Source of the DNA: Pseudomonas anguilliseptica
GTDB taxonomy: Bacteria; Pseudomonadota; Gammaproteobacteria; Pseudomonadales; Pseudomonadaceae
NCBI RefSeq assembly: GCF_021375795.1
Contig: NZ_JAEIOI010000001.1
Coordinates: 1,426,001 to 1,490,000 of the forward strand
Reading direction: 5' to 3'
Length of the DNA: 64,000 nt
A model generated the notes under the pieces. It searched no databases. It saw nothing but the letters and a program-made list of their open reading frames with translations, and had not been told where the DNA came from. The position numbers and the translations under genes are program-made. Shown here in pieces: positions 1 to 64,000 of the stretch (positions are counted from its first letter, which is position 1; each line of letters starts with the position of its first letter).

Positions 1-99
1 CGGGGTTTCGTCGCCGTTATCGGTGCCGTCACGGGTGACGAAGTCTTCGATCAGGCGGGTCAGGGTGTCAGCTTCAAGCAGGTGATAGGGGATCAGCAC
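1..99 (-). CDS. YheU family protein (UPF0270), N-terminal part only
   Basis: Only the first 33 codons are in the window; the gene continues past the left edge. The start is a GTG at 99-97 preceded by GGAG about eight bases upstream. The visible protein begins (M)LIPYHLLEAD and continues with LIEDFVTRDGTD, which I recognise as the start of the small (about 70-75 residue) YheU/UPF0270 family. The family's function is not established. It lies upstream of, and in the same direction as, the hybrid kinase at 168-2921, with a gap of about 70 bases. Confidence 0.75.
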   Translation of the reverse strand, partial: MLIPYHLLEADTLTRLIEDFVTRDGTDNGDETP

Positions 100-167
100 G
101 GTAGGGTCTCCAAAAGGCAGCGCGATCCTAACGTGCGCCGTCCAGCCTGGCCATGTTTGCCGTGCAG

Positions 168-2921
168 TTACTGGACGGAGGGTTCAGTAGGCAGCAGGTA
201 GGTTTCCAGGGTGCTGTACAGCTTGGCGCTGTCTAGCGGTTTGCCGAGGAAGTCATTCATTCCTGAGTCGACTCCGTGCTGGCGGTGCTCATCGAGGATA
301 TGTGCGGTCAGCGCGATGATCGGCACCGCTGGCAGGTTGTTCTGGCGCTCCAGGCGGCGGATCTGCCGGGTGGCTTCGAAGCCATCCATTTCCGGCATTT
401 CACAGTCCATCAGGATCAGTTGCGTGGCGCTCGGGTCGCGCTGGTATTCGTTGAGTGCCGCCAGGCCGTTGGTCACCAGGCGCACGTTGTAGCCGCGCTT
501 TTTCAGAAAGCCTTGGACGACCAGCTGATTTACCGGGTTGTCTTCAGCCACCAGGATGCAGGGCGCACTGCCGGTGTCGGTGTGGGTTTTCGGTAGCGGT
601 TTGATCTCTGCAGCACGCGGTTCTTCATAGAGTTCCAGCAGTGCACTGCGCAGGGCATTGATCGCCAGCGGCTGCGGCAGACCGAGCAAGCGCAGGCCGC
701 CAGAGTTGGGCAATTGCTGACATTGCTCCGGGGCGCAGAGCAGCAGCACGCGTTGACCTGGCTGCAGCAGCGGACGCAGCGAATCCAGCCAGTGCTGGAT
801 GCTGCCCGGCCACGGCGCCATCAGTACCAGCAGCGGCGGTGCGGCGAAGTCTTCCAGGTAGCCGTGCAGGGTTTCCGGGTTCTGGCAGCGCTCGGTGCGC
901 ATGCCCCAGCGCCCGAGCAGGCGGCTCAAGGCATCCAGTCCCAGGCCGTCGAGTGAGGTGAGCAGCGCGGTGCGGCCCTTGAGCAACTCATGCAGCGGGT
1001 CGGTGGGCAGCGGTTCGTCTGCCTGCGGAATATCGAAGGCAAAGCGTGTGCCCTGGCCCGGGGTGCTTTGCACCTCGATACGGCCGCCCATCATCTCCAC
1101 CAGTTCCTTGCTGATCGCCAGGCCCAGGCCGCTGCCGCCATAGCGGCGGGTGGTGCTGGAGTCGCCCTGGGCGAAGGATTCGAACAACTGGGTCAGGGCC
1201 TGGTCGCTGATGCCGATACCGCTGTCGCTGATGGCGAACACCAGGTGCGGATTGCCCTGGGAGTCATTGCGCCGGCAGACATTCAGCGCCACATGACCTT
1301 CGGCGGTGAATTTCAGGGCGTTGCTGAGCAGGTTCATCAGCACCTGCTTGAGTCGCGTCGGATCACCCTGGGCGCGACGCGGTACGCCACTTTCCAGGCT
1401 GACGTAGAGGCGCAGGCGCTTGTCCAGGGCTTGTCCGGTGAACAGGCTGAGGGTGTCGGAAATCAGCTCCTCCAGATCGAACTCGATATGTTCCAGGCTG
1501 AGCTTGCCGGATTCGATACGCGCGTAATCGAGGATGTCGTTGATCACCGCCATCAGCGAGCTGCCGGAGCTGGAAATGGTGTCGACATAGAAGCGCTGGC
1601 TGCGATCCAGCGGTGTTTCCTTGAGCAGCTGCAGCATGCCCAGCACGCCATTGAGCGGGGTGCGGATTTCGTGGCTCATCTTGGCCAGGAAGCGGCTCTT
1701 GGCCAGGTTCTCGATTTCCGCCTGCTCGGCGGCGCGGCGAGACTGGAAGCCTTCCTCCTTGAGCAGGTTGATGCGATCGGCCAGGCCGATGGACAGGGTG
1801 ATCAGTTCGATGGTCACACCAATCTTCACCGCCGTAGCACCGAACACGCCCAACACTTCCAAGCCGAGCGAGCCGGTGGTGGCCTGAATAAAGGCGAACA
1901 GCAGGATGGCCCAGGCCAGGGTGTAGTAGGAGCCGTAGCGTACGCCGCGGCGCCAGATATACAGGCCGGTGAGCAACAGGGTCAGCGAGACCAGTGAAAC
2001 CGTGACGCTGGCGAGGATATTCCAGGCGCTGAAGCCGATCAGCGGCACTGACAACAGACAGCCGGCACACACCAGCATCAGCAGGCGCAGGCCAGTATCC
2101 AGGCGTGGGAAGTACTGCGGCGCATGCAGGAAATGCCGGCTGAACTGAATCGCCGTCAGGCAGTGCAGGTACATCAGGATGTAGATGCTTACTGACTGGA
2201 AGGCCACATGCTCAGGCAGCAGTTTGAACAGCATGCCGTCAAAGCAGGCCGCCAGCACACCGACGTTGAGGTTGTAGGCCAGGTACCAGAAGTAGGCGGA
2301 TTCGCGCAGTGAAATAAACAGGAACAGGTTGTAGCAGAACATCGCAAACAGCACGCCATAGAACGCGCCGTTGAAGCCCATAAGGTTTTCCTGGGCGGCA
2401 GCGCTGGCCTGGTAGGTGCTGAAGAACACCGGCATGAAGATCGTGCTGCTGGTCTTCACCCGAATCAGTAGCGTGCTCTCGCCGGTGGGCAGTTCAAGTG
2501 GGAACCAGAAGTTGCGCACCTGCACCAGGCGCTGGGAGAAGGCATAACGGTCGCCGCTTTCCTGCATCTGCCACTGGCCATCGGTATGGCTCAGAAACAC
2601 CTGCAGGTGATCGAGTAGTGGGTAGTTGATTTCCAGGTAGCCGGCCAGGTTCTGCGCCAGCACGTTGTTCAGGCGGATCTTGAACCACCAGGTGGAGTCA
2701 TTCTTGCCGAGGTTGGCGTGCGGGCCTTGCACTGGGGTGAAGCGTTCATCCGCCAGGGCCGCGACCTGTTCGATGCTCATGTCACCCTGGGGGTCTTCCA
2801 GGTAGGCCATGGCGGGGCCCAGTGACAGGCGCAGATCACTGTTATCCAGCGTTGCAGGCTGCAGCGCCCACGCCGATCCGCACAGCCAGAAGAGCACTAC
2901 CGCCAGCCAAATCCGAGGCAT
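168..2921 (-). CDS. 7TMR-DISM hybrid sensor histidine kinase/response regulator
   Basis: A 917-residue inner-membrane hybrid kinase. A signal peptide (about 1-20) leads into a periplasmic 7TMR-DISMED2-type domain (about 40-165), then seven hydrophobic helices (about 180-385). The kinase core has the phospho-acceptor His417 in [11 protein letters not shown], the N box around Asn534 and DSGIG at 566-570. A segment at about 648-760 has the length of a receiver but lacks a recognisable phospho-acceptor Asp and looks degenerate. The C-terminal receiver (about 787-912) is intact, with acidic residues 793-794, Asp839 in LMDC and Lys894. The architecture resembles the RetS/LadS class of Pseudomonas. 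The ligand is unknown. The stop is 168 and the next gene on this strand is the YheU-like gene. It follows the NAGGN peptidase gene by about 80 bases, so it could be cotranscribed with the osmolyte cluster. Confidence 0.85.
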
Positions 2922-3001
2922 TCAGCGACCTCAATATTATTTTCTGAGGCCTGATCCGGCCCCGCGTCATGCCATCACTTTGCCCTGATGCGCGCGACCC
3001 T

Positions 3002-4192
3002 TCAAGCGTCCTGATCACGTGGGCGCAACAGGCTGTCAACGCTGGGCACGCGGGTGTCGCTGGCCATCTGTGCATCATGTTCCAGTTGATGGCTGAAACG
3101 CTCCAGCGAGCCCTGTGCTGGCTGAGCATCGCTGGCAAATACCGGTGGGCTGAGCAGGTATGCTGTGAGCAGGCGACTGAGGGCGTTGAGGCTGTCGATA
3201 TGCGTGCGTTCGTAGCCATGGGTGGCATCGCAGCCGAAGGCCAGCAGTGCGGTGCGGATGTCGTGGCCGGCAGTGACGGCCGATTGCGCATCGCTGTGGT
3301 AGTAGCGAAACAGGTCGCGGCGTACCGGAATTTCATATTCGCTGGCCAGACGCAGCAGCTGGCGTGATAGGTGATAGTCGTAAGGCCCGCCGGAGTCCTG
3401 CATGGCCACGCTGATGGTGTGCTCGCTGGACTGCTGGCCTGGCGCGACCGGTGCGATATCGATGCCAACAAACTCGCTGACATCCCAGGGCAGGGCGGCT
3501 GCCGCACCAGAACCGACTTCTTCGGTGATGGTAAACAGCGGGTGGCAGTCGATCTCTGGTTCCAGGCCGCTTTCCTGGATGGCCTTGAGCGCGGTGAGCA
3601 GCGCCGCAACGCCGGCCTTGTCATCCAGGTGGCGCGCGCTGATATGACCGCTCTCGGTGAATTCGGGTAGCGGGTCGAAAGCGACGAAGTCGCCCACTGA
3701 GATGCCCAGTGATTCGCAGTCAGCGCGGGTGCTGCAGTAAGCATCCAGGCGCAGTTCGACGTGGTCCCAACTGATCGGCAATTGGTCCACGGCGGTATTG
3801 AAGGCGTGTCCCGAGGCCATCAGTGGCAGCACGCTACCGCGAATCACGCCCTGGTCGGTAAATACGCTGACGCGGCTGCCCTCGGCAAAACGGCTTGACC
3901 AGCAGCCGACGGCGGCCAGGCCCAGGCGACCGTTGTCCTGCAACTCGCGGACGATCGCGCCAATGGTGTCCAGGTGCGCCGAAACCGCGCGGTCCGGGCT
4001 GCTCTGTTTGCCTTTGAGGGTGCCACGAATGGTGCCGCGGCGGGTCATCTCGAAGGGGATACCGATTTCCTCCAGGCGTTCGGCGACGTAGCGCACGATG
4101 GTGTCGGTAAAACCGGTAGGGCTGGGAATGGCGAGCATTTCTAGCAGTACTTTCTGCAGATAGGCGAGGTCGGGTTCGGGGAGTTTTTGCAT
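3002..4192 (-). CDS. NAGGN-system M42-family metallopeptidase
   Basis: A 396-residue cytosolic peptidase of the M42/M20-like co-catalytic metal family. Metal-ligand motifs are visible: SAHLDTIGA, HLDDKAGVAALL, the catalytic-acid motif TEEVGSGAA, GIDIAPV and a late His in THGYERTH. The start ATG has AAGGAG seven bases upstream. This peptidase type is the usual third member of N-acetylglutaminylglutamine amide clusters, and it sits directly downstream of the synthetase. Its presumed role is turnover or trimming of the dipeptide osmolyte, but the substrate is inferred from context rather than visible in the sequence. Confidence 0.85.
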   Translation of the reverse strand: MQKLPEPDLAYLQKVLLEMLAIPSPTGFTDTIVRYVAERLEEIGIPFEMTRRGTIRGTLKGKQSSPDRAVSAHLDTIGAIVRELQDNGRLGLAAVGCWSSRFAEGSRVSVFTDQGVIRGSVLPLMASGHAFNTAVDQLPISWDHVELRLDAYCSTRADCESLGISVGDFVAFDPLPEFTESGHISARHLDDKAGVAALLTALKAIQESGLEPEIDCHPLFTITEEVGSGAAAALPWDVSEFVGIDIAPVAPGQQSSEHTISVAMQDSGGPYDYHLSRQLLRLASEYEIPVRRDLFRYYHSDAQSAVTAGHDIRTALLAFGCDATHGYERTHIDSLNALSRLLTAYLLSPPVFASDAQPAQGSLERFSHQLEHDAQMASDTRVPSVDSLLRPRDQDA

Positions 4193-4274
4193 ACAGGTGC
4201 TCCTTGCGAAAAATGTTCTAGAGGCCTGCGATCTCGTGGGGTGGATAACGCTGGGCCACGGATCTGCTGATGCT

Positions 4275-6011
4275 TCAATCCACCTGGCTAAGCGGGAACA
4301 GCAGGTCGATAAAGCGCTCGGCGGTGGGTTGCGGCTGGTGGTTGGCCAGACCGGCGCGTTCGTTGGCTTCGATAAACACGTACTCGGGTTGATCGGCTGC
4401 AGGCACCAGCAAGTCGAGGCCGACCACCGGGATATCCAGGGCGCGGGCGGCCTTTACCGCTGCATCGGCCAGTGCTGGGTGAAGGATGTCGGTGACGTCC
4501 TCCAGGCTGCCGCCGGTGTGCAGGTTGGCAGTTTTGCGCACGGCCAGGCGCTGGCCGGCCGGCAGCACGCTGTCGTAATCCACTCCGGCGGCATGCAGGG
4601 TGCGCAGGGTCTCAGCGTCTTTGGGGATGCGGCTTTCACCTTCGGTGGCGGCTTGTCGGCGGCGGCTCTGCGCGTCGATCAGCTCACCGATGCTGTGCTG
4701 ACCATCGCCGATCACTTCCGCCGGGCGGCGAATAGCGGCGGCGACCACGGCAAAGCCGATCACCAGAATGCGCAGATCAAAACCAGGGTGAAAGCTTTCC
4801 AGCAAGACGCGGCTGTCGAAGGTGCTGGCGCGTTCTATGGCGTCCTGCACATCCAGTGGCGTGCGCAGATCCACCGCCACGCCCTGGCCTTGCTCGCCAT
4901 CCACTGGCTTGACCACCAGGCTGCCGTGCTCGGCGAGAAACGCGGCGTTGTCCTCAGCGCTGCCGGCCAGACGTTGGGCTGGCAGGTGCAAGCCTGCGCG
5001 GGCCAGGGCGCGGTGGGTCAGGCGCTTGTCCTGGCACAGGGTCATGCTCACCGCGCTGGTCAGGTCGCTCAGCGATTCCCGACAGCGGATGCGTCGGCCG
5101 CCGTGACTCAAGGTGAACAGTCCGGCGTCGGCGTCGTCGACCTGCACCTCAATGCCGCGTCGCAGCGCTTCATCGACGATGATTCGTGCGTAAGGGTTCA
5201 TCGGCGTGTGCGGGCCGGGGCCGAGGAACAGGGCTTCGTTGATACCGTTCTTGCGCTTGATGCTGAAGGTCTGCAGCTCGCGAAAGCCCAGTTTGGCGTA
5301 CAGGCTTTTGGCCTGCTGGTTGTCGTGCAGCACGGACAGATCCAGGTGGCTCAGGCCGCGGCTCATAAAGTGTTCGATCAGGTGGCGTACCAGCACCTCG
5401 CCGACCCCAGGCCGGCTGCAGCGCGGGTCGACTGCCAGGCACCACAGGCTGCTGCCATGGTCTGGGTCCTGATAGGCCTTGTGGTGGTTGAGGCCCATCA
5501 CGCTGCCGATCACCGCGCCGCTGTCCTCATCCTCGGCCAGCCAGTACACCGGTCCGCCGAGGTGGCGCGGGGTGAGTTTGTCGGGCTCGATTGGCAGCAT
5601 GCCGCGCAGCTGATACAGGGCGTTGATCGCCTGCCAATCCTCGGCATTCTGCGCACGGCGTACGCGGTAACCGCGAAAGCTGCGGCGTGCGGGGCGGTAG
5701 TCGGTAAACCACAGGCGCAGCGTATCGGAAGGGTCGAGAAACAGCTGCTGCGGCGCTTGCGCCAGCACCTGGTGCGGCGCGGCTACGTAAAGCGCGATAT
5801 CGCGCTCGCCGGGTTGCTCAGCCAGCAATTCACTGGCCAGGGCAGCGGCATCCGGATAAGTGTGGCCGATCAGCAGACGGCCCCAGCCGCAATGCACGGC
5901 GTGCGGTTGGCTGGGCGGGGCGCTGTGATCCTCAGCCAGGCGCGCGGTCAGGCGCTCGTAGGAGGGCGCCTGACCGCGCAGCAGGCGTTGGTTAAAGGCA
6001 GTGGCACGCAT
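4275..6011 (-). CDS. ngg: N-acetylglutaminylglutamine synthetase (GNAT + ATP-grasp)
   Basis: A 578-residue two-domain enzyme. The N-terminal half is a GNAT acetyltransferase (GVGEVLVRHLIEHF region is the acetyl-CoA loop), and the C-terminal half is an ATP-grasp ligase (KPVDGEQGQGVAV, then the acidic FIEANERAG metal-binding end). Together they acetylate glutamine and join a second glutamine, giving N-acetylglutaminylglutamine, which the neighbouring amidotransferase converts to the amide. I chose the ATG at 6011 because AAGGA lies about nine bases upstream. An in-frame start at 6074 would add 21 low-complexity residues and nearly abut the asnO-like stop. It is in an operon with the genes on both sides. 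Confidence 0.87.
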   Translation of the reverse strand: MRATAFNQRLLRGQAPSYERLTARLAEDHSAPPSQPHAVHCGWGRLLIGHTYPDAAALASELLAEQPGERDIALYVAAPHQVLAQAPQQLFLDPSDTLRLWFTDYRPARRSFRGYRVRRAQNAEDWQAINALYQLRGMLPIEPDKLTPRHLGGPVYWLAEDEDSGAVIGSVMGLNHHKAYQDPDHGSSLWCLAVDPRCSRPGVGEVLVRHLIEHFMSRGLSHLDLSVLHDNQQAKSLYAKLGFRELQTFSIKRKNGINEALFLGPGPHTPMNPYARIIVDEALRRGIEVQVDDADAGLFTLSHGGRRIRCRESLSDLTSAVSMTLCQDKRLTHRALARAGLHLPAQRLAGSAEDNAAFLAEHGSLVVKPVDGEQGQGVAVDLRTPLDVQDAIERASTFDSRVLLESFHPGFDLRILVIGFAVVAAAIRRPAEVIGDGQHSIGELIDAQSRRRQAATEGESRIPKDAETLRTLHAAGVDYDSVLPAGQRLAVRKTANLHTGGSLEDVTDILHPALADAAVKAARALDIPVVGLDLLVPAADQPEYVFIEANERAGLANHQPQPTAERFIDLLFPLSQVD

Positions 6012-6083
6012 TGGAAAGGTCCTTGGCGATGAGCAGGAGGCGGATGCAGCGGTGGCGGGTGTGTGCCCAGCCACCGCAGCGCT

Positions 6084-7853
6084 CTACAAACCGTGTTCGT
6101 TGAGCCAGAGATTGAGCGCCGCCAACTGCCACAGCTTGGAGCCGCGCAAAGGCGTCAGTTGACTGTGCGGGTCACTCAGCAAGCGATCGAGCATGGCCGG
6201 GTTGAACAGGCCGCGATCCTGGCTGGGGTCGAGCAGCAGGTCGCGCACCCAGCCCAGAGTGGCGCCTTCCAAGTGCTTGAGGCCGGGCACCGGGAAATAC
6301 CCTTTGGGCCGGTCGATGACGGCGCTGGGGATCACCTTACGTGCTGCTTCCTTGAGCACATGCTTGCCGCCATCGGGCAGCTTGAAGCGCCCAGGAATAC
6401 GCGCGGAAAGCTCGGCCAGGCGATAGTCGAGGAACGGCGTGCGCGCCTCCAGGCCCCAGGCCATGGTCATGTTGTCGACCCGTTTGACCGGGTCATCGAC
6501 CAGCATCACCGTGCTGTCCAGACGCAGCGCCTTGTCCACGGCGGCCACGGCGCCGGGCTGGGCGAAATGCTCACGGACGAAGTCGCCGGCCATGTCGCCA
6601 GTCAGCCATGCAGGCTGCACGCAGGCGGCGTACTCGTCGTAATCCCGGTCGAAGAACGCCGCGCGGTACGCGGCGAAGGCATCTTCGGCGGCGTCCACTT
6701 GCGGGTACCAGTGGTAGCCGGCGAACAGCTCATCGGCGCCCTGGCCGCTCTGCACCACTTTGCAGTGTTTAGCCACCTCGCGTGACAGCAGGTAGAAGGC
6801 GATGCAGTCGTGGCTGACCATCGGCTCGCTCATGGCACGGAAGGCGGCGGGCAGTTGTTCGAGAATCTCGTGTTCGCCAATGCGCAGCTGATGGTGACGG
6901 GTGGCAAAGTGCTCGGCGATCAGGTCGGAATACTGGAACTCGTCGCCGCGCTCGCCGCCGGCATCCTGAAAGCCGATGGAGAAGGTCGACAGGTTGTCCA
7001 CCCCGGCCTCACGCAGCAGCCCGACCAGCATGCTTGAATCGACGCCGCCGGAGAGCAGCACGCCGACATCCACGGCAGCGCGCTGGCGGATCGACACGGC
7101 TTCGCGCATGCCGTCGAGAACGCGCTCTTGCCATTCTTCCAGGCCGAAAGCGATTTCCTCGCGCTGCGGGCCGAATGCCAGGTTCCACCAGGTCTGCTGT
7201 TCACAGTTGCCTTGGGCGTCGATACGCATCCAGCTGGCCGGTGCCAGTTTCTCCACCCCGGCCAGCAGGGTGCGCGGTGCCGGCACCACAGCGTGGAAGT
7301 TCAGGTAGTGGTTGAGGGCGACGGGGTCGAGGGTTTTGCCGATGTCACCGCCAGCCAGCAGTGCAGGCAGGCTGGAGGCAAAGCGCAGGCGTTCGCCGGT
7401 ACACGACAGGTAAAGCGGCTTGACCCCGAGGCGGTCGCGGGCGATGAACAGCTGCTGGCGGTCACGCTCCCAGATGGCGAAGGCGAACATGCCATTGAGC
7501 TTGGGCAGCAGGTCGGTGCCCCAGGCGTGGTAGCCCTTGAGCAGCACTTCAGTGTCGCCATCGGAGAAGAAGCGGTAGCCGAGGGCTTTCAGTTCTTCGC
7601 GCAGTTCCGGGTAGTTGTAGATGGCGCCGTTGAACACCATCGTCAGGCCCAGCTCGCTGTCGATCATCGGCTGGCCGGAGGCTTCAGCCAGGTCCATGAT
7701 CTTCAGGCGGCGGTGGCCGAGGGCGAGTGGGCCCTGGCTGTGAAAGCCGTGGGCATCTGGGCCGCGAGCGGCCATGTGGTGGGTGATTCGCTCGACTGCA
7801 GCCAGGTCGGCCGGTCGTTGATCAAAACGTAATTCTCCAGCGATTGCGCACAT
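6084..7853 (-). CDS. asnO: N-acetylglutaminylglutamine amidotransferase (asparagine-synthetase-like)
   Basis: A 589-residue class II glutamine amidotransferase of the AsnB type. The nucleophile Cys2 (MCAIAGE) begins the glutaminase domain (about 1-210, with GHRRL and FNGAIYNY). The synthetase domain follows with the pyrophosphate loop LLSGGVDSSML. In this genomic context it is the enzyme that amidates N-acetylglutaminylglutamine to NAGGN, an osmoprotectant of pseudomonads, rather than a housekeeping asparagine synthetase. AAGGA precedes the ATG. It is first in the operon, divergent from the MarR gene, and its leader holds a 7-bp-armed dyad (7884-7902). Confidence 0.87.
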   Translation of the reverse strand: MCAIAGELRFDQRPADLAAVERITHHMAARGPDAHGFHSQGPLALGHRRLKIMDLAEASGQPMIDSELGLTMVFNGAIYNYPELREELKALGYRFFSDGDTEVLLKGYHAWGTDLLPKLNGMFAFAIWERDRQQLFIARDRLGVKPLYLSCTGERLRFASSLPALLAGGDIGKTLDPVALNHYLNFHAVVPAPRTLLAGVEKLAPASWMRIDAQGNCEQQTWWNLAFGPQREEIAFGLEEWQERVLDGMREAVSIRQRAAVDVGVLLSGGVDSSMLVGLLREAGVDNLSTFSIGFQDAGGERGDEFQYSDLIAEHFATRHHQLRIGEHEILEQLPAAFRAMSEPMVSHDCIAFYLLSREVAKHCKVVQSGQGADELFAGYHWYPQVDAAEDAFAAYRAAFFDRDYDEYAACVQPAWLTGDMAGDFVREHFAQPGAVAAVDKALRLDSTVMLVDDPVKRVDNMTMAWGLEARTPFLDYRLAELSARIPGRFKLPDGGKHVLKEAARKVIPSAVIDRPKGYFPVPGLKHLEGATLGWVRDLLLDPSQDRGLFNPAMLDRLLSDPHSQLTPLRGSKLWQLAALNLWLNEHGL

Positions 7854-7883
7854 AATTCCTTACCGGTATTGCCGTTGGGGAGT

Positions 7884-7902
7884 GGTTCGGGGCTGCCGAA
7901 CC
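7884..7902. promoter_or_regulatory. Perfect dyad in the NAGGN operon/marR intergenic region
   Basis: GGTTCGG-N5-CCGAACC, two perfect 7-base arms, lies 31 bases upstream of the asnO-like start and 63 bases upstream of marR. It could be an operator (for example for the divergent MarR protein) or an mRNA leader hairpin. The sequence alone does not separate these. Confidence 0.5.
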
Positions 7903-7964
7903 TTTTACACCAAAACAAAATAATGCTTTCATGTCAAAGTTTTATATCGAATTAAAAGGCGTTT

Positions 7965-8438
7965 ATGGCTGGTAAAAAGGTTTCTACTGAAATATATTTG
8001 TCATCTGTCGTGGCCTTTGAGCTACCGCTGTTTCAGGCCTTGCGGCGTTTGCAGCAGGCCGGTGAAGTGCATGCTAAACGCCTCGGCCGCTTTGGTGGGC
8101 TGACGCCGATGCAGTTGATGATTTTGCAGGTGCTGGCGGGGGAAACACGGCTGACGGCCAGTGACCTCAGCGGTCGAGTCAGTCTCACGGCGGCGACCCT
8201 GTCGGGCATGCTCGACCGTTTGGAGGAAAAGGGCCTGCTGCAACGCCAGCGTGACGATCAGGACCGACGCCGGCAGTGGTTGCTGCTCAGCGAGCCGGGG
8301 CGCACGCTGCTGCAACAGGCACCGAGCCTGCTGCCGCCGGAGTTTGTCGAACGCTTTGCCGGATTGCAGGAGTGGGAGCGGCACAGCCTGACCGCCGCGC
8401 TGTTACGCGCGGCGCAGCTGTGTGGGGAGATGGAGTAG
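7965..8438 (+). CDS. MarR family transcriptional regulator
   Basis: A 157-residue winged-helix protein. The helix-turn-helix and wing are visible in LTASDLSGRVSLTAATLSGM and LEEKGLLQRQRDDQDRRRQW, the typical MarR recognition-helix and wing pattern. AAGG lies six bases before the ATG. It is transcribed divergently from the NAGGN genes across a 111-base gap, so control of that operon is a natural inference, though no ligand can be read from the sequence. It ends at a convergent terminator shared with dacB. Confidence 0.85.
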   Translation: MAGKKVSTEIYLSSVVAFELPLFQALRRLQQAGEVHAKRLGRFGGLTPMQLMILQVLAGETRLTASDLSGRVSLTAATLSGMLDRLEEKGLLQRQRDDQDRRRQWLLLSEPGRTLLQQAPSLLPPEFVERFAGLQEWERHSLTAALLRAAQLCGEME

Positions 8439-8466
8439 AACCCCGCACCTGAATCGGTGCGGGGTT
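8439..8466. terminator. Convergent hairpin between marR and dacB
   Basis: AACCCCGCACC-N6-GGTGCGGGGTT, a perfect 11-bp stem, begins right after the marR stop and ends just before the dacB stop. There is no long T run, so termination is inferred from stem strength and the convergent position. Confidence 0.6.
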
Positions 8467-8476
8467 GGTCGAGCGA

Positions 8477-9925
8477 CTAACGCTGAGCGCTGAGCTTGGG
8501 CTGCTTGTATAGATCCAGCAGTACCTGATCAAGAATCGACGAGGCGCCCCAGGGGCGTGGGTCGTTGAGGATGGCCACCACGGCCCAGCTGTTACCGTTG
8601 CTGTCGCGGCTGAAGCCGGCGATGGCGCGCACGTTGTTCAGCGTACCGGTCTTGATTCGCGCTTCGCCTACCAGCGGGGTGCGGTGCAGACGTTTGCGCA
8701 TGGTGCCGTCCATGGCTACCAATGGCAGCGAGGCCATGAATTCGGCGGCGTAGGGGCTTTTCCAGGCCGCTTGCAGCAGGGTGGCCATTTCCCGTGCGCT
8801 GACTCGCTCGGCACGTGACAGCCCTGAGCCGTTTTCCATTACCAGATGCGGCGCAGTGATGCCCTTGCGCGCCAGCCAGCTGCGGATCACCCGTTGCGCG
8901 GCCTTGCTGTCGTCCTGGTCGGCGGAGGTGCGGAACTGTGCGCCGAGGCTGAGGAATAGCTGCCGGGCCATGGTGTTGTTACTGTATTTGTTGATGTCGC
9001 GGATGATTTCGGTCAGGTCCGGCGAGTAGGCGCGGGCCAGCAGTCGAGCCTTCTCCGGGACCGGGCCGAGGCGGTTCTTGCCCATGATGCTGCCACCCAG
9101 TTCCTGCCAGATGGCGCGGACGGCACCGGCAGCGTAGCCAGGGTGATCGAGCAGTGAGAGATAAGTCTGCGAACTGCAGCCTTCGGCCAGCTTGCCGGTG
9201 ACGATGACCGTGGTGCCGTCGAATTCGGTGACCGGGTTGTAGCGTACATCTGGCCAGCCTGGGCATTTGGCAGCCGGCAGGGCTTTGACGCGGTTGTCGA
9301 TGCGAATATCGGCAATCGGCGGCTCAGCGGCGATATGCACTTTGCCGCCTTCGGTGCGGGCGATAAAACGCAGCGCCTTGAGGTTGACCAGCAGGGAGTC
9401 CGGGGTAACCAGGAATGGCTTGTTAGAGTCGCCGCCATCGTCATTAAAACTCGGTAACTGTGGCTGCACAAAGTGGCTGCGGTCGAGCACCAGGTCGCCC
9501 GTCACCTGCAGTACGCCGTTGGCACGCAGGTCGCGCATCATCAGCCAGAGCTTTTCCATGTTCAGCTTGGGGTCGCCGCCACCCTTGAGGTACAGGTTGC
9601 CGTTGAGCACGCCATTCTTCAGTTGGCCGTCGGTGAAGAACTCGGTTTTCCACTGGTGGGTCGGGCCGAGCAACTCAAGCGCTGCGTAGGTGGTGACCAG
9701 TTTCATGGTGGAGGCGGGGTTAACCGAGATGTCGGCATTGAAGAAATTGCTGCTGCCGGGGCCGTTGAGCGGCACGGTGGCCACCGACAGCGACTGGCTG
9801 CTGATCTTGTTGGCTTTCAGCGACTGCTGAACCTTGTTCGACAAACCGCCATTGGCGGCAGCCAGCGGCAGGCATACAGGCAACAGCAGGCTGGCAATGG
9901 CCAGGCGACGCAGGGATTTGATCAT
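8477..9925 (-). CDS. dacB: D-alanyl-D-alanine carboxypeptidase/endopeptidase, PBP4 (DacB) family
   Basis: A 482-residue periplasmic penicillin-binding protein of class C (S13). A signal peptide (MIKSLRRLAIASLLLP, cleavage after an Ala-rich stretch) precedes the domain. The three catalytic motifs are present: STMK (SxxK), SNN in KYSNNTMAR, and KTG in RIKTGTLNN. The long insertion between SxxK and SxN typical of PBP4 is there. It removes the terminal D-Ala and cuts cross-links in peptidoglycan. The ATG at 9925 has GGAGGG upstream. An in-frame start at 10048 would put 41 residues ahead of the signal peptide and is rejected. Confidence 0.9.
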   Translation of the reverse strand: MIKSLRRLAIASLLLPVCLPLAAANGGLSNKVQQSLKANKISSQSLSVATVPLNGPGSSNFFNADISVNPASTMKLVTTYAALELLGPTHQWKTEFFTDGQLKNGVLNGNLYLKGGGDPKLNMEKLWLMMRDLRANGVLQVTGDLVLDRSHFVQPQLPSFNDDGGDSNKPFLVTPDSLLVNLKALRFIARTEGGKVHIAAEPPIADIRIDNRVKALPAAKCPGWPDVRYNPVTEFDGTTVIVTGKLAEGCSSQTYLSLLDHPGYAAGAVRAIWQELGGSIMGKNRLGPVPEKARLLARAYSPDLTEIIRDINKYSNNTMARQLFLSLGAQFRTSADQDDSKAAQRVIRSWLARKGITAPHLVMENGSGLSRAERVSAREMATLLQAAWKSPYAAEFMASLPLVAMDGTMRKRLHRTPLVGEARIKTGTLNNVRAIAGFSRDSNGNSWAVVAILNDPRPWGASSILDQVLLDLYKQPKLSAQR

Positions 9926-10160
9926 GGGTGGCAACCCTCCAGATGAGGGACAACAACGATGAGGCGAGGCATGTAATGGGGGCTCGTCGCGGCTTGGGAT
10001 GATGCCCGCGATTATGCCCCATTCCAGTGTTGGCGGCGTGGTTGCCAATGCTGTTGGCGGTGCTTTCTGCGTTTATCGACTGACCTGTCGTCTTCGAAGC
10101 GGGCACGCAAGCCGCGAAACTGCTAGAGTGCCGCGCGTTATCACTCTTGAGGATTGTTCC

Positions 10161-10502
10161 ATGGCTACTAACCGTTCCCGCCGTCTGCGCAAAAAACTCT
10201 GCGTGGATGAATTCCAGGAGCTGGGTTTTGAGCTGAACCTGAACTTCAAGGAAGATCTGAGCGATGCTGCCATCGACACCTTCCTGGAAGACTTTCTGCG
10301 TGACGCCATGACCGCCAATGGCCTGGGTTATGTCGGCGGCGATGACTTCGGTCTGGTGTGCCTGGGCAAGCGTGGCTCGGTCAGCGAAGAGCAGCGCGCT
10401 GCCGTTGAGGCCTGGCTGAAAGGCCGTAACGAGCTGGTGGACTTCACTGCCAGCCCGCTGATCGACGTCTGGTACCCGGACAACGCGATCAATCAGGCTT
10501 AA
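10161..10502 (+). CDS. yggL: YggL family ribosome-associated protein
   Basis: A 113-residue protein starting MATNRSRRLRKKLCVDEF, with the basic N terminus and acidic FLEDFLRD segment of the YggL/DUF469 family, reported to bind the 50S ribosomal subunit. The ATG at 10161 is preceded by TTGAGGATTG (GAGG nine bases upstream). The longer in-frame extension is not supported. It is a single-gene unit, divergent from dacB and closed by a strong terminator. Confidence 0.88.
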   Translation: MATNRSRRLRKKLCVDEFQELGFELNLNFKEDLSDAAIDTFLEDFLRDAMTANGLGYVGGDDFGLVCLGKRGSVSEEQRAAVEAWLKGRNELVDFTASPLIDVWYPDNAINQA

Positions 10503-10510
10503 AACCTGTG

Positions 10511-10545
10511 AACAGGGCATGCCGCGCGCATGCCCTGTTGCTTTT
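10511..10545 (+). terminator. Rho-independent terminator of yggL
   Basis: A 12-bp perfect stem (AACAGGGCATGC/GCATGCCCTGTT) with a five-base loop, followed by GCTTTT. It starts nine bases after the yggL stop. Confidence 0.8.
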
Positions 10546-10565
10546 CCCGTTTCAACTCTCTCACC

Positions 10566-13523
10566 TCAGCCGCCCAGGCCCGCCTTGGCCAGCACGCTCG
10601 CTGCATCGACCTGATCAATCTGTTCAGGGCGTAAAAAGCGCTCGGCGTATTGCAGGTAGATCTTCTCTCGCACGAACAGCCCGAACAGCTCTGGATCGAT
10701 ATGCGCGCCTTTGCACATACCGGCCATGATGCCGAGTGATTCGGACAGCAGTTTGCCTTTCTTGTAGGGCCGATCCACGGCGGTCAGCGCTTCGAAGATA
10801 TCGGCTATCGCCATCATCCTGGCCGGCAGGCTCATGTCTTCACGCTTGAGGCGTTTTGGATAACCCGTGCCGTCCATTTTTTCATGATGACCGCCGGCGA
10901 TTTCGGCAACGTTGGCCAGGTGCGGCGGGAAGGGCAGGTGGCTGAGCATGCGGATGGTTTGCACCATATGGCCGTTGATGATGAAGCGTTCTTCATTGGT
11001 CAGGGTGCCGCGGGTGATTCCCAGGTTGTACAGCTCGCCGCGGTTGTGTTTGTAGGCTGGCACATCGAGTTTGAAGCCCCAGGGGTTGTCGGCGGCAATC
11101 AGCTCGCTGTCGGGACGTTCGATCAAGTGTTCGGGCTTGTCGCTGAGCAGGGTTTCCTGCACCGGCAAGGGCTGCGCAGGCATGCGTGACTGGCGCAGGT
11201 TCTCCTCCCAGGACACCCCTAGGCGATCATCCAGTGTGCGTGTCCAAGTTCGTGCGGCGATGCTGCGCAGGCGCTCTAGATCGGCTTCGGCCATGACTTC
11301 GCCGCCCAGGTTGCAGCGGGCAATAAAGGCAAATTCATCATCCAGTGCGGCGAGCAGTTCGTCGCGTACCTGGGCCAGGCTGGCCGCTTCACCGCCCTGA
11401 CTCACACCCTGCCAGTAAGCAATCCAGGCATCGCGCTTGAGTACTTCGAAGCGCATACGCACCTCATGGATACGGTCGCAGATGGTTTCCAGCTTGGTGG
11501 CCTTGTCCACCACGTATTCGGGCACGGTGACCTTGCCACAGTCATGCAGCCAGGCGGCGATATGCAGGGCTTCCCACTCTTCATCGCTGGGCTGGTAGGT
11601 GTCGAATGCCGGGTCTTGGCTGTCGGCCGCAGCGCGGGCCAGCATCAGGGTCAGCTCCGGCACGCGTTGGCAGTGGCCGCCGGTGTAGGGGCTCTTGGCG
11701 TCGATAGCGCCGGCGATCAGCTGGATAAAAGAGTCCAGCAGCTTCTTCTGCTGATCGAGCAGGCGCTGGCTCTCGATGCACAGCGCCGCCACGCCAGATA
11801 CTGCCTCGACATAGGCGATGCGTTCCGGGCGCAGCATGGCCAGTTCAGCTTCATCGCCGGTGTCGCGATGCAGCAACAGTAGAACGCCCAGGGTCTGCCC
11901 CTGACGATTGTGCAGGCCGGTGCAGACCAGATGCGCACGTGGGCTGTCGAGGGTATGCAGCAGGCTCTGGAACCCCTGTGCCTGTTCGAAGCCCAACGCC
12001 ACGATGGCACTGGGGCCGCCCATGACGGTTTGTGCCAGCCAGTTGGGTGTGGCGGGATCGCCTTGGTCAAAGCTGGGGATGCGGTGTTCTTCCAGGTTGT
12101 GCTGCTGCTCGTTGATAAACAGGCCATGGGGTTCCAGGCGACCGCTGCTGACATCACGCAGATAGAGCAGGCCACCACTGGCTTCGCTGAGGTCGACGGT
12201 TTCCCGCAGGACCCGGCGCAGCAGGGCGTCGAAACGGGTTTCTGCCGACAGGCTGGCGGCAATGTCGAGGAAACTGGAGATCGTTTCCTTCATCCTTCCC
12301 ATCGACACTGCCAGTTGGTCGATCTCCTTGACGAAGGAGCGGCCGCTGGCCGGGTAGTCGAAGTTGAAACTACGAATGGCCTCGGCTTCCCCGACCAGCA
12401 TGCGCAGCGGTTTGACCAGGATATTGGAGAGCAGCCAGCCGATCGGGATGCACAGCAGCAGGATGCCCAGAGTCAGCATCGCGCCTTGCCAGCGGATGCG
12501 GTAGGCATCGGCCAGCAGTTCGTGCTCCGGTGCCAGCAGGGCCAGGCGCAGCCCCTCGGGGCCACCCTCGTTGAGCTGGGTGTAGGAGATCTGCCAGCGT
12601 TGCTGGTTCAGTTGCACGGCGCCTTGGCGATCTTCGCTCAGGCCCAGATCGAGAAAGCTGGCCAGCAGTGGGCTGAGTGTTTTGACCTGGGCCAGCTGCA
12701 GGGTTTCTCCAGGGATGACCAGGCGTGCGCTGTCCGGGTAGGCCACGGCGCTGCCGTCCGGGCTGTACAGCACCACTTCAGTGGAGGGTGTCAGGCGATG
12801 CTCGGCCAGGGTGGCAGAAAGGTCATCGAGGGTCAGGTCGGCGGCCACCACAGTGCTGTCGGCGCTTTTGCGGGCGATGGTGGTACCGATTTCCCCGGTG
12901 GAAAAGAAGGCGTAGGGGGCAGTGGTGAAATGCTCCGCGCTCTGCTGTGCGCCCTGATACCAGGGACGTTGGCGCGGGTCGTAGGTTTCCTTGAGGTTCT
13001 GCCGGCGGCTGATGGGCTGCAATTGGGCATCGAAGAACTGGTATTCGGAATCCAGGCGCTGTTCGCTGATGCGGTCAATGCTCCACACCTGATAGGCCGC
13101 ATCTTTGGGGGCGAAGAAAATCTGTCGCAGTTTCTGGCTGCGTAGCGGGCGCACCATGAAGAAGCCGCCATCGCCATAACCGACGTAGATCGACGCCAGT
13201 TTGGGATTGTCGCGCAGGGCCTGGGCGAAGATAGGTAGCATGATCATGCGCTCATGGCGATCACGGCCATTGATCTGCTCGTTACGCGCCAGCAGGTTGA
13301 TCATGTAGCGGATGGGTTGGTAGGTGTTGCGCAGGTCTGCCTGCACTTCCTTGCGCATCTGGCTGAACAGTTGGTCGCTGCTGCTGAGGATGATATTGCT
13401 GGTCTGTTGGTAGTTGAAGAAACCCAGCACCACCCCAGAACCCAGTAGCAGCAAGGTAAACAGCACGCTGATATGGATGTGGAGAGGAAAACGCCGTTCC
13501 CTTGACCCTGGCTTCTGTTGCAT
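10566..13523 (-). CDS. Membrane HD-GYP protein with dCache, HAMP and GAF-like domains
   Basis: About 985 residues. An N-terminal membrane helix (about 17-40) precedes a periplasmic dCache-like sensor (about 45-345, with DPRQRPWY). A second helix, a HAMP linker, a GAF-like domain (about 430-590) and an HD-GYP output domain follow. Output motifs are HDCGK (His660/Asp661) and HHEKMDGTGYP (about 879-889), so cyclic-di-GMP phosphodiesterase activity is plausible. Unusually, about 160 residues separate HDCGK from the NEERFIINGHM helix, which normally follows within about 25. I chose ATG 13523 because AAGGA sits eight bases upstream. An ATG at 13532 overlaps that site, and 13562 is also in frame. 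Confidence 0.83.
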   Translation of the reverse strand: MQQKPGSRERRFPLHIHISVLFTLLLLGSGVVLGFFNYQQTSNIILSSSDQLFSQMRKEVQADLRNTYQPIRYMINLLARNEQINGRDRHERMIMLPIFAQALRDNPKLASIYVGYGDGGFFMVRPLRSQKLRQIFFAPKDAAYQVWSIDRISEQRLDSEYQFFDAQLQPISRRQNLKETYDPRQRPWYQGAQQSAEHFTTAPYAFFSTGEIGTTIARKSADSTVVAADLTLDDLSATLAEHRLTPSTEVVLYSPDGSAVAYPDSARLVIPGETLQLAQVKTLSPLLASFLDLGLSEDRQGAVQLNQQRWQISYTQLNEGGPEGLRLALLAPEHELLADAYRIRWQGAMLTLGILLLCIPIGWLLSNILVKPLRMLVGEAEAIRSFNFDYPASGRSFVKEIDQLAVSMGRMKETISSFLDIAASLSAETRFDALLRRVLRETVDLSEASGGLLYLRDVSSGRLEPHGLFINEQQHNLEEHRIPSFDQGDPATPNWLAQTVMGGPSAIVALGFEQAQGFQSLLHTLDSPRAHLVCTGLHNRQGQTLGVLLLLHRDTGDEAELAMLRPERIAYVEAVSGVAALCIESQRLLDQQKKLLDSFIQLIAGAIDAKSPYTGGHCQRVPELTLMLARAAADSQDPAFDTYQPSDEEWEALHIAAWLHDCGKVTVPEYVVDKATKLETICDRIHEVRMRFEVLKRDAWIAYWQGVSQGGEAASLAQVRDELLAALDDEFAFIARCNLGGEVMAEADLERLRSIAARTWTRTLDDRLGVSWEENLRQSRMPAQPLPVQETLLSDKPEHLIERPDSELIAADNPWGFKLDVPAYKHNRGELYNLGITRGTLTNEERFIINGHMVQTIRMLSHLPFPPHLANVAEIAGGHHEKMDGTGYPKRLKREDMSLPARMMAIADIFEALTAVDRPYKKGKLLSESLGIMAGMCKGAHIDPELFGLFVREKIYLQYAERFLRPEQIDQVDAASVLAKAGLGG

Positions 13524-13658
13524 TGCACCCATCCTTAAGAGCCATAACCCAGCGCCAAGCATAGTGAAGCCTGGGTGGCTTTGCCTGGCTGGGTTAAAGG
13601 TTTTTCAGGTGGGCAGGAGGGGCTGCGCAGGGCTTGCGCGCTGCACTTTTACGGTGCA

Positions 13659-14735
13659 TTACGGTGAAGTGCCGGGATTGCTGCTGGAGCGGGTATGTGG
13701 CTGGTTTCGCCGTTGCAGCCAGCGCTCAAGGCCATACACCAGCAGTGCCACCAGCAAGGCCAGGGCTACGCCGATCAAACTGTTGAACAGGCGCACCTGC
13801 GGCAGTTGCCAGTCATGCGCCAGGCTTTCGGCCAGCAGTACGAAGCACACCGTGGTCTGCAGTACGAACAGCCCGTAATGATTGGCTTGCAGGGCGCGGC
13901 TGAGAGCGATCAGCGGCAGCAGGGTGGCGACCATCAGGGCCGGGTTCTGCAGGCTGTGGCCGAGCAGGATCAGCAGCGCTGCCGCGCCCAGGCTGGCGAG
14001 GATCGATTGCACGGCGCGCACCAGGCTGCCCTGGAAATCCAGTTGCAGGGTGGTCACCACCGTCAGAGTCAGCCAATAGCCACGGTGCAGTTCGGCCAGG
14101 TTGACGATCAGCCCGGAAAGGGCAAACGCCAGGGTGCAGCCCAGTGCATGCAGGCGCCACTTCTGCTGCGGCAGACGTTTGGCATGGCGCCTGAGCACCT
14201 TGAAGATGCTGATGAAGCGCGGCATGTACGGCCACATGCGCAGGCCATGCATGCCGCGCAAGCCGAAGGCCAGGAGCATCACCCAGAGACCTCCAAGGAT
14301 AAACAGCATGGCGATGGCGTAAGGGTTGTTCAGCGAACCCAGGCCTTGTTGGCCCTGACCCAGACACAGGCAGATGGCCAGGCCGATGCCCAGCTTGCCG
14401 GCTTCACTGCCAAAGCGTTGTAACCAGGCCAAGAGAAAACCGAACAGGGCGAATATCAGCAGGCTGGAATAAGGGTGGCTGGCGGACCAGAAACCCAGAC
14501 CAGCGCTGCAGGCTCCCAGGCCGCAGAGCATCAGCATGCGCAGCATGCCCAGGCGATGCAGCGGGTTGGCCTGCGCCGCCTGGAAGGCCCCGGCCGAGGC
14601 CCAGAGAAAGCCGGGATGCGCGCTGAACAAGCCGAGCAGCAAGGGTAGGGCGCAACCCAGGCCGGCGACCATGGCCGGGCCCCAGGCGGGAGGCCCGGCA
14701 TGCCAGCTGAAGGTTTGTCGCAGTACGCTGCTCAT
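13659..14735 (-). CDS. FUSC-like multi-spanning inner-membrane protein
   Basis: A 358-residue protein with about ten hydrophobic helices in two halves separated by a basic cytoplasmic segment (RRHAKRLPQQKWRLH, about 180-195). The second half contains HRGYWLTLTVVTTLQLDF, a pattern typical of FUSC/YccS-type aromatic-acid or efflux membrane proteins. The substrate is unknown. It starts three bases after the dgt stop and so is translationally linked to dgt. Confidence 0.7.
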   Translation of the reverse strand: MSSVLRQTFSWHAGPPAWGPAMVAGLGCALPLLLGLFSAHPGFLWASAGAFQAAQANPLHRLGMLRMLMLCGLGACSAGLGFWSASHPYSSLLIFALFGFLLAWLQRFGSEAGKLGIGLAICLCLGQGQQGLGSLNNPYAIAMLFILGGLWVMLLAFGLRGMHGLRMWPYMPRFISIFKVLRRHAKRLPQQKWRLHALGCTLAFALSGLIVNLAELHRGYWLTLTVVTTLQLDFQGSLVRAVQSILASLGAAALLILLGHSLQNPALMVATLLPLIALSRALQANHYGLFVLQTTVCFVLLAESLAHDWQLPQVRLFNSLIGVALALLVALLVYGLERWLQRRNQPHTRSSSNPGTSP

Positions 14736-14738
14736 GGT

Positions 14739-16070
14739 TTATACCGGGCTTGAACGGCCCGTCATCTCACGGGCCATTTCAGTAGCGTAGCTGTCAGTCA
14801 TGCCGGCGATAAAGTCGATCACCCGCATGAAGGAGCGATACAGCGGCCAACCGGGTTCTGGTGCGTAGTAGCTGAGCAGGTCGAGAATGCGCCGGTGCTT
14901 GAACGACAGCGCACGCCCGCTGTGTTGCTCCAGTGCCGCACCGCAGAAGGCATTGAGGAGAATCTCCAGCGTGGTATAGGCGCCGATCTCATGCAGCGTT
15001 TTGCGCTTGTCGTGGAAAATCTTCTCACGTGCCAGGGACTTCGCGCTCTGTACGCAGTGCTTGGCCGCGCCGTGCATGTGCTCGACCAGATCGCCCTGCA
15101 AGGTGCCGGCGAGCAGTGCATTCTGCTGTTCAACAAAGGCATGGGCGGCGGCATTGGTCAGGTGCTCGATGGCCTTGCCGCGCAGAATCGCTAGCTTGCG
15201 TCGGCGTGAGTCTTTCGGGCCGAGCTGGCGATAGGTTTCCGGCAGGTCATCGCCCACCAGGTCGAGTAGCAATGCCTCCACTTCGGTGTAGTCGAGCAGT
15301 TCCATCTCCACGCCGTCTTCCAGGTCGATCAGGCCGTAGCAGATGTCGTCTGCGGCCTCCATCAGGTAGACCAGCGGGTGGCGTGCCCAGCGTTGTTCTT
15401 CCAACTGCGGCAGGCCGAGTTTGGCGGCGATCTGTTCGATCAATGGCAGCTCGCTCTGGTAGCAGCCGAACTTGTGCTTCTTGTAGCCCAGGGCGTCGGC
15501 GTGGCGTGCGGTCCAGGGGTACTTGAGGTAGGTGCCGAGGGTGGCGTAGGTCAGCCGTGTGCCGCCGTCGAACTGGTGGTACTCCAGCTGGGTGAGCACG
15601 CGAAAGCCCTGGGCATTGCCTTCGAAATTGAGAAAGTCGCCGCGTTCGGCGTCGCTCATTGCATCTAGCCAGCCGCGCCCGGCGGCTTGTTGGAACCAGT
15701 GGCGAATGGCGTCTTCGCCGGAGTGGCCGAACGGCGGGTTGCCGATATCGTGGGCCAGGCAGGCGGATTGTACGACCATGCCCAGGTCGCTCGGTGTGCA
15801 CCAGCTTGGCAACTCGTCACGCAGCATCTCGCCGACACGCATGGCCAGCGAGCGGCCGACGCAGCTGACTTCCAGCGAGTGGGTCAGGCGCGTGTGGATA
15901 TGGTCGTTGCTCGACACAGGGTGTACCTGGGTCTTACGCCCCAGGCGGCGGAAGGCGCCGGAGAAGATGATGCGGTCATGGTCTTTGTGAAACGGCGTAC
16001 GCCCCAGTTCGGCGACGCTGTGTGTTGGTTTACCGAGTCGTTCACGGTTGAGCAGGGTTTGCCAATCCAA
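14739..16070 (-). CDS. dgt: Deoxyguanosinetriphosphate triphosphohydrolase-like protein
   Basis: A 443-residue HD-superfamily hydrolase. Motifs: [12 protein letters not shown] near the N terminus, [16 protein letters not shown] (first metal His), and [17 protein letters not shown] (HD doublet). The family splits dGTP (or other dNTPs) to the nucleoside and tripolyphosphate, controlling dNTP pools. The length matches the proteobacterial dGTPase type 2 group, where substrate choice varies. The start ATG codes for [13 protein letters not shown]. First gene of a two-gene unit with the FUSC-like protein. Confidence 0.88.
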
Positions 16071-16146
16071 GGGTTGTCCTCGCCGTTATCTGGCTTTTGC
16101 CAGCTAGCTTCGGGGTTCTAGGCTGATGATGCAAGGCGAGGTGTTG

Positions 16147-17310
16147 CTAAAACCCGGCGGCGTCGATATCGATCAGCAGCAGGCGTTTGCCGTTGTCGAT
16201 AAATTGCCCGGCGGTCAGGCAGTACTGGTTGGTGGTGGCATCGCGATAAGTGCTGGAGAGAATCAGCCGTCGTTCTTCCCAGCCTTCGGCCAGTAGCTGA
16301 TAGAAGTAGGGGCGCCATGACCAGTTGTGGCCGATGTAGCGGCTGTCGCTGTGCCAGGTATGGTCGTGCCATTCCAGGTTGGCGGTCAGTTGGGTGCCGT
16401 GACGGTCGCACTGGAAGATCCGCAGCAGCCAGGGGGTGGCATGTGGCTGCGGCAACTGGTCGGCCTGCGCGCCGGCTTCGATCCAGGCCTTGAAGCTGTT
16501 CATCAGTTCGCCGAGTTGCTGGCGCAGGGTCATCAGGCGGGCGCGTTCGGCAAGCTTCTGCTGCACATAGCGGTCGCGCAATTGGGCAAAGCGTTTGACG
16601 AAGGCATTGCTGTTGAAAAAGGCCTGCTCGGGTTTGGCAAACAGGTAGCCCTGCAGGTAACGCGCGCCGCACTCCAGGGCGAAATCCAGTTCGGCTTCGG
16701 TTTCCACACCTTCGGCAATGATCCAGCAGCCGGTCTTTTCCGCCATCTGCGCCAGGGCCTTGACCACCTCGCTGCTGGGGCCGCCACGGGCGGCCTGCTG
16801 GAACAGGCGCATGTCCAGTTTGAGGATGTCCGGTTGCAGGGCCAGCACCCGGTCGAGTTGCGAATAGCCGGCGCCGAAGTCGTCGATGGCAATCCGTGCG
16901 CCTGCCTGTCGATAGCGCTCCACCACGCCGGGCAGGCGGGCGCTGGCCCCCCCCAGTTCGGTGATTTCAAAGACGATGCGCGCTGGGTCGATGCCGCTGT
17001 GTTGGAGCTGCTTGAGACTGGGCAGGGGCTGCTCGGGACGCAGGCGGCTGATCCAGCGGGGGGAAATGTTCAGGCTGAGGAACCAGTCCTCGGGCGCTCG
17101 ATGAAAGCCTGCCAATGCGTGTTCGCGCACTTGCCGGTCAAGGCGGCGCAGGGCTGCTGGCGGCGTTTTGGGGTCACTGAACAGCGGGCCTGCCGAATGC
17201 AGTTGTCCATCATCGCTGCGTAAACGCGCCAGCGCTTCGACGCCGGCAATACGACCGGTGGCGGTGTCGATAAAGGGTTGGAAAACAGCAAGCGGTTGAC
17301 CATTGAACAC
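16147..17310 (-). CDS. EAL-domain cyclic-di-GMP phosphodiesterase with C-terminal sensor-like domain
   Basis: A 387-residue cytosolic protein. The EAL domain (about 1-235) retains the catalytic set: EAL in GVEAL, Asn in SLNISP, Glu in FEITE, DDFGAGYS, Lys in LKLDM, Glu in AEGVET and QGYLFAKP, so it should hydrolyse c-di-GMP. A helical linker (about 245-285) joins a C-terminal domain of about 100 residues that resembles the PAS/PDC-like YkuI C-terminal domain. The start is GTG 17310, with AAGGA eight bases upstream. It lies just upstream of dgt on the same strand. Confidence 0.85.
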   Translation of the reverse strand: MFNGQPLAVFQPFIDTATGRIAGVEALARLRSDDGQLHSAGPLFSDPKTPPAALRRLDRQVREHALAGFHRAPEDWFLSLNISPRWISRLRPEQPLPSLKQLQHSGIDPARIVFEITELGGASARLPGVVERYRQAGARIAIDDFGAGYSQLDRVLALQPDILKLDMRLFQQAARGGPSSEVVKALAQMAEKTGCWIIAEGVETEAELDFALECGARYLQGYLFAKPEQAFFNSNAFVKRFAQLRDRYVQQKLAERARLMTLRQQLGELMNSFKAWIEAGAQADQLPQPHATPWLLRIFQCDRHGTQLTANLEWHDHTWHSDSRYIGHNWSWRPYFYQLLAEGWEERRLILSSTYRDATTNQYCLTAGQFIDNGKRLLLIDIDAAGF

Positions 17311-17383
17311 TGCACGGTTCCTTAGGCAGGCAAATGCCCCGGTGGGCGGCTAAGCCAAGTCACTAAGCAAGATCGTGGCCAGA

Positions 17384-17740
17384 TTAATCCCCTGCTTCAG
17401 TATCTTTATGTGGGGCTGCTGTAGCGTCCGGCTGACGTGGCGGATGGCGCCGTAACAGCGGGAAAGCGATCAGTGCAATGCGCAGCCAGCGGCGCCAATG
17501 ACCCTTGCGAATACCCAGGGTGGCCAGTAACAGGGCGCCGCCAGCGACCCAAAGTGGTGCGTTGCTGCCATGCAGTTCGGTGCGCCAGTGTTTGCGCAAC
17601 TGCTGTGCCTGGCGCAGTGGTTGCAGCATCACCAGGGCTTCGTGGCGCAGCTCCTGACGGTGCATTTCCAGGCGCATGCGCAGCAGGGTTTTGCGCAGCT
17701 CACGGCGCGAGGCGTTGGCCGGTAGTTCGGGCAGATTCAT
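17384..17740 (-). CDS. Small membrane-associated protein of unknown function
   Basis: 118 residues, not assigned to a family. The N-terminal half is a basic amphipathic helix (RRELRKTLLRMRLEMHRQEL), followed by one or two hydrophobic helices (LWVAGGALLLATLG and LRIALIAFPLL) and a charged tail. It overlaps the stop of the upstream holin-like gene by four bases (ATGA), indicating translational coupling. With the next two genes upstream it forms a three-gene envelope operon conserved, as I recall, in pseudomonads. Confidence 0.65.
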   Translation of the reverse strand: MNLPELPANASRRELRKTLLRMRLEMHRQELRHEALVMLQPLRQAQQLRKHWRTELHGSNAPLWVAGGALLLATLGIRKGHWRRWLRIALIAFPLLRRHPPRQPDATAAPHKDTEAGD

Positions 17741-18120
17741 GGCAGCAGTTGCTCACGGTCACGGGCCAGTTCTTCCAGGCTGGCGCTGAAGGGCGCTGGG
17801 GCATTGCGTACGCGCAGCAAGAGCGTGATCAGTGAACTGAGCATGGCCAGTGCATAGAACACGCAGAGCGCACTGATGACCAGCAGGCGGTGGCTGTCCC
17901 AGAAGGCAATCAGCAGCGCGGCGGACAAGCCGATCAGCAACAACAAGCCGAACAGCAGGCTCAGGCTGGTCAGTACCAGCAGGCTCAGTGTATGGCTCTG
18001 CTGCTCTTTGAGTTCTTCCGCGAACAGCGCGATATGGCCTTGTAGCAGGCCCAGCAAGGCACCGGCGAAGCGCCGTGGCGAACTGCCACGGCTCGGTGGG
18101 TTAGGGGGTGTTGCATCCAT
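17737..18120 (-). CDS. Phage-holin-superfamily III (DUF1469/YqjE-like) membrane protein
   Basis: 127 residues from ATG 18120. A Pro/Ser-rich N terminus is followed by a helix (GLLQGHIALFAEELKEQ) and two long transmembrane segments (about 43-70 and 75-100). This is the YqjE-like pattern found next to YqjD/ElaB genes. Despite the family name there is no phage context here. GAGAAA lies upstream of the chosen ATG. An in-frame start at 18198 would overlap the DUF883 gene and is less likely. Middle gene of a three-gene operon. Confidence 0.75.
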   Translation of the reverse strand: MDATPPNPPSRGSSPRRFAGALLGLLQGHIALFAEELKEQQSHTLSLLVLTSLSLLFGLLLLIGLSAALLIAFWDSHRLLVISALCVFYALAMLSSLITLLLRVRNAPAPFSASLEELARDREQLLP

Positions 18121-18131
18121 TGCGTTTCTCT

Positions 18132-18449
18132 TTAGCGCCGGGAAATCAGCATGCCCAGCAACAGGCCGATGGCGGCAGCAATGCCGAGGGTTTGCCACGG
18201 GTGAGTCTGCACATAGCCTTCGGTGGCTTCAATAGCCGCCTTGCCTCGTTCGTGCAGGGCTGCTTCAGCGTTGTGCAGGGTGCCACGGGCGCGGCCGAGA
18301 CTGCTGCGTATCTGCTCGCGCAGCTCCTCGGCCTGATCACCGGCCAGGCTGGCGGAGTGCTGCAGCAGGCGTTCGGTGTCGCTGACCAGCGCCTGGAATT
18401 CTTCGAGCAGTTGGTCCTTGCTGGCGGGAGTCGTGGTTTTACGGGCCAT
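18132..18449 (-). CDS. DUF883 (ElaB/YqjD/YgaM-like) membrane-anchored protein
   Basis: 105 residues from ATG 18449, with GGAG upstream. A long charged helix rich in Glu/Gln/Arg (about 8-75) is followed by a C-terminal glycine-rich membrane anchor ending GLLLGMLISRR. This is the layout of the ElaB/YqjD family, in which E. coli members associate with ribosomes at the inner membrane in stationary phase. First gene of the operon with the YqjE-like and 118-residue proteins, 11 bases apart. Confidence 0.82.
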   Translation of the reverse strand: MARKTTTPASKDQLLEEFQALVSDTERLLQHSASLAGDQAEELREQIRSSLGRARGTLHNAEAALHERGKAAIEATEGYVQTHPWQTLGIAAAIGLLLGMLISRR

Positions 18450-18825
18450 GGTGTTTCTCCTTCGGAAGGCAACAGTGTAGGGGTTCGAGTGCCCCCAGGG
18501 AGCAGTGGTTCCTTTTTTCTGCCGATTGCCATGCTGCCAGCGCGGCAAGGGCTGGTACAGCGCTTGCATTGTGCTGGTGCGCGCCCTTGATGATGCGCTC
18601 CGTTATGGGGCTGCTGGAAGTCTGGCCAGGAAGCTGTGGTGCAGCAATAACTCATTAATAACTATGGATTAAGTACTTCGATAACAGGTTTGAACGGCAC
18701 CGTCTTGGTGCTGTGAGGGGCTGGGGTCGGTTAAGCGGGATACGGTAATTGCTGCCATATGGTGCGTAATTTCCGCAGCGTGATCCGCTTTGGTGCTTTT
18801 TCCCGCGACGGAGTTTTCTTCGCAG
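18450..18825. other. Divergent intergenic region between DUF883 gene and amt
   Basis: About 376 bases with no convincing gene. It carries promoters for both flanking units. I see a perfect dyad GCACC-N5-GGTGC at 18697-18711 and an AT-rich stretch at about 18650-18690. I looked for a sigma-54 GG-N10-GC element for amt and did not find a good one. Confidence 0.6.
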
Positions 18826-20034
18826 ATGGATAACATCAACAGTGCTGTGGAAACCCTGATTCACGGCTCCAATACCCTGTTTATTCTGCTTGGCGCGGTC
18901 ATGGTGCTGGCCATGCACGCCGGTTTTGCCTTCCTCGAAGTGGGCACCGTACGGCAGAAAAACCAGGTCAACGCCTTGTCAAAAATCATCTCCGACTTTG
19001 CCGTGTCGGCCCTGGCCTATTTCTTTGTCGGCTACTGGATCGCCTACGGCGTGACCTTCCTTGAACCAGCCAATGTGCTGACCGAAGGCAATGGTTATGC
19101 CTTGGTGAAGTTCTTCTTCCTGCTGACCTTTGCTGCGGCCATTCCAGCGATCATTTCCGGTGGTATCGCCGAGCGTGCCAAGTTCGGCCCGCAGCTGTGT
19201 GCCACGGTGCTGATCGTGGCCTTCATCTACCCCTTCTTCGAGGGCATGATCTGGAACGGTAACTACGGTGTGCAGGCCTGGCTGGAGGCGCAGTTCGGTG
19301 CCACCTTCCATGACTTTGCTGGTTCCGTGGTGGTGCACGCGATGGGTGGCTGGCTGGCCTTCGGCGCCGTGATTCTGCTGGGGCGTCGGGATGGGCGTTA
19401 CCGTGACGACCGTCTGGTGGCTTTTGCACCGTCGAATATTCCGTTTCTGGCGCTGGGGTCGTGGATCCTGATCATCGGCTGGTTCGGCTTCAACGTGATG
19501 AGTGCCCAGACCCTGGGCAGCGTCAGTGGTCTGGTGGCGGTCAACACCCTGATGGCGATGGTCGGCGGTACAGTAGCGGCCTTGCTTGTCGGTCGTAATG
19601 ACCCAGGCTTTCTGCACAACGGCCCGCTGGCTGGCCTGGTGGCGGTGTGCGCCGGTTCCGATCTGATGCACCCGGTTGGCGCGCTGATTACCGGTGCGAT
19701 TGCCGGTGCGCTGTTCGTCTGGGCGTTCACTGCAACCCAGGTGAAATGGAAGATCGACGACGTGCTGGGTGTATGGCCGTTGCACGGTCTGTGCGGTGTG
19801 TGGGGCGGGATTGCCTGCGGCATCTTCGGCCAGGAAATGCTCGGCGGTCTGGGCGGTGTCAGCCTGGCCAGCCAGTTTATCGGCACTGCGCTCGGCGTGG
19901 TGGTGGCCTTGATTGGCGGCGTGCTGGTGTACGGTGTGCTGAAAGCGACCGTCGGCATCCGCCTGAGCCAGGAGCAGGAGTACTACGGTGCTGACCTCTC
20001 GGTGCACAAGATTGGCGCCATCAGCCAGGATTGA
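18826..20034 (+). CDS. amt: Ammonium transporter (Amt family)
   Basis: About 402 residues, eleven hydrophobic helices. The pore signature is intact: the Asp and first pore His lie in HDFAGSVVVHAMGG, the second pore His in PLHGLCGVWGG, and the FAPSNIPF loop is present. It conducts ammonium or ammonia across the inner membrane. There is no obvious cleavable signal peptide, and no glnK (PII) gene accompanies it, unlike the canonical glnK-amtB operon. I chose ATG 18826 (MDNINSAVETL). Its ribosome-binding site is weak (GGAG about 13 bases away). An in-frame start at 18790 is possible. Confidence 0.85.
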   Translation: MDNINSAVETLIHGSNTLFILLGAVMVLAMHAGFAFLEVGTVRQKNQVNALSKIISDFAVSALAYFFVGYWIAYGVTFLEPANVLTEGNGYALVKFFFLLTFAAAIPAIISGGIAERAKFGPQLCATVLIVAFIYPFFEGMIWNGNYGVQAWLEAQFGATFHDFAGSVVVHAMGGWLAFGAVILLGRRDGRYRDDRLVAFAPSNIPFLALGSWILIIGWFGFNVMSAQTLGSVSGLVAVNTLMAMVGGTVAALLVGRNDPGFLHNGPLAGLVAVCAGSDLMHPVGALITGAIAGALFVWAFTATQVKWKIDDVLGVWPLHGLCGVWGGIACGIFGQEMLGGLGGVSLASQFIGTALGVVVALIGGVLVYGVLKATVGIRLSQEQEYYGADLSVHKIGAISQD

Positions 20035-20050
20035 TCAATAAGCATCAAGC

Positions 20051-20082
20051 AAAAGGCCCGGAGCGTATCCGGGCCTTTTTTA
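20051..20082 (+). terminator. Rho-independent terminator of amt
   Basis: A strong stem (AAAGGCCCGGA/TCCGGGCCTTT) with a five-base loop and a T6 tail, 16 bases after the amt stop. It faces the convergent porin gene. Confidence 0.85.
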
Positions 20083-20106
20083 TTGCTACCGCTTAAACCG
20101 TGAGGC

Positions 20107-21396
20107 TTAGAACAGCGGCAGGGTGTAGCTGACGATCAGGCGGTTTTCGTCGATGTCGTTGGCGAAGTTCGAACGCACTGTTGCATTACGCCAGCGCACG
20201 CCCAGGTTTTTCAGAGCACCTTCCTGGAACACGTACATCAGCTCGGTGTTGCGCTCCCACTCTTTGCCCTCGGAGCGGTTGGCGCCCAGTTCGACGTTGT
20301 CACCGGTCAGGTAACGGGTCATAAACGTCAGGCCCGGAATACCGACGCTGGCGAAGTTGAAGTCATAACGCGCCTGCCAGGACTTTTCATCCTTGTTGGC
20401 AAAATCGCTGATTTGTACGTAGTTGAGCAGGAACGGATCGGTGCCGTTGATATAGGCAAAACCGGTGTCACCGCTCATCTTCTGGTAACCCAAGCCGAAG
20501 CTATGACCTTCAATGCCGTAGGTGACCATCGCGCCAAGCGCTTTGTTATCAATATTGCTGCGGCTTTCATCGGTTGAGCGGGCATAGCGCAGGTCGGTTT
20601 TCAGGGTTTGTTTGTCGCCCAGTGGCAGAACATGCACCAGGTTGAAGGAGTTCTGCTTGTACATGTCCTCCAGCCTGGAGTGGTAGTAACCCGCGGTGAG
20701 ATCCGGGGTGAGTTTGTAGCTGCCGCCGAAGAAGCTGAACGAGTCAGTGGTAGCGCCGCCGGTAACAGCAATGCCGCGAGTACCAATAGCACCGGTTCGA
20801 CTGTTGATACTTGTCGTTAGAGCGATGTCTTCATAGTCATTGGAGTTGCGGTTGTTCACTTCACGGACATGGCCCATGTCCAGGGTCAGGCCGTCTATTT
20901 CCTGGGACAGCAAATGGCCGCCTTGGAATATCTGTGGCAGCAGGCGGGCGTCGCTGGAGGCAATGGCCTGGTTCTTGAACTGCATACCGCCGACACGCAG
21001 GGTGCTTTTGGAAATTTTGGCTTTGGCTGCGACAGCCAGGCCGGAATAGTTGTCCTGCGAGCCACCGGACGAACGATCCGGAACCAGCAGGCCGCTGCCA
21101 GCAGTGCCGTCACCGGAATCCAGCTTGAAGCCGAACATACCGATGGCGTCTAGACCAAAGCCTACGGTGCCTTCGGTGTAGCCCGAATCTGCGCGCAGGA
21201 TAAAGCCCTGCGCCCACTCTTCTTGCTTGTGTTGGGCCGCGCCAGTCTGGCGGAAATCACGGTTGAAGTAGAAGTTACGTGCTTCGACAGTGGCTTTGCT
21301 GTCCTTGATAAATTCGGCTTGTGCCAGCGACGGCAGGGTGAGGCAGGTGCCCAGTGTGGCGAAGGCCACAGCACGGGCGAGGGGAGATTGAGTCAT
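20107..21396 (-). CDS. opdQ: OprD-family outer-membrane porin
   Basis: 429 residues. A signal peptide (ending LPSLAQA) is followed by the OprD-family start EFIKDSKATVEARNFYFNRDF, with alternating beta-strand sequence throughout and a C-terminal aromatic (YTLPLF, terminal Phe) recognised by the BAM machinery. OprD-type 18-strand porins take up small solutes such as amino acids and organic acids. GAGGAG lies ahead of the ATG. I name it OpdQ from gene-order memory (next to the DUF5610 gene). The family is certain but the exact paralogue is not. Confidence 0.82.
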   Translation of the reverse strand: MTQSPLARAVAFATLGTCLTLPSLAQAEFIKDSKATVEARNFYFNRDFRQTGAAQHKQEEWAQGFILRADSGYTEGTVGFGLDAIGMFGFKLDSGDGTAGSGLLVPDRSSGGSQDNYSGLAVAAKAKISKSTLRVGGMQFKNQAIASSDARLLPQIFQGGHLLSQEIDGLTLDMGHVREVNNRNSNDYEDIALTTSINSRTGAIGTRGIAVTGGATTDSFSFFGGSYKLTPDLTAGYYHSRLEDMYKQNSFNLVHVLPLGDKQTLKTDLRYARSTDESRSNIDNKALGAMVTYGIEGHSFGLGYQKMSGDTGFAYINGTDPFLLNYVQISDFANKDEKSWQARYDFNFASVGIPGLTFMTRYLTGDNVELGANRSEGKEWERNTELMYVFQEGALKNLGVRWRNATVRSNFANDIDENRLIVSYTLPLF

Positions 21397-21657
21397 TATT
21401 GTTAGCTCCTCGTGTGTGCGGGTCGGCTTGTGGCCGATCTGTTACAGCGAGGCGCAATAAAACATGGGGTGACAGCCTGTGGCCCTTAGACTTTGGTCTG
21501 CCCACCCGCTAATAGCTCAGCACGAGCAGCGCAGGCGCATCTAAGCAAACGCTCTAGCAGGCGAGCTGTGCCGTTGATCGGTTAGCTTGGTGCGGGCGCT
21601 AAAGTTTCCCCTTGGATGGCCGTCAACCAGTCAGATACACCGCCCAGGTACTTTGCC

Positions 21658-22815
21658 ATGAACCCGCTGGCCTCACTTCTATCCTCCCCATCCCGTTCAG
21701 CTGCGGCTACTGCCCAGCCGACCGTCCGCAATCCGGCTGCCGATGCACAGGCCACCTTGGCCAATCGTCTGGCTGAGCGCCTTGGCCTTGAGCCCGGCGC
21801 CCTGGCGGGTAAAGCCAATGACTACACCCCGGAGAAGGTCGCCGGACGGATTCTGGGCTTTATCGAGCAGCGCCTGCAGAGTGAGCAAGCGGCGGGCGCG
21901 GACCCGAGCAAGCTGCAAGGCTTGCTGGAGCAGGCGCGCAGTGGTGTGGAAAAGGGCTTTGCCGAAGCCCGCAAGATTCTAGACGGCATGGGTGTGCTGC
22001 AAGGCAAAGTGGCGAGCGATATCGATGACACTTACCAGAAAATCCAGGACGGCTTCAGTGCTCTGGATAAACGCTTCAACCCGAGCAGCCCAGCTGGTAC
22101 CGGTAATGTCGCCGTAGCGGCCTACAGCGAGCGCTTCGCCGCCAAGGCGGAAACCTTCGAGATGCAAGTGACCACCCGTGATGGTGATCGCCTGCGCATC
22201 TTCATTGCCCAGGCTTCGGCCAACTGGTCGCAGAGTGCAGTGGCCGCCAGCAGTGACGGCAAGACCAGCTCGCTGGTAGCCAGCAGTCAGTCCGGCAGTC
22301 TGCAGATCGGTGCCTGGCAGGTCAGTGTTGAAGGTGAACTGGATGATGAGGAGCGTGGTGCGCTAGAGAAACTCTTCAGTCAGGTGCAGGACCTCTCCAA
22401 CAAGTTCTATGCCGGCGATCTGTCCGGTGCCTTCGACCGCGCCATGGCCCTGGAAATGGATGGCGAACAACTGGCGTCGATGTCTCTACGCCTGACCCAG
22501 ACCACCGTACGCCAGGCCACCGATGCCTACAGCGCTGTTGCCCAAGATGGCGGTCAGGCGGCCAGTGCGGTGAACAGCTCGCTGATCGACTATGCCCAAG
22601 GCCTGCTTGATGCTTTGCGTAGCGCCAATCAGGTGGCCGAAGAGGGCAGCGCCAAGGGCAACCTGCTGGATCTGCTCAAGGGCGGCTTCTCGCTGGATGA
22701 GCGTTTCGACAGTGCGCGCCTGGATAAGGCCGAGCAGCTCAATAACCGTTTGCTCGATGGCCTGCAAAGCCTGCTCAACCCCGCGCTAGACAGCAGTAAG
22801 TCAGCAGACGTGTAA
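21658..22815 (+). CDS. DUF5610-like protein
   Basis: 385 residues from ATG 21658 (MNPLASLLSS). An N-terminal low-complexity Ser/Ala segment (1-40) has no hydrophobic core and is not a signal peptide. A domain at about 45-130 (ANRLAERLGL, ILGFIEQRL, KGFAEARKIL) matches what I recall of DUF5610. The rest is a long, mostly helical Ala/Gln/Ser-rich region. The function is unknown. The composition and absence of membrane segments suggest a cytosolic or exported helical protein. An upstream in-frame ATG at 21616 also lacks a ribosome-binding site. Confidence 0.65.
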   Translation: MNPLASLLSSPSRSAAATAQPTVRNPAADAQATLANRLAERLGLEPGALAGKANDYTPEKVAGRILGFIEQRLQSEQAAGADPSKLQGLLEQARSGVEKGFAEARKILDGMGVLQGKVASDIDDTYQKIQDGFSALDKRFNPSSPAGTGNVAVAAYSERFAAKAETFEMQVTTRDGDRLRIFIAQASANWSQSAVAASSDGKTSSLVASSQSGSLQIGAWQVSVEGELDDEERGALEKLFSQVQDLSNKFYAGDLSGAFDRAMALEMDGEQLASMSLRLTQTTVRQATDAYSAVAQDGGQAASAVNSSLIDYAQGLLDALRSANQVAEEGSAKGNLLDLLKGGFSLDERFDSARLDKAEQLNNRLLDGLQSLLNPALDSSKSADV

Positions 22816-22865
22816 GCCAGGGGCAATGCTAAACTGCACCTTCAGTCGTCAGTGGAGGTGCGCAG

Positions 22866-23114
22866 ATGCTCCCGGAATGTCAGTTATTCGGTACGCTCGG
22901 CTGCCACCTGTGTGAGGTGGCAGAAGCGTTGCTGATGCCCTTTGTCGAGCACGGCCTGCTGGTTGAGCTGATCGATATCGCCGAACAGGAACACTGGGTT
23001 GAAGACTACGGCCTGCGCATCCCGGTGTTGCGCCGTGTCGACACCGGCGCTGAGTTGAACTGGCCGTTCGAGGCTGAACATATCGTCGAATTCTTGCGTG
23101 ATACCCATGCCTGA
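22866..23114 (+). CDS. Glutaredoxin-like thiol protein
   Basis: 82 residues with a thioredoxin-fold start and a CHLC redox motif (CxxC at about 12-15, FGTLGCHLCEVAE). The cis-Pro region is RIPVL. This matches the small glutaredoxin-like DUF836 family. GGAGGT lies ahead of the ATG. It sits 50 bases after the DUF5610 gene and just upstream of cheV, probably in the same transcript. Its partner substrates are unknown. Confidence 0.75.
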   Translation: MLPECQLFGTLGCHLCEVAEALLMPFVEHGLLVELIDIAEQEHWVEDYGLRIPVLRRVDTGAELNWPFEAEHIVEFLRDTHA

Positions 23115-23153
23115 CGCGTGGGCGGGGATGCTACTTTTACAGGGAACATACGC

Positions 23154-24038
23154 ATGAGCATGGTGCTGGGTGACGCCTTGTCACTGCTGCTGTTTCGTCT
23201 GCACAGCGGCCGCCTGTTGGGCATCAACCTGCTGAAAGTGCAGGAAATCATTCCTTGTCCGACGCTAACCAAACTGCCTAGCCGGCATCCCCATGTACGC
23301 GGTGTGGCTACCTTGCGCGGCTCTGCATTGACGGTCATTGACCTAGGCAAGGCGATTGGCGAGCAGGGCGTACCCGGCAACCACGACGGTTGCCTGATTG
23401 TTACCGAACTCAGCCGCTCGCGTCAGGGCCTGCATGTGCAGAGCGTCGAGCGTATTGTGCAGTGCTACACCCGTGACGTTCGCCCGCCACCGGCCGGTTC
23501 TGGTCGCACGGCCTTTATCACTGGGGTGACACAGATCGACGGCAAGATCGTGCAGATTCTCGATATCGAGAAAGTGCTGCACGAGTTGGCTCCAGCACTG
23601 GTTGAAGACATCGACGAACAATTGCTCTCCGATCGCGAGCGCGCATTGCTCAGCGGGCGTCGGGTACTGGTGGTGGATGATTCCCAGGTTGCGTTGCAAC
23701 AGACCATGATTACCCTGCGCAAACTTGAGCTGGACTGCCAGATGGTGCGCAGTGCGGCGGCTGCGCTGGAGTTGTTGCAGGCACAATATGCGGCGGGCCA
23801 ACCAATCGAGGTTCTGGTGTCGGATATCGAGATGCCAGAAATGGATGGCTACGACCTGGTTCGCACGTTGCGCAAAAAGCCCGATATCGGTGATATCTAT
23901 GTGCTTTTGCACACCTCGCTCGACAGCACCATGAACACCGAAAAAGCCAATGCGGTGGGCGCGAACGACGTGCTGACCAAGTTCTCCACTGTCGACCTCA
24001 GCAAAGCCTTGGTGTGTGCATTCGAAAGCTTGCAGTAG
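23154..24038 (+). CDS. cheV: CheV chemotaxis coupling protein
   Basis: 294 residues: CheW-like domain (about 10-160, KVQEIIPCP and [16 protein letters not shown]) followed by a receiver domain (about 170-290) with acceptor Asp in [18 protein letters not shown] at the start and Lys in LTKFST. CheV proteins couple chemoreceptors to the CheA kinase and can be phosphorylated. ATG 23154 is chosen because AGGGAA lies eight bases upstream; a start at 23118 has none. A second CheV gene is at 35059. Confidence 0.88.
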
Positions 24039-24050
24039 GCTTTTCTTTTG

Positions 24051-24090
24051 CCCACAAAAAAGCCCGCTATCAAGCGGGCTTTTTTGTGGG
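24051..24090. terminator. Bidirectional terminator between cheV and tRNA-Pro
   Basis: A perfect 18-bp-armed palindrome (CCCACAAAAAAGCCCGCT and its complement around ATCA). The GC core is flanked by A6 on the left and T6 on the right, so it can end transcription from cheV and from the tRNA gene. Confidence 0.88.
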
Positions 24091-24093
24091 ATC

Positions 24094-24170
24094 TGGTCGG
24101 AGAGACAGGATTCGAACCTGCGACCTTCTCGTCCCGAACGAGACGCGCTACCAAGCTGCGCTACACTCCG
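24094..24170 (-). tRNA. tRNA-Pro (anticodon CGG)
   Basis: 77 bases read on the minus strand, from CGGAGTG to an encoded CCA. D arm GCGC...GCGC, anticodon stem TCTCG/CGAGA with loop TTCGGGA (anticodon CGG, decodes CCG), and T arm GCAGG-TTCGAAT-CCTGT. The acceptor stem has one T-T mismatch (bases 6 and 67). Otherwise the cloverleaf is complete. Confidence 0.95.
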
Positions 24171-24181
24171 AATGGGTCGAG

Positions 24182-24209
24182 ATTGTACTGAAAAAGTTTT
24201 ACTGCACAA
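24182..24209 (-). promoter_or_regulatory. Sigma-70 promoter of tRNA-Pro
   Basis: On the minus strand TTGTGC, 16 bases, then TACAAT, ending 12 bases before the tRNA 5' end. Spacing and position fit a stable-RNA promoter. Confidence 0.55.
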
Positions 24210-24311
24210 GGGGTTAGCTTTTAATTTTTTCTATCGCCCAAGCGCTGCAGATGCGTTGGCTGAACCCCGGCGGCGGAGCAAAAGCTGCCATGTACCGCCA
24301 GGGATATCGAC

Positions 24312-24533
24312 TTACAACTCCTTGAGGGTACGCACCTGATCCTTGTTGACCTTGGCGCGTTTGCCATCGAGTTGTTCGAATTCGTAGAAGCCCGAATCCT
24401 CATCGAAATGTGGCTCGTCGATGGTCTGGATTTCGCGGCCATCATTGAGGGTGATCACCGTTGGCGATGCGCAGCCTGTCAGCGCGACCAGGCCCAAGGT
24501 AAGCAGCAATGCCGGAATAATCCGCTGAGTCAT
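24312..24533 (-). CDS. Small lipoprotein of the YgdI/YgdR (DUF903) family
   Basis: 73 residues. The signal sequence ends in a lipobox LTGC (Cys at about 21), followed by [16 protein letters not shown], which is characteristic of YgdI/YgdR small SH3-like lipoproteins. It is probably anchored in the outer membrane. The function is unknown. GGAG precedes the ATG. Confidence 0.85.
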
Positions 24534-24559
24534 GGGGTTCTCCTTGATTGATAGGGTAT

Positions 24560-25189
24560 TTACCCAGCGTGTGACGAATTTTTGTCAGCCAAGTTCCCTG
24601 AAGGCAGCTGCTGCGCCGCTGCGAGCAGCTCTGGGGTGTTCAGATTGGCCAGGCGCGGATCACCGGGTGGGCAGTTGATGGTCAGCGGTGCCAGGCCGCG
24701 CAACCAGCGTTGGGGGCTGCGTTCTCCGGCCTGCCAGGCGCGCTCCAGATCAGCCTGCAGGGTACAGGGGATGATGCTGAACAGCGGCTCGAGAAATTCG
24801 CCCTGACGGAGCACCACCGCGCGTTCGCCGGCCTGGCTCAGCAGGGCCTGTAGCAGCGCGTTGTCTAGCTGCGGCGCATCGCACGGCAGGATCAACAGGT
24901 TGGCATGCCGGGCCACACGCAGACCAGCGCGAATGCCTGCCAGTGGGCCTTGATAGTCCGCTGCCTCATCACTGACCAGACGATCAGCAAAGGGTGCATA
25001 GCGCTCGGCGTTACGGTTGCAGGAGATGATCAGATCGTCGGTCAAGGGGCGTACCCGCTCATGCAGCCAGGCAATCAGCGGGCGGCCCTGCCAGTCAAGC
25101 AGGCCCTTGTCGGCACCGCCCATGCGTTGGCCACGACCACCGGCCAGCAGCAACACGGAGCAGTCGGGCAGGGCATCGGGAACGGGCAT
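24560..25189 (-). CDS. mobA: Molybdenum cofactor guanylyltransferase
   Basis: 209 residues with the nucleotidyltransferase signature [19 protein letters not shown] at about 14-32 and a DAPQL metal-binding motif ([10 protein letters not shown]). MobA attaches GMP to molybdopterin to give the bis-MGD cofactor of enzymes such as nitrate reductase and formate dehydrogenase. It is divergent from moaB across 68 bases, with moeA following moaB, so it belongs to a molybdenum cofactor cluster. Confidence 0.92.
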
Positions 25190-25257
25190 GGCGAAGCCTC
25201 CAGCGGCGGGCCTGTGATATAACGGCGGGCATTATCGCCCATAACTGGAAGCCTGCC

Positions 25258-25797
25258 ATGAACCACAAGGCCGAGGCACATTTCGTGCCCTTGAATATCG
25301 CGGTGTTGACCGTCAGCGACACCCGCAGCCTGGAAACTGACACCTCCGGCCAACTGTTTGTCGACCGCCTGCAGGCCGCCGGCCATCAGCTCGCCGCCCG
25401 GGTTTTGCTCAAAGACGATCTGTACAAGATTCGCGCCCAGGTCGCCACCTGGATTGCCGAGGATCAGGTGCAGGTGGTGCTGATTACCGGCGGTACCGGC
25501 TTCACCGGCCGCGACAGCACTCCGGAAGCGGTGAGCTGTTTGCTGGATAAACAGGTCGATGGTTTTGGTGAGCTGTTCCGGCAGATTTCTGTGCCTGATA
25601 TCGGCACCTCCACCATTCAGTCCCGCGCTCTGGCAGGCCTGGCCAATGGCACCCTGGTCTGCTGCCTGCCGGGCTCGACCAACGCCTGCCGCACCGCCTG
25701 GGATGGCATTCTCGGTGAGCAGCTGGACAACCGCCACCGCCCGTGCAATTTCGTTCCGCACCTCAAGTCGGTGGCCGCCTGCGAGAGCCGTGGATGA
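25258..25797 (+). CDS. moaB: Molybdopterin adenylyltransferase-like MoaB
   Basis: 179 residues of the MoaB/MogA fold. The MPT-binding motif LITGGTGFTGRDSTPE is at about 77-92, with VSDTRSLETDTSGQ near the N terminus. MoaB/MogA adenylylate molybdopterin before metal insertion. The stop overlaps the moeA start by four bases (ATGA). Pseudomonads often carry more than one moaB; this copy pairs with mobA and moeA. Confidence 0.9.
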   Translation: MNHKAEAHFVPLNIAVLTVSDTRSLETDTSGQLFVDRLQAAGHQLAARVLLKDDLYKIRAQVATWIAEDQVQVVLITGGTGFTGRDSTPEAVSCLLDKQVDGFGELFRQISVPDIGTSTIQSRALAGLANGTLVCCLPGSTNACRTAWDGILGEQLDNRHRPCNFVPHLKSVAACESRG

Positions 25798-27008
25798 GCT
25801 GCTGTGACAAGCCGGGATTGATGCCCGTTGAGGCAGCGCTGGCGCGGTTGCTGGCGCAGGCCGAGGCCAGCGCGATTGTTGAATGCGAGCGGGTCAAGCT
25901 GAGCGATGCCGCAGGCCGGGTATTGGCCGAGCCATTGCTGGCCGAGTTAGATCTGCCGCCCTGGGACAACAGCGCCATGGACGGGTACGCCCTGCGCTTG
26001 GCCGATTGGAATGGCGAGCCGCTGGTCGTCAGCCAACGCATTCAGGCCGGCAGTGCGCCGCAGCCGTTGCAGCCCGGCACCTGTGCGCGGATTTTCACCG
26101 GCGCGCCGCTGCCAGCCGGCGCTGATACTGTGGAAATGCAGGAAAACGCCGTGCTCGGCGAGGATGGTCGCGTTGCCTTTAGCGAGCCGCTCAAGCGCGG
26201 GCAGAACGTGCGCGCCCGGGGGCAGGAAACCCGTGTTGGCGATAGCGTTCTACCCGCCGGCACGCGTCTAGGTCCGATTGAGCTGGGTTTGGCGGCGTCC
26301 TTGGGTTGCGCTGAATTGAATGTGCGCCGCCGACCTCGGGTGGCGGTGCTGTCCACGGGGGATGAGCTGGTCGAACCGGGCCAGCCGCTCGGGCCCGGGC
26401 AGATCTACAACAGCAATCGCCGCGTGCTGATCGCTTGGCTACAGCGTCTTGGCTGCGAGGTGGTGGATGGCGGCATTCTGCTCGATGACCTGGAGCAGAC
26501 CCGCGCAGCGCTAGCTGCGTTGAGTGATGTTGACCTGATTCTTTCCACCGGCGGTGTGTCGGTGGGCGAGGCGGATTTCCTTGGCATGGCCCTGCGCGAA
26601 GAGGGCGATCTGGCGCTGTGGAAGTTGGCAATTAAACCGGGAAAACCGCTGACCTGCGGGCAGTTTCGCGGCGTACCGGTGATCGGCCTGCCGGGTAATC
26701 CGGCTTCGACCCTGGTGACTTTCGGCCTGCTCGCGCGGCCTTATCTGCTGCGCCGTTTAGGTGTGCAGCGGGTCGAGCCCTTGGGCTTTTCGATGCCGGC
26801 GGGCTTCACCTGGAGCAAACCGGGCAATCGCCGCGAATACCTGCGTGCGCGTATCGAAAATGGCCGGGTGGTGCCTTACCCGAACCAGAGCTCCGGGGTG
26901 CTGCGCAGCGCGGCTTGGGCTGAGGGTTTTGCTGAAGTGTTGGAAAACACCACGCTGGCCGAGGGCGATAGCCTGCGGTTTATTCCCCTAAGCGAAGTTC
27001 TCGGGTAG
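25794..27008 (+). CDS. moeA: Molybdopterin molybdenumtransferase
   Basis: 404 residues from ATG 25794, which overlaps the moaB stop. Motifs: PPWDNSAMDGYALR, IFTGAPLP, the MoeA/MogA-type ILSTGGVSVGEADF and GLPGNPAST. MoeA inserts molybdate into adenylated molybdopterin. An in-frame ATG at 25743 lies inside moaB and is rejected. A dyad (27020-27045) follows before the convergent AraC gene. Confidence 0.92.
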   Translation: MSCCDKPGLMPVEAALARLLAQAEASAIVECERVKLSDAAGRVLAEPLLAELDLPPWDNSAMDGYALRLADWNGEPLVVSQRIQAGSAPQPLQPGTCARIFTGAPLPAGADTVEMQENAVLGEDGRVAFSEPLKRGQNVRARGQETRVGDSVLPAGTRLGPIELGLAASLGCAELNVRRRPRVAVLSTGDELVEPGQPLGPGQIYNSNRRVLIAWLQRLGCEVVDGGILLDDLEQTRAALAALSDVDLILSTGGVSVGEADFLGMALREEGDLALWKLAIKPGKPLTCGQFRGVPVIGLPGNPASTLVTFGLLARPYLLRRLGVQRVEPLGFSMPAGFTWSKPGNRREYLRARIENGRVVPYPNQSSGVLRSAAWAEGFAEVLENTTLAEGDSLRFIPLSEVLG

Positions 27009-27019
27009 GTCAGCCTAGC

Positions 27020-27045
27020 GGTGGATGGCGCTTCACCCATCCACC
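27020..27045. repeat. Inverted repeat between moeA and the AraC gene
   Basis: GGTGGATGG-N8-CCATCCACC, a 9-bp perfect stem without a T run, in the 44-base convergent gap. It shares the GATGGCGCT and CCATCCACC core with the region at about 34956-34977, suggesting a dispersed intergenic element that may also act as a terminator. Confidence 0.55.
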
Positions 27046-27052
27046 AAGGTTG

Positions 27053-28075
27053 TCAGCTACTGCGCCTGCTCTCGCGAAATTCGCCTGGGGTCTGCCCGGT
27101 CCAGGTCTTGAAGCTGCGGTGGAATGAACGGGATTCGGTAAAGCCCAGGTAGCTGGCGATATCCTGAATCGCCAAGTCGCTGCGCAGCAGGTAGTGCTCG
27201 GCCAACTCCTGGCGCAATTCATCGAGAATCTGCTGGTAGCTGGTGCCGGCCAGTTGCAGGTGACGCTGCAGGGTGCGCACCGTCATGTTGAATTTCTCCG
27301 CCACCCGCTCCTTGCGCGGCAAACCATCCTTGAGCAGCAGGCGCAGGGCGTTCTTTACCCGTTGTGGCAGCGGCTCGTTGTCGTCCAGTCCGGCCATCAG
27401 GGTCAGGGCGTGTTCTTCCAGGGTGCGCAGCAGGTTGGCATCGGCCTGACGCAGCGGCACCGCGAGGTATTCCAGCGGTACGATCAGCGCATTGCAGCTT
27501 TGTTCGAAGCGGATCGGGCAGCCGAAAATCGTCTGGTACTCGGCAATATCGACGCCTTCAGGCAGGGCGTGTTCGAACCACACCTCCCGCGGCGAACTGT
27601 CGGAGTCGGAGATCCAGCGCGCATACAGCAACCACGAAGCCAGTACGTTTTCCACCATGTGCCGGCGGATCGGCTCAGCCTGATGGCGACAGGTCCAGAT
27701 CAGGCGAACGTGATCTGCGCCGGCCTCGACCCGGCTGACACCCATATCCCCCACCAGCTTCTCGTAAGGCACGATGCGGCTCATGGCCTCACCGAGGGTG
27801 GCGCAGTTCATGGTGATATAGCCCAGCACGCTCCACGAACCCGGCTGTACAAAGCGCGCGCAGTGCAGGCCAAACAGCGGGTCATCGGACACCGCCAGCA
27901 AGTGGCCGAGCAGGCGTTCATGGGTTTCACTGGGCATGCGCTTGCTGTTGTCGGTCAGCTCCTCGGCCTTGATGCCGGCTGCCGCCAAGGCCTGGTCGAT
28001 ATCCAGACCCAGCTGTTCGGCATGGCGCAGGTACTTGAGCAGGGCAGGGACAGAGGTGTAGCCGAGGTTTTCCAT
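27053..28075 (-). CDS. AraC-family regulator with arabinose-binding-like N-terminal domain
   Basis: 340 residues. The N-terminal domain (about 1-200) is of the Arabinose_bd type seen in OruR/ArgR-like regulators (YTSVPALLKYLRHAEQLGLD). The C terminus holds two helix-turn-helix motifs (VAEKFNMTVRTLQRHLQLAG and IQDIASYLGFTESRSFHRSF). It is divergent, across 125 bases, from the flavoprotein/dehydrogenase/kinase operon and is probably its activator. The inducer is unknown. Confidence 0.85.
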   Translation of the reverse strand: MENLGYTSVPALLKYLRHAEQLGLDIDQALAAAGIKAEELTDNSKRMPSETHERLLGHLLAVSDDPLFGLHCARFVQPGSWSVLGYITMNCATLGEAMSRIVPYEKLVGDMGVSRVEAGADHVRLIWTCRHQAEPIRRHMVENVLASWLLYARWISDSDSSPREVWFEHALPEGVDIAEYQTIFGCPIRFEQSCNALIVPLEYLAVPLRQADANLLRTLEEHALTLMAGLDDNEPLPQRVKNALRLLLKDGLPRKERVAEKFNMTVRTLQRHLQLAGTSYQQILDELRQELAEHYLLRSDLAIQDIASYLGFTESRSFHRSFKTWTGQTPGEFRESRRSS

Positions 28076-28200
28076 GGATTGTTCTTATTCTGAATGTCTT
28101 GATTGGCGATAAGGCCTGGCTCGATTCGACAGTGACGCCTGGACGCGGCTCGCTAGTATAGGCAGCCATCGAGGGTGACTGAAATATCCGGGAGAAGCAG

Positions 28201-29796
28201 ATGCGACGTTGGAACGGCTGGGGTGATGACGCAACAGTGGTGGAGCTGCCGGCCCATGGCGAGGCTTTTCTGGCTGAGCTGGTTGGCTCTGGCCAGGTGC
28301 TGGCCGATGCCAGCCTGGAGCAGGTGCTGGCGCAGGTGCCGGCCTCGCGTCTGCAGGCTCATCCGCTGATCTGTCTGAATGCCGAAGACCGTGTGCGTCA
28401 CGCCCGTGGCCAGAGCCTGCCGGACTGGCTGGCGATGCGCTCGGGCGATTTTGGCGTATTCCCTGATGGTGTGGCCTACCCGGAAAGTGCCGCGCAGATA
28501 CGCGAGCTGCTGGCCTGGGCCAGCCAGCAGGATCTGATCGTGATTCCATACGGCGGCGGCACCTCGGTGGCTGGCCATATCAACCCGCAGGCCAGCAACA
28601 AACCGGTGCTGACCCTGTCGCTGGCGCGCATGAGCAAACTGATCGAAATCGACCACGACAGCCTGATTGCCACCTTCGGCCCGGGTGCCAATGGCCCGCA
28701 GGTGGAAAGCCAGTTGCGTGCGCAGGGCTACACCCTCGGCCATTTCCCGCAGTCCTGGGAGCTGTCGACTCTCGGTGGTTGGGTCGCCAGCCGTTCCAGT
28801 GGCCAGCAGTCGCTGCGCTACGGCCGCATCGAGCAGCTGTTTGCTGGCGGCAAGGTCGAGACCTTTGCCGGCACCCTGGAAATTCCGACCTTTCCGGCCT
28901 CGGCCGCAGGCCCGGACCTGCGCGAAGTGCTGATGGGCTCGGAAGGGCGCTTCGGCATCATTTCCGAGGTCAAGGTGCGCATCACCCGCCTGGCCGAGCA
29001 GGAAAATTTCTATGCAGTGTTCCTGCCCAACTGGCAGCAGGCACTGAGCGCCATTCGCAGCCTGGCCCAGGCGCGCGTACCGTTGTCGATGCTGCGCCTG
29101 TCAAACGCCATCGAAACCAAAACCCAACTGGCCCTGGCCGGTCATCCACAGCAGATCGCCTGGCTGGAGAAATACCTGGCCCTGCGCGGCGCGCGTGACG
29201 GCAAGTGCATGCTGACCTTTGGCGTCACCGGCAGCCGCACGCAGAACGCCGCGTCGCTGAAGCAGGCGAAGAAGCTGCTGAAAAGCTTTGGCGGGGTGTT
29301 TACCGGCACCTTGCTGGGTAAAAAGTGGGCAGAAAACCGCTTCCGTTTCCCCTACCTGCGCCATGGCCTGTGGGCCGCGGGTTATGCGGTGGACACCCTG
29401 GAAACCGCCACCGACTGGAGCAATGTCGACAGCTTGCTGAACAAGGTCGAGAGCAGCCTGCGCAACGGCCTGAGCGAGGAGGGCGAGCAGGTGCATGTGT
29501 TTACCCACCTGTCCCACGTCTACAACGAAGGCTCGAGCATCTACACCACCTACGTGTTCCGTCCGGGTGCGAACTACGCCGAGGCCATGGCGCGCTGGCA
29601 GAAGCTCAAACATGCCGCCAGCCTGACCATCGCCGAGAACCGCGGCACCATCAGCCACCAACATGGTGTTGGTCGTGATCACGCGCCTTACCTGCCGGTG
29701 GAGAAGGGCGAACTGGGCATGGCCACGCTCAAGGCGCTTGCCGGGCATTTCGACCCTGAGCAGCGCCTGGCACCAGGCGTGCTGATTCAGGATTGA
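28201..29796 (+). CDS. FAD-binding oxidase, alkyldihydroxyacetonephosphate-synthase-like
   Basis: 531 residues. A PCMH-type FAD domain (about 95-280: VIPYGGGTSVAGHINP, GSEGRFGIISEVKVR) is followed by an FAD-linked oxidase C-terminal domain (about 280-530) ending HQHGVGRDHAPYL, the motif position used by alkyl-DHAP synthase and related VAO-family enzymes. It begins an operon with a FAD glycerol-3-phosphate dehydrogenase-like gene and an FGGY kinase. The substrate is unknown; a glycerol-ether, alkyl-DHAP or 2-hydroxyacid substrate is an inference from fold and context. Confidence 0.8.
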   Translation: MRRWNGWGDDATVVELPAHGEAFLAELVGSGQVLADASLEQVLAQVPASRLQAHPLICLNAEDRVRHARGQSLPDWLAMRSGDFGVFPDGVAYPESAAQIRELLAWASQQDLIVIPYGGGTSVAGHINPQASNKPVLTLSLARMSKLIEIDHDSLIATFGPGANGPQVESQLRAQGYTLGHFPQSWELSTLGGWVASRSSGQQSLRYGRIEQLFAGGKVETFAGTLEIPTFPASAAGPDLREVLMGSEGRFGIISEVKVRITRLAEQENFYAVFLPNWQQALSAIRSLAQARVPLSMLRLSNAIETKTQLALAGHPQQIAWLEKYLALRGARDGKCMLTFGVTGSRTQNAASLKQAKKLLKSFGGVFTGTLLGKKWAENRFRFPYLRHGLWAAGYAVDTLETATDWSNVDSLLNKVESSLRNGLSEEGEQVHVFTHLSHVYNEGSSIYTTYVFRPGANYAEAMARWQKLKHAASLTIAENRGTISHQHGVGRDHAPYLPVEKGELGMATLKALAGHFDPEQRLAPGVLIQD

Positions 29797-31406
29797 TGAT
29801 GAGCAACTGGAACGCCGCCTGGCGCGAACAGGCGCTGCCCGAACTGGCCGCACGCGATTGGGATCTGATCGTCGTCGGCGGTGGCATCAGCGGTGCCGGG
29901 ATTCTGCGTGAAGCGGCGCGGCGCGGCTGGAAATGCCTGTTGCTGGAGCAGCGCGACTTTGCCTGGGGTACGTCCAGCCGTTCCTCGAAGATGGTGCATG
30001 GCGGATTGCGCTATATCGCCAAGGGCCAGTTTGGCCTGACTCGTGATTCGGTGCGCGAGCGCCAGCGTCTGCTGCAGGAGGCGCCGGGCTTGGTCGATCC
30101 CTTGAGTTTTATCATAGCCCACTACCAGGGCGGCTTTCCCGGCCCTCGGGTTTTCGGTGGGCTGCTGGCGGTGTACGACGCCCTGGCCGGCAAGCGCAAT
30201 CATCTGTACTACCCGCTGCAGCAACTGCGATATCTGGCGCCGGGTATCAAAGAAGATGGCCTGCTCGGCGGCACACGGTTTTTCGATGCGGTAACCGACG
30301 ACGCACGGCTGGTGCAGCGTGTACTGGGCGAGGCGCGCACCGACGGGGGCGAAGCGCTTAACGGCATGCGCGTGGTCGAGTTGCTGCGTGAAAACGGGCA
30401 GGTCACTGGCCTGCTTGCCGAAGACAGTGAAAGCGGCTTGCGTTATGGCTTCAAAACCCGCGCCGTGGCGCAGGCCACGGGGGCCTGGGCCGATCAGCTG
30501 CGGCAGAAGACTGGTCTGGAACATATCCGCCCGCTGCGTGGCAGCCACCTGCTGCTGCCGGCCTGGCGCTTGCCGGTGGCGCATGCGTTCAGCTTTATGC
30601 ATGCGGCGGACAAGCGCCCGGTGTTTGTCTTCCCCTGGGAAGGCGCGACGGTAATTGGCACCACCGATCTCGATCACCCGGCACCGCTAGCCGAGGAGGC
30701 GCGGATCAGCTCGGATGAGGTTACGTATTTACTGGATGCCTGCGCTCAGCAGTTTCCTGCGGCGCAGATCAAGGCAGTGGATGTGCTGTCGACCTGGGCT
30801 GGCGTGCGTCCGGTGGTCAGCGATGGCGCACCGGGGCGCAAACCTTCGGATGAGAAACGCGAGCATGCGCTGTGGATCGAGCCCGGCTGCGTGACCCTGG
30901 CCGGCGGCAAGCTGACCACCTTCCGCCTGCTGGCGCTGGAAGTGTTGCAGGCCTGCGCACCGATGGTCGGGCGCAGTGTGGATGATCAGGGCGCGGCGAC
31001 CTTTGCCGCCGTGGCGCGTCAGCCGATGTCGCAGTTAAGCCCGGCTCAGCAGAAACGCCTGATTGGTCGTTACGGCCGGGCGCTGCCGCAGGTGCTGGCG
31101 TTGGTCGATGAACTGGGTGTCGAGCAGGTGGCCGGCACGGACACGCTGTGGGCCGAGCTGGCCTGGGCGGCCGAGCAGGAGCTGGTGCTGCACCTGGATG
31201 ACCTGCTGCTGCGCCGCACACGTTTGGGCCTGCTGCTGGCGTGCGGCGCGGCGGCCGAACTGCCGCTTATCCGTGCGCTGTGTCAGGCCCGCCTGGGGTG
31301 GGATGACGCGCGCTGGCAAGAGGAAGAACAGGCGTATCTGCAACTCTGGCAGCGTTGCTACAGCCTGCCGGTGGAACATGGATCACGAGGAAGGACGGCG
31401 TCTTGA
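29796..31406 (+). CDS. FAD-dependent glycerol-3-phosphate dehydrogenase/oxidase-like protein
   Basis: 536 residues. The FAD dinucleotide fold is at about 24-50 (VVGGGISGAGILREAARRG), followed by the GlpD/GlpA signature WGTSSRSSKMVHGGLRYI. A C-terminal helical cap domain is present. The ATG at 29796 overlaps the previous stop by one base (TGATG); 29799 is also possible. It is a paralogue-type enzyme rather than obvious housekeeping GlpD, since glpF/glpK/glpR are absent. It would oxidise G3P or a related polyol phosphate with quinone as acceptor. Confidence 0.83.
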   Translation: MMSNWNAAWREQALPELAARDWDLIVVGGGISGAGILREAARRGWKCLLLEQRDFAWGTSSRSSKMVHGGLRYIAKGQFGLTRDSVRERQRLLQEAPGLVDPLSFIIAHYQGGFPGPRVFGGLLAVYDALAGKRNHLYYPLQQLRYLAPGIKEDGLLGGTRFFDAVTDDARLVQRVLGEARTDGGEALNGMRVVELLRENGQVTGLLAEDSESGLRYGFKTRAVAQATGAWADQLRQKTGLEHIRPLRGSHLLLPAWRLPVAHAFSFMHAADKRPVFVFPWEGATVIGTTDLDHPAPLAEEARISSDEVTYLLDACAQQFPAAQIKAVDVLSTWAGVRPVVSDGAPGRKPSDEKREHALWIEPGCVTLAGGKLTTFRLLALEVLQACAPMVGRSVDDQGAATFAAVARQPMSQLSPAQQKRLIGRYGRALPQVLALVDELGVEQVAGTDTLWAELAWAAEQELVLHLDDLLLRRTRLGLLLACGAAAELPLIRALCQARLGWDDARWQEEEQAYLQLWQRCYSLPVEHGSRGRTAS

Positions 31407-32962
31407 GCGAGAAAAGTTATCTGCTGGCCATCGACAATGGCACCCAGAGCATTCGGGCGCTGTTGTTCGATCTTCAGGGCAATCTGCTCGCCAAGGGTAA
31501 GGTGGAGCTTGAGGCCTATTACTCCAAGCAGCCCGGCTGGGCCGAGCAGGACCCGGAATACTACTGGGCCAGCCTCGGCGAGGCCTGTGCGCAGCTGTGG
31601 CAGCAGGTGGATATCGACCGCAGTCGAATCAAGGGCGTATCGCTGACTACCCAGCGCGGCAGCCTGATCAATGTCGACGCGCAAGGCCAACCACTGCGTC
31701 CTGCCATGCTCTGGCTCGATCAGCGTCAGGCCGAGGTGCGTGGGCCGATCAAGGGCCCCTGGGGCTGGCTGTTCAAGATCGCCGGGGTGCAGGCCACGGT
31801 GGATCATTTTCGCGCCCAGGCCGAGGTCAACTGGATCGCGCAAAACCAGCCGGACATCTGGGCCAAGACCCACAAGGTGCTGTTGCTCTCAGGCTTTCTC
31901 ACCCATCGGCTGTGCGACCAGTTTGTCGACTCGTTGACCAGTTGCGTGGCTTACCTGCCATTCGACTACAAACGCCTGCAGTGGGCCAAACCCGGCGACT
32001 GGAAATGGCAGGCCATGCCGGTGCGCCGCGAGCAGTTGTCGGAATTACGCAAGCCGGGCGAGATGCTTGGTCATATCACGGCGGCGGCCAGCCGGCATAC
32101 CGGGATTCCCGAAGGCTTGCCGCTGATTGCTGCTGGTGCTGACAAGGCCTGTGAGGTGCTTGGTGCAGGCGGCGTGGAGCCGACAACGGCCTGTCTGTCC
32201 TATGGCACCACGGCGACCATCAACACCACACGCAGCAAGTACCTGGAAACCATCCCGCTGATCCCGCCATACCCGTCGGCGATTCCTGATCACTTCAACA
32301 CCGAGGTGATGATCTATCGCGGTTTCTGGATGGTCAGTTGGTTCAAAAAAGAATTTGGTCTGCGCGAAATGCAGCGGGCCAAGGAGCTGGGCGTCGAGCC
32401 TGAGGCGCTGTTTGATGAGCTGGTCAACAGCGTACCGGCTGGCTCCATGGGCCTGATGCTGCAGCCGTACTGGTCTCCGGGCATTCGTGAACCAGGGTTG
32501 GAGGCCAAGGGTTCGATCATCGGCTTTGGCGACGTGCACACCCGCGCGCACATCTACCGGGCGATTCTGGAAGGGCTGGCCTATGCCCTGCGTCAGGGCA
32601 AGGAAAAGATCGAGAAGCGCTCGGGCACGCGCATCACCCGCCTGCGCGTCTCCGGCGGCGGCTCGCAGAGCGATGCGGCCATGCAGCTGACCGCCGATAT
32701 TTTCGGCCTGCCGGCCGAGCGTCCGCATCTGTATGAAACCAGTGGTCTGGGGGCGGCGATCAACTGCGCGGTGGGCTTGGGTTTACATCCGGATTACCCG
32801 ACTGCGATCAAAGCCATGACCCGCGTAGGTGACGTATTCACGCCCAATCCTGAGGCGCAGCGCACCTATCAGCAGCTGTACACCCAGGTTTATCAGCGCA
32901 TGTATAAGCAGCTTAAACCGCTGTATCAGACCATTCGCAAAATTACCGGCTATCCAGCGTAA
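31403..32962 (+). CDS. FGGY-family carbohydrate kinase
   Basis: 519 residues from a TTG at 31403, supported by AGGAAGGA seven bases upstream and by overlap with the preceding stop. N-terminal phosphate-binding motif AIDNGTQSIRALLFD, catalytic Asp in AAGADKACEVLG and C-terminal SGGGSQSDAAMQ are intact. The family phosphorylates sugars or polyols (glycerol, xylulose, ribulose). The substrate is not readable. Third gene of a translationally coupled operon; its product could feed the neighbouring dehydrogenase. Confidence 0.83.
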   Translation: MSEKSYLLAIDNGTQSIRALLFDLQGNLLAKGKVELEAYYSKQPGWAEQDPEYYWASLGEACAQLWQQVDIDRSRIKGVSLTTQRGSLINVDAQGQPLRPAMLWLDQRQAEVRGPIKGPWGWLFKIAGVQATVDHFRAQAEVNWIAQNQPDIWAKTHKVLLLSGFLTHRLCDQFVDSLTSCVAYLPFDYKRLQWAKPGDWKWQAMPVRREQLSELRKPGEMLGHITAAASRHTGIPEGLPLIAAGADKACEVLGAGGVEPTTACLSYGTTATINTTRSKYLETIPLIPPYPSAIPDHFNTEVMIYRGFWMVSWFKKEFGLREMQRAKELGVEPEALFDELVNSVPAGSMGLMLQPYWSPGIREPGLEAKGSIIGFGDVHTRAHIYRAILEGLAYALRQGKEKIEKRSGTRITRLRVSGGGSQSDAAMQLTADIFGLPAERPHLYETSGLGAAINCAVGLGLHPDYPTAIKAMTRVGDVFTPNPEAQRTYQQLYTQVYQRMYKQLKPLYQTIRKITGYPA

Positions 32963-32993
32963 AAAGCTGCTGCGCGTCGGCCCTGCTGCGTTA

Positions 32994-33049
32994 AAAACAG
33001 GCTCGGAATGCTCATGTACAAAAGTACACTCCGCGTCCTCGCCTGTTTT
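32994..33049. repeat. 56-bp concentric palindromic intergenic element
   Basis: Outer arms AAAACAGGC/GCCTGTTTT and inner arms GTAC-AAAA-GTAC share one centre. It lies between the kinase and pirin stops in a 168-base convergent gap. From memory, similar sequences recur in pseudomonad intergenic regions. It may serve as a terminator or a mobile-derived repeat. Confidence 0.6.
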
Positions 33050-33130
33050 GACCAGCCGGAGGCTGTTACTAACGTAGCGCCTTGCAGGACTCTAGCTCGC
33101 GAGCCTTTGGACAGGTTCTGCTATGGCGGG

Positions 33131-33829
33131 TCAGGCCACATCCACCAAGATGATTTCGCTATCTTCGATGGCCGTCACGCGGATCACGTCCACATCGCTG
33201 ACTGCCACGCCATCACGAGCCTGGGCGCTGACGCCGTTGACTTCGATGCTGCCGCTGGCCGCTACCAGATAGGCTTTGCGCGCCGCACCAGTCGGGTACT
33301 CGGTGCTTTGTCCCGCTTTCAGAGTGGCGGCAGCCATCCGCGCGTTGCTACGGATCGACAGAGCGTCGCTATCCTCTGCATAGCCGCTGGCCAGAGTGAC
33401 AAACGCGCCGGCACGTTCACCTTTGGGGAACGGTTTGGCGCCCCACGACGGAGGTAGGCCTGACTGGTTGGGCTGAATCCAGATCTGGAAAATCTTGGTG
33501 GTGGTGTCTTCGAGGTTGTATTCGCTATGGGCAATCCCGGTACCGGCGCTCATTACCTGCACATCACCGGCTTCGGTACGGCCATGGTTACCCAGGTTGT
33601 CCTTGTGGGTGATGGCCCCTTGGCGTACATAGGTGATGATTTCCATGTCGCGATGCGGATGAGTCGGAAAGCCCGTGTGCGGAGCAATTTCATCATCGTT
33701 CCACACCCGCAGCGGCCCCCAGCCCATACGCGCCGGGTCATAGTATTCGGCAAAGGAAAAGTGATGACGGGCATTCAGCCAGCCATGATTGGCACCGCCG
33801 AGCTCGGCGAAGGGGCGTACTTCGATCAT
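33131..33829 (-). CDS. Pirin family protein (bicupin)
   Basis: 232 residues from ATG 33829 (MIEVRPFAELGG), with GAGG eight bases upstream. The cupin metal-binding pattern is present: FPTHPHRDMEIITYV (two His and a downstream Glu) and GTGIAHSEYN. The family includes quercetin 2,3-dioxygenases (YhhW type) and redox-sensing proteins. The specific substrate is unknown. An in-frame start at 33898 adds 23 residues without support. Confidence 0.85.
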   Translation of the reverse strand: MIEVRPFAELGGANHGWLNARHHFSFAEYYDPARMGWGPLRVWNDDEIAPHTGFPTHPHRDMEIITYVRQGAITHKDNLGNHGRTEAGDVQVMSAGTGIAHSEYNLEDTTTKIFQIWIQPNQSGLPPSWGAKPFPKGERAGAFVTLASGYAEDSDALSIRSNARMAAATLKAGQSTEYPTGAARKAYLVAASGSIEVNGVSAQARDGVAVSDVDVIRVTAIEDSEIILVDVA

Positions 33830-33932
33830 CTGCATATCCTCATAGATAAACACCGGCTTTTGGCTGCAGTGTTGGTTGGCGATGAACAGATCATCCAATA
33901 AATCAATGTGATTAAAAATGCGTAATTTTTGG

Positions 33933-33955
33933 ATTTAATTATCGATTAAATCGAT
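33933..33955. promoter_or_regulatory. AT-rich dyad in the pirin/yegS divergent promoter region
   Basis: ATTTAAT-N5-ATTAAAT (33933-33951) overlaps ATCGAT-N3-ATCGAT (33941-33955). This is the most AT-rich stretch nearby and lies about 55-80 bases before the lipid-kinase start. It resembles an operator for an unidentified regulator. Confidence 0.4.
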
Positions 33956-34010
33956 ATTTAGACCGGGTACTGCACTGTGTGTCGACTAAAGCGTGATGAG
34001 GATATCGGGA

Positions 34011-34907
34011 ATGCAAGAACGTAAAGCGCTGCTGATCCTGCACGGCAAACAGGCCCTCAATGCCGAAGTGCGTACTGCTGTAGAGGTGCGTCGTGCGCAG
34101 GGTTGGCAGCTGGATGTGCGAGTCACCTGGGAAGCTGGTGATGCCCAGCGCCTGGTCAATGAAGCCCTGGCAGCGGGCTATCCAACGCTGATTGCCGGTG
34201 GCGGCGACGGCACCCTGCGTGATGTGGCCGAAGCCATGGCGCTGGCCAAAACCCAGGCTAGTCTGGCGCTGTTGCCACTGGGCACCGCCAATGATTTTGC
34301 CCGCGCCGCCGGTGTTGCGCTTGAACCGCAGGCGGCGTTGGCCTTGCTGGATGAGCCGGCACAACCGATTGATCTGGGCGAAGTCGACGGCCAGGTGTTC
34401 CTCAATATGGCCACCGGCGGTTTTGGCTCCAATGTCACCGCAAATACCTCGGAAGAGCTCAAGCGGGTGCTCGGCGGTGCGGCGTATTTCCTCACGGGGC
34501 TGACCCGCTTTGCCGAGGTGCGTTCATCCTTTGGCCGCTTTGCGGGGCCGGATTTCCAATGGGAGGGTGAGTTTCTTGCCCTCGGCATTGGCAACGGACG
34601 TCAGGCCGGTGGCGGGCATGTGCTTTGTCCGCAGGCTCAGGTCAATGATGGTTTGCTGGATGTCTGCATCGTGCCGGCGGCCACTGATGTGGTGGGCACT
34701 CTGGGCACACTACTATCCGGCGGTATCAATGGTCTGCAGAGTGTCGCGATGAGTGCGCGTGTGCCTTGGCTGGAGGTGGAAGCCCCGGAAGGTCTGGACC
34801 TTAACCTCGATGGTGAGCCCATGGAAAGCCGTCAGCTGCGCTTTGTGGCCTTACCGGCTGCCTTGCGTGTGCATTTGCCAGTCCAGTCGCCGTTATTGCA
34901 GGAATAA
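34011..34907 (+). CDS. yegS: YegS-like lipid kinase (DAGK catalytic domain)
   Basis: 298 residues. The diacylglycerol-kinase catalytic motif GGGDGTLRDVAEAM (about 62-75) and PLGTANDFARAAG are intact, as is the C-terminal DGEP motif (NLDGEPME). E. coli YegS phosphorylates phosphatidylglycerol in vitro; the physiological lipid is unclear. ATG 34011 is chosen (AGGA nine bases upstream) over GTG 33993 and ATG 33996. Confidence 0.87.
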   Translation: MQERKALLILHGKQALNAEVRTAVEVRRAQGWQLDVRVTWEAGDAQRLVNEALAAGYPTLIAGGGDGTLRDVAEAMALAKTQASLALLPLGTANDFARAAGVALEPQAALALLDEPAQPIDLGEVDGQVFLNMATGGFGSNVTANTSEELKRVLGGAAYFLTGLTRFAEVRSSFGRFAGPDFQWEGEFLALGIGNGRQAGGGHVLCPQAQVNDGLLDVCIVPAATDVVGTLGTLLSGGINGLQSVAMSARVPWLEVEAPEGLDLNLDGEPMESRQLRFVALPAALRVHLPVQSPLLQE

Positions 34908-34955
34908 CCCGGTTAATACGCCATCTGGCTGGTCTACGTCGTGCGCTTATCGCAT

Positions 34956-34977
34956 GATGGCGCTGCGCCATCCACCT
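34956..34977. repeat. Dispersed hairpin element copy 2
   Basis: GATGGCG-N3-CGCCATC followed by CACC, in the 150-base gap between yegS and the second cheV. It shares its core with the element at 27020-27045 and may act as a terminator for yegS. Confidence 0.45.
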
Positions 34978-35058
34978 TCAGATGCGCGGCATATGGCCGA
35001 TACATCAGGTCATGGCTATTTGAGCTAGGCTAGATCGATAAGTAAACAGGAGCGCATG

Positions 35059-35994
35059 ATGGCCGGCATTCTCGACTCAGTGAACCAACGCACCCAGCTG
35101 GTGGGCGAGAACCGCCTGGAAATTCTGATGTTCCGCCTGACAGGCCGGCAGTTGTTTGCGATCAACGTGTTCAAGGTGCAGGAAGTCCTGCAGATGCCCA
35201 AGCTGACCCTGATGCCGCAGCGCCATCGCTTTGTCTGTGGGGTGGTCAACCTGCGCGGGCAGACCTTGCCGGTGATCGACCTGTCCCAGGCCATCGGCAT
35301 GCGCCCGATTGTGCCGGATGAACGCAGTACCATCATCGTCACCGAATACAACCGCTCGGTGCAGGCCTTCCTGGTCGGTGGGGTCGAGCGCATCCTCAAC
35401 CTCAATTGGGAGTCCATCCTGCCACCGCCGGGCGGGGCAGGGCGGCAGCATTACCTGACTGCGATCACCAAGGTCGAGGATCAGATTGTCGAAGTCATCG
35501 ATGTGGAGAAGGTGCTGGCAGAAATCAGCCCGATGAGCACCAAGGTATCTCCGGAAAAACTCGCCGACCCGCTGCTTGAGTACGCACGCGGGCGTGAAGT
35601 GCTGCTGGTGGATGACTCCAACGTAGCCATGAGCCAGCTCAAGGGCACCATGGCGCAACTGGACGTGCGTTGCCATTCGGCTAGTGACGGCTTGCGGGCG
35701 TTGAACTTACTGAAGAGCTGGGCCGATTCCGGCGTGGATGTGCACGAAAAACTGCTGATGGTGATTACCGATGCGGAAATGCCGGAGATGGACGGCTACC
35801 GCCTGACCACGGAAATTCGCAATGACTCGCGTCTCAAGGATTTGTACGTAGTCCTGCACACCTCGCTGTCCGGCAGCTTCAACGAGGCCATGGTGAAGAA
35901 GGTGGGTTGCGACAGTTTCCTGTCCAAGTTTCAGCCGGACAAACTGGTGGATGTGGTACGCGAGCGTCTAGCCCTGCTGCATCCTGACGAATAA
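35059..35994 (+). CDS. cheV: CheV chemotaxis coupling protein, second copy
   Basis: 311 residues. CheW-like domain (about 20-165: KVQEVLQMPKL, CGVVNLRGQTLPVIDL) then a receiver domain (about 175-305) with VDDSN, acceptor Asp in ITDAEMPEMDG and Lys in LSKFQP. ATG 35059 fits the AGGAG six bases upstream better than ATG 35056. It is similar in layout to the CheV at 23154 but diverged in sequence. It stands alone, not in a che operon. Confidence 0.88.
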   Translation: MAGILDSVNQRTQLVGENRLEILMFRLTGRQLFAINVFKVQEVLQMPKLTLMPQRHRFVCGVVNLRGQTLPVIDLSQAIGMRPIVPDERSTIIVTEYNRSVQAFLVGGVERILNLNWESILPPPGGAGRQHYLTAITKVEDQIVEVIDVEKVLAEISPMSTKVSPEKLADPLLEYARGREVLLVDDSNVAMSQLKGTMAQLDVRCHSASDGLRALNLLKSWADSGVDVHEKLLMVITDAEMPEMDGYRLTTEIRNDSRLKDLYVVLHTSLSGSFNEAMVKKVGCDSFLSKFQPDKLVDVVRERLALLHPDE

Positions 35995-36024
35995 GCGCGG
36001 ATACGACGCCGGCGCCCCTTGCAG

Positions 36025-36504
36025 CTATTCGCTCAGGCGCTGGCGAAGGTGTTCGATGCGTTCACGGTTGACCTCGAAATCCTTATAGCCCAGGCGTGAC
36101 GCCGAACGTACGTCGACGGCGGTTGCGCCGATCTTGAACTCCACATCGTCGACAAAGCGCATCAGCCGGCTGCTGAACTCCGCACGCAGATAACCCGGCG
36201 TTTCCTCCACCAGACGCACGCGTGGCTCGCTGCCCAGCACGGCCTTGAGCTGCGCCTGAGTCTGTTCGGGCGAGCCCTTCAAGGGCAATGGGGCAATGGC
36301 ATGGCGTGGGTCGCTGGCCTGGCTGTTGACGCAGTTCGGTGAGTCCGGGCAGGCACTCAGGCGGCCGTCGTGCAGCCCCAGGTTATCCGGTGGCGTGCCG
36401 CTACAGGCGCTCAGCACGACCAACAGCGGCACGCTCAACACAGGCTTGTGAGCGCGGTGGGTTGCTCGTATAAGTGCTTTTTGCCAAAGGGAAACTGGGC
36501 TCAT
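36025..36504 (-). CDS. DUF1499 lipoprotein
   Basis: 159 residues. A basic, unusually long N region (about 22 residues) and hydrophobic segment lead to a lipobox (VLSAC, Cys at about 34), followed by DUF1499 features (CPDSPNCVNSQA and a C-terminal GYKDFEVNRERIEHLR). The function is unknown. The start is ATG 36504, with GGAG seven bases upstream inside the neighbouring gene. It shares the bases CATG with the divergent MOSC gene start. Confidence 0.8.
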   Translation of the reverse strand: MSPVSLWQKALIRATHRAHKPVLSVPLLVVLSACSGTPPDNLGLHDGRLSACPDSPNCVNSQASDPRHAIAPLPLKGSPEQTQAQLKAVLGSEPRVRLVEETPGYLRAEFSSRLMRFVDDVEFKIGATAVDVRSASRLGYKDFEVNRERIEHLRQRLSE

Positions 36505-37309
36505 GTTGCATCTCTCCGAGTTATACCGTTATCCACTGAAATCCGCTGCGGGTGAGGCCCTGCATGAAACGACGCTGGACGCCTTGGGCGTGCAGGGTGA
36601 CCGTCGCTGGATGGTAGTCGATGCAGAAACAGGGCGCTTTCTCACTCAGCGCCTGCTGGCACAAATGACCCAGTTACAAGCGCACTGGCTTGATAGTACC
36701 CATCTGCAGTTGAGTGCACCCGGCATGGCCGATTTACCGGTAGCGGTGCCGGACACTCAAGCACCACTGCGTGGGGTGACCATCTGGCGTGACAGCCTGC
36801 AGGTGCCCGATGCCGGCGATCAGGCAGCGAAGTGGCTGAGTCAGTTCCTCGGTCGCGCCTGCCGCCTGGTGCAGGTTTCGGAGCCGCGCGCGCGGCAGGT
36901 CGATATGGCCTATGCCGAAGTAGGCGACAAGGTGGCGTTCGCCGATGGCTTTCCGCTGCTGCTGATTGGTCAGGCCTCACTGGATGACCTGTCGGCGCGA
37001 GTAGGGCGACCTTTGCCGATGCTGCGTTTCCGTCCGAACCTGGTGGTCAGTGGTAGTGAGCCCTATGCCGAAGACAGCTGGACGCGCATCCGTATTGGTG
37101 AGTTGGAGTTTCGCGTGGTCAAGGGGTGTTCGCGCTGCATTATGACCACCCTTGATCCTTCGAGCGGTGAGCGCAGTGCTGATCGTGAACCGCTGACCAC
37201 TCTGAAAACCTACCGTGAGCGTGAAGGCGAGGTGTATTTCGGGCAGAACCTGATCGCCTGTGGCGAGGGATCGCTGACGTTGGGCATGCCGGTAGAAGTA
37301 CTGGCGTAG
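36503..37309 (+). CDS. MOSC-domain protein (YcbX-like)
   Basis: 268 residues. An N-terminal MOSC beta-barrel segment (LYRYPLKSAAGEAL, GDRRWMVVD) precedes the MOSC domain with the molybdenum-ligand-type Cys in VKGCSRCIMTTLDP (about 209-223). YcbX-like enzymes use molybdenum cofactor to reduce N-hydroxylated compounds. This fits the nearby mobA/moaB/moeA genes. The spacing from AGGG is about 11 bases. Confidence 0.85.
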   Translation: MLHLSELYRYPLKSAAGEALHETTLDALGVQGDRRWMVVDAETGRFLTQRLLAQMTQLQAHWLDSTHLQLSAPGMADLPVAVPDTQAPLRGVTIWRDSLQVPDAGDQAAKWLSQFLGRACRLVQVSEPRARQVDMAYAEVGDKVAFADGFPLLLIGQASLDDLSARVGRPLPMLRFRPNLVVSGSEPYAEDSWTRIRIGELEFRVVKGCSRCIMTTLDPSSGERSADREPLTTLKTYREREGEVYFGQNLIACGEGSLTLGMPVEVLA

Positions 37310-37347
37310 GAAGTACGGCTCAACCTCAGCGGTTGAGCCGGTTTGGC

Positions 37348-39273
37348 TTACTGGTCGAAGTAACGTTCGTGCCAGGCCACCAGAGGCTGCGGCGCGTTGA
37401 GCTTCTCGCCGTAGATCACGGAGTACGACAGCACGTTCTGTACGTACTGGCGGGTCTCGTCAAACGGAATATTCTCGATCCACACGTCATACGACAGGTG
37501 ATCCGCGCCACGTAGCCACTGGCGCACACGGCCTGGCCCGGCGTTGTAGGCAGCGGAGGCGAGCACGCGGTTGCCGTTGAACTGGCCATAGATCTGGCTC
37601 AGATAAGCGGCGCCCAGCTGGATATTGATTTCCGGGCGGTACGCCAGTTGTGGCGATGACAGTGGAATACCGAAACGCTTGGCGGTTTCCTTGGCGGTGG
37701 CCGGCATCAGCTGCATCAAACCCATGGCACCGACATGGGATTTGGCGTCGGCCATAAAGGCGCTTTCCTGGCGGGTAATGGCAAAGACCCAGCTGGAGTG
37801 AATGTCGCGGTTGCGCGCCTCGCGCACCAGTTGGTCTCGGTGGGCCATGGGGAAGCGCACGTCCAGATCGTCCCAGTACTGCGCCTGGCTGATGGTGCGG
37901 ATAGCTGGGAAGTACCAGCCCATCTCATAGGCCAGGCGTGCCTGAGCGACCATCTCGTCACGGCTGAACAGGCGGCTGACGTTGTACCACTCGCGACGAC
38001 CATCGGCGACTTGGCCGCGGGCGTGAAATTCCAGTGCTCGGCGAATGGCGGCCGAATTGCGCACTTTCTGGATGGTCTGCGGGCTCAGGGCCAGCGGTTT
38101 GTTGTTCAGTTGATAGGGCGACTGCACCTGGTCGGCGGCCATAAAACCGTAGAAGTCGCGTTCCTTGGCCAGCGCCTGATACAGGGTCTTGGGTTCCTGG
38201 CTGTTGGGTTGTGCCAGTTGCAGGCTGCGTGCCTGCCAGTAGCGCCAGCGGTTGGTGTTGCCCAGTTCGGCTGGCATCTTGCGGGTCAGTTGATTGGCTT
38301 CTTCCCAGCGCCCCAGGCGCAGCAGCAGGCGCGCGCGCCATTCGCTGACGGTGTTGTCGCGCAGCTCGGGGTCGTACTTGGCCATGACCTGCAGGGCGCG
38401 GGCATCGAAGCGCTTGGCCAGGGTCAGGCCGATTTCGCGGGCAATCGCGACCTGCTCCTCGCTGGAAAATTTCATGCGCTGAGCGTAGCCATCCAGCAGC
38501 TTCAACGCGCTTTCCGGGTCCTGGCGAGCCAGGCGACGCAAGCCGAGGCCTACGACGTCGGCCATGGCCGGGTCGGTCTGGGTAAAGCGTGCGGTCTGTT
38601 TCAGTAACTCAGGCTTTTGCGCCACTTCCAGCAGGCTTTTGCCGTGGTTACCCAGGGTGGGCATGGTCTTGATCAGGTGGGTGACCAGGCCATAGTTGCG
38701 GGCCTCGGCCGCCAGTTTGGCGCGTTGCCAGCGCTTCTGCTCGGTGAGCTGGCCGGTTGCCGCCCAGCGCGCGAAGAGCGGGTCGCAGGCATTGGGCTGG
38801 GATTTGCCCACCAGCCAGAGTTTCTCTGCGGTCGCGCTGCCTTCTTTGTGCATGCCGTGGGCGAGCTGGTATTGGCCATACAGGCAATCAAGTTCAGTGA
38901 AGTTCAGGGCCGGGTCGTAATAATTGATAAAGGTCTGCCATTCGCCACGTTCGGCCAGCCAGCGCAACCAGCGCAATTTCATCCAGCTGATCTGCGGCAG
39001 ATCGCCGTGTTCAGCGAGGAATTTCTCGATTTCGTCATTGCTCGCCCACTTCAGACGCGCTGTCAGCTCGTCATAGGCCAGGTAGGGCTCTAGTGGGTAG
39101 TCACGCAGGGCATTGGCATAGCGCTGATAAGGCCCCTTGTCGCCTTTGGCCAGCGCGGCTTTGGCCTGATCGTAATACTGACGTTGTTGCGCCAGGGTCG
39201 CGGCATGCGCGGCAGAGAAGCTCAGGGAGGAAACCAGCAGACAGGACAACAGGCTGAACAAAGGACCGCGCAT
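37348..39273 (-). CDS. slt: Soluble lytic murein transglycosylase
   Basis: 641 residues. A signal peptide (MRGPLFSLLSCLLVSSL, ending AHA) is followed by a long alpha-superhelical U domain (about 30-460) and a C-terminal SLT domain: catalytic Glu in RQESAF, GAMGLMQLMPATA and AYNAGPGRVRQW. It cleaves peptidoglycan to 1,6-anhydromuropeptides, substrates later processed by nagZ in this same window. ATG 39273 is chosen over TTG 39288, which would precede the signal peptide. Confidence 0.93.
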   Translation of the reverse strand: MRGPLFSLLSCLLVSSLSFSAAHAATLAQQRQYYDQAKAALAKGDKGPYQRYANALRDYPLEPYLAYDELTARLKWASNDEIEKFLAEHGDLPQISWMKLRWLRWLAERGEWQTFINYYDPALNFTELDCLYGQYQLAHGMHKEGSATAEKLWLVGKSQPNACDPLFARWAATGQLTEQKRWQRAKLAAEARNYGLVTHLIKTMPTLGNHGKSLLEVAQKPELLKQTARFTQTDPAMADVVGLGLRRLARQDPESALKLLDGYAQRMKFSSEEQVAIAREIGLTLAKRFDARALQVMAKYDPELRDNTVSEWRARLLLRLGRWEEANQLTRKMPAELGNTNRWRYWQARSLQLAQPNSQEPKTLYQALAKERDFYGFMAADQVQSPYQLNNKPLALSPQTIQKVRNSAAIRRALEFHARGQVADGRREWYNVSRLFSRDEMVAQARLAYEMGWYFPAIRTISQAQYWDDLDVRFPMAHRDQLVREARNRDIHSSWVFAITRQESAFMADAKSHVGAMGLMQLMPATAKETAKRFGIPLSSPQLAYRPEINIQLGAAYLSQIYGQFNGNRVLASAAYNAGPGRVRQWLRGADHLSYDVWIENIPFDETRQYVQNVLSYSVIYGEKLNAPQPLVAWHERYFDQ

Positions 39274-39624
39274 GACACATCCAGGCAAATAGTGCGTATG
39301 GCCCTAGCTTAGTCGTTTGCCTGTAGGCGGTGAAGGCTCAATACGCCTTGCGTGTTGGTGGCTAATGGCCATATTGTGCGCGGGGTTGTTCGCTGGGCTA
39401 ATGCGTCGTGCCACGTAAAGTGGCAGAAACAAGCGAATTTATTGGGCTTGAGGCCGAAATTGCCTGCGATGATGCTGTGCTTCTCGGTTAGAATGCGCGC
39501 CCTGTTTTGCCGGTGCCATGGCATCTGCAAATGATTTTCGGGGTGTTTCAGCTGTTGCCGGCCTGATACGACGCACCACTGCCCGGCTGTAGCTGCTGAC
39601 CCTGTTGTTTTGTTGAGGCGCATC
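39274..39624. other. Intergenic region between slt and uup
   Basis: About 350 bases without a convincing gene. It contains a perfect 6-bp hairpin TGCCAC-GTAAA-GTGGCA (39409-39425) and a TAGAAT -10-like hexamer at 39489-39494 in a typical pseudomonad promoter setting for uup, without a clear -35. I see no RNA family I recognise. Confidence 0.5.
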
Positions 39625-41541
<1,917 letters not shown>

Positions 41542-41592
41542 GCCTTAGCAATACCCTCAAACAGGATTTTGAGATTTCTGCCGGAGACCGTT

Positions 41593-42279
41593 ATGGCCAT
41601 CGAGTACCGCATCACTCTCGACGACAATCATCAGTTCAGCTACAGGATCGAGCTGGACCGCGTCTATGAAGCCGAGGTGGCGCAAAGCGCGCCGGCCTGG
41701 ACCCGGCTGGAGTATCAGCAGTGCAGTAATTGCCCGTTGAGCAAGGACAACTTCAGCCATTGTCCGGCGGCGGTCGACCTGCACCGGGTGATCGAGGACT
41801 TCCAGGGTTTGCCGGCGTTCAAGAAGGTCTCCGTTTGGGTGCGTACGCCAGAGCGCGAGTACACCAAACTGCTGGGTTTGGAGGAAGGCCTGCGTGCGCT
41901 GCTCGGGGTAATCATGGCCACCAGTGCCTGCCCGGTACTGGGTAAGCTCAAACCGATGGCGCAGCATCACTTGCCGTTTGCCAACAGCCAGGAGTTCACG
42001 CTGCGCACGGTGTCGCTGTACCTGACACAGCAGTATTTCAATCTGCGCGAAGGGCGTCCGGCAGATTGGGAACTCAAAGGCCTGGTGCGCATGTTCCAGC
42101 AGCTGCAGTTGGTCAACCAGGCGTTCTGGCAGCGCATTCACGCCACCTGTGAGGGCGACTCTAACCTCAAGGCGTTTCTGAGCTTCTTCTCGATGGCCTC
42201 GAGCATGACCTATTCGCTGGAAACCCAGCTGCAAAAGATTCGTCCGCTGGTCATGAGTGCAGGTGACGCCGGCGATTGA
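41593..42279 (+). CDS. Conserved hypothetical protein with a cysteine cluster (DUF6901-like)
   Basis: 228 residues. The start at 41593 has GGAG six bases upstream. The protein begins MAIEYRITLDDNHQFSYRIE and has a Cys motif CSNCPLSKDNFSHC (C-x2-C-x10-C, about 43-57), with another Cys in SACPVLG. There is no signal peptide or membrane segment. I believe this matches the Pseudomonas DUF6901 family but the function is unknown. It is 50 bases downstream of uup, probably cotranscribed. Confidence 0.6.
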   Translation: MAIEYRITLDDNHQFSYRIELDRVYEAEVAQSAPAWTRLEYQQCSNCPLSKDNFSHCPAAVDLHRVIEDFQGLPAFKKVSVWVRTPEREYTKLLGLEEGLRALLGVIMATSACPVLGKLKPMAQHHLPFANSQEFTLRTVSLYLTQQYFNLREGRPADWELKGLVRMFQQLQLVNQAFWQRIHATCEGDSNLKAFLSFFSMASSMTYSLETQLQKIRPLVMSAGDAGD

Positions 42280-42306
42280 GCCTTGGGCTGTTCGCCGGCA
42301 GTGGCT

Positions 42307-42747
42307 TTAATCTGCTTTTTTCAGGCGTACCGCAAGCACGTCGCAGGGTGCGCCGTGCAGTACGTCGTTGGCGGTAGAGCCCAGCAATAACGCCAATCCA
42401 TGACGGCCATGGCTGCCGACGATGATCAGGTCGCACTGTTGTTCAGTGGCCAGGCGATGGATTTCCTGGCGGGGTTGGCCGTAGGCCAGATGGCGTTGAT
42501 CGCTGCTCAGGGCTGGATACTTACCGGCGAACTTGTCCAGACGCTCGCGGGCCTGATCAAACTGTTGCTGTTGCAGCATCGACAGGTCCATCGGCACGTC
42601 GCCGCCAAAGGCCATGGCCATCGGTTCGACAATATGCACCACAGACAGCTTGGCACCACTGCTGGCGGCCAGTTTCTGTGCGCGGTGCATAACCGGGTCG
42701 CATTCTTCGGTAAGGTCGACAGCGACCAGAATGTGCTGGTAGGGCAT
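42307..42747 (-). CDS. Universal stress protein
   Basis: 146 residues, UspA fold: MPYQHILVAVDLTEECDP at the start and the ATP-binding loop GSHGRHGLALLLGSTAN near the C terminus (G-x2-G-x9-G-S). Such proteins bind ATP and are induced by stress or anaerobiosis in pseudomonads. GGAGAG lies ahead of the ATG. It is monocistronic and convergent with the preceding gene. Confidence 0.87.
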   Translation of the reverse strand: MPYQHILVAVDLTEECDPVMHRAQKLAASSGAKLSVVHIVEPMAMAFGGDVPMDLSMLQQQQFDQARERLDKFAGKYPALSSDQRHLAYGQPRQEIHRLATEQQCDLIIVGSHGRHGLALLLGSTANDVLHGAPCDVLAVRLKKAD

Positions 42748-42834
42748 GGGGTAACTCTCCGTGCAAGTGGATCAATGGCTTTAGTATGGCCGTCTTGAGC
42801 GCTGATGACAGGCTTTTGCCTGCGAGATAACGAT

Positions 42835-43272
42835 ATGAGTCCCTGGTTTCTGCTGTTGCTCCTGGCCTTTTTGCTTAGTCCGCTGGCCTGGTTGGTGCCG
42901 TCGCGTCATCAGCGTGGGCAGATGGATGTGCGTCTGCAGGCCCGACAAATGGGGGTGGCAATGCAGTTGTCGCGCCAGGAGTGGCCGCATTGGTTGCCGC
43001 GTCAACCGCCAGGTTCGTGCCCGCAATACCATCGGGCGCGCCGGCGTGGGCAGGTCGATAGCTGGTGCTATTGGCAGCTGGAGCCGGGGCAGTGGGTCAA
43101 CAAGTGGCGCGAGCCCTGCCCAGATCAGGCCTTGCTGGAGCAGTTGCAGGGCTTGCCAGCGGATGCCTACAAGGCCGAAGCGACTGCGCAGATGCTCTCG
43201 GTGTGCTGGGGTGAGCGTGGGGCGCGGGAGGCGTTGGAGAAGATTGTCGGTTTTCTCAAGGCCAACGCCTGA
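42835..43272 (+). CDS. Small membrane-anchored protein of unknown function
   Basis: 145 residues. A single N-terminal membrane segment (MSPWFLLLLLAFLLSPLAWL) is followed by a basic soluble region with several Trp and Cys residues (GSCPQYHRARRRG, SWCYWQLEPG). It is probably inner-membrane anchored. I do not recognise the family. The ribosome-binding site is weak; an in-frame start 30 bases earlier is less likely because it would precede the membrane segment with polar residues. Confidence 0.6.
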   Translation: MSPWFLLLLLAFLLSPLAWLVPSRHQRGQMDVRLQARQMGVAMQLSRQEWPHWLPRQPPGSCPQYHRARRRGQVDSWCYWQLEPGQWVNKWREPCPDQALLEQLQGLPADAYKAEATAQMLSVCWGERGAREALEKIVGFLKANA

Positions 43273-43309
43273 GCTTTTGGCTGCTGTCGCAGTCATGAGG
43301 TTTGAGTGC

Positions 43310-43342
43310 CTATAAAAGAAAGCCCAGTGCGAGCACTGGGCT
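43310..43342 (-). terminator. Terminator of the periplasmic orphan (43383-44201)
   Basis: AGCCCAGTGC-N2-GCACTGGGCT, perfect 10-bp stem. On the minus strand it is followed by TTTCTTTTAT. It ends the minus-strand gene at 43383. Confidence 0.78.
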
Positions 43343-43382
43343 GGAGTACGGCCAGGCAGGCCGGTGAAGCGGGGTGGGCTGC

Positions 43383-44201
43383 TCAGAGATTGGCGGCAGC
43401 GTATTGGCCGGCAATCTGTTCAATGCCCTGAATAATGGTGTTGGAGTACTTGTTGACCAGAAACGGCACGCTGTTCTCGTTGTAGTTGATCAGCGACTTC
43501 TCAATATATCGCCACTTGGTGCTCACTCCCTCCCAGGCCTGTTTGAGCTGTGGAGTGTTTTTCGGGTCTTTTTCCAGTGCAGCCATTTTGCTAGCGAAGT
43601 CGCTGACCAGTTCTTCCATCGGTCGTGCATCACCGCCGCCCATAAACGTGGCGCCGACCGAAGCGCTGCGCGAGGCGTAATCCACTGCAATACCTTGCAT
43701 CAGCAGGCTCTGTTCACGGCTGAGCTGGGTCAGTGCGGGCACGCTGTAGCTGCTCTCCTGCTGAATCTTGATGTACAGCTCCTGGCTCAAGCTCATCAGC
43801 TGCTGATTGCGTGTGGCCAGGTCGGCTACTGGCTGCAGGTCAGTGTAGCCTTGGTTCTTCAGGGCATTGGTCAGGTTGTTCAGATCAATCTGGTAACCCT
43901 TCCATTGTTGATCCAGCTGCGAGCGCAGGGCCTTTGAGCCTTCTCCTGGCATGTCGGTCAGGGCACTCAGGTGGTTGTTGGCCTCGCTCAGCGACTCATT
44001 GATCATGCGCGCGTAACGCTGGTCGCCTTCCATGCCGTTGAACATATAGAAGTCGCCCAGGGTTTTTTGTGCTGCCAGGCGTAACTGGTGCAATTTCAGC
44101 AGGCTGGTGGCGGAGTCTGCAGCCTGGGTGGCGGCGCTGAACAGTGGGAGAGTAGCGGCGAGCAGGGTGCTCAAGGCGATGGCAAGCATGCGGCTCGACA
44201 T
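43383..44201 (-). CDS. Secreted/periplasmic helical protein of unknown function
   Basis: 272 residues. A signal peptide (MSSRMLAIALSTLLAATLPL, ending TQA) precedes a mostly helical mature protein with heptad-like stretches (LLKLHQLRLAAQKTLGDFYM, ATRNQQLMSLSQELY). The composition resembles four-helix sensor domains such as PilJ-type N domains, but it has no membrane anchor or output domain, so it looks like a free periplasmic relative. The role is unknown. It is divergent from fadB across 482 bases and has its own terminator. Confidence 0.6.
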   Translation of the reverse strand: MSSRMLAIALSTLLAATLPLFSAATQAADSATSLLKLHQLRLAAQKTLGDFYMFNGMEGDQRYARMINESLSEANNHLSALTDMPGEGSKALRSQLDQQWKGYQIDLNNLTNALKNQGYTDLQPVADLATRNQQLMSLSQELYIKIQQESSYSVPALTQLSREQSLLMQGIAVDYASRSASVGATFMGGGDARPMEELVSDFASKMAALEKDPKNTPQLKQAWEGVSTKWRYIEKSLINYNENSVPFLVNKYSNTIIQGIEQIAGQYAAANL

Positions 44202-44683
44202 GGGGAAACTCCGTGCGCCCTTGATTGGGCTCTAATTGTTTTTGTTTTTGGCTACGGCCGGTCTAAAACGGCTGTATTGAGACGACTGTACCTGTAGCCA
44301 ACTCATTTTGCTAGGTAGGCAAGGCGTCACATTTTATGGGGTTGACTGCGGCAAAGACGCGTATATCGCTGCGGATGCGCACCTGTTCGCCGCAGACTTA
44401 TTTGGCGGCTGGCTGTCAGCTAGAACGTAATTTTTTGTACAGCAAGAGAGTCACTACAGGCCAATTGACAAGTTGGGGCTTTTCCTTGAAGGTGTGCACA
44501 CCCAAATCAAACGGGCGTATGAATTGAGCGTTTGCCTCTTAAGACAGCGCCTTTACAGTCCGATTATCGCGTCGGTGGGTGTGCCAGGCTGATTGGGGCT
44601 ACTCTAGACGGCTGTGCCGTGGAGTAGCTTGCTGGTTGGCTCCGATGTGTACTGTTCAGCTTCCATACCGTGGAGATCAGTTG
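44202..44683. other. Divergent intergenic region upstream of fadB
   Basis: 482 bases with no convincing gene. It contains TTGACA at 44465-44470 without a good -10. A widely spaced CAAAC-N17-GTTTG (44508-44534) carries PsrA-like half-sites but not the canonical N4 spacing. Control of the downstream fadBA by PsrA is known in P. aeruginosa; the operator here is unclear. Confidence 0.5.
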
Positions 44684-46831
44684 ATGATTTACGAAGGTAA
44701 AGCCATCACGGTTAAGGCTCTTGAGAGCGGCATCGTCGAATTGAAATTCGACCTCAAGGGTGAATCCGTCAACAAATTCAACCGTCTTACCCTCAATGAG
44801 CTGCGTCAATCCGTTGATGCAATCAAGGCTGATGGTTCGATCAAGGGCGTGATTGTCACCAGTGGCAAAGACGTGTTTATCGTCGGCGCCGACATCACCG
44901 AGTTCGTCGACAACTTCAAGTTGCCGGACGCAGAATTGGTGGCTGGCAACCTCGAAGCCAACAAGATCTTCAGTGATTTTGAAGACCTCAATGTTCCGAC
45001 TGTTGTCGCGATCAATGGCATCGCCCTAGGCGGTGGTTTTGAAATGTGCCTGGCTGCGGATTACCGCGTCATGGCTGACAGCGCCAAGGTTGGTCTGCCG
45101 GAAGTCAAACTGGGCATCTACCCAGGCTTCGGCGGTACTGTGCGTCTGCCACGTGTTATCGGTACCGATAACGCTGTCGAGTGGATTGCCGGTGGTAAGG
45201 AAAACAAAGCAGCTGACGCCCTGAAAGCCGGCGCTGTTGATGCAGTAGTGACTGCTGACAAACTGCAAGCTGCAGCCCTGGACCTGATCAAGCGCGCCAT
45301 CTCCGGCGAGCTGGACTACAAGGCCAAGCGTCAGCCGAAGCTGGAAAAACTCAAGCTCAACGCCATTGAGCAGATGATGTGCTTTGAAACCGCCAAAGGT
45401 TTCGTCGCAGGTCAGGCCGGTCCGAACTATCCGGCTCCGGTTGAAGCGATCAAGACTATCCAGAAAGCCGCCAACATGGCGCGCGACAAAGCTCTGGAAG
45501 TTGAAGCTGCAGGTTTCGTCAAACTGGCCAAGACGCCGGTTGCTGCCAGCCTGATCGGCCTGTTCCTGAACGACCAGGAGCTGAAGAAAAAAGCCAAGCA
45601 GCACGACGAAATCGCCAAAGACGTGAAACTGGCTGCCGTACTCGGTGCTGGCATCATGGGCGGCGGTATCGCTTACCAGTCGGCCTCCAAGGGCACCCCG
45701 ATCCTGATGAAGGATATCCGTGAAGAGGGTATCCAGATGGGTCTGAACGAGGCGAGCAAGCTGCTCGGCAACCGTGTCGCCAAAGGTCGCATGACCCCGG
45801 CGAAGATGGCTGAAGCCCTCAATGGCATCCGTCCGACCATGTCCTACGGTGATTTCGGCAACGTCGACATCGTCGTTGAAGCCGTCGTCGAGAACCCGAA
45901 GGTCAAGCAGATCGTGCTGGCTGAAGTGGAAGGCGTGGTTAAAGAAGACGCCATCCTCGCGTCCAACACCTCGACCATTTCCATCAACTTGCTGGCCAAG
46001 GCCCTCAAGCGTCCGGAAAACTTCGTCGGTATGCACTTCTTCAACCCGGTGCACATGATGCCGCTGGTTGAAGTGATTCGTGGCGAGAAGTCCAGCGACG
46101 TAGCCGTGGCTACCACCGTTGCTTACGCCAAGAAAATGGGCAAGACCCCGGTTGTGGTCAACGACTGCCCAGGCTTCCTGGTCAACCGCGTGCTGTTCCC
46201 GTACTTCGGCGGCTTCTCCAAGCTGCTGGGCTTCGGTGTGGACTTCGTGCGTATCGACAAGGTCATGGAGAAGTTCGGCTGGCCGATGGGCCCGGCGTAC
46301 CTGTCCGACGTGGTTGGTATCGACACTGGTCACCACGGCCGTGACGTAATGGCTGAAGGCTTCCCGGATCGTATGGCGGTTGAAGGCCGTACTGCGGTTG
46401 ACGTGATGTACGAAGCGGATCGTCTGGGTCAGAAGAACGGCAAGGGTTTCTACGCCTACGAGACTGACAAGCGCGGCAAGCCGAAGAAAGTCTCCGACCC
46501 GGCTGCCTATGAGCTGCTGAAGTCGATCGTCACTGAGCAGCGCGAGCTGACCGACGAAGACATCATCAACTTCATGATGATCCCGCTGTGCATGGAAACC
46601 GTGCGTTGTCTGGAAGACGGCATCGTTGATACCGCAGCTGAGGCCGATATGGGCCTGATCTACGGCATCGGCTTCCCTCCGTTCCGCGGTGGTGCACTGC
46701 GTTACATCGATACTGTCGGTGTAGCCGAGTTCGTTGCCCTGGCCGACAAATACGCCGAGCTGGGCGCGCTGTACACCCCGACTGCCAAGCTTCGCGAAAT
46801 GGCCGCTAAGGGCCAGAAGTTTTTCGGTTAA
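44684..46831 (+). CDS. fadB: Fatty acid oxidation complex subunit alpha
   Basis: 715 residues from ATG 44684 (GGAG eight bases upstream), the usual FadB length. The N-terminal enoyl-CoA hydratase/isomerase part (about 1-190: [27 protein letters not shown]) is followed by a 3-hydroxyacyl-CoA dehydrogenase part ([17 protein letters not shown] at about 318, [14 protein letters not shown]). It catalyses the middle steps of beta-oxidation in complex with FadA. It is first in the fadBA operon. Confidence 0.95.
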
Positions 46832-46846
46832 TCGCGCAACGACTAG

Positions 46847-48037
<1,191 letters not shown>

Positions 48038-48060
48038 GCTTCACGCAGCGTTAGAGATGG

Positions 48061-48091
48061 AAAAACCGGGGCCTGGTGCCCCGGTTTTTGT
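48061..48091 (+). terminator. Rho-independent terminator of fadBA
   Basis: AAAAACCGGGGC-N5-GCCCCGGTTTTT followed by GTTTTT, 23 bases after the fadA stop. Confidence 0.9.
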
Positions 48092-48183
48092 TTTTGGTCT
48101 GTTTGTTGTAGCGATCACCTTTGGCTTGTTGCTAGGGGCGCACTTCCGGTTTTTCTCGGCAGAAAATCTTCAAGGAATTATCC

Positions 48184-48420
48184 ATGCAGTTACAGCCTGG
48201 CCTCTATCGTCATTACAAAGGCCCTGAGTACCGCGTGTTTGGCGTGGCTCAGCACTCCGAGACAGAGCAGTCGATGGTGGTCTACCAGGCGCTGTACGGC
48301 GAATTCGGCCTATGGGTCAGGCCGCTGGAGATGTTCTGTGAAAGTGTCGAAGTGGACGGCGAGATGGTTCCACGCTTTGCTTTGATTCAGGCTGAAAACG
48401 CACTGATCACTCGGCCTTGA
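48184..48420 (+). CDS. DUF1653 protein
   Basis: 78 residues with the family pattern LQPGLYRHYKGPEYRVFGVA, VVYQALYGEFGLWVRPLEMF. It is a compact SH3-like cytosolic protein of unknown function. AAGGAA lies ahead of the ATG. It is a separate unit between fadBA and topA. Confidence 0.85.
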   Translation: MQLQPGLYRHYKGPEYRVFGVAQHSETEQSMVVYQALYGEFGLWVRPLEMFCESVEVDGEMVPRFALIQAENALITRP

Positions 48421-48444
48421 GCTGATACCGGGCCATTGCTGCGC

Positions 48445-48472
48445 TTGACCTCGGCCGGACCACCACTATATA
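48445..48472 (+). promoter_or_regulatory. Sigma-70 promoter of topA
   Basis: TTGACC, 16 bases, then TATATA (an alternative TATATA two bases on gives N18), about 75 bases before the topA start. The -10 lies in a CTATATATAG palindrome. Confidence 0.6.
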
Positions 48473-48545
48473 TAGCGGTGCCGCGCTAGCAGGCAGTACA
48501 GCGCCTCCCGCATTTATTTACCGAATTTCAGGAATTTTCCAATCC

Positions 48546-51155
48546 ATGGGCAAATCGCTGGTCATCGTGGAATCCCCGGCCAAGGCCAAGACCATCAACA
48601 AGTACTTGGGCAACGAGTACGTGGTGAAGTCGAGCATCGGCCACATCCGTGACCTACCCACCAGTGGCTCGGCGAGCACCGCCAAGGAGCCCGCCAAGCG
48701 TGGCAAAGCCGCCGCAGGTGAAGCCCCGGCGCTGTCGCCCAAGGAAAAAGCCAAGCGTCAGCTGTTCGCCCGCATGGGTGTTGATCCCGAGCATGGCTGG
48801 AAAGCCAAATACGAAATCCTGCCTGGCAAGGAGAAGGTGGTCGAGGAATTGCGCCGCTTGGCCAAGGATGCTGACACCATCTACCTCGCAACCGACTTGG
48901 ACCGCGAGGGGGAAGCCATTGCCTGGCACCTGCGCGAATCCATTGGCGGCGACGACAGCCGCTACAAGCGCGTGGTGTTTAACGAAATCACCAAAAAAGC
49001 CATTCAGGAAGCGTTCGCCAAGCCGGGTGAGCTGGATATCAACCGAGTCAATGCTCAGCAGGCGCGGCGCTTCCTTGATCGCGTTGTGGGCTATATGGTC
49101 TCGCCGCTGCTGTGGGCCAAGATTGCCCGTGGTCTGTCTGCCGGCCGTGTGCAGTCGGTAGCGGTGAAGCTGGTGGTGGAGCGCGAGAAAGAGATCCGCG
49201 CCTTCGTCCCCGAAGAATACTGGGAAGTGCATGCCGACCTCGGCACCGCCAAAGGCGCTAACGTGCGTTTTGAAGTGGCGCGGGAAAATGGCAATGCCTT
49301 TAAGCCGCTGAATGAAGCGCAGGCCATGGCCGCCTTGGCTGCTCTAAAGGCCTCCAGCTACAGCGTCAGCAAGCGCGAGGACAAACCGACCAGCAGCAAG
49401 CCGTCGGCGCCGTTCATTACCTCCACCCTGCAGCAGGCCGCCAGTAACCGCCTGGGCTTTGGGGTGAAGAAGACCATGATGATGGCCCAGCGTCTGTATG
49501 AGGCGGGTTACATCACTTATATGCGTACCGACTCGACCAACCTCTCGGTCGATGCTGTGAGCATGGTGCGTGGCTTTATTGAAAACGAGTACGGCAAAAA
49601 GTACCTGCCGGCTAACCCGATTGCCTACAGCAGCAAGGAAGGGGCCCAGGAAGCGCACGAAGCGATCCGTCCTTCCGACGTCAACCTCAAACCGACTCAA
49701 CTGTCAGGCATGGAGCGTGACGCCGAGCGCCTGTATGAGCTGATCTGGCGTCAGTTTGTGGCCTGCCAGATGCCGCCGGCCGAATACCTGTCTACCACCG
49801 TTACGGTGACCGCCGCGCAGTTCGAGTTGCGCGCCAAGGGCCGTATCCTCAAGTTTGACGGCTACACGCGTGTGCTGCCGCAACTGAGCAAGCCGGGTGA
49901 CGATGATGTGTTGCCGGAAATGGCTCAGGGCGAAGCGCTCAAACTGGTTAAACTCGACCCCAGCCAGCACTTCACCAAGCCGCCAGCCCGCTATTCGGAA
50001 GCGAGCCTGGTCAAGGAAATGGAGAAGCGCGGTATCGGTCGTCCGTCGACCTATGCAGCGATCATCGGCACCATCCAGGATCGTGGCTACGTGGCGCTGC
50101 ACAACCGCCGGTTCTACTCGGAGAAGATGGGCGACATCGTCACCGAGCGTCTGGCTGAAAGCTTCTCCAACCTGATGGACTACGGCTTTACCGCTGGCAT
50201 GGAAGAGCACCTGGACGATGTGGCCCAGGGCGAGCGTGAGTGGAAGCACCTGCTCGACGAGTTCTACGGTGACTTCAAGAAGAAACTTGAAGTGGCCGAA
50301 GCGGGCGAGGGTGGCATGCGTGCCAACCAGCCGACGCTGACCGATATCGCCTGCCGTGACTGTGGTCGTCCAATGACCATTCGTACTGCCTCCACTGGCG
50401 TATTTCTCGGTTGCTCCGGCTATGCCTTGCCGCCTAAAGAGCGTTGCAAAGCCACCGTTAATCTGGTGCCTGGCGATGAAATCGCTGCTGATGATGAGGG
50501 TGAGTCGGAGTCGCGCGTGCTGCTCGGCAAGCACCGCTGCCCGATCTGCTCGACCGCGATGGACGCCTACCTGCTCGATGAAACCCGCAAGCTGCACATC
50601 TGCGGCAATAACCCGGATTGCAGTGGTTATGAAGTGGAGCAGGGCCAGTACCGCATCAAGGGCTATGAAGGCCCAAGCCTGGATTGCGACAAGTGCGGCA
50701 GCCAGATGCAATTGAAGACCGGGCGTTTTGGCAAGTTCTTTGGCTGCACCAACAGCGAATGCAAGAACACCCGTAAACTGCTGAAGAGCGGTGAAGCTGC
50801 GCCGCCGAAAATGGACCCGGTGAAGATGCCGGAGCTCAAGTGCGAGAAGGTCAACGATACCTACATTCTGCGCGACGGCGCTTCGGGTCTGTTCCTGGCT
50901 GCCAGCCAGTTCCCGAAAAACCGTGAGACGCGTGCACCGCTGGTGATCGAACTGATTCCGCACCGCGATGAGATCGACCCCAAGTACCACTTCCTGCTTG
51001 ATGCGCCGAAGAAAGACCCGCAAGGTCGTGCGGCAGTGATCCGTTACAGCCGCAAGACCAAGGAGCAGTACGTGCAGACCGAGGTCGACGGCAAGCCGAC
51101 CGGCTGGCGTGCGTTCTTTGATGGCGGCAAGTGGAAAGTCGAAGATAAAAGCTGA
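48546..51155 (+). CDS. topA: DNA topoisomerase I
   Basis: 869 residues, type IA topoisomerase. TOPRIM start [20 protein letters not shown] and acidic [14 protein letters not shown]. Active-site Tyr in [14 protein letters not shown] (about 323). Two to three C-terminal zinc-ribbon-like segments with paired Cys ([29 protein letters not shown]) follow. It relaxes negative supercoils. Preceded by a good sigma-70 promoter. Confidence 0.95.
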
Positions 51156-51226
51156 TCCAGCGGAACGCGTGCCGGCCATTGTCCGGCGCGCGTATGCTTA
51201 TTCAATCCGCAGTGGAGGGCGCAGCA

Positions 51227-51745
51227 ATGGCCAATGAACTCTATACCCGCACCAATCAGAAAATCTTCTACGCCGGCCTGGCGCTGGAGTCCTGGCGCAA
51301 GGCCGAACAGGCTCAGAGCATGAATGCCCTGGCCTTGATTCAGGCCGAGCGTGAAGCCGCTCTGTTTCATCTCTACGGCGCCTTGTTGGGCTTGTGCCAT
51401 GAGATTGCTGGTTACTACCGCTTGCCGGATAGCGCCGCGCCGCAGGCTGAACGCTTCCTTACTGAGGACGTGTTGCAGGCGGCGCCAAGCCAGGAGTTGG
51501 GTGAGCTAGTCGAATTGGCACAGTCTTCCGGTAGTTGGGTGGCTCATCTGCTCAAGGCCTATGCCGAGCTGTTTCAGCCGCCACAAGCTGGCAAAAAGAC
51601 CAAGGTCGATCCAGCTACGCCATTGATCACGGCGGTCAGTCTGGACGAAGAAGCTGCGCCCTTGGCGCACGAGACGCTTGAGGCCTGGCGTCAGCAGTTG
51701 AAAGCTTTGGCGCAGCGTTTTCGGCAAACCCTGAGCGAGTGGTAA
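51227..51745 (+). CDS. Conserved hypothetical protein (DUF6586-like)
   Basis: 172 residues from ATG 51227 with GGAGG eight bases upstream. It is an all-helical cytosolic protein starting MANELYTRTNQKIFYAGLAL, with no membrane segments. I believe it belongs to a Pseudomonas family listed as DUF6586. Gene order (topA, this gene, small orphan, sulA, lexA) matches PAO1 as I recall it. The function is unknown. Confidence 0.65.
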   Translation: MANELYTRTNQKIFYAGLALESWRKAEQAQSMNALALIQAEREAALFHLYGALLGLCHEIAGYYRLPDSAAPQAERFLTEDVLQAAPSQELGELVELAQSSGSWVAHLLKAYAELFQPPQAGKKTKVDPATPLITAVSLDEEAAPLAHETLEAWRQQLKALAQRFRQTLSEW

Positions 51746-51823
51746 GCCGCTGATTGGACCGGCGGACTAGGGTGAGTTCGGGTCAGCTGTTACACTGTCG
51801 ACCTTTCGTGGAGAGTTAAGCCA

Positions 51824-52057
51824 ATGCCTACATCATTCCTGGAAATTGTCGAGCTGCCCGACGGGCGCATTGCCCTGCGTCGTGCCGAGGATGAAGAGTC
51901 GTTGGTGGTGCTGGATTTTTCTGCCGATGCCAAGGCATTCCTCCAGGGCCAGCACGTTGAAGTAGCCAAGGCCATGCTCAATGTTGGCGTACAGATGGCT
52001 GGGCGTTTGGCTGAGAACAATTTTCAGCAGGAAGAAGGGCCGCGCGTTCTGCATTGA
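51824..52057 (+). CDS. Small conserved hypothetical protein
   Basis: 77 residues: MPTSFLEIVELPDGRIALRR then an acidic helix and VEVAKAMLNVGVQMAG. The sequence suggests a short beta segment followed by a helix. It is a cytosolic protein of unknown function, conserved next to lexA/sulA in pseudomonads as I recall. GGAGAG lies upstream of the ATG. Confidence 0.7.
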   Translation: MPTSFLEIVELPDGRIALRRAEDEESLVVLDFSADAKAFLQGQHVEVAKAMLNVGVQMAGRLAENNFQQEEGPRVLH

Positions 52058-52169
52058 TCGCAGAGTGCTTTCTGGCCCTGAGCTGGTTCGTTCTGCTTGC
52101 CTGAGCTGTTCCCTGCATCAGGTTTCTACTGTCTGGCCCGTACATTCCTTGTGCGTGACCTCAGGCTAA

Positions 52170-52643
52170 TTATCCCAGGCTGATATTCAGGCTTTGCGCC
52201 TTGCCTTGACGAGCTGCTTGCTCAAGCTTCTGCCGTGCTTCACGTTCCAGTGGGTGCAACCAACTGACTACGGTATGACTGCGTCCCAGCGTCAGGGCTT
52301 GCTGTGCCTGCTCCAGTGCACTTTGTTCGCCGCGTGGGTGCAATAGCAGGATGCGTTCGCGGTTTAGGCCTGCTTCGCGCAGCCAAGCCTGGGTAAGGCT
52401 TGAGGGTGGCGCGATCAGGGTTAGCCAGCGTTTGTCGTGGTTGTCGCTAAGTTCACGCAGAATCGGAGCGAGAAGGTTAAGGCAGTGTCCGGCCGGACCG
52501 CGTAGCGATATTTCACTGAAAGCTTCTGTCTCGTCCTGCCAAGGTAATTCCGCGGCTTCGGCAAGCAACGGGTTACTTGCCGAAGCCAGGAAGGCGTCGA
52601 ACAAGGGCAGTTGTGTACGGTTCAGCGAATGCGGGAACTGCAT
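52170..52643 (-). CDS. sulA: SOS cell division inhibitor SulA
   Basis: 157 residues of the SulA/RecA-like fold (ELPWQDETEAFSEISLRG, RWLTLIAPPSSLTQAWL). SulA blocks FtsZ polymerisation during DNA damage. GGAGGAG lies upstream of the ATG. It is 10 bases downstream of lexA, so it is transcribed from the lexA promoter and under LexA control, as in P. aeruginosa. Confidence 0.87.
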   Translation of the reverse strand: MQFPHSLNRTQLPLFDAFLASASNPLLAEAAELPWQDETEAFSEISLRGPAGHCLNLLAPILRELSDNHDKRWLTLIAPPSSLTQAWLREAGLNRERILLLHPRGEQSALEQAQQALTLGRSHTVVSWLHPLEREARQKLEQAARQGKAQSLNISLG

Positions 52644-52653
52644 AACTCCTCCA

Positions 52654-53265
52654 CTAGCGGCGGATAACGCCGACGCTCAAGCCTTCAATGATCAAATCCT
52701 GCTCTTCCAGATTTACTTCGATCGGCGCGAACTCTGGGTTTTCCGCAATCAGCCAGACCTTGTTGCCTTCGCGTTTGAAGCGTTTGACGGTGACTTCGTC
52801 GTCGATGCGCGCCACCACGACCTGGCCGTTGCGGGCTTCACGGGTGGTGTGTACGGCGAGCAGATCACCGTCGAAAATACCGATGTCTTTCATGCTCATG
52901 CCGCGTACACGCAGCAGGTAGTCGGCTCTGGGATGGAAGAACTCCGGGTTGATCCGGCATGATTCCTCGACATGTTGCTGCGCCAGAATTGGCGCGCCGG
53001 CGGCGACTCTGCCGATAACCGGCAAGCCTTCCTCTTCTTCTGCACTGGGCTCGAAGCCGGGGATGCGAATGCCACGCGAAGCGCCCGGGGTCATTTCAAT
53101 TGCACCCTTGCGGGCGAGGGCTTTGAGATGTTCCTCGGCGGCATTGGGCGACTTGAAACCCAGAGCCAAAGCGATTTCAGCCCGGGTAGGCGGATAGCCA
53201 TTGTCTTCAAGGCATTGCTTGATGAAGGCGAGAATTTCAGCTTGGCGCGGCGTCAGTTTTAGCAT
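52654..53265 (-). CDS. lexA: LexA repressor
   Basis: 203 residues. The N-terminal winged-helix DNA-binding domain ([33 protein letters not shown]) and C-terminal S24 peptidase domain are present. The self-cleavage site is VAAGAP (Ala-Gly, about 84-88). The nucleophile Ser is in VRGMSMKD and the general-base Lys in VTVKRF. It represses SOS genes until RecA-stimulated autocleavage. Autoregulated by two LexA boxes. Confidence 0.95.
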
Positions 53266-53273
53266 GGTCGGCT

Positions 53274-53289
53274 CTGTTTTTTTGTACAG
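53274..53289. promoter_or_regulatory. LexA box 1 upstream of lexA
   Basis: CTGTTTTTTTGTACAG, the CTG-N10-CAG SOS box, 9-24 bases before the lexA start and overlapping the ribosome-binding region. Confidence 0.75.
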
Positions 53290-53292
53290 TGA

Positions 53293-53308
53293 CTGGAATT
53301 ATATACAG
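53293..53308. promoter_or_regulatory. LexA box 2 over the lexA -10
   Basis: CTGGAATTATATACAG, CTG-N10-CAG, three bases from box 1. On the minus strand it contains TATAAT (53298-53303), so bound LexA would cover the -10. Confidence 0.85.
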
Positions 53309-53325
53309 TGATCAGCGATTGGCAA
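53298..53325 (-). promoter_or_regulatory. Sigma-70 promoter of lexA-sulA
   Basis: On the minus strand TTGCCA (53325-53320), 16 bases, TATAAT (53303-53298). The -10 lies inside LexA box 2. Confidence 0.65.
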
Positions 53326-53475
53326 TCCTTGTGTTCTGATCTCTACTCAATGAGCTTCCCGTCAGTCTGGCGTGCTGCACTGTTACTCGGGCCGCATGCG
53401 GGTCGTCTAGCTTGAGTTGATGCGGCTGTTTGCAGGATGCGTGTGACCACCCGGCCACAAGATGGTTTGCCCGGC

Positions 53476-53505
53476 TTGACAAGGCGGGCGGCTGAAACGT
53501 ATGTT
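53476..53505 (+). promoter_or_regulatory. Sigma-70 promoter of psrA
   Basis: TTGACA, 18 bases, TATGTT. The -10 lies inside PsrA box 1 (53494-53507). Confidence 0.55.
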
Positions 53506-53507
53506 TC
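53494..53507. promoter_or_regulatory. PsrA operator box 1
   Basis: GAAACGTATGTTTC fits the reported PsrA motif (G/CAAAC-N2-4-GTTTG/C). It covers the psrA -10. Confidence 0.75.
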
Positions 53508-53520
53508 AAACAAGTGTTTG
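53507..53520. promoter_or_regulatory. PsrA operator box 2
   Basis: CAAACAAGTGTTTG, a second PsrA-type box, shares base 53507 with box 1. Confidence 0.7.
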
Positions 53521-53537
53521 TTCAGATGAAAAGAGTC

Positions 53538-54245
53538 ATGGCCCAGTCGGAAACCGTTGAACGCATTCTCGATGCGGCAGAACAGCTTTTTGCGGAGAAG
53601 GGTTTCGCAGAAACGTCTCTGCGCTTGATCACCAGCAAGGCCGGCGTCAATCTGGCTGCGGTGAACTATCACTTCGGTTCAAAGAAGGCTCTGATTCAAG
53701 CGGTGTTCTCGCGCTTTCTCGGGCCATTCTGCGTCAGTCTGGAGCGTGAACTGGATCGGCGTCAGGCCAAGCCTGAGGTCAAAGTCAGTCTGGAGGAGTT
53801 GCTCGAGCTGCTGGTCGAGCAGGCGCTGGCGGTGAAGCCGCGTAGTGGTAACGATCTTTCCATCTTCATGCGTCTGCTCGGTCTGGCCTTCAGCCAGAGT
53901 CAGGGCCACCTGCGTAAATACCTGGAAGAAGTCTACGGCAAGGTGTTCCGCCGCTACATGCAGCTTGTTCATGAGGCTGCTCCGCGTATTCCGCCACTGG
54001 AGCTGTTCTGGCGTGTGCACTTCATGCTCGGTGCGGCAGCGTTCAGCATGTCCGGGATCAAGGCTCTGCGTGCGATGTCGGAAACCGATTTCGGTGTGAA
54101 CACCTCGATTGAACAAGTCATGCGCTTGATGGTGCCGTTCCTGGCCGCCGGTATGCGTTCGGAAACCGGCTTGACCGATGAAGCCCTGGCCAGTGCGCAG
54201 CTCAAGCCGCGTACCAAGACCAGCATCACACCCAGCAAAGTTTGA
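53538..54245 (+). CDS. psrA: TetR-family transcriptional regulator PsrA
   Basis: 235 residues from ATG 53538 (MAQSETVERILDAAEQLF), closely matching P. aeruginosa PsrA as I recall it. The helix-turn-helix is in LITSKAGVNLAAVNYHFGSK (about 33-52). PsrA responds to long-chain fatty acids, represses fadBA-type beta-oxidation genes and itself, and activates rpoS in P. aeruginosa. The promoter has two overlapping self-operators. Upstream in-frame starts at 53514 and 53526 lie in or next to the operator and are less likely. Confidence 0.92.
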   Translation: MAQSETVERILDAAEQLFAEKGFAETSLRLITSKAGVNLAAVNYHFGSKKALIQAVFSRFLGPFCVSLERELDRRQAKPEVKVSLEELLELLVEQALAVKPRSGNDLSIFMRLLGLAFSQSQGHLRKYLEEVYGKVFRRYMQLVHEAAPRIPPLELFWRVHFMLGAAAFSMSGIKALRAMSETDFGVNTSIEQVMRLMVPFLAAGMRSETGLTDEALASAQLKPRTKTSITPSKV

Positions 54246-54292
54246 CTGTCACAGGTGGGCTTGGTGGATGCGATCCGCTAAGCTAGCCGCCC

Positions 54293-54817
54293 ATGCGCAC
54301 CCTCGATTTCTTGCATATCTCCCTCGCAGATCAGCGCCTGTATGGCTTTGCCAACGGTCAGCTGCAGTTGCGTCTGGATGTCTCCACGGCCCTCAAGGGT
54401 GCGGGTGAGCAAAATGGCTCCGGCTGTACGCCGCGCGGTTTGCACGTGGTGCGGGCGAAGATCGGTGATGGTTTGCCGAGCGGGGCCGTATTGCGTGGCC
54501 GGCGCTGGACGGGCGAGGTCTGGACGCCGGAATTACATGCGCAATTTCCCGGACGTGACTGGATTCTCACGCGCATTCTCTGGTTGAGCGGTTGTGAACC
54601 TGGGCGTAATCGTCTGGGCGCTGTCGACACCTTTCGTCGTTATATCTATCTGCACGGTACGCCGGACTGCGAGCCCATGGGCGTTGCGCTGTCGCATGGC
54701 TGCGTGCGTCTGCGCAACAGCGATCTGCTGGAACTATTTGCGCGTGTCCCGGTTCAATGTTCGGTACAGATTACTGAGGCGGCCTGCCCCGAGTGGGCCG
54801 CCGCGTCTCTATTTTAA
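54293..54817 (+). CDS. L,D-transpeptidase (YkuD) lacking a signal peptide
   Basis: 174 residues. The YkuD catalytic region is intact: HGTPDCEPMG and SHGCVRLRN, with the nucleophile Cys in HGC and the following Arg. No signal peptide or membrane segment precedes it, and there is no earlier in-frame start, so the product appears cytosolic. That is unusual for an enzyme that normally acts on periplasmic peptidoglycan. It is followed by nagZ within about 10 bases, suggesting a role in muropeptide recycling. I see no good ribosome-binding site before the ATG. Confidence 0.85.
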   Translation: MRTLDFLHISLADQRLYGFANGQLQLRLDVSTALKGAGEQNGSGCTPRGLHVVRAKIGDGLPSGAVLRGRRWTGEVWTPELHAQFPGRDWILTRILWLSGCEPGRNRLGAVDTFRRYIYLHGTPDCEPMGVALSHGCVRLRNSDLLELFARVPVQCSVQITEAACPEWAAASLF

Positions 54818-54826
54818 GGATTGCTT

Positions 54827-56585
<1,759 letters not shown>

Positions 56586-56600
56586 GAAAAGTACGCTGCA

Positions 56601-56633
56601 ATAAAAAGGGCCGCATGATGCGGCCCTTTTTAT
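56601..56633. terminator. Bidirectional terminator between MTIP and csiV genes
   Basis: Perfect palindrome ATAAAAAGGGCCGCA-TGA-TGCGGCCCTTTTTAT, with A and T runs on both sides, in the convergent gap. Confidence 0.9.
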
Positions 56634-56643
56634 TATTTGCGCG

Positions 56644-57183
56644 TTACAGCGGGCTAACGCGAATCAGCAGACCCAGGCTGCCGTTGTCGACAAAGGTCAA
56701 TTCGCCGCTTTTCAGACGGGTGCTCTGCTTGATGCGTTCGCTGTCGCTGAGGATGCCGCTGGCGTCGAACTGGTTGACCCAGATGTCGCTCTCCAGCTCG
56801 ATCAGGCGGCCTTCCTTGAGGCTGATGCGACCTTCTACAGGGTAGTGGCCGAACTGTTCATTGCCGGTGCTGATGGCCACGCTGCTGCTTGCGCCGCCAA
56901 GGCTCTGCGACCAGGCTTGGTGCAAGAGCACTTGATAGCCGCTGGATGGGTTGAGTTTGCCCGCTTCGGCATTCAGCGCTGGGCTGCGGCTGTTGCTGCC
57001 ATCAACTGGCAAGGCATTCTGCGCCCAGTTATCCGGTGGCAGCTGGCCGGCAGAAATTGGCGTGGCGGCCTGGCGGAAGACGATGACTTCAACCTGGTAC
57101 AGGCTGTCAGCCAGGGCGGCAGTGCTGCTGAGCAGGCCCAGCAGGAGAAGCGGCAGCAGGGTCAGGGTGTGAAGTGCGCGCAT
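56644..57183 (-). CDS. csiV: CsiV family protein
   Basis: 179 residues with a signal peptide (LLPLLLLGLLSSTAALA) and the start of the mature region YQVEVIVFRQAATPI, typical of the CsiV peptidoglycan-binding family. In V. cholerae, CsiV helps LpoA/PBP1A respond to D-amino acids. The ATG follows AAGGA. It starts three bases after the mfd stop, as in the usual mfd-csiV arrangement. Confidence 0.8.
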   Translation of the reverse strand: MRALHTLTLLPLLLLGLLSSTAALADSLYQVEVIVFRQAATPISAGQLPPDNWAQNALPVDGSNSRSPALNAEAGKLNPSSGYQVLLHQAWSQSLGGASSSVAISTGNEQFGHYPVEGRISLKEGRLIELESDIWVNQFDASGILSDSERIKQSTRLKSGELTFVDNGSLGLLIRVSPL

Positions 57184-57186
57184 GGG

Positions 57187-60100
57187 TCAGTCCTTTACAG
57201 ATTGCGAAAGTAAGCGCTCGAGCAGGGCTTCGAGGGTGTTGAAACGTTCTTCTGGGCGCTCCATGGGCACCAGGAAGCGGAACAGCGTAGCGCCTTCGAA
57301 CTTGTAGCGGGTCGGTTGGCTCTGGATCAGCTTGATCAGGGTGAGCGGGTCGACACAGGTGTCGGCGGCAAATTCGAGGCGTCCGCCCTGTGGGCCTGCG
57401 TCGATCTTCTTGATCCCAAGCTTTTCGGCCTGTAGCTTGAGCAGGGTGATGCGCACCAGATTCTTGGTCGGCTCGGGCAGCAGGCCAAACCGGTCGATCA
57501 TTTCCACCTGCAGCTCTTTCAGGCCGTCCTCGTCGACGGCGTTGGCGATGCGCTTGTAGAGGATCAGTCGCGCATGCACATCCGGCAGGTAGTCTTCGGG
57601 GATCAGCGCTGGCACGCGCAGGTTGATCTCCGGTCCGCCGCCCAGTGGCTGGTCGAGGTTAGGTTGCTCGCCCTTGCGGATCGATTTCACCGCGCGCTCG
57701 AGCATTTCCATGTAGAGGGTGAAGCCGACGGCCTGAATCTGGCCGCTCTGGCCGTCACCGAGCAACTCACCAGCACCGCGGATTTCCAGGTCATGGGTGG
57801 CCAGCACGAAGCCGGCGCCGAGGTCCTGGGCGTTGCTGATGGCTTCCAGGCGTTTCTGTGCGTCGTCGGTCATCTGCTTGCGCGGCGGTGTCAGCAGGTA
57901 GGCGTAGGCCTGGTGATGGCTACGGCCGACGCGGCCACGCAGCTGGTGCAGCTGGGCCAGGCCAAACTTGTCGGCGCGCTCGATGATGATGGTGTTGGCG
58001 CTCGGCACGTCGATACCGGTTTCGATGATGGTCGAGGCGATCAGCACGTTGAAGCGCTTGTGGTAGAAGTCGCTCATCACCTGTTCCAGCTCGCGTTCGC
58101 GCATCTGCCCGTGGCCGATGCCGATACGCGCTTCCGGCACCAGCTCGGCCAGGTCGGCGGCACACTTCTCGATGGTCTTCACGTCGTTGTGCAGGTAATA
58201 CACCTGTCCGCCGCGCAGCAGTTCGCGCAGCAGGGCTTCCTTGATCGTCGGATTGTTCTGTTCCATGACGAAGGTGCGCACCGACAGGCGGCGCGCTGGC
58301 GGGGTGGCGATGATCGACAGGTCGCGCATGCCCGACACCGCCATGTTCAGTGTGCGCGGGATCGGCGTGGCGGTCAGTGTGAGGATGTCCACCTCGCTGC
58401 GCAGGGCCTTGAGCTGTTCCTTCTGGCGCACGCCGAAGCGATGCTCTTCGTCGATGATGCACAGGCCCAGATCCTTGAAGCGTACATCGTCCTGCAGCAG
58501 CTTGTGGGTACCGATAACGATGTCGATCTTGCCTTCGGCCAGCTTGACTACCGCTTCGTTGACCTCTTTGGCCGATTTGAAGCGGCTCATCACTTCAACC
58601 GTTACCGGCCAGTCGGCGAAGCGGTCGCGGAAACTGTTGTAGTGCTGTTGAGCGAGCAGAGTGGTGGGCACGAGCACCGCGACCTGACGGCCGCTGTGCA
58701 CGGCAATAAAGGCCGCACGCATGGCCACTTCGGTTTTTCCGAAACCAACGTCGCCGCAGACCAGGCGATCCATCGGCTTGGGCGCGAGCATATCGGCCAG
58801 CACCGCTTCGATGGCGCTCTGCTGGTCCGGGGTTTCCTCAAAGGGGAACCCGGCGCTAAAGGTGGCGTAGTCCGCCAGTGGGTCCTTGAAGGCATAGCCT
58901 TCACGGGCGGCGCGGCGGGCATAGATGTCCAGCAGCTCGGCCGCCACATCGCGTACCTGCTCGGCGGCTTTGCGCTTGGCCTTTTGCCAGGTTTCCGAGC
59001 CAAGACGGTGCAGTGGAGCCAGGGCGTCATCGCTGCCGGTGTAGCGGGCGATCAGGTGCAGGCTGGCGACCGGTACGTAGAGCTTGGCTTCCTCGGCGTA
59101 CATTAGGGCGAGGAATTCGGCGGCCTGGCCATCGAACTCCATGGTCACCAAGCCCAGGTAGCGGCCGACGCCGTGGTCAATATGCACCACTGGCGCGCCT
59201 TCGCGCAGCTCGGTGAGGTTCTTGATCACGTTGTCGCCGCCATCGCGCGACTTTTCGCGGCGACGGCGTTGCATGACGCGCTGGCCAAACAGTGGGCTTT
59301 CGGCGATCAGTGCCAGCTCATCGAGTTGCAGGCCTTCATCCAGTGGGGCGATGCAAATACCCAGGCGCTCTTTGCTGGCGGTGAACTCGGGCCAGTCGGC
59401 GACTTCGCGCGGCTTGAGTTTGAGGCGGGCGAGCAGCTCCAGCAGCACTTCACGGCGGCCAGCCGATTCGGCGCAGAACAATACCCGTCCTGGGTACTCC
59501 TCGATAAACCGACGCAGGGCGGCCAGAGGCTCACCGGCCTTGGCCTGGATGGCCAGGTCGGGCAGGGCGCGAGCGTTGAAGCGGGTGCGGCCGACACCTT
59601 CTTCGATGTCATCCTGGCTGGCCACTACCCGTGGCCAGTTTTTCAGGCGGGCAAAGCAGTCTTCCACCGGCAGGAAGATATCCGCCGGCGGCAATAGCGG
59701 CCGCTCAGGATCGACGCGGCGGTCTTCGTAACGGCTGCGCGCATCCACCCAGAACTGTTCGGCGGCCTTCTCGATTCCCGGCAGGGAGAACACCTGGGTA
59801 TCAGCGGGCAGGTAATCGAACAGGGTGGCGGTTTCTTCGAAGAACAGCGGCAGGTAGTACTCGATGCCGGCCGGAGTGATGCCGGTGCTGAGGTCCTGGT
59901 AGATCGGGCAGCGACGGAAATCCACGTCGAAGCGTTCACGGAAGCGTCCGCGAAAGTCGGTGACGGCCTTTTTCTCCAGCGGAAACTCGCGTGCCGGTAG
60001 CAGCTTGATCGAGTCGACCTTGTCGATGGAACGCTGGCTTTCCGGGTCGAAGGTGCGCAGGGTTTCGATCTCGTCATCGAACAGGTCGATGCGGTACGGC

Positions 60101-60648
60101 TGGCTGCTGCCCATGGGGAACAGGTCGATTAGCGCGCCCCGCACGGCAAACTCGCCATGTTCATAGACCGTATCGACGCAGCGGTAACCGGCGGCTTCCA
60201 GATTGCCGCGCATCTGGTTGACGTCCAGCTGCTGGCCGACCTGCAGCACCAGGCTGCTACCGAGCAGAAAACGCTTGGGTGCCAGGCGATGTAGGGCCGT
60301 GGTGATCGGGACTACCAGTACGCCGTGTTTCAGCTCGGGCAGGCGATAAAGTGCGGCAATACGCTGAGAAATGATGTCCTGGTGCGGCGAAAACAGGTCG
60401 TAGGGCAGGGTTTCCCAGTCGGGGAAATGCAACACCGGCAAATCCGGAGCGAAAAAGCTCAGCTCCTCTTGCAGGCGCTCGGCACTCTGGCTGTCGGCGG
60501 TCAGCAGCAGGGTAAAGCGCTTGGCATGGCTGGCAGCTTCGGCAATTGCCAGGCTCAGCGCAGCACCAGGGAGGTTGCCCCAGTGTTGTTTTCCGGCGGT
60601 GGCGGGCAGGGACGGTAGGCGCAGTACGGATGCGGTCGGCACAGACAC
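57187..60648 (-). CDS. mfd: Transcription-repair coupling factor
   Basis: About 1153 residues. The UvrB-homology module (about 1-350), RNA polymerase-interacting domain (near VHIDHGVGRYLGLV, about 490), and RecG-like translocase with Walker A VCGDVGFGKTEVAM, Walker B IDEEHRFGVRQKEQL and GRVGRSHHQAYAYLL are present. Mfd displaces stalled RNA polymerase at lesions and recruits UvrA. The start is uncertain: GTG 60648 is chosen (weak GAG upstream); TTG 60672 is also in frame, and homologues start near here. Confidence 0.93.
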   Translation of the reverse strand: MSVPTASVLRLPSLPATAGKQHWGNLPGAALSLAIAEAASHAKRFTLLLTADSQSAERLQEELSFFAPDLPVLHFPDWETLPYDLFSPHQDIISQRIAALYRLPELKHGVLVVPITTALHRLAPKRFLLGSSLVLQVGQQLDVNQMRGNLEAAGYRCVDTVYEHGEFAVRGALIDLFPMGSSQPYRIDLFDDEIETLRTFDPESQRSIDKVDSIKLLPAREFPLEKKAVTDFRGRFRERFDVDFRRCPIYQDLSTGITPAGIEYYLPLFFEETATLFDYLPADTQVFSLPGIEKAAEQFWVDARSRYEDRRVDPERPLLPPADIFLPVEDCFARLKNWPRVVASQDDIEEGVGRTRFNARALPDLAIQAKAGEPLAALRRFIEEYPGRVLFCAESAGRREVLLELLARLKLKPREVADWPEFTASKERLGICIAPLDEGLQLDELALIAESPLFGQRVMQRRRREKSRDGGDNVIKNLTELREGAPVVHIDHGVGRYLGLVTMEFDGQAAEFLALMYAEEAKLYVPVASLHLIARYTGSDDALAPLHRLGSETWQKAKRKAAEQVRDVAAELLDIYARRAAREGYAFKDPLADYATFSAGFPFEETPDQQSAIEAVLADMLAPKPMDRLVCGDVGFGKTEVAMRAAFIAVHSGRQVAVLVPTTLLAQQHYNSFRDRFADWPVTVEVMSRFKSAKEVNEAVVKLAEGKIDIVIGTHKLLQDDVRFKDLGLCIIDEEHRFGVRQKEQLKALRSEVDILTLTATPIPRTLNMAVSGMRDLSIIATPPARRLSVRTFVMEQNNPTIKEALLRELLRGGQVYYLHNDVKTIEKCAADLAELVPEARIGIGHGQMRERELEQVMSDFYHKRFNVLIASTIIETGIDVPSANTIIIERADKFGLAQLHQLRGRVGRSHHQAYAYLLTPPRKQMTDDAQKRLEAISNAQDLGAGFVLATHDLEIRGAGELLGDGQSGQIQAVGFTLYMEMLERAVKSIRKGEQPNLDQPLGGGPEINLRVPALIPEDYLPDVHARLILYKRIANAVDEDGLKELQVEMIDRFGLLPEPTKNLVRITLLKLQAEKLGIKKIDAGPQGGRLEFAADTCVDPLTLIKLIQSQPTRYKFEGATLFRFLVPMERPEERFNTLEALLERLLSQSVKD

Positions 60649-60726
60649 AGGCGGCTCACGGTCAAGACACAAGGTCGGCGATTGTAGCGGGCGAATATAT
60701 GCGGTGTCAGTTACGACAGTCGTGCA

Positions 60727-60755
60727 TTGCTCATGCTTGCGTGCGCCGTCATAAT
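60727..60755 (+). promoter_or_regulatory. Sigma-70 promoter of gap
   Basis: TTGCTC, 17 bases, CATAAT, 42 bases before the GTG start of gap. Confidence 0.55.
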
Positions 60756-60797
60756 GTAGCCCCTTTTTTCAGCCCCTACATGTGGAAGGTACTGCCC

Positions 60798-62246
60798 GTG
60801 ACTCAGAAGCCCGACCAGTGTCTCGGTGAGTGGATCGATCGAGAAGCCCTTGCGGAAGCGATGATTCCGATGATTGGCCAACTCTACCGTAACAACAACG
60901 TGGTCACCTCGATCTACGGCCGCGGTCTGATCAACCGTTCGGTGATCGATATTCTCAAGGCCCACCGCTTCGCCCGTCACCGCCTGGTTGGTGACAGCGA
61001 ATTGTCGGTGCACGATACCTTCCCGGTCCTCAAGGCGATGACCGAACTCAAGCTGGGCGCCGCCTCCGTGGACCTCGGCAAGATGGTCAGCAAGTTCAAG
61101 ACCGATGGCCAGAACCGCAGCATCGAGCAGTTCGTCAAGGATGAACTGGTTGAAGTGGTGGGCAAGCAGAATGGCGAAGCCCGCGAAGGCACCGATGTGG
61201 TGCTGTACGGCTTCGGTCGTATCGGCCGTCTGCTGGCGCGCATCCTGATCGAGAAAACCGGTGGTGGCGACGGCCTGCGCCTGCGTGCCATCGTTGTGCG
61301 CAAAGGTGCGAGCAATGACCTGGTCAAGCGCGCCAGCCTGCTGCGTCGCGACTCGGTGCATGGCAAGTTCGATGGCACTATCACCATCGATGAAGAGAAC
61401 AACACCCTGACGGCCAACGGCAACCTGATCCAGGTGATCTATGCCAAGTCCCCGACCGAAGTCGACTACACCCAGTACGGCATCAAGAACGCGCTGCTGG
61501 TCGACAACACCGGTGTATGGCGTGATGCCGACGGTCTGGGCCAACACCTGGCTTGCCCGGGCGTTGATCGCGTGGTGCTGACCGCACCTGGCAAGGGCGC
61601 GCTGAAGAACATCGTGCACGGTATCAACCACAGCGAAATCACCGCAGATGACAAGATCATTTCGGCGGCTTCCTGCACCACTAACGCCATTGTGCCGGTG
61701 CTGAAAGCGGTGAATGACCAGTACGGCATCGTCAACGGTCATGTCGAAACCGTTCACTCGTACACCAACGACCAGAACCTGATCGACAACTTCCACAAGG
61801 GCGATCGCCGTGGTCGTAGCGCGCCGCTGAACATGGTAATCACCGAAACTGGTGCCGCCACTGCAGCCGCCAAGGCCCTGCCAGTGCTGAAAGGCAAGCT
61901 GACCGGCAACGCCATTCGCGTACCGACGCCGAACGTGTCGATGGCCATTCTCAACCTCAACCTTGAGAAAGCCACCACCCGTGAAGAGATCAACGAGTAC
62001 CTGCGTCAGATGGCCATGCACTCGGACCTGCAGAAGCAGATCGATTTCGTCCAGTCGCAGGAAGTGGTTTCCACTGACTTCGTTGGTTCGCGTCACGCTG
62101 GTGTGGTCGATGCCGAAGCCACCATCTGCAACGACAACCGTGTCGTACTGTACGTATGGTACGACAACGAGTTTGGTTACAGCTGCCAGGTGGTTCGCGT
62201 GATGGAAGACATGGCCGGGGTCAACCCGCCAGCTTTCCCGCGCTAA
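60798..62246 (+). CDS. gap: Glyceraldehyde-3-phosphate dehydrogenase with N-terminal extension
   Basis: 482 residues from GTG 60798, with AAGG eight bases upstream and the protein start TQKPDQCLGEWIDREA as in the Pseudomonas enzyme I recall. The first about 125 residues are an extension not found in the usual about 335-residue GAPDH. The NAD-binding fold begins VVLYGFGRIGRLLARI, and the catalytic Cys is in AASCTTNAIVPV (about 294). It interconverts G3P and 1,3-bisphosphoglycerate; cofactor preference cannot be read here. A strong terminator follows. Confidence 0.92.
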   Translation: MTQKPDQCLGEWIDREALAEAMIPMIGQLYRNNNVVTSIYGRGLINRSVIDILKAHRFARHRLVGDSELSVHDTFPVLKAMTELKLGAASVDLGKMVSKFKTDGQNRSIEQFVKDELVEVVGKQNGEAREGTDVVLYGFGRIGRLLARILIEKTGGGDGLRLRAIVVRKGASNDLVKRASLLRRDSVHGKFDGTITIDEENNTLTANGNLIQVIYAKSPTEVDYTQYGIKNALLVDNTGVWRDADGLGQHLACPGVDRVVLTAPGKGALKNIVHGINHSEITADDKIISAASCTTNAIVPVLKAVNDQYGIVNGHVETVHSYTNDQNLIDNFHKGDRRGRSAPLNMVITETGAATAAAKALPVLKGKLTGNAIRVPTPNVSMAILNLNLEKATTREEINEYLRQMAMHSDLQKQIDFVQSQEVVSTDFVGSRHAGVVDAEATICNDNRVVLYVWYDNEFGYSCQVVRVMEDMAGVNPPAFPR

Positions 62247-62261
62247 GCGCAGGGTGCATAG

Positions 62262-62290
62262 AAAACGGGAGCTTCGGCTCCCGTTTTTTT
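62262..62290 (+). terminator. Rho-independent terminator of gap
   Basis: AAAACGGGAGC-TTCG-GCTCCCG followed by T7, a very stable UUCG tetraloop hairpin. Confidence 0.9.
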
Positions 62291-62309
62291 ATGCGCGCTA
62301 TTTAGCGCT

Positions 62310-62870
62310 CTAGTCAGCCAGCAGGCTGGTGCGCAGACTGTCGGACAGGCCGTTGGGCGACAGCCAAATGCCCAGGTAGGCCTTGGCCAGTTCCTGGTCT
62401 TGGCTGGTGAAGACGGGCTTGCCGTTCACTTCCAGAGTAAGGCCGCTGTCGGTGTTGAAGTTCAGAGCGTAACGGTCGCCTGGGCGAATGTCGCGGAAGG
62501 TGGCATGCAGGGCATTGAGGCCTGGGCGCAGGCGCTCGAGTGTCTTGGTGTCGTGTTGGCGCTCGAGCGTGACCCAGGCAGCTTTGATCACGTCTTGGCT
62601 GTCTATATTGCGGAAGTAGTACAGCTCCAGGCGCTGGTTCAGTGGTTGGGTAAACGCCTGCCGGGCGCTGGCCTGGGCGGGTGCGTAGAAAGCTGCCGCG
62701 TAGACATCGGCCCACAGGTAGGTGAGCACACTCTGGTTCTTGCGTTCCAGGCTGTTCTGCGCGAATTCGCGGGTGGTGGCGAAGTTGGCTTCCTGCAGGC
62801 GTTCGCGGGTATTGGCGAGCAGGTCGCCGCTGAGCAGCAGTAGGGTGGTGAGCACCAGTAACAGGCGCAT
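62310..62870 (-). CDS. Chalcone-isomerase-like periplasmic protein
   Basis: 186 residues with a signal peptide (MRLLLVLTTLLLLSGDLLA). The C-terminal region AKAYLGIWLSPNGLSDSLR is typical of the bacterial chalcone-isomerase-like (Chalcone_3) family, which is not a flavonoid enzyme. The function is unknown; some members may bind fatty acids. GGAG precedes the ATG. It sits between gap and nqrA, monocistronic and convergent with gap. Confidence 0.82.
   Translation of the reverse strand: MRLLLVLTTLLLLSGDLLANTRERLQEANFATTREFAQNSLERKNQSVLTYLWADVYAAAFYAPAQASARQAFTQPLNQRLELYYFRNIDSQDVIKAAWVTLERQHDTKTLERLRPGLNALHATFRDIRPGDRYALNFNTDSGLTLEVNGKPVFTSQDQELAKAYLGIWLSPNGLSDSLRTSLLAD

Positions 62871-64000
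<1,130 letters not shown>

Follow-up and report, generated by a model that had tools for sequence, protein, structure and literature searches.

Candidate catabolic role of a GliR-type operon with AGPS-like, GlpD-like and FGGY kinase genes in Pseudomonas anguilliseptica

An operon of Pseudomonas anguilliseptica couples the genes of an AGPS-like flavoprotein, a GlpD-like dehydrogenase, and an FGGY kinase, raising the question of what substrate the three enzymes share and whether they assemble it or take it apart. The operon lies in a stretch of 64,000 nucleotides (NZ_JAEIOI010000001.1, positions 1,426,001 to 1,490,000), hereafter the window. A preliminary description of this DNA had placed here an AGPS-like FAD enzyme, a GlpD-like FAD dehydrogenase, and an FGGY kinase whose genes overlap by 1 to 4 bases, facing a divergent AraC regulator with a ligand-binding domain, and the open reading frames, their Pfam domains, and the start and stop positions agree with all of this.

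The locus and the published GliR cluster

The features, in window positions, are as follows.

27053..28075, minus strand: gliR, AraC-type activator, divergent (GliR equivalog of NCBIfam at 666 bits, cut-off 570; Arabinose_bd and HTH_18)
28076..28200, no strand: divergent control region with a two-part site (GATTGGCGA at 28101, GATTCGACAGTG at 28123)
28201..29796, plus strand: AGPS-like FAD enzyme, PA3026 type (531 aa, ATG start; FAD_binding_4 and FAD-oxidase_C in Pfam)
29796..31406, plus strand: GlpD-like FAD dehydrogenase, PA3025 type (DAO and DAO_C in Pfam; start ATG 29796 or TTG 29793)
31403..32962, plus strand: FGGY kinase, PA3024 type (TTG start; FGGY_N and FGGY_C in Pfam)
33131..33898, minus strand: pirin family gene between the kinase gene and yegS (Pfam Pirin)
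33993..34907, plus strand: YegS lipid kinase, PA3023 type, probably in the regulon (TIGR03702 at 443 bits, cut-off 387)

The stop codon of the AGPS-like gene (TGA, 29794-29796) overlaps the GlpD-like gene by 1 base (ATG 29796) or 4 bases (TTG 29793), and the GlpD-like stop (31404-31406) and the kinase TTG at 31403 give a 4-base overlap. Promoter and terminator scans returned nothing exceeding shuffles, and no transporter gene was seen in the cluster.

The operon is not new, because this is the published GliR (PA3027)/PA3026-PA3023 cluster (PMC8151288). An equivalent set had been placed at PA3023-PA3027 of PAO1, and the GliR equivalog and the same genes in the same order confirm it. The AGPS-like/GlpD-like/FGGY order with yegS downstream is that of the GliR cluster, into which a pirin gene is inserted, as also in the P. 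mendocina cluster (PMC8151288); the pirin gene is not thought to belong to the pathway. According to the same source, GliR directly activates the cluster in P. aeruginosa, the only species in which a single, GliR-induced transcript has been shown, and GliR excess there raises the operon more than 100-fold, PA3023 47-fold (Table 1), and PA3464 (PlcA) 130-fold (PMC8151288). The three-gene module with its AraC regulator that had been described is therefore right as to those genes but too narrow, since YegS and a PlcA-type phospholipase also belong to the P. aeruginosa regulon. The window and the GliR regulon of P. aeruginosa (PA3027, PA3026-PA3023, PA3464) share genes, order, and the divergent gliR; however, ours is another Pseudomonas species, and PMC8151288 reads the pathway as synthetic whereas we read it as degradative. 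In a microarray paper on cis-2-decenoic acid, PA3025 appears only as an entry among the listed genes.

The AGPS-like protein has 502 relatives, of which we took the best 80 to survey conservation; with the window these make 81 loci, and the 80 are nearly all Pseudomonas and therefore not independent. All three genes occur together in 81 of 81 loci (in L098 the locus stops within the kinase gene), which is the conserved neighborhood that the preliminary description had proposed looking for, and yegS is found in 39 and the pirin gene in 23. Spacing was measured from the in-frame start closest to the previous stop, a choice that favors short distances and had no shuffled control; so measured in 80 loci, the AGPS-like and GlpD-like genes are separated by -4 (32 loci), +2 (21), +4 (12), or -1 (9), and GlpD-to-kinase spacing is looser (-1 in 18, -4 in 12, and the remainder spread). 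The cluster is patchily distributed: among the 8 other genomes of the genus that were listed, 2 have it.

Active sites and the proposed pathway

Among solved structures, those of AGPS come closest to the AGPS-like protein (2uuu, E 5e-68; 4bby, E 9e-58). In alignment, its Y448, R299, and R387 correspond to Y508, R352, and R447 of Dictyostelium AGPS, and the retention of all three residues examined there by mutagenesis supports AGPS chemistry in a catabolic reading. An N-terminal WNGWG motif of AGPS is visible as well, not significant alone. In contrast to AGPS, the window protein belongs to a separate clade, has GlpD and kinase genes as partners, and carries an HQH triad, found in 96 of the 97 proteins of its clade; HHH is read in 19 others and is the triad of both solved AGPS enzymes.

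The GlpD-like protein scores under the curated GlpD cut-off (275.9 against 360 bits), and the residues that we take to be the G3P contacts of GlpD (H50, R54, Y55, R317, K354) are each kept in 100 of 100 cluster proteins. By its residues and curated cut-offs (GlpK, 156.9 against 590 bits; XylB, 253.8 against 380 bits), the FGGY kinase is not GlpK: the presumed glycerol contacts of GlpK are almost entirely missing among 98 kinases (E84 kept in 0, Y135 in 1, Q246 in 2, F270 in 0). Canonical glpFKR genes had been described as absent, which holds for the window; the same genome holds glpD, a DeoR/glpR-like gene (recognized by eye), and glpK elsewhere, at C1:1.296-1.301 Mb. With these genes present and a kinase lacking the GlpK contacts, a plain second glycerol pathway was not our first choice, and the same two facts support a glycerol-ether substrate. 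Plasmid searches at E 1e-60 gave 0 records for the GlpD-like protein and 1 for the kinase.

Judged from such comparisons, the operon would most likely serve to break down 1-O-substituted glycerols, for instance alkylglycerols from ether phospholipids, a view that we hold with evenly balanced confidence. GliR would turn the genes on, as shown in P. aeruginosa only, and the co-regulated phospholipase C would free alkylglycerols from ether phospholipids. Phosphorylation at C3 would fall to the FGGY kinase or, with greasy substrates, to YegS, and the GlpD-like flavoprotein, its active site conserved, would oxidize C2 to give a 1-O-substituted DHAP. The AGPS-like flavoprotein, with its conserved catalytic residues, would form the covalent DHAP-flavin adduct proposed for AGPS, from which the ether alcohol would be expelled and water enter, yielding DHAP and alcohol; variants of this step might be fatty acid exchange or an oxidative cleavage like that of PEG-carboxylate dehydrogenase. 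This order of kinase, GlpD-like oxidation, and AGPS-like action on a glycerol ether is the one the preliminary description had suggested, and the comparisons favor it, lending it partial support.

The published proposal runs in the other direction: the kinase would convert glycerol to G3P, the GlpD-like enzyme would make DHAP, an unlinked acyltransferase acyl-DHAP, and the AGPS-like enzyme alkyl-DHAP for ether lipids (PMC8151288). The retained AGPS catalytic residues suit synthesis too, as do the phospholipase C and YegS mRNAs, also raised by GliR excess in that report. We nevertheless consider it improbable, since the window kinase lacks the GlpK glycerol contacts, degradation fits a co-regulated phospholipase better, and GlpD oxidizes whereas the animal step following AGPS is a reduction (PMC13200781). 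Moreover, acyltransferase and reductase genes are absent from the window cluster (open reading frames and Pfam) and from the seven common neighbor types examined in relatives. Two other loci, L029 and L030, look biosynthetic: they carry acyltransferase and reductase-type genes instead of GlpD and kinase genes, L030 groups with guinea-pig AGPS (100), and genome G112 holds both kinds of cluster. This partition of gene partners supports a degradative direction for the window operon.

Two published observations count against catabolism. Deleting the operon or gliR in P. aeruginosa did not impair growth on glycerol or on the BIOLOG plates employed (PMC8151288), which covers part of the growth tests that the preliminary description had proposed, and PA3026 protein has been reported lower, not higher, with n-octadecane. 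Alkylglycerols or ether phospholipids as substrates would explain the null glycerol and BIOLOG screens, and glycerol ethers are not named among the growth substrates in the accessible part of PMC8151288.

A two-part control site and the phospholipase link

The second half of the two-part site in the gliR-operon intergenic region lies 78 bases before the AGPS-like start, and its consensus core comes from an alignment of 10 intergenic regions of Pseudomonas. Across the genome the two-part pattern has just two occurrences, one before the operon and the other, 75 bases from the likely start, before a PlcA-type phospholipase gene; a fixed-spacing 39-base pattern had missed the latter site (15 mismatches), which was spotted by eye, and the spacing was then allowed to vary, so that this uniqueness is partly post hoc. 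The paired score there is 20, whereas 2000 Markov controls peak at 18 and 25 real upstream regions at 17. The two-part site, new here, thus points to candidate shared control of the operon and the PlcA-type gene. Published motif A has its best match at 28116 (2 mismatches) and occurs with at most 2 mismatches in 27 of 81 related upstream regions against 50 of 810 shuffles; motif B, in 20 of 81 against 146 of 810, is hardly enriched. DUF2804 genes (PA3342 type) were rejected as partners of the site: the genome has two, and the best matches to the 39-base pattern near them carry 15 and 16 mismatches. In this the window genome differs from the GliR regulon, neither gene having a close copy of the site nearby.

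In 25 of 103 loci examined, the kinase gene is followed on the same strand by phospholipase-type, DUF1302, and DUF1329 genes, and the window genome has its own phospholipase-type copy (53% identical). At 0.001 the phospholipase-type protein matches nothing in Pfam or NCBIfam, and at 0.1 no solved structure is related to it; it is therefore named from the PA3464 qPCR primers of PMC8151288, both of which translate to peptides present in it (NLFSDN, FHMGF), identifying it as PlcA (PA3464) type. Gene adjacency and the shared site together support the lipid side of the catabolic reading; phospholipase C also frees ordinary diacylglycerol, and the link is therefore no proof of an ether.

The phospholipase link would also suit a role in lipid turnover or repair rather than growth, in which the enzymes would salvage glycerolipids of the cell's own membrane that are damaged or unusual, as would the lipid kinase partner in Pseudomonas and Actinobacteria and the normal growth of the P. 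aeruginosa deletions. We regard this as unlikely, because a dedicated AraC activator and relatively low expression in LB and M9 suggest an external inducer. Activation of the operon promoter in E. coli by GliR excess without known ligand, as reported for the P. aeruginosa system, is compatible with either an external inducer or turnover.

Related clusters in other lineages

AGPS-like genes accompany glycerol-phosphate dehydrogenase and kinase genes in three lineages, with differing GlpD clades and kinase types, and this recurrent partnership supports the catabolic reading. In gammaproteobacteria, the full triple occurs in 11 families, and in one further family it is cut by a contig end. At L142, from another class, the GlpD groups with Bacillus and Streptococcus enzymes (SH-aLRT 95) and the kinase with GlpK (99), while the AGPS-like protein sits on a long branch and the second Arg is absent in the alignment. 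Streptomyces and Tsukamurella have the order GlpD-TetR-AGPS-lipid kinase, with GlpDs forming their own clade (100). This actinobacterial cluster (Rv2249c-Rv2252 type) resembles the window in uniting a regulator, an AGPS-like protein, a GlpD-like protein, and a YegS-type kinase, but it has no FGGY kinase, a GlpD of another clade, and an HHH triad; the four BCG genes are given values of 2.11-2.28 in one table of PMC4564863, in the accessible part of which their unit does not appear. The AGPS tree joins the gammaproteobacterial and actinobacterial GlpD-linked proteins (73), and the two may thus go back to a single origin, with a deep branching order that is not firm.

Operons with FGGY kinases in Roseibium, Shinella, and Paracoccus include a sugar-type ABC importer and a glycerol-dehydrogenase-like gene. 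The importer suggests a polar substrate there, which counts against a glycerol ether. It would accord with erythritol-type polyol-phosphate catabolism, in which the kinase acts on a small polyol, the GlpD-like enzyme forms a ketose phosphate, and the AGPS-like protein serves as a further dehydrogenase, as would the best-scoring named model for the window kinase (xylulokinase, below its cut-off) and a GntP permease gene that 14 of the 81 loci have some 5 kb upstream. Erythritol-type pathways have isomerases beside the kinase and GlpD-like genes, however, and the absence of isomerase genes from the window cluster is the reason for rejecting this pathway. No isomerase, aldolase, or importer gene was found at window positions 27053-34907 (open reading frames and Pfam), other loci have lipid kinase and phospholipase partners, and the AGPS residues are kept; we rate a polyol pathway as improbable.

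A precedent for ether breakdown, and thereby for the catabolic reading, comes from plasmids, those of Sphingopyxis macrogoltabida among them, that carry AGPS-like and GST genes, together with Sphingopyxis PEG-carboxylate dehydrogenase, which cleaves an ether (PMC7299911) to glyoxylate. In the S. macrogoltabida locus (L161) that we take for a PEG locus, an AGPS-like flavoprotein gene lies near an AraC gene, as in the window, and we infer that its product is PEG-carboxylate dehydrogenase. It differs from the window protein in clade (about 29% identical) and in partners, which are a glutathione S-transferase, present in L161 and absent from the window cluster by Pfam, a GMC oxidoreductase, and a CoA ligase.

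More tentatively, and with somewhat less than even confidence, AGPS-like flavoenzymes with a kinase and a GlpD-like enzyme may make up a general pathway in bacteria for dismantling ether lipids of glycerol by degradative AGPS chemistry, assembled more than once with different kinases and dehydrogenases, independent of tetrahydrobiopterin, fed in Pseudomonas by a PlcA-type phospholipase under shared regulation, and including the actinobacterial GlpD1-flavoprotein-lipid kinase cluster. The proposed substrates are of the kind used by alkylglycerol monooxygenase (AGMO), a tetrahydrobiopterin-dependent monooxygenase unlike the window enzymes, which the accessible part of PMC7911779 calls the sole known alkylglycerol-breakdown enzyme. 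If true, the pathway would be an ether-lipid cleavage route unlike AGMO, and would caution against equating AGPS homologues with ether-lipid makers, as when a marine metagenome study counted them so at 30% identity and E <1e-30 from a Myxococcus query (PMC11868695). The GliR operon is found in many, though not all, Pseudomonas, and where animals build ether-type glycerolipids with AGPS, its relative here is suggested to take them apart.

The GliR operon and its published regulon

The preliminary description placed a divergent AraC gene opposite three overlapping genes, and ORFs, Pfam and the sequence itself all returned this layout.

Features of the operon region in the window
27053-32962: AraC gene, divergent from an overlapping gene trio that encodes an AGPS-like (alkylglycerone-phosphate synthase-like) FAD enzyme, a GlpD-like FAD dehydrogenase and an FGGY kinase (ORFs and Pfam)
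33993-34907: YegS lipid kinase (443 bits against a cut-off of 387)

The AraC protein matches the NCBIfam GliR equivalog (666 bits against a cut-off of 570); the earlier observation is real, and the cluster is the known GliR operon, described in P. aeruginosa by PMC8151288. There, GliR excess raised PA3026-PA3024 mRNA 135- to 173-fold, that of PA3023 (yegS) 47-fold and that of the phospholipase C gene PA3464 130-fold, and GliR bound the PA3026 promoter in ChIP-seq and EMSA. Deletion of the operon or gliR left growth unaffected on rich medium, citrate, glycerol and the BIOLOG plates used. The same paper counts the whole cluster in 4 of 1748 genomes and its gliR-plus-triple part in eight more. 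In the window, an opposite-strand pirin gene lies between the FGGY kinase gene and yegS, an arrangement already known, since PMC8151288 reports the insertion from P. mendocina.

Conservation and catalytic residues

Our close sample comprised the window and the best 80 of 502 AGPS-like relatives (nearly all Pseudomonas), among which P. peli is the nearest named relative by AGPS-like protein (98%). All three genes occur in 81/81 loci of this sample. Within flanks of at most 8 kb, some ended by contig edges, gliR was found in 74/81 loci, yegS in 39, moaB with moeA in 31 and pirin in 23. Two similar CheW-plus-receiver genes, CheV-like by eye, flank the region in the window (23118-24038 and 35056-35994), and this type is the commonest neighbour cluster among the relatives (35/81 loci).

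AGPS-like matches (E 1e-40) occur in 10/229 class genomes and 19/349 phylum genomes. These less biased samples held 29 distinct loci after removal of two seen twice, and neighbourhoods covered 26, all but those of genomes G279, G356 and G364. The full triple lies on one strand in 17/26; apart from L142, which belongs to another class, these triples come from 11 families of gammaproteobacteria. One locus (L027) ends at a contig edge after GlpD, and eight have neither partner in the available stretch, the gene standing at the contig start in L030 and L031. The cluster is patchy: among the eight further genomes listed for this genus, two carry it. On a Rhodanobacter thiooxydans contig (L071), a triple with no gliR in its flank falls inside the Pseudomonas clade (support 97), likely a recent transfer or a stray contig.

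Dictyostelium AGPS residues Y508, R352 and R447, important by mutagenesis according to PMC3509576, fall at window Y448, R299 and R387 (alignment to 2uuu; printed chain numbers are three lower), and the window protein and six relatives show no variation at these positions. A wider alignment of 116 rows, including two from eukaryotes and leaving out the later loci L154-L166, keeps the catalytic Tyr/Arg/Arg throughout, save that L115, L142 and L143 lack the second Arg. Every one of the 96 rows with an HQH His triad is a GlpD-linked gammaproteobacterial protein; the other 20 rows read HHH and comprise L028, the sole gammaproteobacterial GlpD-FGGY protein with HHH, and 19 others. The G3P-contact residues of GlpD are kept in 100/100 GlpD-like proteins. 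With GlpK contacts placed by motif in the window genome's GlpK, the kinases keep R83 (97/98), W103 (98/98) and D245 (97/98) and rarely or never carry E84 (0/98), Y135 (1/98), Q246 (2/98; K in 94) and F270 (0/98).

A phospholipase-type gene and a shared two-part site

Clustering of neighbour ORFs from the 81 loci surfaced genes directly behind the kinase, which were then searched in 103 loci. In 25 of these, a gene for a 429-aa-type protein starts 118-551 bases after the kinase, followed by DUF1302 and DUF1329 genes (Pfam), all on the kinase strand. These 25 loci all come from Pseudomonas and fall between L078 and L110; in each the flank contains gliR and no yegS.

Example of a phospholipase-linked locus
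L103 11862-16489: GliR operon, then PlcA-type gene, DUF1302, DUF1329

A family search with the 429-aa-type protein gave no match. The PA3464 RT-qPCR primers of PMC8151288 translate to NLFSDN and PFHMGF, and because the protein contains NLFSDN at 176 and FHMGF at 209, we take it as PlcA type; PMC8151288 describes PlcA as active on PC, PS and PE. The DUF1302 and DUF1329 families may be part of cell-surface lipid handling.

The window genome has one relative of the PlcA-type protein (53%, C1:1160544). A two-part site, made up of GATTGGYGA and GATWCGACAGTG with a gap of 10-15 bases between them, in a pattern loosened after the second site had been seen, occurs twice in the genome, before the operon and before the PlcA-type gene, its second half-site 78 and 75 bases, respectively, before the likely starts; a reversed control pattern had no match in the genome. 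No Markov sequence out of 2000 reached the paired score of 20 seen at the PlcA-type site (their maximum was 18), nor did any of 25 real upstream regions, which scored 17 at most. Because of this phospholipase result, we raised lipid-ether degradation slightly, from just short of an even chance to an even one, and lowered its polyol and synthetic rivals.

Direction of the pathway and related assemblies

A synthetic direction is the one suggested in PMC8151288, from glycerol through G3P, DHAP and acyl-DHAP to alkyl-DHAP. Pfam was applied to seven of the 22 listed neighbour clusters with the widest distribution. They are the phospholipase type (no match), DUF1302, DUF1329, DUF5610, a MOSC protein, an amidohydrolase that 21 loci carry about 2 kb upstream and a GntP permease that 14 loci carry about 5 kb upstream; no acyltransferase or lipid-synthesis reductase is among these seven. 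GlpD-type enzymes are oxidising, and ether-lipid synthesis requires acyl transfer before AGPS and reduction after it. Two gammaproteobacterial clusters look like the ether-lipid pathway of animals, with genes of the acyltransferase, AGPS and reductase types: L029 (2591-6972), where an HMG-CoA reductase gene is followed in turn by acyltransferase, AGPS-like and SDR genes, and L030 (452-4777), with AGPS-like, GPAT-like acyltransferase and NAD_binding_4 genes, whose AGPS-like protein clusters with guinea-pig AGPS (support 100). Both belong to the eight partnerless loci, and no acyltransferase/reductase set was identified in the other six. Genome G112 combines L030 with a GlpD-FGGY cluster (L023), where an acyltransferase gene lies about four kilobases past the kinase, behind unrelated genes.

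Quick trees with several long branches flagged join the GlpD of L142 (order GlpD-AGPS-FGGY) to enzymes of Bacillus and Streptococcus (SH-aLRT 95) and the L142 kinase to GlpK (99). They recover one clade of gammaproteobacterial GlpD-like proteins (99) and a different one for the GlpDs of three actinobacterial records (100). Streptomyces fungicidicus and Tsukamurella share a cluster of GlpD, TetR, AGPS-like and YegS/diacylglycerol-kinase-type genes, and in Nonomuraea GlpD adjoins the AGPS-like gene. A table of PMC4564863 gives the BCG counterparts of Rv2249c, Rv2250c, Rv2251 and Rv2252 values of 2.28, 2.11, 2.16 and 2.20. Roseibium, Shinella and Paracoccus (L115 7843-17875, L157, L158) have an operon of LacI, AGPS-like, FGGY (annotated xylulokinase), UgpC-type ABC importer, iron alcohol dehydrogenase and SDR genes, whose substrate is probably polar. 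Elsewhere (L114, L117, L165 and, by eye, L140), a LysR gene accompanies an AGPS-like gene behind which come a CaiB/BaiF CoA-transferase gene and one or more parts of a tripartite tricarboxylate transporter (all three in L114); this looks like an operon that breaks down an ether carboxylate. On a Rhodococcus plasmid (L156; 4785-5717, 5986-7590, 7782-8426), the AGPS-like gene lies beside SDR and FA_hydroxylase-family genes, and a second gene nearby is annotated sterol desaturase.

AGPS-like matches came from 50 plasmid records, of which four examined (L160-L163) pair the gene with a following glutathione S-transferase (GST) gene, in Sphingopyxis macrogoltabida EY-1, Xanthobacter dioxanivorans, Ancylobacter polymorphus and an Aminobacter, strains that, to judge from the species names, probably degrade ethers. 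These pairs are accompanied by genes for a CoA ligase, a GMC oxidoreductase or a monooxygenase: in EY-1, AraC, AMP ligase, MFS, TonB receptor and GMC oxidoreductase; in X. dioxanivorans, an ABC importer, GMC oxidoreductase, aldehyde dehydrogenases, CoA ligase and glycolate oxidase. A 2008 paper reportedly deals with PEG-carboxylate dehydrogenase and GST. According to PMC7299911, S. terrae and S. macrogoltabida strains 103 and 203 have a PEG-carboxylate dehydrogenase that cleaves the ether, giving glyoxylate and shortened PEG. We infer that the EY-1 AGPS-like protein is this enzyme, and the L160-L163 proteins may belong to its family, in a clade separate from that of the window protein.

Judged from sequence, the best fit to the partners, residues, direction and phospholipase link, one we hold evenly balanced, is that the GliR operon would break down 1-O-substituted glycerols, yielding DHAP and an alcohol.
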